Shown here piece by piece: positions 1-23,932 of a DNA stretch of 23,932 nt; within the stretch, counting starts at the first letter, position 1; each line of letters begins with the position of its first letter. Position numbers and translations under genes: made by a program. Origin of the DNA: Methyloglobulus sp. (GTDB lineage Bacteria > Pseudomonadota > Gammaproteobacteria > Methylococcales > Methylomonadaceae). Location of the stretch: positions 1 to 23,932 of the forward strand of contig JABFSV010000082.1 in NCBI GenBank assembly GCA_013140405.1, given 5' to 3'. The notes below the pieces were generated by a model. It saw only the letters and a program-made list of their open reading frames with translations. It was not told where the DNA came from and did no database searches.

Positions 1-1
1 T

Positions 2-472
2 GAAATTATCCCTTATGTAGGCTGGAGCTTTAAATTAGGTGACGATTGGCGGTTGGATACGCAATACTCGCGCTATTTTTATGACGGCAATATTTATTCA
101 TTTAATGGCGATTACAGTGAGTTTTACTTGTTTCTCCACTATAAAGACTTACTTACCGCCCAGGCTTCGTATGCCGAGGACTTTTACGGGCTTAAAGGTG
201 CCGCGTTCTTCTATGAGTTGACGGGGCGGTATCCACTGACTGATTTTTTGCAAATTTCCAGCACAATAGGCTACGCCCATACCCAGGGTATATTACTGGA
301 CGATTATGAATACTGGAATGTAGGGTTAACCGGCACTTATAAATTCATCTCTATGGATTTACGTTATCACGATGCGAGGGAGCTAGAATTTGGCGATCAA
401 CTTGCATTACCTGCCGACCATGCCAATACCCTTAAGGCAACTGTTGTGTTTTCTCTATCAGTTGGTTTCTAA
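2..472 (+). CDS. TorF-like outer-membrane porin, C-terminal part (5' end outside window)
   Basis: The reading frame is open from base 2 and ends at TAA 470-472, giving about 156 visible residues with no start codon in view. The visible part alternates aromatic/hydrophobic and polar residues as in amphipathic beta-strands (YVGWSFKLGDDWRLD, DYSEFYLFLHYKD, YEYWNVGLTGTYK) and ends in Phe, as outer-membrane beta-barrel proteins usually do. The strand pattern and the late DARE...ATVVFSLSVGF segment resemble the TorF family of putative proteobacterial porins, whose substrate is generally unknown. The family call is from memory of the pattern. That it is an outer-membrane barrel is better supported than the exact family. 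The next gene starts about 290 bp downstream, so it probably ends its own transcript. Confidence 0.6.
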   Translation, partial: EIIPYVGWSFKLGDDWRLDTQYSRYFYDGNIYSFNGDYSEFYLFLHYKDLLTAQASYAEDFYGLKGAAFFYELTGRYPLTDFLQISSTIGYAHTQGILLDDYEYWNVGLTGTYKFISMDLRYHDARELEFGDQLALPADHANTLKATVVFSLSVGF

Positions 473-761
473 TTCGCTCCTTTAGCAAACCGACGACACT
501 GAAAGGCGGCAGCTTGGTTTTTCAGCATTTAACTTGGCTTACCCTAAATTAAAATCGGTTAAGTTAATGTTTCTATGAAAAATAAGCTTATTGCTGGTTG
601 AGGTCGAGCCTGGATTGAGCCTATGTCTCTCCTAAAAGGTTAAAAATATTTTTATACCGCAATGAACCTTTAAATATGTTTTTGGGATTCACGTTAAAAG
701 AATCTATCTTTTGGGTCGCCACCTTAAAGGCCGACCATTCAATTTAAGCTGGAGAAAAAGC
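473..761. other. Intergenic region before the twin secreted-protein genes
   Basis: No gene was recognised in this 289-bp stretch. A weak imperfect stem (AAACC at about 488, GGTTT at about 515, followed by a few T) could end the upstream transcript. The second half holds a promoter-like element (661-699) that reappears upstream of the ECF sigma gene. The last bases form a Shine-Dalgarno (GGAGAAAAAG, 751-760). Confidence 0.4.
661..699 (+). promoter_or_regulatory. Promoter-region element shared with the ECF sigma gene (copy 1)
   Basis: Aligned without gaps, 661-699 and 2096-2134 match at 27 of 39 positions, including an identical 11-mer AATGAACCTTT at the left end and TTGG.ATT about 22 bases later. 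A GAAC core followed by a second conserved block is the general look of ECF-type promoters (GAAC -35). The -10 block does not match a consensus I can name. This copy lies 101 bp upstream of the first small secreted-protein gene. It may be a target of the ECF sigma factor encoded at 2159. That is inference. Confidence 0.35.
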
Positions 762-1157
762 ATGGCCTTCAATAAAATAGCGGGATTAGTCATATCCATT
801 TTAGCGCTCAACATGGGTATTTTGGAAGATGCAAGTGCAGCATCCATTAGCGTTAAATGTGAAACCCGTGGCACCAGTCGTTCCAAGGCATCTGTGGACG
901 GAGCAGGCCTTACGGGGACTTTCTATGCAATTTTATATTCCCCAGGGTCAGTGGCGGTTAAATCGAAAGCACCTAAGACCGCAAATGCCAGTCATCAGGT
1001 AGAGTTTGATTTCGATAGCTATCCCCCAGACATTGCCGCCGGGGCGACGAAAATCTCACCTACTTTCATTAAAAACAAAACTGTTTATGGATACATTCGT
1101 CGGCTTAGCAATAATTATCTCGAAGGTGTGATGAAGGCAACTTGCCAAGCTAAGTAA
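762..1157 (+). CDS. Small secreted protein A (tandem paralogue)
   Basis: 131 residues, function unknown. The start at ATG 762 is chosen because GGAGAAAAAG lies just upstream and because it gives a clean Sec signal peptide: MAFNKI, then a hydrophobic core LVISILAL, and a likely cleavage after DASA (residue 26). The mature protein has exactly two cysteines, Cys33 and Cys128, near its two ends, which suggests one disulfide closing the chain in the periplasm or outside. It is a paralogue of the next gene. Shared blocks include ISVKC, SRS..SV.G.GL.G, FDS.P..IAAGAT and TFIKN..V.G.IR. No catalytic motif is seen. The element at 661-699 suggests co-regulation with the ECF sigma gene downstream. Confidence 0.8.
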   Translation: MAFNKIAGLVISILALNMGILEDASAASISVKCETRGTSRSKASVDGAGLTGTFYAILYSPGSVAVKSKAPKTANASHQVEFDFDSYPPDIAAGATKISPTFIKNKTVYGYIRRLSNNYLEGVMKATCQAK

Positions 1158-1324
1158 TCAAGTCTTGCTGCATTGGTTGAGCAAATCTAAAGATTAAAAG
1201 TCACAAGGATTTGGTTTCGTGTTGCCCAACAGGATAAGGGGGAAAGTGTTTGGAATCATGCTGCCTTAGGCTCATTAATATAACAAATATTAATGTGCGA
1301 ATAGCGGACATATTGAACGTAACC

Positions 1325-1346
1325 CCAATCTTCCTTTGAGGATTGG
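1325..1346 (+). other. Leader hairpin upstream of secreted protein B
   Basis: CCAATC (1325-1330) and GATTGG (1341-1346) form a perfect 6-bp inverted repeat with a 10-base loop, 38 bp before the start of the second small-protein gene. There is no T-run, so it is not an obvious terminator. It could be a leader RNA structure or chance. Confidence 0.25.
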
Positions 1347-1383
1347 CAATGTCAATTGTTCGATTTTAACCTGGAGATCAATT

Positions 1384-1773
1384 ATGGGCTTCAAAAAATT
1401 AGTGGGTGCAGTTGTAACCTTTTTAGCCCTAAGCATTTTTCTGCTGGGTGATGTCAATGCTGCGGCTATCAGTGTTAAATGCACGGTTACTGGGGCTAGC
1501 CGTTCGAGTGTTTCTGTAGTTGGTACTGGCCTGAGTGGAAATAACTATGTCATTGTGGGGTCGGGTGGGCGCGGTTATAAATCTGGAATAAAAACTGCGG
1601 GCACTACTGGTGTCTTAGTATTTAATTTCGATAGCAATCCAGCGGCTATTGCAGCTGGGGCGACACCTATTCCCGCAACGTTTATTAAAAACTTACGGGT
1701 TGAAGGGTTCATTCGCAAAGCCGTGACGCATCGCTGGATTGCAGCGATAGCTGCAAATTGTACCGCCAAATAA
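1384..1773 (+). CDS. Small secreted protein B (tandem paralogue)
   Basis: 129 residues, function unknown. ATG 1384 is preceded by CTGGAGATCA, in the same context (TTTAA.CTGGAGA) as the start of its paralogue. The signal peptide is MGFKKLVGAVVTFLALSIFLL with likely cleavage around GDVNA (residue 26). The mature part keeps Cys33 at the identical position and one other Cys near the C-terminus (Cys126). The blocks ISVKC, FDSNP..IAAGAT and TFIKN are shared with protein A, while the middle has diverged (a Gly-rich stretch GSGGRGYKSG). The pair is a tandem duplication that kept its start region. A short, two-cysteine, beta-rich fold is plausible. I do not recognise the family. Confidence 0.8.
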   Translation: MGFKKLVGAVVTFLALSIFLLGDVNAAAISVKCTVTGASRSSVSVVGTGLSGNNYVIVGSGGRGYKSGIKTAGTTGVLVFNFDSNPAAIAAGATPIPATFIKNLRVEGFIRKAVTHRWIAAIAANCTAK

Positions 1774-1870
1774 AATCAAGCTCCTGTCTTGATCGGCGCA
1801 ACGGGCTGAAAAATTTAAAACGCTCAAGGAACTTGGTCAGGCCAATCAAAAATCCTTTAAGTTGAGTCTT

Positions 1871-1898
1871 GGGGCATGTTTTTTTTACAAGTTGCCCC
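1871..1898 (+). terminator. Possible terminator after secreted protein B
   Basis: GGGGCA (1871-1876) pairs with TGCCCC (1893-1898), with inner TGT/ACA pairing around a run of T inside the loop. It lies about 100 bp after the stop of protein B. The T-run is in the loop rather than after the stem, so it is not a canonical intrinsic terminator. Confidence 0.3.
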
Positions 1899-1909
1899 CT
1901 TCGTCCAAA

Positions 1910-1929
1910 GTTGGATTTGAAAATCCAAC
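1910..1929. repeat. 9-bp perfect palindrome
   Basis: GTTGGATTT (1910-1918) and AAATCCAAC (1921-1929) are perfect inverted copies separated by GA. With such a short centre it is better suited to be a protein-binding palindrome than an RNA hairpin. No binding protein can be named. Confidence 0.4.
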
Positions 1930-2059
1930 AGTCTCTTCCTTCGAGATAGTTTTTTTTTCGAATATTAAATGTTATTAATCATTTGTTTTTAGGCATGTTT
2001 ATCCCCGATACAAGACAACGATTCGCACAGCGATACATTAGAAAATAATAAATTTTTTG

Positions 2060-2095
2060 CGAACCTTAAAAAAATTAATATTTTTTTAAGGTTCG
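2060..2095. repeat. Perfect 16-bp inverted repeat upstream of the ECF sigma gene
   Basis: CGAACCTTAAAAAAAT (2060-2075) and its exact reverse complement (2080-2095) flank a 4-base TAAT loop. The A-run on one side and the T-run on the other mean it can act as an intrinsic terminator in either direction, although only 5-6 bp of the stem are GC-containing. It ends immediately before the promoter-like element at 2096, which repeats the GAACCTT of the arms. It could insulate the sigma operon from upstream transcription or act as an operator. Confidence 0.55.
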
Positions 2096-2134
2096 AATGA
2101 ACCTTTTATAGATTTATTGGAATTAACTGTCAAA
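2096..2134 (+). promoter_or_regulatory. Promoter-region element shared with secreted protein A (copy 2)
   Basis: This is the second copy of the 39-base element found at 661-699 (27/39 identical without gaps; identical 11-mer AATGAACCTTT). It lies 63 bp before the sigma-factor start. If it is an ECF promoter, the sigma factor would control its own operon and at least one of the secreted proteins. That is inference. Confidence 0.35.
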
Positions 2135-2158
2135 GTTAATTAAATTGGTCTATGTTCA

Positions 2159-2788
2159 ATGAAGACTCAAGCTATAGAAACACAATCATTTGCAGGAACG
2201 CCGTTGAGTACACATGAAAATGGTCAGCAATTGCGTGATGCCGATTTGATTGCTCGGCTCTGCAAGGCAGACGAGAATGCGCTTGAGCAGCTTTACCATA
2301 ATTACTACACCCGCTTATTCCGGTTTATTGCCCGCATTACACAGCGTGACGATCTGATTGATGAAATTATTAATGACGTGATGTACGTTGTTTGGGAGAA
2401 AGCGGCAAGCTACGACTCCCAATGCAAACCATCCACCTGGATTTTTGGCATTGCGTTTAATAAGGCGCGCCAAGCAGTCCGTAATGCCGACCGTCCTGAA
2501 GAAGAATCACTTGATGACCTCGACGAAGACAGTTCCTGGCTAGGCAGGCATGATGACGGATTTAGTAGATTAGAGCTTGAAGAATGGTTGGCATCGGCGC
2601 TGAGCCAATTGTCGCCTGAGCATCGGACGGTCATCGAGCTTACCTATTACGAAGGCCTACATTACAGCGAAATTGCGGTGATCATGGGTTGTCCTGAAAA
2701 TACTGTAAAAACCCGAATGCACCACGCCCGTAAAAATCTGGCAGTGATATTAACCCCAACGAACGACAGTTCGACCGACTCAAACTGA
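2159..2788 (+). CDS. ECF-type (sigma-70 family) RNA polymerase sigma factor
   Basis: 209 residues. Region sigma2 spans about residues 28-95 (LYHNYYTRLFRFIARI, then DEIINDVMYVVWEKA and the KPSTWIFGIAFNKARQ helix). Region sigma4 spans about 140-195 (ALSQLSPEHRTVIELTYYEG, then YSEIAVIMGCPENTVKTRMH, a clear helix-turn-helix). An acidic linker (PEEESLDDLDED) joins them. There is no sigma1 or sigma3, as expected for the ECF group. No strong Shine-Dalgarno precedes ATG 2159. It is the first usable start, and the family length is about 170-210. Seventeen bases separate it from the anti-sigma gene, so the two form one operon. It should direct RNA polymerase to promoters for envelope or secreted functions. 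Targets are unknown, with the element at 661 and 2096 as candidate. Confidence 0.93.
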   Translation: MKTQAIETQSFAGTPLSTHENGQQLRDADLIARLCKADENALEQLYHNYYTRLFRFIARITQRDDLIDEIINDVMYVVWEKAASYDSQCKPSTWIFGIAFNKARQAVRNADRPEEESLDDLDEDSSWLGRHDDGFSRLELEEWLASALSQLSPEHRTVIELTYYEGLHYSEIAVIMGCPENTVKTRMHHARKNLAVILTPTNDSSTDSN

Positions 2789-2805
2789 GAGTTCAGGAGT
2801 TTACG

Positions 2806-3549
2806 ATGAAAAACATTGACAAGAAATCCTACGCTTCACATCAAGAACTTTCTGAGTTGTTGCCTTGGTACGTCAATAAGACGCTACAAGGTTCTGAACT
2901 AAAAGCAGTGGAAGCCCATTTAACGGTTTGCTTAACCTGTAAACGCGAACTAATCCAGCTTCAGAAATTGGCGCAAGCCGTCATCCAGGAGGGTGCGCTG
3001 GATTCGGCGGAACACGCTTCTTTTTTACGTCTGAAAAAACGCTTACATTCCGGCACAAAACTTGATTTGAACGCTTTGCCCCAACAAGTTAATGCTAATG
3101 CTTCTGGCAATGTCAGCCAAATTAGCAACGCCAAAAAACGGGGTTGGGTGGGCAGTGCGTTATCACGTTCTGCATTGGCAATGGCAGCAGCGTTGTTACT
3201 GTCCCTATCAGTGTTGATGCCACGCCATGCCGGAAATGATATGCAACAAGACAGCGCTTTCCGGACTTTGTCCGATGGGCAGAAACAAGAAGCCGTAAAC
3301 GCTAACGAAATCAGGGTTGTGTTTGCTGAAAATGTCGGCCAGCAACAAAAAGCCCAAATTCTCGAACGCGTCCACGGACAATTTATTAGTGACAACCCAA
3401 CTGCACAAGGCGTTTACACAGTTAGGCTAGAGAGCGACATTGCCGCCAAACATCTTCTTGATGTTGTTGAATTATTGAGAAAAGACTCAAACGTTATTTT
3501 TGCAGAACCAGCGTATGCGTTGCTTTCTTCAACGCATGTGGAGGAGTGA
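2806..3549 (+). CDS. Membrane anti-sigma factor with ZAS zinc motif and periplasmic subtilase-propeptide-like domain
   Basis: 247 residues, start ATG 2806 after CAGGAG. Residues 12-60 form the cytoplasmic anti-sigma domain with His38-x3-Cys42-x2-Cys45, the zinc-binding anti-sigma (ZAS) signature. One transmembrane helix lies at about 119-139 (ALAMAAALLLSLSVLMP), preceded by KKR, which places the N-terminus inside. The periplasmic part (about 168-240: IRVVFAE, a helix QQQKAQILERVHG, GVYTVRL, then LLRKDSNVIFAEPAYAL) resembles the I9/fervidolysin-type propeptide that folds and inhibits subtilases. The next gene, 1 bp away, encodes a subtilase. Family knowledge: a ZAS protein holds its partner sigma factor at the membrane. 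Inference: the propeptide-like domain binds the neighbouring protease and turns its state into release of the sigma factor. Confidence 0.85.
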   Translation: MKNIDKKSYASHQELSELLPWYVNKTLQGSELKAVEAHLTVCLTCKRELIQLQKLAQAVIQEGALDSAEHASFLRLKKRLHSGTKLDLNALPQQVNANASGNVSQISNAKKRGWVGSALSRSALAMAAALLLSLSVLMPRHAGNDMQQDSAFRTLSDGQKQEAVNANEIRVVFAENVGQQQKAQILERVHGQFISDNPTAQGVYTVRLESDIAAKHLLDVVELLRKDSNVIFAEPAYALLSSTHVEE

Positions 3550-3550
3550 G

Positions 3551-4861
3551 ATGAAAACATACTTATTGTTGGCAGTACTTGTCTTAACCGTTTTCTCTGT
3601 TCCTTCGGAAAGTAAAACCGCAAGCGACAGTAAAAATGAATTTAATGGCTTATATGACCAGAAAAATGCTGATCGTTTGTTGTTGGTTGCTTTTACCGAC
3701 AATACGATCAATACCCTAAAAGGCACCGCTTCCCCTACATCGTATAGGCAACGCGGTAGCTATCAAAGCTCTACCTGGAGTGAGCGGGTAACTAACCAAC
3801 TTGCTGATGATTATGGCATGGAAAAGTTGACCGAGTGGCCGATAACGGAAGTTGGTGCCCATTGCGTAGTTTATCGGCTTGCGGATAAGGCTTCTGTGCC
3901 TGATGCCATTGCTCGTCTGTCCAAGGATGATCGGGTCGATATTGTGCAAAATATGAACGTTTTTAAGACTAAGGCTCATTATGACAACGATCCTTACTTT
4001 AAACTTCAAACCAACTTGCAACAAATGCAAATTGGTCTGGCGCATGGCAGGGCGACAGGACGCGATATCACCATTGGTATGATTGATACTGGCGTAGACT
4101 TGGAACACCCTGACTTAGTAGGCCAAATCAGCAAAAACCAGAATTTCGCCAAAGACATATCGGCCAGTTTTTCGACCGACATACATGGCACAGCAGTGGC
4201 TGGCGTTATGGTTGCCAAAAGAGATAACGCCAAAGGAATCATTGGGGTAGCACCAAATGCCAAGCTAGTCGCCCTGAAAGCCTGCTGGCCTGACACAAAA
4301 GACGCTATCGAAGCGGTATGCAACAGTTTTACCCTTGCATTGGCGGTGAATACCGCAATCAAGGTAGGGGTGGACGTACTCAATATGAGTCTCACCGGCC
4401 CACAAGACCCTTTGCTGACCCTATTGCTGAACAAAGCGATGGCAAAAGGAATTGTCGTGGTTGCCGCTGATACTGGTTCGGTCGGTGATTTTCCGGCTTC
4501 CTTGAAAGACGTTATTTCTGTCCAATCAATCAAACAACCCGTTGCAGGATCTACTTCTTTAGTTGAATCCATATCTGCACCAGGGGACAAAATACTAACT
4601 ACTTTGCCTCACGGCACTTACGATTTTATCTCAGGCAGCTCCATTGCTGCGGCTGAGGTATCCGGCGTAGTGGCATTATTGCTGGAACTCAATCCAAGTC
4701 TAACCTTGGCAGAAGTCCACGCGATTTTGCAGAAATCCAAAATTACATCAAAAGACGGCATGGTTGCTGGAGTTAATGCCAATGATGCCGTGAATACGCT
4801 TTGTGAAACAACCTCTTGCTCTCAGCAGGTTATAAGTTTTGCACAAATAAACGCTTTATAA
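3551..4861 (+). CDS. Secreted S8 subtilisin-like serine protease with unusual oxyanion residue
   Basis: 436 residues. The frame is open earlier, but ATG 3551 directly follows the anti-sigma stop, has a strong GGAGGAG ribosome site and gives a signal peptide (MKTYLLLAVLVLTVFSVPSE). Residues about 42-140 look like an I9-type propeptide (LLLVAF..., VVYRLADKASVPDAIARL, RVDIVQNMNVF). The catalytic domain spans about 150-415. Asp179 is in IDTGVDLEHPDL, His212 in DIHGTAVAGVM and Ser364 in SGSSIAAAEVSGVVAL, so the triad is complete. Two departures from the usual family: the oxyanion-hole Asn (normally in AAGN) is Asp307 (VVAADTGS), and the PH after the serine (GTSMAAPH) is Ala-Glu. The enzyme may be slow, specialised or mainly a binding partner. 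It is translated as part of the sigma/anti-sigma operon. Confidence 0.9.
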   Translation: MKTYLLLAVLVLTVFSVPSESKTASDSKNEFNGLYDQKNADRLLLVAFTDNTINTLKGTASPTSYRQRGSYQSSTWSERVTNQLADDYGMEKLTEWPITEVGAHCVVYRLADKASVPDAIARLSKDDRVDIVQNMNVFKTKAHYDNDPYFKLQTNLQQMQIGLAHGRATGRDITIGMIDTGVDLEHPDLVGQISKNQNFAKDISASFSTDIHGTAVAGVMVAKRDNAKGIIGVAPNAKLVALKACWPDTKDAIEAVCNSFTLALAVNTAIKVGVDVLNMSLTGPQDPLLTLLLNKAMAKGIVVVAADTGSVGDFPASLKDVISVQSIKQPVAGSTSLVESISAPGDKILTTLPHGTYDFISGSSIAAAEVSGVVALLLELNPSLTLAEVHAILQKSKITSKDGMVAGVNANDAVNTLCETTSCSQQVISFAQINAL

Positions 4862-4900
4862 ACAAACAGTAAATAACCTAATTTTCCGGAGGAAACGAAA

Positions 4901-5581
4901 ATGGCTAGAAGAGGACATCACACCCTAGAGCAAATAAAAAACATGGTTCTGGTTGCAGCCGAAGATTTAGTTGTCGAAGGCGGTTTAACCCAGTTACGGG
5001 TACGTAATATAGCGGTGAAAATTGGTTATACCGTAGGCAGTATCTATATGGTGTTTGAAAGCATGGATGATTTGATCCTGCACGTCAAAGGAAGGACGCT
5101 GGATGCTTTGGCAGAACAAATGGAGCAAGTACAAGGCTCAACTGCGGAGCAACGCCTGGAAGAGTTAGCAAGTGTCTATATCAAATTTGCCAGCCAAAAT
5201 TTTAACCGTTGGAGCATGGTTTTTGACCACCATTTACCAGAAGGGATCGTTATTCCAGATTGGTACCAGAAGAAAGTTGATAATGTTTACGGGAAATTTG
5301 AAGCGCAATTTGCGATGCTCTCTCCTGAATTGACTCATACCCAAAGGCGGCAAACTGCCCTGGCTTTCCTGGGTGGGATACACGGTGTTTGTGTATTTAT
5401 GTTGTCGACCCAGCTTGGCGGCTTAAACGAACTCGATTTGGAAGAAAGTGTTATTCTGCTTATCAGACGGTTCATTCATGACGGTTGGATGAATAATATG
5501 GCGAGCAGAATAACGCCCCCAAAAGCCGCTAAATTAGAACCCGTGCGGGCATGGTCTTCTGCCCAGCCGGTTTATTACTAA
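4901..5581 (+). CDS. TetR/AcrR-family transcriptional regulator
   Basis: 226 residues, start ATG 4901 after a very strong CCGGAGGAAACG site. An N-terminal TetR DNA-binding domain covers about residues 8-58: helix QIKNMVLVAAEDLVVEGG, then LRVRNIAVKIGYTVGSIYMVF as helix-turn-helix, followed by SMDDLIL. The C-terminal ligand/dimer domain includes ALAFLGGIHGVCVFMLS, typical of the group with a conserved glycine/His patch in the last helices. It follows the subtilase by 39 bp on the same strand and probably belongs to the same transcript, with a strong translation start of its own. Ligand and targets are unknown. The sigma operon itself and the secreted-protein genes are the nearest candidates. 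Confidence 0.88.
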   Translation: MARRGHHTLEQIKNMVLVAAEDLVVEGGLTQLRVRNIAVKIGYTVGSIYMVFESMDDLILHVKGRTLDALAEQMEQVQGSTAEQRLEELASVYIKFASQNFNRWSMVFDHHLPEGIVIPDWYQKKVDNVYGKFEAQFAMLSPELTHTQRRQTALAFLGGIHGVCVFMLSTQLGGLNELDLEESVILLIRRFIHDGWMNNMASRITPPKAAKLEPVRAWSSAQPVYY

Positions 5582-5696
5582 AGGAACCTCGGAACAAATT
5601 GATTTCATTGATAGTTCGACAAGCTCACCAGGAACGGAATCAACCTTTTACCGTTCGTCCTGAGCTTGTCGAAGGACTCGTTCAGAGATTCCTAAA
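5579..5696. repeat. REP-like doublet (paired palindromes)
   Basis: Two inverted copies of a REP-type unit face each other: one at 5614-5637 (reverse complement CCGTTCCTGGTGAGC...), the other CCGTTCGTCCTGAGC at 5651-5665 and on to 5674. The shared core TTCGACAAGCTCA / TGAGCTTGTCGAA is a perfect 13-bp inverted repeat (5615-5627, 5661-5673). Outer imperfect arms (5579-5595 and 5680-5696, 13/17 matching, AGGAACCTC/GAGATTCCT) frame it. The left outer arm overlaps the TetR stop codon. The same CCGTTCGTGGTGAGC core recurs at 9064. It is an intergenic mobile-type repeat of the RAYT/REP kind. Confidence 0.75.
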
Positions 5697-5702
5697 GATC
5701 AA

Positions 5703-5737
5703 ATCACCGAAGTGGCATTGCCGCTTCGGTGATCTTT
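5703..5737. terminator. Bidirectional terminator between the TetR gene and thiC
   Basis: ATCACCGAAG (5703-5712) pairs with CTTCGGTGAT (5724-5733), extended by three more pairs (one G-T) around a CATTG loop. CTTTT follows on the plus strand. It lies between two converging genes and can serve both. The T-run is short. Confidence 0.65.
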
Positions 5738-5764
5738 TAAAATCTCAAAATCAGAACCGGACTC

Positions 5765-7651
<1,887 letters not shown>

Positions 7652-7676
7652 TCAATAAAACAAGGCGCGGGAAGTT

Positions 7677-7784
7677 GGGCTTTCCTACGCCGGTATTAAC
7701 CGGGGTCAGGTTCAAAGGGTATTTCTCAGCCCTGATATATCCTATAAGAAAAATCTTAAAGATAAATCAAAGCACCCCTAGCCA
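7677..7784 (-). promoter_or_regulatory. TPP riboswitch (THI element) controlling thiC
   Basis: Read on the minus strand, the leader shows the conserved aptamer blocks in order: GGCTAGGGGTGC (P1/P2 5' side), GGGCTGAGAAATACCC, TTTGAACCTGA, the CCGGTTAATACCGG stem and CGTAGGAAAG, closing with GCC that pairs with the initial GGC. About 40 bases separate the GGGGTGC and CTGAGA blocks, an AT-rich P3 extension. The 40 bases between aptamer and start carry the ribosome site and no T-run, so control of translation is more likely than termination. The position directly upstream of thiC agrees with the known role. Confidence 0.95.
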
Positions 7785-7798
7785 TTACGGATCAAGCT

Positions 7799-7827
7799 AA
7801 GTTAAAGGAAAAAAAGGCAAATTGCAA
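7799..7827 (-). promoter_or_regulatory. Candidate thiC promoter
   Basis: On the minus strand TTGCAA (7822-7827) is followed after 17 bases by TTAACT near 7799-7804. A start about 7 bases further would lie just before the riboswitch. The -10 match is weak, so the support is mainly position. Confidence 0.35.
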
Positions 7828-8042
7828 GTCTTCGGTACTGCGATGAAGGTGGCCTTTGTGCTGTAAAACTTTATACATAACAAGCACTGCAACAATAATT
7901 TTCTGAGAGTGCGCTCAATAGCAGTCACACTTTGTCTGTACATAAGGAAAACAAGCCTTTGATGGTTTACTTGTTCGTGTAGGTCGTTAAATGGCGGGAG
8001 AAGTTACCTAACAATAAAAGTTGCTTCTATTGATTGACACAC

Positions 8043-8074
8043 GTTTTGTGCAAAACTTGCTATCCCTCTATAAT
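8043..8074 (+). promoter_or_regulatory. mtdA promoter with overlapping palindrome
   Basis: A perfect TATAAT (8069-8074) stands 17 bases after TTGTGC (8046-8051), a fair -35. The -35 lies inside the palindrome GTTTTG-TG-CAAAAC (8043-8056), which may be an operator for a C1-responsive regulator. A start near 8081 would give a leader of about 68 bases before the mtdA start. Confidence 0.5.
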
Positions 8075-8148
8075 GGACGGCCTTTAAGGGGGTATCAATA
8101 AACTACCTTCTCTGTGGTATGCAACCCCGATTTATAACAAGGCAAGCA

Positions 8149-9012
8149 ATGAAAAAACTGCTGTTCCAATTTGATACGGATACCTACCCTTCTGTTTTTG
8201 ATACGGTCGTCGCTTATGATGGCGGTGCCGATCATGTGATCGGGCATGGGGGGTTGACCCCCGAAAACATATCTCCACTGGTTGAAGGCGCAATTTTTAC
8301 CCGCGCACCCAAAGACAAAAAAAATACCGCCATTTTTATTGGTGGGAGTGACATGGTTGCAGGGCAAGCGCTTTTTAATGCCGTACAAAAGCATTTTTTC
8401 GCCGGATTTCAGGTTTCTGTCATGCTCGACAGCAACGGTTGTAATACGACGGCTGCGGCAGCCGTCGCTAAATTGGTGGCTAACCGAAGTTTTGCCGGAA
8501 AAAAAGCTGTTGTCTTAGCGGGTACTGGGCCAGTCGGTCAACGTGCCGCTGCCATGTTAGCCAAAGAAGGTGCAGAAGTGGCTATCACATCTCGGAAAAT
8601 GGAGCAGGCCATAAAGGTTTGTGCTGCTATGAAAACACGTTTTGATGTTGACCTTATTCCCATCGAAGCCGCTGATAATAATGCCAGAAGTAAGGCGATT
8701 GCCGATGCGAATATCGTGCTGGCAACTGGCGCGGCAGGGATTGAATTGCTTAAAGAAGATCATTGGCGGGATAATCCCAACATAGAATTAATCGCCGATG
8801 CCAATGCTACACCCCCACTGGGAATCGGTGGAACAGATATGATGGACAAAGGCCTTGATCGGCATGGCAAAATTATCTGGGGTGCAATCGGCTTTGGCTC
8901 CCTCAAGTTGGCATTGCACAGGGCTTGCATTGCCAAGTTGTTTGAAGATAACAAGCAGGTTTTTGATGCTGAAAATATCTTTGCCTTGGCTAAGGAAATG
9001 GCTAATACTTAA
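8149..9012 (+). CDS. mtdA: NADP-dependent methylene-tetrahydromethanopterin/methylene-tetrahydrofolate dehydrogenase MtdA
   Basis: 287 residues from ATG 8149 (MKKLLFQFDTDTYPSVFD), which matches the usual family start. An upstream in-frame ATG at 8119 adds only an unlikely decapeptide. The enzyme oxidises methylene-H4MPT or methylene-H4F to the methenyl form with NADP+, at the branch between formaldehyde oxidation and the serine cycle. Conserved stretches are YDGGADHV, FIGGSDMVAGQ, VMLDSNGCNTTAAAAV, the Rossmann loop GTGPVG (125-130) followed by SRK at the NADP site, PPLGIGG and KLALHRACIAKLFE. It starts a run of plus-strand C1 genes (gckA, glyA, then ftfL beyond the inserted restriction genes). 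A good TATAAT promoter with an overlapping palindrome precedes it. Confidence 0.95.
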   Translation: MKKLLFQFDTDTYPSVFDTVVAYDGGADHVIGHGGLTPENISPLVEGAIFTRAPKDKKNTAIFIGGSDMVAGQALFNAVQKHFFAGFQVSVMLDSNGCNTTAAAAVAKLVANRSFAGKKAVVLAGTGPVGQRAAAMLAKEGAEVAITSRKMEQAIKVCAAMKTRFDVDLIPIEAADNNARSKAIADANIVLATGAAGIELLKEDHWRDNPNIELIADANATPPLGIGGTDMMDKGLDRHGKIIWGAIGFGSLKLALHRACIAKLFEDNKQVFDAENIFALAKEMANT

Positions 9013-9054
9013 TCTTAAATTAAAGAACCCTAATGTTTTTATGGCTGCTTCGTA

Positions 9055-9106
9055 AAAGTAAATCCGTTCGTGGTGAGCCCAGCCGAACCATGAACGGATT
9101 TACTTT
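9055..9106. repeat. REP-like palindrome between mtdA and gckA
   Basis: AAAGTAAATCCGTTC (9055-9069) and its perfect complement (9092-9106) enclose a 22-base loop that carries GTGGTGAGC...GAACCAT, the same core as the REP doublet at 5614-5674. In RNA it makes a stable stem 43-57 bases after the mtdA stop, so it may also end or protect the mtdA message. Confidence 0.7.
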
Positions 9107-9148
9107 GGCTCAATCGGCAACCTTTATCTTAACAATACCCATTGATTA

Positions 9149-10489
9149 ATGTCTGACCTGAGAAAGTCCGCGCTCACTATTTTTCAGGCAGGCGTTGCCG
9201 CTGCCGATCCTTATCAGGCAGTCAAGCGTTGCCTGATAGCCGACGAAAACCAGTTACAAATTCTACTGAATGATAATGGCGACAAACGAACAGGAAATTG
9301 GACGCTTATCCACCTGATTGCCTTTGGCAAGGCGGCATGCCCAATGATTAAAGCCGCTATCGACACCATCCCAGCCCATTTAATAGGTCAGGCGATTGCG
9401 GTCACCAATTACGAAAATGTAAAAACTGTATTGGGTGTTAAAGTTATCGGCGCTGCACATCCATTACCAGATGAAGCCGGATATGCTGCTGCCAAACAAT
9501 GCGCTGAAATTGCACAAAGCGCTAACACAAATGAACTGGTTCTGGTACTGGTGAGCGGCGGCGGTTCTGCCTTAATCCCCTATCCAGTTGATTCGGTGTC
9601 GTTAAAGGAAAAAATTTACACTACAGATTTGCTGCTGGCTTCCGGTGCAACGATTAACCAAATCAATTGCGTACGCAAGCATCTGTCGCAGTTAAAAGGT
9701 GGTGGACTTGCCAGAATGGTTGCCCCTGCCGATTGTCATGCCCTGATTTTGTCAGACGTAATCGGCGATGATTTATCCGTTATTGCCAGTGGGCCTACAG
9801 TGCCTGATGATTCGACTTTTAGCGATGCTATTGATGTCCTGAAAAATAAGGTCATCTGGCACAAAGTGCCGGAAAGTGTGCGTCATTATCTGGAATATGG
9901 CCAACAAGGCAAAGCTCAGGAAACGCCAAAAGCGGAAGAGGTATTCTTCACCAACGCCAGCCATTCGTTAATCGGCAGCAACCGTATCAGTGTTAACGCG
10001 ATTATGAAGGCTGCTCAAGAGCAAGGTTTTGACGCGATCTTGTACAGTGATAACCTGTGCGGAGAAGCAAGGGATGAAGCTGAAAAACTCGTGCTGTTTG
10101 CAAAAGAACACATCAGCAAAACTGACAACCGACCGATTGTCTTATTGGCGGGTGGAGAAACCACCGTCACTATCAATGGCAATGGGCGTGGTGGACGCAA
10201 TCAAGAAATGGCTCTCGCGTTTGCTATCAGTGCCGAACAACAAGGTTTACGTGGTGATTGGGTGTTTTTGAGTGGTGGCACGGATGGTCGTGATGGCCCA
10301 ACAGATGCTGCGGGTGGTTTGGTAGATTCGGGTACAATACAACGAATGCAAGCTGCCGGAATCAATCCAACCGAATTATTAGCCAATAATAATTCTTATA
10401 ACGCACTAAAAAGTTCTCAAGATTTACTGATGACTGGCGCAACAGGCACAAATGTAGCTGATTTACAGATATTGCTTATCCAGCCTTAA
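9149..10489 (+). CDS. gckA: Glycerate 2-kinase (MOFRL family), serine cycle
   Basis: 446 residues. It phosphorylates D-glycerate to 2-phosphoglycerate, the serine-cycle step that returns carbon to phosphoenolpyruvate. Two-domain MOFRL architecture: an N-terminal domain (about 5-235) with FGKAACPM (Lys61 region), [10 protein letters not shown] (136-142 loop), [16 protein letters not shown] and [16 protein letters not shown], then a C-terminal MOFRL domain (about 330-440) with [37 protein letters not shown] and [11 protein letters not shown]. These are the family hallmarks and the length is normal. ATG 9149 has only a weak ribosome site, but no better start is in frame. Gene order mtdA-gckA-glyA fits one C1 assimilation unit. 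The REP palindrome before it may uncouple its level from mtdA. Confidence 0.95.
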
Positions 10490-10521
10490 TCTCAAACTAT
10501 ACAATTTTTTTAGGAGACACC

Positions 10522-11775
10522 ATGTTTAACAAATCCATGACCATTGCCGGATTCGATGATGAATTATTCCACGCGATTGAAGAAGAAAAGCAACGCCAGG
10601 AAGATCATATCGAGCTAATTGCGTCCGAAAATTACGCCAGCCCTAGGGTGCTGGAGGCGCAAGGCACGTTGTTAACCAACAAATACGCCGAAGGTTATCC
10701 TGGCAAACGTTATTATGGTGGCTGTGAATTTGTCGATAAAGCGGAGCAATTAGCAATCGACCGCGCCAAAGCCTTATTCGGCGCAGATTATGCCAACGTA
10801 CAACCGCACTCCGGTTCAGGCGCAAACATGGCTGTATTTATGGCGTTGGTGCAACCAGGCGAGACCATCTTAGGCTTAAGTTTGGCGCATGGAGGCCATT
10901 TAACCCACGGCGCAAAGCCTAATTTCTCTGGCAAAATCTACAACGCCGTGCAATACGGGCTTGATCCGGCAACTGGCTTTATCGACTACGACCAAGTTGA
11001 AGCCTTGGCACTGGAACATAAACCGAAAGTGTTAGTAGCGGGTTTTTCCGCTTATTCACGCGTGTGGGACTGGCAGCGTTTTCGGGAGATCGCCGATAAG
11101 GTTGGTGCTTATTTGTTTGTCGATATGGCGCATGTCGCCGGATTAATTGCCGCTGGTGTCTATCCTAATCCCGTGCCGATTGCCGATGTTGTCACCACCA
11201 CCACGCATAAATCCCTGCGCGGCCCACGCGGTGGCTTGATCTTATGCAAAAGTAATCCTGAACTGGAAAAGAAACTCGATTCCAACATCTTCCCTGGCAT
11301 CCAAGGTGGCCCGTTGATGCACGTTATCGCCGCCAAAGCCGTCGCTTTCAAAGAAGCGATGCAGCCGGAATTTAAGACTTATCAGCAACAAGTCATCCTT
11401 AATGCCCAAGCCATGGCGAAGGTGTTTATGGATCGTGGTTTTGATGTCGTCTCCGGCGGCACCGATAACCACCTGATGCTGGTCTCCTTGATTCCCAAAA
11501 GTATTACGGGCAAAGCCGCCGACGCTGCTTTAGGTAAAGCCCATATCACCGTCAACAAAAACGCAGTCCCTAATGACCCGCAATCGCCTTTTGTCACCAG
11601 CGGCATCCGCGTCGGCACTCCGGCAGCGACCACGCGCGGCTTCAAAGAAGCCGAAGTCACTGAAATCGCCAATTGGATGTGCGATGTAATGGAAAATATG
11701 GAAGATGAAAAGGTGATTGCGGCGGTAAGGGAAAAGGTCGGCAATCTCTGTGCGCGGTTTCCGGTGTATGGTTGA
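10522..11775 (+). CDS. glyA: Serine hydroxymethyltransferase
   Basis: 417 residues, the standard bacterial length. ATG 10522 follows TTTAGGAGACACC, a strong ribosome site. The PLP enzyme interconverts glycine plus methylene-H4F and serine. In this setting it is the entry step of C1 units into the serine cycle. Visible landmarks are [57 protein letters not shown], the PLP lysine Lys230 in [14 protein letters not shown], and [11 protein letters not shown]. It lies 32 bp after gckA. The next genes downstream are a restriction-modification pair starting 31 bp later, not the next C1 gene. Confidence 0.98.
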
Positions 11776-11806
11776 GTATACGTTGTAATATTTTGGAGTA
11801 ATAGGA

Positions 11807-12907
11807 ATGAATTGTACTCAATCTCCATCTTTATACGGAATTACCAAATCAAACCGTATTGGAGATGATCTTTGGGGCAAAAATCAATTCAATAGCACTT
11901 TTCCTACAGCATTATGTTGTTATATGCGGGATAACAAAATACCTGCTGTATATTTAAAGCTGGTTAGTGATGCCAAAGCTCAACTTCGTGTTCAACCTGA
12001 AGAAATGTCATTTGATGAAATCTTCAATACAAAATTGGCAAATCAACAACTAACCTTTTCATTCGAGAGCAAATTTGAGCCTTACCAACAATGGGCTTAT
12101 GGAGACATCGGCAATATCGACCTGATAATTAAGCATGAAAATGAATTTTTGCGGGCATTGGAAATTAAGTTAACTGTATTGCCTGATGATGGTACGCATG
12201 AAGATGAGGAATCAAGATGGGGTTCTGAGTTGGTGGTTAGAGCTGCCACTACATCTTACGCTGCATTAGGAATTGCCCATTCTTGTATTGATGTATTACC
12301 AGAACTACGCAAATTGTTTGAACCCGTTTGCCAGCCGATTAGGAACTGGGGTAATCCAACAGAAATCAAATCTCGCAAAGATAGCATCCTAGATTGCTTA
12401 GATACCTTCCAGGCTCTTTACGCTTCACGCCAAAAACCGTTTCTAATGCAGCCTATTTGGAAAACCAAAGGTAAATCGCCAGAACTGTCAGATCATGCGT
12501 TCGATGTTTTTGTTTGGAGCGACTTTGCGTTGTGTCGGGCTTTTATTGACAGGGCGAAACATGAAACCTCAAAAAAGGCTAATGACGTGCCACGATTTCT
12601 CCGTGCTGCAACCCGTTTGGCGCATTCGTTATATGATTTATCAACGCGAGGTAAAGTTGATATGGGCGTTTACAGGGAGGACGCAATGGGTAATTTAACG
12701 GATAAAGAGTTCGCATTGGGTGGAAAAATAACCAGGAACTATATGGATCATCCTCGGAAACTTAAGCCTGCCGTTGCAAAAGAAGTTCTGCGTGAGATTA
12801 TTCTAGGCGGAGGTCAAGACAAGCTAAGCCCAGAGCGCCGTTTTGATGCTACGATCTATTTCACCGCAAAGCATTTATTTGAGGAGCTTGGCAATGAAAG
12901 CGATTGA
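11807..12907 (+). CDS. HindVP-family type II restriction endonuclease
   Basis: 366 residues, ATG 11807 after TTTTGGAGTAATAGG. It resembles the HindVP family of type II endonucleases (Haemophilus HindVP recognises GRCGYC). Family-like segments are LWGKNQFNSTFPTAL near the N-terminus, a PD-(D/E)xK core with Asp105 (GNIDLIIK) and Glu119-x-Lys121 (LEIKLTVLPD), QKPFLMQPIWKTKG, and LSPERRFDAT near the C-terminus. The last 14 bases overlap the methyltransferase start. This suggests translational coupling, and the order puts the nuclease first. Codon use looks more AT-rich than in glyA and ftfL on either side, in line with acquisition. Specificity GRCGYC is a guess from the family. The protein is full length with an intact catalytic motif. 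Confidence 0.88.
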   Translation: MNCTQSPSLYGITKSNRIGDDLWGKNQFNSTFPTALCCYMRDNKIPAVYLKLVSDAKAQLRVQPEEMSFDEIFNTKLANQQLTFSFESKFEPYQQWAYGDIGNIDLIIKHENEFLRALEIKLTVLPDDGTHEDEESRWGSELVVRAATTSYAALGIAHSCIDVLPELRKLFEPVCQPIRNWGNPTEIKSRKDSILDCLDTFQALYASRQKPFLMQPIWKTKGKSPELSDHAFDVFVWSDFALCRAFIDRAKHETSKKANDVPRFLRAATRLAHSLYDLSTRGKVDMGVYREDAMGNLTDKEFALGGKITRNYMDHPRKLKPAVAKEVLREIILGGGQDKLSPERRFDATIYFTAKHLFEELGNESD

Positions 12908-13841
12908 TTTGTTTTGTGGCGTAGGTGGGTTATCTCTTGGCTTGAAATTATCTGGGATTGACGTAATTGCGGGTATGGATAACTGGGGCCAGGCGTTATC
13001 CGTGTATCAACTGAACCATTTTCACGATGTCCTTGATATTGATCTTTCAGATGTTGATACGACTTTTAATGCTGTCGCTAATTACGAAATTGATTTGATT
13101 GCAGGTGGCCCTCCCTGCCAAGATTTTTCTCACGCAGGAAAACGAGTTGAAGGCAAAAGGGCAAACTTGACCTTAGCCTATGCAGAAATCGTGGCGAAAA
13201 TTCTTCCAAAATGGTTCATCATGGAAAATGTTGACCGTTCGCAAAATAGCGATGCTTATTCAGAAGCGCGAATAGTTTTCTGTAATGCAAATTACGGGTT
13301 AACAGAAATAGTATTAGATGCCAGTTATTGCGGCGTACCACAAAAGAGGAAACGCTTTTTTTGTATTGGAAAAAGAAATGAATCAGACGGTTTTTTATTG
13401 GAAATAATTAAATCAAAACTCTCAAAATCGCCAATGACAATAAGGCAGTACTTAGGTAATGATTTGGGCTTGTCTCATTACTATCGACATCCGCGCAATT
13501 ATTGCAGACGTGCTGTTTTTTCCATAGACGAACCTTCTCCTACAATACGTGGGGTCAATCGCCCGATACCCAAGGGCTATCCTGGTCACGCCAATGATGA
13601 GGTACCCGTAGACAGTGTGCGGCCTTTGACTACACTAGAAAGAGCGCGGCTTCAAACATTTCCAGAAAACTATGCTTGGAATGGTAACAAAACAGAGATG
13701 GAGCAATTTATTGGCAATGCGGTTCCGGTTAATCTAGCCCGCTTTGTAGGTGAATGTGTGATGATATATGAAGCAAATGAGGTTATAGGCATTAATTCAA
13801 ATGACATAAATCTTGAGCAGCGAATAAAACAATACATTTGA
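12894..13841 (+). CDS. DNA (cytosine-5-)-methyltransferase of the HindV-type system
   Basis: 315 residues from ATG 12894 (GAGGAGCTTGGCA just upstream). The longer open frame back to 12843 lies wholly within the nuclease gene and lacks family residues. C5-methyltransferase motifs appear in order: I DLFCGVGGLSLGL (5-17), IV GGPPCQDFS with catalytic Cys75, VI ENV (111-113), VIII QKRKRFF (Q150-x-R152-x-R154), a target-recognition stretch about 170-250, and IX/X with RPLTTLERARLQTFPE and IGNAVPVNLA. It overlaps the HindVP-like endonuclease by 14 bases and should protect the cognate site by methylating its cytosine. No orphan regulator (C protein) is seen. Balance probably comes from coupling and promoter strength. 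Confidence 0.95.
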   Translation: MKAIDLFCGVGGLSLGLKLSGIDVIAGMDNWGQALSVYQLNHFHDVLDIDLSDVDTTFNAVANYEIDLIAGGPPCQDFSHAGKRVEGKRANLTLAYAEIVAKILPKWFIMENVDRSQNSDAYSEARIVFCNANYGLTEIVLDASYCGVPQKRKRFFCIGKRNESDGFLLEIIKSKLSKSPMTIRQYLGNDLGLSHYYRHPRNYCRRAVFSIDEPSPTIRGVNRPIPKGYPGHANDEVPVDSVRPLTTLERARLQTFPENYAWNGNKTEMEQFIGNAVPVNLARFVGECVMIYEANEVIGINSNDINLEQRIKQYI

Positions 13842-14122
13842 TTGAGCTTTATGACCCACGTAAAAGCGTCCAAACTTGGCAGTTTTTGTAGTCCTGCCAA
13901 AGCCTAATGCGTTCATGCTTGAGTTGGTGTTACTGTTGGATGCGTTCATGTTATTAGCCATTGTTTCGGTTAAAATGCTTTTTAATGCCTAAAAACAAAG
14001 GATTGCAGTTAATGCCAGTGCCGAGTTTTCAAGAATTACAGGGAATTGCAGCTGGAGCTGATGCGAGCAATTTTAGAGACCGTAACGATAGACTTTATAC
14101 GAAAAACCAAGTAAATAAACAC
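13842..14122. other. Region between the methyltransferase and ftfL
   Basis: No separate gene was recognised. It holds a 7-bp stem TTGGCAG/CTGCCAA (13876-13882, 13894-13900) that could end the restriction-modification transcript, an 11-bp direct repeat ATGCGTTCATG (13907-13917 and 13940-13950), and an in-frame open extension of ftfL from 13961. The ATG at 14012 in that extension has AAAGGA at 13998-14003. Confidence 0.5.
13907..13950. repeat. 11-bp direct repeat downstream of the restriction-modification genes
   Basis: ATGCGTTCATG occurs at 13907-13917 and at 13940-13950, a 33-base period. It could be a pair of binding sites or a small duplication at the edge of the inserted module. No matching copy was seen left of the nuclease gene. 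Confidence 0.4.
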
Positions 14123-15796
14123 ATGTCTGACATAGAAATCGCCCAACAGGCAAAAATGAAGCCGATTATCGGTCTTGTTAAAGAAAAATTTGGCATTGAT
14201 GCCGAACATTTAGACCCATTTGGACATTACAAAGCCAAACTTTCGCTTGAATATGTGAACAGTTTGGCAGACCAAAAAGATGGCAAGCTGATTCTGGTGA
14301 CAGCGATCAGCCCTACTCCAGCAGGAGAGGGGAAAACCACGACGACGGTGGGTTTAGGTGATGCCCTGAACCGGATAGGCAAAAAAGCCGTGATGTGTCT
14401 GCGCGAACCGTCCTTAGGCCCGTGTTTCGGTGTCAAAGGCGGCGCGGCAGGTGGTGGTTATTCCCAGGTTGTGCCTATGGAAGACATCAATCTCCATTTT
14501 ACTGGGGATTTTCACGCCATTGGTGTGGCGCATAATCTGTTGGCAGCCCTGATCGACAACCATATCCATCACGGCAATGCCCTGAATATCGACCCCAGGC
14601 GCATCCAATGGAAGCGCGTGGTCGATATGAACGACCGCGCTTTGCGCCATATTGTTGTCGGTATGGGCGGGGCTGCTAATGGTTATTTGCGCGAGGATGG
14701 TTATGACATCGTTGTCGCGTCCGAGGTGATGGCGATTTTATGCTTGGCGACCAGCCGCTCTGACCTTAAAGAAAGGCTGGGCAAGATAGTTATCGGTTAT
14801 AAAACGGATAAGGTCACACCAGTTTATGCCAGCGACTTGAAAGCGCAAGGCGCAATGGCAGCCTTGTTAAAAGATGCGATTAAACCGAATCTGGTACAAA
14901 CGCTGGAAAACAATATCGCCATCATTCATGGCGGCCCGTTTGCCAATATCGCCCACGGTTGCAATACTGTGACTGCAACTAAAACTGCATTAAAGATTGC
15001 CGATTATGTGGTGACCGAAGCTGGCTTCGGCGCGGATTTGGGGGCAGAAAAATTTATCGACATCAAATGTCGGATGGCAGATTTAAAGCCGTCGGCGGTG
15101 GTTCTGGTCGCAACAGTAAGGGCGTTGAAATTCCACGGCGGAGTTAACAAGGAAGACTTGAATAAAGAAAATCTGTCTGCGCTTGAAAAAGGCTTTGAAA
15201 ATCTGCAACGCCACTATAACAACATCACCCAACATTACGGCTTGCCTTGCGTTGTGTGTGTCAATCATTTTACCTTTGATACCGAGGCAGAAATTGATCT
15301 GCTTGAGAGCTTGTGTGCTGCATTAGGTGCAAACTGCGTGGTTTCTAAACACTGGGCCGAAGGCGGCGCGGGTGCAGAAAATCTAGCCAAGGAAATCGTG
15401 AATATCGTTGACTACCGCGAACCCGGCTGCACTTTCGTCTACGATGAAAACATCAGCTCGTGGGACAAAATAGCCGCCATAGCGACTAAGCTATACGGCG
15501 CATCGGGGATTTCCGCCAGCGCTAAGATTAAAGCCCAACTTAAAACCTGGGATGAAAGCTATGGTAAATTTCCCGTGTGTGTCGCCAAAACCCAAATGTC
15601 ATTTTCCACTAGCCCTAATCTGAAAGGAGCGCCTTCAGGCCATACTGTTGAAATCAGCGAAGTCAGGCTGGCGAATGGGGCCGGATTTATCGTGGCGATT
15701 GCTGGTGACATGATGACTATGCCAGGCTTGCCTAAGCAGCCAGCGGCAGAGCGGATTGATATTGATAATGATGGGAAAATTACTGGATTGTTTTGA
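14123..15796 (+). CDS. ftfL: Formate-tetrahydrofolate ligase (10-formyl-H4F synthetase)
   Basis: 557 residues from ATG 14123, the length and start expected for methylotroph FtfL ([15 protein letters not shown]). It ligates formate to tetrahydrofolate with ATP, feeding formate carbon via methenyl/methylene-H4F (MtdA) to GlyA and the serine cycle. The P-loop [13 protein letters not shown] covers 63-75. Other hallmarks are [82 protein letters not shown] and [15 protein letters not shown] 14123 has no clear ribosome site, whereas in-frame ATG 14012 has AAAGGA 8 bases upstream and would add 37 residues absent from the family. The true start is therefore uncertain. The gene is separated from mtdA-gckA-glyA by the restriction-modification pair. 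Confidence 0.95.
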
Positions 15797-15994
15797 GTAT
15801 GGTATGTGTTTGCCAGATGCTTGATCAACGAGTGGCTTGTCGAAATGCCGATAATGATTAACACAACCACGACTAGATAAAGTTTCCGCAGATTTTTTAG
15901 GGGTGGAGTCCAACCAAAAATCGGCATAAACCAATATTGCTGGCAAAGACGTAAGAAGGATGCGGCAAATTAAGCGCGTAATAAACCTAGAGAA

Positions 15995-16034
15995 ACGGTT
16001 CAAATCAACCATAGCGTCGGTTGATTTGAACCGT
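15995..16034. terminator. Strong inverted repeat, possible terminator or insulator
   Basis: ACGGTTCAAATCAACC (15995-16010) and its perfect complement (16019-16034) enclose an 8-base loop. No T-run follows on either side, so it may be a factor-dependent stop, an RNA-stabilising stem or a mobile palindrome. Confidence 0.45.
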
Positions 16035-16098
16035 CCGCCCTGCTTTAATCACTGAATTTTCAAAAATAAATATCAACTAATTCCAGCTAATCATGACC

Positions 16099-16134
16099 TT
16101 ATAGGGAACCTATAAAGTTGGCATAATTTTCGCT
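16099..16134 (+). promoter_or_regulatory. Candidate promoter of the SulP cluster (sigma-54-like, with palindrome)
   Basis: TGGCAT (16119-16124) and TTCGCT (16129-16134) place GG and GC exactly 12 bases apart, the spacing of -24/-12 (sigma-54) promoters; 5 of 7 and 4 of 5 consensus positions match. A 7-bp palindrome TTATAGG-GAA-CCTATAA (16099-16115) lies directly upstream. The TTGGCA could instead be a sigma-70 -35 with a poor -10 (TACACA) 17 bases later. Confidence 0.3.
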
Positions 16135-16179
16135 TAAAAATACACAGAAAACCAATTTTTCCAACAATTGAGGATGTGT

Positions 16180-16305
16180 ATGAGTGGAATTTCACTTTCT
16201 GTTCTACCTAAAACAGGCCGCGTCGCCTTAAAAGAGGACTGGCGTGGCGATTTGTTGCACAGTCTGGTTTGGCTTGTCGCTTTGCCGCAGGGATGTGAAA
16301 GATGA
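16180..16305 (+). CDS. 41-residue ORF resembling a SulP N-terminus, overlapping the SulP gene
   Basis: ATG 16180 has TTGAGG upstream and encodes 41 residues to TGA 16303-16305. The end overlaps the next start as ATGA (16302-16305), the classic arrangement for translational coupling. The C-terminal half, EDWRGDLLHSLVWLVALPQ, lines up with the first helix of SulP transporters; the second SulP in this window reads TWLGKDTMASVVVFLVALP at the same place. It may be the remnant of a deleted SulP gene or a leader peptide kept for coupling. As a free peptide it would have one membrane-prone segment. No other homology was recognised. Confidence 0.55.
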   Translation: MSGISLSVLPKTGRVALKEDWRGDLLHSLVWLVALPQGCER

Positions 16306-18014
16306 ACTTAAGCTATTTCACCGCTGAAAATATTCGCAAAGACGCTTTAGCCGGCACCATCACTGGCATGGTAGCCGTTCCGTTGACCATCGGCATTTGT
16401 CTGATGTCAGAATATCCGATACAAACAGGCTTAATTACGGTCATTTTTGCCTGTGCTATCGGTTTTATTAGCTTTCTTTTTTATCCTGGCAACTATGTCG
16501 GAACGCCGGGTGTTGCCGCCGGATTAGCGCCAGTTTTGGCGTTAGGCATCCACAAGTTTGGCATGGAGAATATGCCGTTCCTTATTTTTTTGACAGCATC
16601 TGCACAAGCCATTGCCTGGCGATACAATCTGCAAAAATATATCTTGAAAGCGATTCCAGCATATTTGATTGAGGGTCTTTTGGCAGGGATAGGCTTAAAA
16701 ATTGCCCTTAAATTTTTCCCCTATACCTACGATGTGCTGCACGTTTCTGAACAATGGCTTGATATTGAACGCATTAAAATATTGTCCATTTCGTTTGCTT
16801 CCCTGCTGTTATTTTTGTATTTGTTCACTAAATATAAAGCCTCCTATCCCGCCATACCGTATATGGTGACTATCGTTATCAGTATTGTTCTGGGGCATTA
16901 TGTGCCGTTACCCATGCTACATGAGGAAGACGTACCGTTTGTAATAGCGCCGCCTTACCCACATTTTGAACATTTTTCGCCCTTGCTGCTGGCAGAATTC
17001 GTCGGCTATGCGTTGATGCTTGCACTGATTGACGTGATTGAGCAGGTCACCAGCAATAAGGCTATCGAAAAGCTGGATCCTTTAGGGCGGCCCGCCAACA
17101 CCAATAACAGTCTGTTGTCGATTTGGATCTCCAATTTGGGTTCCAGTTTTTTTGGCGGCATGACCAATTTGGATGGCTTGGCTAAAAGTACCACGAATGC
17201 CTTGGCGGGTGCGGTAACCAAGTTGTCAAATCTGTTTACCGCATTGGTGTTATTGATTTTCGTGGTATATCCGCAACTGCTTGACCATTTGCCTGAATAT
17301 GCACTCGCCGTGCTAATGATATTTACCGGCTGGAAAATGATAGTTGGCCTGACACACGTAGCAGAACACGGAAAATACCCGTTAATCCTGGCGCTGTTTT
17401 GCGGCATCATGGTATTTGAAATAGGTATATTTGAAGGCTTGTTGATTGTGCTAATCATCCACAGCTTTGTAAACGTCACCATCGACAGGCACGAACACAA
17501 ATCAGTATTAGCCATCCTTAAAAAACTGATTCACCAATTCGCTGATGACGTTCATCCCCACAGCACGGCTACCATGCTGGTGCATAAAGATGGAGAAACG
17601 GGTGGGCTTACCTATAGCAGCATTAATAAAAATCCTGCCGACAAAAAAAATCTTAACGATTTTCTAAATGACTGGGCGTTTGGCGTTAACCGCCATAATT
17701 TGTTAACTGTCGTCGCTACTTATGATTATCAAGGTTTGTTGTGGGGAACATTTGCCAAAGAGCTGAGAGAAGGGCACACCAACATTAAGAAGTATTTTGA
17801 GCATTTGTTTGAGCTGGACAGGGTGGCTGTCCATTTTGAGACGTCTGAAGTCAGGCAATACCACGATATTTTTATTCGATCAGGTAAATACGTTTTTACC
17901 TATTACAAAAAAGAAGAACGGGTAGAAGTCCCAGCCCGATATTCCTTTGTATGCAAGAAGGAAAAAACCGGTTGGTATATTTTGGAACACCATTCTTCCG
18001 AATTTCCGCTTTAA
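16302..18014 (+). CDS. SulP-family anion transporter fused to an iota-carbonic-anhydrase-like (NTF2/CaMKII-AD fold) domain
   Basis: 570 residues. Residues about 8-395 form the SulP membrane core: KDALAGTITGMVAVPLTIGI as first helix, GNYVGTPGVAAGLAPVLALG as the substrate-site region, ALIDVIEQVTSNKAIEKLD (Glu247 region) and SNLGSSFFGGMTN. The C-terminal STAS domain is missing. Instead residues about 450-570 carry an NTF2-like domain: DWAFGVNRHNLLTVVATYDYQ, LLWGT, an IKKYFEHLF helix, SGKYVFTYY, ARYSFVCK and a terminal ILEHHSSEFP. The ARY(S/T)F and HHSS signatures are those of iota-class carbonic anhydrases. SulP C-termini are cytoplasmic, so the domain would act inside. Bicarbonate is the probable substrate by inference; sulfate cannot be excluded. 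The domain might bind rather than catalyse. It opens a cluster with an SPFH protein and a second SulP. Confidence 0.8.
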   Translation: MNLSYFTAENIRKDALAGTITGMVAVPLTIGICLMSEYPIQTGLITVIFACAIGFISFLFYPGNYVGTPGVAAGLAPVLALGIHKFGMENMPFLIFLTASAQAIAWRYNLQKYILKAIPAYLIEGLLAGIGLKIALKFFPYTYDVLHVSEQWLDIERIKILSISFASLLLFLYLFTKYKASYPAIPYMVTIVISIVLGHYVPLPMLHEEDVPFVIAPPYPHFEHFSPLLLAEFVGYALMLALIDVIEQVTSNKAIEKLDPLGRPANTNNSLLSIWISNLGSSFFGGMTNLDGLAKSTTNALAGAVTKLSNLFTALVLLIFVVYPQLLDHLPEYALAVLMIFTGWKMIVGLTHVAEHGKYPLILALFCGIMVFEIGIFEGLLIVLIIHSFVNVTIDRHEHKSVLAILKKLIHQFADDVHPHSTATMLVHKDGETGGLTYSSINKNPADKKNLNDFLNDWAFGVNRHNLLTVVATYDYQGLLWGTFAKELREGHTNIKKYFEHLFELDRVAVHFETSEVRQYHDIFIRSGKYVFTYYKKEERVEVPARYSFVCKKEKTGWYILEHHSSEFPL

Positions 18015-18053
18015 AAATCGCGTCATTAAAACATTACACAACAGGACAAAAAC

Positions 18054-18983
18054 ATGGAAACAGTGTTTATCGTAGCGGCGGTCATTATCGCTTTATTATT
18101 GTTGAGCCTCGTATTAGTAAAACAAGGCCATATCGGCGTGGTTACCCGATTTGGGAAATACCACAGAATGATGTCGCCCGGCATTCATTTTAAATTTCCA
18201 TTCATTGATAATGTATTTAACAAAATCTCCATTCAGCATCGCTCCATTGAGCTGGAGTTTGAAGCTATTTCACTGGATCAGGCCAGTGTAAACTTCAAGT
18301 CATTGATTTTGTTTTCCGCAAAAAACTCAGACGAAGACACCATTAAAAAAATTGCGTTTCGTTTTATAGACGAAAAAAGTTTTATGCAAACCTTGATAAG
18401 GAGTATTGAAGGCTCGATTAGGGCGTTTGTGGCGACTAAAAGGCAGTCTGAAATTTTAGTCCTGAGGCAGGAAATTGTCGATGCGGTTAAAGATCATCTG
18501 GAGGACTCATTAAATCACTGGGGATTTCATTTGCTTGACTTGCAAATCAATGACATTTCCTTTGATGAAGCAATTATGCGCTCGATGTCGCAGGTTGTGT
18601 CCTCCAACAACATGAAGGCAGCGGCAGAAAACGAAGCCCAGGCGCAGTACCTGATTAAAACTAGGGCGGCAGAAGCGGAAGCGAGGTCTATACGCGTAAA
18701 AGCAGAAGCTGAACGAGATGCACTTGAGTTAAAAGGTGTCGGTAACGCGCTGTTTAGGGAGCAAGTTGCGACTGGTTTAGCAAAAGCCGGCACTATTATG
18801 GATGCGGGTGCTGTCGATCCCGCGTTAATGCTGTATACCCAGTGGCTGGATACCATGAAAAATGTGGCTGCACACAGTCATGGTAATATATTGTCGTTTG
18901 ACGGATCCAATGATGGCTTCGACAAAACCTTTAAACAAATGCAGTTGATAAACAAGAGTTTATTGGAAAAAAATACGCATTAA
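18054..18983 (+). CDS. SPFH/Band-7 (stomatin/prohibitin-like) membrane protein
   Basis: 309 residues. One N-terminal transmembrane helix (residues 4-22, VFIVAAVIIALLLLSLVLV) is followed by the SPFH domain (about 24-185: KQGHIGVVTRFGKYHRMMSPGIHFKFPFID opens it) and a long alanine/glutamate-rich coiled coil (about 186-230: AAAENEAQAQYL..., RAAEAEARSIRVKAEAER). These proteins form large ring-like membrane assemblies that organise or protect partner membrane proteins. It is 39 bp after the SulP fusion and 36 bp before the next SulP, all on one strand, so it probably scaffolds one or both transporters. The ribosome site is ACAGGAC. The exact SPFH subgroup cannot be decided by eye. Confidence 0.9.
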   Translation: METVFIVAAVIIALLLLSLVLVKQGHIGVVTRFGKYHRMMSPGIHFKFPFIDNVFNKISIQHRSIELEFEAISLDQASVNFKSLILFSAKNSDEDTIKKIAFRFIDEKSFMQTLIRSIEGSIRAFVATKRQSEILVLRQEIVDAVKDHLEDSLNHWGFHLLDLQINDISFDEAIMRSMSQVVSSNNMKAAAENEAQAQYLIKTRAAEAEARSIRVKAEAERDALELKGVGNALFREQVATGLAKAGTIMDAGAVDPALMLYTQWLDTMKNVAAHSHGNILSFDGSNDGFDKTFKQMQLINKSLLEKNTH

Positions 18984-19019
18984 TACAACCCACCCCTTTA
19001 GCCCTATCGACCTCACACT

Positions 19020-20570
19020 ATGAAAGCGAAATTGCCCGATAAAACAGCTTCCAATCAATCCGGTATCAAAACCTGGTTAGGTAAAGACACGATGGCTTCC
19101 GTCGTGGTCTTTCTGGTCGCATTACCACTTTGTATGGGTGTGTCCATAGCCTCCGGCGTACCGCCGACTGCTGGTATAATCACCGGCATCGTTGGTGGAT
19201 TGGTGGTCGGTTTATTGGCTGGGTCACCCTTGCAGGTCAGTGGCCCTGCTGCGGGGCTTACCGTGCTGGTTTGGCAATTGGTTCAACAGCATGGCATAGC
19301 GATGCTTGGCATTATCGTAACGCTGGCAGGATTAATTCAGCTGGTTGCAGGTTTGCTCAAACTAGGACAATGGTTTCGTGCGGTATCCCCTGCGGTTATT
19401 CACGGTATGTTGGCTGGGATAGGCGTGTTGATTTTGTCTGCACAATTTCATGTAATGCTCGATGGTAAGCCTATTGGTAAGGGGGTTGACAATCTGCTGG
19501 CGATACCCGCCGCCTTAATGACTGCCATTTCGGCGCACGGTCAGGAATTTCAGGCGTTTGGTATCGGTATGTTCACGATTGCAGTCATCGTTTTATGGAG
19601 TGGGTTTGCACCAAAAAAACTTAAAGTGTTGCCCGGCGCATTAATCGGGGTGATAGCGGCTGTTTTGGCTGCATTTGTGCTTAAACTAGACATCCATTAT
19701 GTCAGTGTACCGGATAATATCTTGTCAGTTGTGCAGTTCCCAACTGTGGATAATCTTAAGCGCGTGTTTGAAACGCCGATCCTGATTGCAGCCGTGTCCG
19801 TGGCTTTTATTGCCAGTGCCGAATCGTTGCTATGTGCCAGTGCGGTCGATCAAATGCATCAAGGCCCGCGTACCAAATATGATAAAGAACTTGCCGCGCA
19901 GGGTGTCGGCAATGCTATTTGTGGACTATTGGGCGTGTTACCGATGACTGGCGTAATCGTGCGTTCCGGAGCTAATGTAGAGGCAGGCGCGACCACGCGC
20001 TTTTCCGCCATTATGCACGGTATGTGGCTACTGCTGTTTGTTGCGGTATTACCCTTTACGCTGGCCTATATTCCCGTGTCCAGTTTAGCGGCGATTTTGG
20101 TTTTTACCGGTTACAAGCTGGCTTACCCTAAAATCTTACCGAAGTTATTGCACTTCGGTGGAAGCGAAGTGGCAATTTACCTGTCCACTATTGTCGTCAT
20201 TGTGACGACTGATTTGCTTAAGGGCGTTGTTTTTGGCCTGTTCTTGTCAATACTTAAATTACTGTATGTGTTCACGCATCTGGAGATTCGCTTCGAAGAA
20301 AGTACGCAGCAGGGTCGGATTGATATGCGTTTAAAAGGTTCAGCCACCTTAATTCGTCTGCCTTTTCTTGCAGAAAAACTGGAACAGATCAATCGCGGCG
20401 CTGAAGTGCATGTACATTTCGAGGAGCTGGATTATATCGATCATGCTTGCCTGGATTTGCTGACCAACTGGGAAAAACAACACGAAGCCAGCGGCGGTAA
20501 TTTGGTGATTGAGTGGGAAGAGTTAACCTGGAAATACCATCAACGCCAGTCAGTGGCACAGAAAGGTTGA
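19020..20570 (+). CDS. SulP-family anion (likely bicarbonate) transporter with STAS domain
   Basis: 516 residues. The membrane core (about 20-420) begins TWLGKDTMASVVVFLVALPLCMG and includes GSPLQVSGPAAGL (69-80, the substrate-site half-helix), ASAESLLCASAVDQM (266-279), GVGNAICGLLGVLPMTGVIVRSGANVEAGA in pieces, and ATTRFSAIMHGMWLLLF. A cytoplasmic STAS domain covers about 435-502 (HVHFEELDYIDHACLDLL). The short N-terminus and compact STAS are as in BicA-like bacterial bicarbonate/Na+ carriers, but substrate cannot be read from sequence. It lacks the carbonic-anhydrase-like domain of its neighbour, so the two SulPs differ in their cytoplasmic parts. The start is ATG 19020; the ribosome site is weak. 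Confidence 0.9.
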   Translation: MKAKLPDKTASNQSGIKTWLGKDTMASVVVFLVALPLCMGVSIASGVPPTAGIITGIVGGLVVGLLAGSPLQVSGPAAGLTVLVWQLVQQHGIAMLGIIVTLAGLIQLVAGLLKLGQWFRAVSPAVIHGMLAGIGVLILSAQFHVMLDGKPIGKGVDNLLAIPAALMTAISAHGQEFQAFGIGMFTIAVIVLWSGFAPKKLKVLPGALIGVIAAVLAAFVLKLDIHYVSVPDNILSVVQFPTVDNLKRVFETPILIAAVSVAFIASAESLLCASAVDQMHQGPRTKYDKELAAQGVGNAICGLLGVLPMTGVIVRSGANVEAGATTRFSAIMHGMWLLLFVAVLPFTLAYIPVSSLAAILVFTGYKLAYPKILPKLLHFGGSEVAIYLSTIVVIVTTDLLKGVVFGLFLSILKLLYVFTHLEIRFEESTQQGRIDMRLKGSATLIRLPFLAEKLEQINRGAEVHVHFEELDYIDHACLDLLTNWEKQHEASGGNLVIEWEELTWKYHQRQSVAQKG

Positions 20571-20640
20571 ATCCCATAGGTGCTTACAGGCTAGTTGAAT
20601 GCGGGGGTTGAACAAATACAAGCGTTCATCTAAAACAACA

Positions 20641-21115
20641 GAGACCTTTGCAACCCCCCCGTTATTGGTTAGAACATCCGTAAAAACCAAATTACTATTG
20701 AAAAATAGGGGGGAATTTCGGCGAATCTTTGCCAAAAGTTCGTCATTACTGGCTTTATTTCACCGCTTTCCGACCACTAGGCAGGCTTTGCCTGTGGCAA
20801 CTGCGGCAACAGGCTTTCAACGTACAACCGTGGCAGCCTTTTCAGGTTATAAGCGACGGCTAGGAGAACATGCCAAGCGTGGGACTTGGCTAATCCTTGG
20901 TAACGCAGGGTCTTGCCACCAAACCAGCGCTGTTGGCTGCCAAAGGTGCGTTCCACCACAAAGCGCACTTTGCTGATCGCCGAGTTGCGGGCCAGTTGGT
21001 GTGAGCCCAGTGGCTTGTTCTTGACGGCCTTGCCTTGGATGCCGTTTTTAATGCCCCGTTCTTTCAAGGCCGCCCGATGCTTCTTGCTGCAATACGCCTT
21101 GTCAGCGTGGACACG
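20641..21115 (-). mobile_element. IS5-family insertion sequence remnant (one end plus transposase C-terminus)
   Basis: The outer end begins with GAGACCTTTGCAA at 20641-20653, the terminal repeat type of many IS5-family elements. The element runs rightward to about 21115, where the sequence switches abruptly to SulP coding sequence. The other end, with the transposase N-terminus, is missing. The remnant can no longer move by itself. Confidence 0.75.
20777..21115 (-). pseudogene. IS5-family transposase, C-terminal fragment
   Basis: About 113 residues ending at TAG (20777-20779) match the C-terminal third of IS5-family DDE transposases: RVHADKAYCSKKHRAALKE (the second Asp region), then KVRFVVERTFGSQQRWFGG with the catalytic Glu and the R..E/Y-type spacing, and HAWHVLLAVAYNLKRL. 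The first catalytic Asp and the whole N-terminal part are absent. The frame continues upstream (to 21211) only by reading the SulP gene antisense. Truncated and inactive. Confidence 0.85.
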
Positions 21116-21826
21116 GGTTTGGTCGGTGGCTTGCCGATGATTGCTGAGATTGTGCGGAGTTCTGCCAACGCCAACAATGGCGCAAAAACCAGTTGGGCCA
21201 ACTTTTTTCATGGTTGTTTGCTGTTATTGTTCGTCGTATTTTTTCCGCGCTTGATACACAGCATTCCGTTAGCAGCGTTAGCGGCATTATTAGTTTTTAC
21301 TGGCTTTAGGCTGGCTTCGCCTAAAGCATTTTCCACTGTCATGGGGATTGGAAAAGAGCAGTTGTTTATGTTCGTGGTCACCATTATTGGTGTGTTAGCA
21401 ACTGACTTATTAGTGGGGGTGGTGATTGGTATTCTGACTAAGTTTACAATTCACATGCTGCGGGGTGTCAGGTTGAATAATCTGTTCAAAATTCATTTCC
21501 TTGTTGAACAGATCAATGGCGAGACCATTTTGGTAGAAATAGTTGGTGCGGCAATCTTTTCTAACTTTATGGCCTTAAAAAACGCCATCACTCAGATTGC
21601 ACCAGCCAAAAAAGTTGTCTTTCAATTAAATAATGCGTATCTGATTGATCATACCGTCATGGAATTCATGCACAATTTTCGGCACACCTATGAAGCAAAT
21701 GGTGGTGTCTGTGAATTTCTTGGAATGGAAGTGCACGATACGTTTTCAAAGCATCCTTTGGCGGTGCGTAAAATGAAACCAGACAATAAGAGCCGGCGAA
21801 AAACCGATTATCACGGTTTGCGTTAA
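21116..21826 (+). pseudogene. Third SulP transporter, C-terminal half (5' part deleted at the IS junction)
   Basis: From codon 21116 the frame reads GLVGGLPMIAEIVRSSANAN, which lines up with GLLGVLPMTGVIVRSGANVE of the intact SulP just upstream (from its residue 302). It continues through the last membrane helices (LAALLVFTGFRLASP, LFMFVVTIIGVLATDLLVGVV) and a STAS-like domain (KVVFQLNNAYLIDHTVMEF) to TAA 21824-21826. About 300 N-terminal residues, including the substrate site, are missing, replaced by the IS5 remnant. An ATG at 21035 inside the IS would give a 263-residue chimera in the same frame. Sequence drift shows it was a distinct paralogue rather than a recent copy. Not expected to transport; whether the STAS part is still made is unknown. 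Confidence 0.85.
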
Positions 21827-22113
21827 GTATTATGATGTTTATGTTGAGCGTCCAGGAATCAATTCAGTCTGATAGGAGGGTTTTGCCTCCGAATTTCTCC
21901 ATACGGCTAAGCCTTTGACACCACTCTGGCAATAAAATACTCAAGCCGGATGGGGCATGTTGCCCCGTCCGTAGGGTTTCGAGGTGGTTCAACAACGTCA
22001 CCGTCAGCAAAACGTGAATGACGGGGTAACATACCCCGTCACGCGGAGTTCTTGTTTAATACATAGCCCTCTACACAAATGTACTCTTATCAGTTCCCTT
22101 CTTAATCAAACAG
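21827..22113. other. Intergenic region with paired hairpins
   Basis: No gene in these 287 bp. It contains two related hairpins in opposite orientation (21948-21970 and 22019-22041) that lie between the plus-strand SulP fragment and the minus-strand exported protein and could end transcription from both sides. Confidence 0.5.
21948..22041. repeat. Two inverted copies of a 22-bp hairpin element
   Basis: 21948-21970 has GGATGGGGCA/TGCCCCGTCC arms around TGT. 22019-22041 has TGACGGGGTA/TACCCCGTCA arms (perfect) around ACA. The reverse complement of the first, GACGGGGCAACATGCCCC, matches the second, GACGGGGTAACATACCCC, with two compensating changes (C-G to T-A) that keep the stem. The compensation suggests that the structure matters or that both derive from one mobile palindrome. 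Confidence 0.6.
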
Positions 22114-22680
22114 CTATAAACGCTTGCACTGGTCTTCCTTGCTACCGCCTACGACATTGTTGCCGCCAATCGGCGCTGGAAAGTTTTGTTTGCACTGTAA
22201 GTTCCCGTCGATGACATTACGGCGAATTTCAACGCCACCGCTGTTGGATATAACTTGCACATTGCCGCCGACATCATTCCGCAATGCCCTTACATAAGCA
22301 CCATTGGTATCGTACTGTATGTCGCTGTCCACAAAGCTGTCATAGACATTGGCACCGCCGCCTAGCTTGACTTGCACGGAACCGCCCACGCGGGATTTTT
22401 CCAAGACGTTAACCTGCTTTGCGTTTTCGGCTTGTACATTGCCTATTACCACAATTTTGCGCGCGGTTAAGGTGGCATTGTTTTGGACTATAATGGTGCC
22501 TTTAACACGGGTGCCGGTCAAATTGCAGGTCGCATTTTGTGGAACTCTCACATTATCGAATGTTTTTGCGCCAAAGCTGCCGCGGCAAACAAATTCCTCG
22601 GCCATAGCCGAAAACCCCCAAAGTACCGACAATAAACCGATGATTAACTGGGCTTTACTGGTCAAAGTTACGTTTTTCAT
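22114..22680 (-). CDS. Exported repeat protein, probable small beta-helix
   Basis: 188 residues, ATG 22680 after TAGGAG. Signal peptide MKNVTLTSKAQLIIGLLSVL with likely cleavage after AMA (residue 27). The mature part shows a repeat with a 19-20 residue period: G-x-V/I/L-Q-like rungs at GTII (61-64), GNVQ (80-83), GSVQ (100-103), SDIQ (119-122), GNVQ (139-142) and GNLQ (159-162). This is the pattern of a right-handed beta-helix or bactofilin-like solenoid. Four cysteines (32, 52, 163, 185) cap the two ends and could form two disulfides. No enzyme motif. Exported to the periplasm or surface; function unknown. It is transcribed alone, away from the SulP cluster. Confidence 0.85.
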   Translation of the reverse strand: MKNVTLTSKAQLIIGLLSVLWGFSAMAEEFVCRGSFGAKTFDNVRVPQNATCNLTGTRVKGTIIVQNNATLTARKIVVIGNVQAENAKQVNVLEKSRVGGSVQVKLGGGANVYDSFVDSDIQYDTNGAYVRALRNDVGGNVQVISNSGGVEIRRNVIDGNLQCKQNFPAPIGGNNVVGGSKEDQCKRL

Positions 22681-22787
22681 GATTAACTCCTAGCTAATGA
22701 GATATCTTAAAGATTCATGTACTTGGATCAAGAAAAACCTAAGCACGCCTACACATTACCTCAAAAGCCTTACAACAACCTTTCACA

Positions 22788-22930
22788 AATATTATTGATT
22801 CGGCCTTTTAATGTTTGAACCGTTCGTACCCGCAGGGCATAAATGCTGAGTGAGTCGAAGCACACAAAGCCTTTCGACAGGCCCAAGGCGAACGGAAGTT
22901 AAAACTTCACAAGGCCGAATCTATAATATT
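22788..22930. mobile_element. MITE-like 143-bp element with 20-bp terminal inverted repeats
   Basis: The left end AATATTATTGATTCGGCCTT (22788-22807) and the right end (22911-22930) are inverted copies matching at 19 of 20 positions. Nested inside are CCGTTCG (22820-22826) and CGAACGG (22889-22895) with a TCGAAG/CTTTCGA pair, the hallmark ends of the REP family seen elsewhere in the window. No coding capacity. A target-site duplication is not obvious. Confidence 0.65.
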
Positions 22931-22945
22931 CTAAGATATTTGCTT

Positions 22946-22969
22946 GTTCCCAAGCTCCAGCTTGGGAAC
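22946..22969. repeat. Palindromic repeat GTTCCCAAGC/GCTTGGGAAC
   Basis: Perfect 10-bp arms (22946-22955 and 22960-22969) around TCCA. The sequence type GTTCCCAAGCTCCAGCTTGG is a familiar high-copy intergenic repeat in several bacterial genomes. It lies 15 bp from the MITE-like element. Confidence 0.65.
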
Positions 22970-23047
22970 GAGCGTATGATCGTAATGAATTGGTACCCAC
23001 GCGGAACGGATGCCACGATCTGCTATGGTTGCACGGAACACCGCAAC

Positions 23048-23932
23048 CTACCCAGCGTTAGTTTTCGTCATCAAATAATCCAACCACAAATTAGATAACT
23101 TTTCCTGCACGGTATTTTGCCGCAGCCGCGCATTCAGATGCGGGAAATCCACCCTATCCAAATCTTGATCCTGGTTGTAGCAGGAGTAAACAAAGTATTC
23201 CTTACCTGATTCAGGCTCGACATGCTTGCATAAGCACTGAGCGCAAATGCCTTTCATCATGCACTGCATCGGCGAATTGATGGAGCCAATCGCATGGTGC
23301 GCTTTTTTGAGGTACGGTTTCAACACATCATAACGCGCGGTTTTCACTGCTGCCATCATCCGGTCGGAACCGATGACGATAAGGTGATCGACATCCGCCA
23401 ATGAAATCGGCTGCTCGCCCAGTTCGCCTTTGCCGTAAGCGACCATACATTCGAGAATGTTGCCAATAAAGGTCTTATCCTGTGGACGGTTTGGTGAAAT
23501 GGCTTGCACATTTTCACCTTTATCCACTGACCAGATCACAAGATCCGCCGCCTCTTCGACATCTTCAATTTTGAAACGATCCTGGCCGAATTTATAACCC
23601 GCAAAGTAAATCACCTTATTGCCCGCCGCCCGTAGGGCTTTGCCGATGGAAAACAATACCGCATTACCCAAACCACCGCCGATCAGCAGCACGGTTTGCC
23701 CGGTCGGGATGTCGGTCGGCGTTCCGGTGACACCCATGATGACGAGTGGATCGCCGACTTTCCAGCTTGCACACAGGCGCGAGGACGAACCCATTTCCAA
23801 TGCGATCAATGAGATAGTGCCGCGTTCCTTATCGACATCCGCCCCCGTCAATGCCAAGCCTTCCGAGGTCAGCACGGTATTTTCGACGACAGGCGCATGG
23901 GCTTCAAAATTTTGCACCCGGTAAAATTGACC
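23048..23932 (-). CDS. Flavin/iron-sulfur oxidoreductase, C-terminal PyrK-like part (5' end outside window)
   Basis: 294 residues are visible, in frame to the window edge (GQFYRVQNFE...) and ending at TAG 23048-23050. They look like the ferredoxin-NADP-reductase/PyrK electron-transfer module: an FAD-binding barrel (GQFYRVQ, ISLIALEMGSSSR, GDPLVIMGVTGTPT), an NAD(P)-binding domain (TVLLIGGGLGNAVLFSIGKAL, VIYFAGYK) and a C-terminal cysteine cluster (MQCMMKGICAQCLCKH, then FVYSC) suited to a 2Fe-2S centre. In proteobacteria this module often ends a large GltD-like FAD-dependent oxidoreductase, and the missing N-terminal part may be such a domain. The electron donor and acceptor cannot be read here. 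The call on the module is firm; the full protein is not. Confidence 0.75.
   Translation of the reverse strand, partial: GQFYRVQNFEAHAPVVENTVLTSEGLALTGADVDKERGTISLIALEMGSSSRLCASWKVGDPLVIMGVTGTPTDIPTGQTVLLIGGGLGNAVLFSIGKALRAAGNKVIYFAGYKFGQDRFKIEDVEEAADLVIWSVDKGENVQAISPNRPQDKTFIGNILECMVAYGKGELGEQPISLADVDHLIVIGSDRMMAAVKTARYDVLKPYLKKAHHAIGSINSPMQCMMKGICAQCLCKHVEPESGKEYFVYSCYNQDQDLDRVDFPHLNARLRQNTVQEKLSNLWLDYLMTKTNAG

What the first reader, a model, noticed from the sequence alone, without database searches (positions are those of the whole stretch)
16302..18014. SulP transporter whose STAS domain is replaced by an iota-carbonic-anhydrase-like domain
Seen: a SulP core ends near residue 395, and residues about 450-570 show an NTF2-like pattern with SGKYVFTYY, ARYSFVCK and a terminal HHSS (563-566). 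Known: iota-class carbonic anhydrases have the CaMKII-association/NTF2 fold and conserve ARY(T/S)F and HHSS; SulP fusions to beta-type carbonic anhydrases have been described before. Inference: this is an iota-type counterpart, a transporter with a built-in bicarbonate/CO2 converter on the cytoplasmic side, in a C1-assimilating organism that needs bicarbonate for PEP carboxylase and other carboxylations.
Basis: partly seen in the sequence, partly recalled or inferred. Interest (0 to 1): 0.88.

Follow-up and report, generated by a model that had tools for sequence, protein, structure and literature searches.

The report
Transporter fused to iota-type carbonic anhydrase
A membrane anion transporter of a methane-eating bacterium carries, in place of its usual tail, a domain that looks like a recently recognised type of carbonic anhydrase, so one protein may both convert CO2 to bicarbonate and carry bicarbonate across the membrane; the same fusion occurs in several bacterial phyla, and its activity has yet to be tested.

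Summary
ORF 16302-18014 is a 570-residue SulP transporter (Pfam Sulfate_transp, 3e-28) with a CaMKII_AD domain (1e-8) where STAS usually sits. A family profile of that domain finds 3H51 (5e-31) and the solved "iota-carbonic anhydrase" 7C5X (5e-11 summed over three weak repeats), HHSS aligned. The residues matching those that iota-CA needs (T483, Y498, H564, S566) are kept in 121 of 121 rows (window protein twice, 119 homologues). The domain model (pLDDT 90.5) is NTF2-like; Foldseek ranks 3H51 first.

Of 80 named loci kept, 32 carry the fusion (Verrucomicrobiota 11, Planctomycetota 9, Bacteroidota 8, others 4). It was not found in 40 near relatives. STAS-less sister transporters without the domain lie near other CO2-hydrating enzymes in 22 of 48 loci, the best evidence that the cargo is inorganic carbon. 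An SPFH gene follows the fusion in 17 of 32 loci and here.

Against: Bacteroidota versions lose catalytic residues; BicA's contact residues are mostly absent; no PEP carboxylase or RuBisCO was found in this genome; the domain resembles the iota-CA group reported with metals. Activity, substrate and direction are untested. SulP fusions to beta-CA are known, so this is a new variant of a known kind; my searches listed no paper describing it.

The parts
16302..18014 (+). SulP transporter - iota-CA-like (CaMKII_AD) fusion protein, 570 aa
16302..17486 (+). SulP/SLC26 membrane core, residues 1-395, about 14 helices in a moderate-confidence model; no STAS domain follows
   Evidence: Pfam PF00916 12-353; model pLDDT 69.5; Foldseek top SLC26Dg, BicA membrane domain also listed
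17487..17642 (+). linker, residues 396-447, more variable than the core or the domain
   Evidence: mean column entropy 1.61 bits against 0.94 for the core and 0.83 for the domain
17643..18005 (+). CaMKII_AD / iota-CA-like NTF2 domain, residues 448-568
17748..17750 (+). T483, matched with the essential Thr of iota-CA (T106 of all2909)
   Evidence: matched through 3H51; 121 of 121 rows; essential role from passages of PMC8132391
17793..17795 (+). Y498, matched with the essential Tyr (Y124 of all2909)
   Evidence: as T483; Thr-Tyr spacing 15 here against 17-18 in COG4337 numbering
17988..17999 (+). HHSS 563-566; H564 and S566 match H197 and S199 of all2909
18054..18983 (+). SPFH / Band_7 membrane protein (HflK/stomatin-like), 309 aa, 39 bp downstream; likely partner in the same operon
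   Evidence: Pfam 1.7e-31; same protein group in 17 of 32 fusion loci and 0 of 48 sister loci
19020..20570 (+). second SulP transporter, with a weak C-terminal STAS_2 match, 516 aa, 36 bp after the SPFH gene
   Evidence: Pfam 2.8e-59; STAS_2 1.4e-5, below its cut-off; an extra SulP-family gene near the fusion also in 7 of 32 fusion loci
16180..16305 (+). 41-aa remnant: N-terminus of a native SulP gene; its stop overlaps the fusion start as ATGA
   Evidence: 62% identical over 37 columns to the start of the SulP in L086; overlap read
21083..21826 (+). remnant: C-terminal part of the same kind of native SulP
   Evidence: 65-69% identical to L086 and L085; Pfam Sulfate_transp 2.2e-14, STAS only weakly (0.007, below its cut-off)

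Best explanation
The protein is a self-contained bicarbonate 'transport metabolon'. A STAS-less SulP core, probably dimeric, moves an inorganic-carbon anion, most likely HCO3-, through the inner membrane. An iota-type carbonic anhydrase domain, on the cytoplasmic side by homology to BicA, interconverts CO2 and HCO3- at the inner mouth of the transporter with Thr483, Tyr498, His564 and Ser566 as its working set; whether a metal takes part is open. The domain may also replace STAS as the cytoplasmic dimer contact, and the neighbouring SPFH protein probably scaffolds the assembly. The likely benefit is supply and retention of bicarbonate for housekeeping carboxylations and pH control, not RuBisCO-based CO2 concentration. 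Shown here: the architecture, conserved pocket residues, predicted fold, conserved SPFH linkage, and linkage of the sister transporters to CO2-hydrating enzymes. Inferred: catalysis, HCO3- as cargo, cytoplasmic side, dimer role, direction. I lean slightly (about 55:45) to net import or retention of bicarbonate over export of CO2 as bicarbonate.
For: CaMKII_AD over its cut-off. Family profile hits 3H51 at 5.1e-31 and the solved iota-CA 7C5X at 4.9e-11, HHSS aligned. T, Y, H, S kept in 121 of 121 rows, two of them the window's own protein; the domain is about as conserved as the core (0.83 against 0.94 bits; ARYSFVCK 0.015, EHHSS 0.042). The same four residues are in all 13 apparently stand-alone relatives of A3. 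Domain model pLDDT 90.5, Foldseek first hit 3H51. The four residues are essential in all2909 (in Bn86287 two are essential and two lower activity), and the pocket is called mostly conserved in 3H51 (passages of PMC8132391). Sister SulPs without the domain lie near alpha-CA (3), CDCA (5), CsoSCA-like (7), DabA (5) or beta-CA (2) in 22 of 48 loci, against 4 of 32 fusion loci (Fisher p 0.003, loci not independent). A DabA gene and a DabB-like gene lie upstream of the fusion in L006. SulP-betaCA fusions lie within 6 kb in L009 and L013. DabA is in 13 of 32 carrier genomes (controls 2 of 14) and in this one.
Against: No activity or transport data. All eight Bacteroidota rows depart from the T/Y/H/S set (T to A in five, T to S in two, Y to L in three, the His lost in two) yet keep the fusion, so the domain can persist with an altered pocket. 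BicA's HCO3-/Na+ contact residues are not kept, apart from an acidic residue at D258 (my reading of a weak alignment with the list). The genome already has three beta-CA matches and shows no RuBisCO or PEP carboxylase. The 7C5X match is a sum of three repeats, each weak alone (i-Evalue 0.12-1.4) and covering only the C-terminal half; with profile A2 two designed NTF2 proteins rank above 7C5X. COG4337 iota-CAs showed no dehydration, which fits bicarbonate import followed by CO2 release badly, though this domain is nearer to 3H51 than to COG4337. NTF2 folds serve many functions and putative KSIs tie with 3H51 by Z. Pocket geometry was not measured.
Confidence: 0.66

Rival explanations
1. The domain is a non-catalytic or barely catalytic regulatory and dimerisation module. 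It binds HCO3- (or only holds the dimer together in place of STAS) and gates the transporter according to inorganic carbon level.
For: It sits where STAS sits. STAS is reported essential for BicA transport and dimerisation (PMC13249358); COG4337 proteins and 3H51 show dimeric structures, all2909 being tetrameric in solution (PMC8132391). Bacteroidota versions keep the fusion with altered T, Y or H.
Against: Outside Bacteroidota the full catalytic set is kept: 24 of 24 rows and 121 of 121. Sister transporters sit beside known classes of CO2-hydrating enzymes.
Confidence: 0.18
2. The core carries some other anion (sulfate, chloride, formate or another C1 acid) in exchange for HCO3-. The CA domain makes the counter-ion, so bicarbonate leaves the cell and CO2 disposal or pH control is the point.
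For: BicA contact residues are mostly not conserved. Iota-CA of the COG4337 type is reported to hydrate only. The host has methane monooxygenase genes and so should make much CO2 (inference). The gene lies beside C1 genes.
Against: The linkage of sister transporters, mostly of ammonia and nitrite oxidisers by name, to DabA and several CA classes points to carbon supply. Carriers include many lineages not named as C1 users.
Confidence: 0.11
3. The domain is a SnoaL/ketosteroid-isomerase-like enzyme acting on another small molecule.
Against: CaMKII_AD scores higher. HHSS and the T/Y/H/S set are conserved. Profile hits are led by 3H51 and 7C5X, with KSIs at E 1e-4 or weaker. Bacterial iota-CAs were themselves annotated SgcJ/EcaC (PMC8425729).
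Confidence: 0.05

Closest known systems
SulP - beta-carbonic-anhydrase fusions (Felce and Saier 2004; seen here only as a citation, in PMC11423575, PMC10219603, PMC10350532, PMC6458275 and PMC12596568)
   Same: SulP core with a carbonic anhydrase at the C-terminus; three examples found here, in L009, L013 and L074
   Different: Those three carry Pro_CA (beta-CA, a zinc enzyme of unrelated fold by general knowledge) in frames of 749-831 aa; here the CA-like domain is iota-type, on a STAS-less SulP subfamily
Iota-class carbonic anhydrases (LCIP63, BteCA-iota, COG4337 all2909/Bn86287) and Xanthomonas 3H51
   Same: CaMKII_AD/NTF2 domain, Thr/Tyr/His/Ser set, HHSS near the C-terminus; Thr-Tyr spacing of 15 as I read it in 3H51
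   Different: Prokaryotic ones are described as single-domain proteins with predicted signal peptides (PMC8132391), two bacterial two-domain cases apart (PMC6776030); here the domain is tied to a transporter and faces the cytoplasm by homology
BicA, the cyanobacterial SulP bicarbonate transporter
   Same: SulP membrane fold
   Different: BicA has STAS; its contact residues are mostly not conserved here
DAB complex (vectorial CO2 hydration, PMC13144422)
   Same: A membrane protein coupled to a cytoplasmic CO2-hydrating part; DabA genes lie near five sister SulPs and one fusion
   Different: DAB pairs a beta-CA-like subunit with a proton-conducting NuoL-like subunit, not a SulP

Membership tests
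SulP/SLC26 transporter | Sulfate_transp membrane domain | tested here: met
   PF00916 E 3.3e-28 over cut-off; SLC26 folds by Foldseek
SulP/SLC26 transporter | C-terminal STAS domain (typical, not universal) | tested here: not met
   no STAS hit up to E 0.01; CaMKII_AD instead. The 48 sister SulPs (frames 424-553 aa, median 456) also mostly end soon after the core
Iota-class carbonic anhydrase | CaMKII_AD / NTF2-like fold | tested here: met
   PF08332 over cut-off; model pLDDT 90.5, Foldseek first hit 3H51 E 3.1e-11
Iota-class carbonic anhydrase | C-terminal (H)HHSS motif | tested here: met
   EHHSS 562-566; HHSS in 121 of 121 rows
Iota-class carbonic anhydrase | Thr, Tyr, His, Ser set needed for activity | tested here: met
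   T483, Y498, H564, S566 by sequence alignment through 3H51; set altered in 8 of 8 Bacteroidota rows
Iota-class carbonic anhydrase | pocket geometry as in the solved bicarbonate and iodide complexes 7C5V-7C5Y | not testable with these tools
   I had no model coordinates to measure; the 7C5 entries were not among the listed fold rows
Iota-class carbonic anhydrase | CO2 hydration activity | not testable with these tools
   needs an assay
Metal-free (COG4337) iota-CA subgroup | insertion said to mark the metal-free members (PMC8425729) | tested here: inconclusive
   Thr-Tyr spacing is 15 in 32 of 33 A3 rows against 17-18 by the residue numbers, so this insertion may be lacking; I could not see where the review places it
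SulP-CA fusion bicarbonate transporters | SulP core joined to a carbonic anhydrase domain | tested here: met
   met in architecture, with an iota-like domain instead of beta; activity of either half untested
BicA-type bicarbonate transporter | HCO3-/Na+ contact residues T69, D258, T262, G300, A301, T302 | tested here: not met
   aligned to G70, E247, S251, D291, G292, L293 by my reading of a weak alignment; residue list
Ketosteroid isomerase / SnoaL enzymes | best sequence match to that group rather than CaMKII_AD | tested here: not met
   CaMKII_AD 35.8 bits against SnoaL_3 26.5; 3H51 and 7C5X rank above all KSIs by profile. By fold alone it is a tie

The most novel reading that the evidence does not exclude
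A widespread family of one-polypeptide machines couples CO2 hydration by an iota-type, perhaps metal-free and perhaps hydration-only, carbonic anhydrase directly to bicarbonate flux through the fused SulP core, held in an SPFH membrane scaffold. This would be a counterpart, without zinc chemistry, of the DAB 'vectorial' CO2-hydration complexes, used by bacteria without RuBisCO to hold or route inorganic carbon.
Probability: 0.18. Interest if true: 0.82.

Novelty: new variant of a known kind. Interest (0 to 1): 0.63.

Why it matters
It would join the most recently described carbonic anhydrase class, part of which is reported to work without metal, to a transporter in one chain. That would make it testable with a single protein whether iota-CAs work with transporters, and in which direction. 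It gives a likely function to a SulP subfamily spread over several phyla that the sources name only as a permease or anion transporter, and predicts an inorganic-carbon module in bacteria in which no RuBisCO was found (0 of 32 carrier genomes). Such a CA-transporter could also be useful for engineering bicarbonate uptake.

Tried and rejected
Assembly artefact: rejected, because the same fusion at 88% identity is on another Methylococcaceae contig and in many lineages. Two genes read through: rejected, one open frame with no internal stop.

RuBisCO-type CO2 concentration: no RuBisCO large chain found in this genome or in 32 carrier genomes (0 of 32; the control rang in 5 of 14), so set aside; many are draft genomes. 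PEP carboxylase rationale: PF00311 not found in this genome (control 7 of 14); it could lie in the missing part.

Metal-free reading: the domain's best relative 3H51 is 38-42% identical to iota-CAs reported with Mn or Zn, and the Thr-Tyr spacing is 15, not 17-18.

Literature: nine searches were run. Eight bear on the fusion; one search was on BicA. By titles and abstract beginnings, none of the papers listed describes a SulP fused to an iota-type, CaMKII_AD or SnoaL domain. Some lists were capped (15: 25 of 34; 18: 30 of 877; 69: 25 of 67; 74: 15 of 21) and the library is open-access PubMed Central only. Passages, not whole texts, were seen in PMC8132391, PMC8425729, PMC6776030, PMC8395977, PMC11423575, PMC6458275, PMC10350532, PMC10219603, PMC13249358, PMC13144422, PMC13159521, PMC9716671 and PMC12596568. 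Felce and Saier 2004 was seen only as a citation.

Full report
What is there. The window lies in a 3.39 Mb, 545-contig draft genome (90.6% complete, 5.0% contamination) with two methane/ammonia monooxygenase subunit matches. The genes around the finding suit C1 metabolism: methylene-H4MPT dehydrogenase, a MOFRL (glycerate-kinase-like by recall) protein, SHMT and formate-THF ligase. ORF 16302-18014 encodes 570 residues. Residues 12-353 match Sulfate_transp (3.3e-28) and 448-568 match CaMKII_AD (1.1e-8, over the curated cut-off). SnoaL_3 is second (9.1e-6) and no STAS hit appears.

Is the domain iota-CA-like? A single-sequence search of the PDB gives 3H51, a Xanthomonas CaMKII_AD protein, at 4.4e-10 for the domain. 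Profiles of the family give 3H51 at 1.5e-23 and 5.1e-31. The chain named iota-carbonic anhydrase (7C5X) comes at 2.8e-4, below two designed NTF2 proteins, and at 4.9e-11, second, with its three HHSS ends aligned. That score sums three repeats, each weak alone (i-Evalue 0.12-1.4) and aligned only in the C-terminal half. In passages of PMC8132391, Thr106, Tyr124, His197 and Ser199 of all2909 are needed for CO2 hydration without metal, and the pocket is said to be mostly conserved in 3H51. The matching residues here are T483, Y498, H564 and S566; the Thr and Tyr were matched through 3H51. The spacing between Thr and Tyr is 15 (32 of 33 rows), against 17-18 by the residue numbers of the COG4337 enzymes. 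3H51 is reported 38-42% identical to the diatom and Burkholderia iota-CAs, which were reported with Mn or Zn. The domain therefore looks nearer to the COG4875-type iota-CAs, and metal independence should not be assumed.

Conservation. In the window protein and the 120 listed homologues (1279 passed the threshold; 120 are listed), T483, Y498, H564 and S566 are each kept in 121 of 121 rows; two of the 121 (P0001 and P0002) are the window's own protein. Mean column entropy is 0.83 bits in the domain, 0.94 in the core and 1.61 in the linker. Among 32 rows from the window and 31 named-contig loci (L013 dropped because its frame is broken), 24 have the full set. The eight departures are the eight Bacteroidota loci: L025, L027-L030, L035, L041 and L071. 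Thirteen apparently stand-alone relatives (117-206 aa), some starting with what I read as a signal sequence, keep all four residues.

Distribution. A genome-contig scan seeded on two transporter-core motifs, not on the domain, found 187 relatives, of which 80 were kept: 32 with the domain and 48 without. By record titles the carriers are Verrucomicrobiota (11), Planctomycetota (9), Bacteroidota (8), and one each of Methylococcaceae, Candidatus Peregrinibacteria, Pseudobacteriovorax and an unassigned proteobacterium. The window groups with L002 and next with Verrucomicrobiota. In 40 relatives from the genus, family and order the best match to the whole protein has E 1.8e-24, against 0 for the window itself; listed matches reach at most 37% identity and none reaches the domain (its match list was cut, its table of best scores was not). 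Seven of seven other genomes of the genus lack a CaMKII_AD match. In the class, 26 of 369 sampled genomes hold a relative of the domain; the window's lies in a 571-residue frame, the others in frames of 122-228. Horizontal acquisition is the simplest reading.

Neighbourhood. An SPFH gene follows the fusion in the window (39 bp) and in 17 of 32 fusion loci, but in none of the 48 domain-less loci and none of the eight Bacteroidota ones. A second SulP-family gene lies near the fusion in 7 of 32 loci and in the window. The domain-less sisters, mainly of Nitrosomonas, Nitrosospira and Nitrospira, have within the fetched flanks an alpha-CA (3), a cadmium-type CDCA (5), a CsoSCA-like protein (7), DabA (5) or a beta-CA (2): 22 of 48 loci, against 4 of 32 fusion loci. 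One to two members per protein group were scanned with Pfam and the rest were assigned by phmmer. The CsoSCA-like group is the weakest call: the L038 copy gave no Pfam family at 1e-4 but a PDB match at 1.5e-4, and the L045 copy matches CsoSCA_cat at 4.9e-5, over its cut-off. The loci are related and many flanks are truncated, so the p value of 0.003 is only a guide. The variety of enzyme classes is the stronger point: the same kind of transporter is repeatedly found near some CO2-hydrating enzyme, and here that place is filled in cis. In L006 a DabA gene and a Proton_antipo_M (DabB-like) gene lie upstream, the latter ending about 0.4 kb before the fusion. In L009 and L013 a SulP-betaCA fusion lies within 6 kb.

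Mechanism. By homology to BicA, whose N- and C-termini are cytoplasmic (PMC13249358), the domain faces the cytoplasm. STAS is reported to be needed for BicA dimerisation and transport, and COG4337 proteins and 3H51 show dimeric structures, so the domain could fill both roles. This is inference. Cargo: HCO3- is inferred from the neighbours. BicA's contact residues are mostly not conserved, so Na+ coupling should not be assumed. Direction: COG4337 enzymes were reported to hydrate but not dehydrate, which would favour making bicarbonate inside the cell, for retention or for export; it is unknown whether this holds for the present group. Role: no RuBisCO was found in this genome or in 32 carriers and no PEP carboxylase here, so the need is more likely general carboxylations and pH. 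DabA is present here and in 13 of 32 carriers.

Known or new. SulP-betaCA fusions and SulP-CA gene pairs are known (citations and passages). Prokaryotic iota-CAs are described as single-domain proteins with predicted signal peptides (two two-domain bacterial cases). Eight literature searches on the subject listed no SulP-iota-CA fusion by title or abstract beginning (some lists capped). I therefore rate it a new variant of a known kind. [quoted passage not shown]

Noticed in passing
window 16180-16305 and 21083-21826: N- and C-terminal pieces of one kind of native SulP gene (both closest, outside the window's own copies, to L086 and L085) flank the fusion-SPFH-SulP operon, as if an acquired cassette had replaced the middle of a resident SulP gene.
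   Followed up: partly
window 20777-21211, minus strand: Transposase-like remnant (I read it as IS5-like from recall; no call names it) between the second SulP and the SulP C-terminal piece.
   Followed up: no
window 11807-13841: HindVP-type restriction endonuclease and C5-cytosine methylase lie between the SHMT and formate-THF ligase genes.
   Followed up: no
L038:3770-4822 and L039, L045, L046, L055, L058, L072: A roughly 350-aa protein weakly like the carboxysome shell carbonic anhydrase (PDB 1.5e-4 for L038; Pfam CsoSCA_cat 4.9e-5 for L045; no Pfam hit at 1e-4 for L038), in several loci beside NuoL/M-like genes, near a STAS-less SulP; possibly another inorganic-carbon module.
   Followed up: partly
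L027-L030, L035, L041, L071: Bacteroidota SulP fusions keep the NTF2 domain but have Ala or Ser for the key Thr and in three rows Leu for the Tyr; natural candidates for a non-catalytic version.
   Followed up: partly
L032, L036, L044, L047, L067: Cadmium-type carbonic anhydrase (CDCA, Pfam 4.1e-48 for the L032 copy) near a STAS-less SulP in Nitrosomonas-type genomes, a class best known from diatoms (recalled).
   Followed up: no
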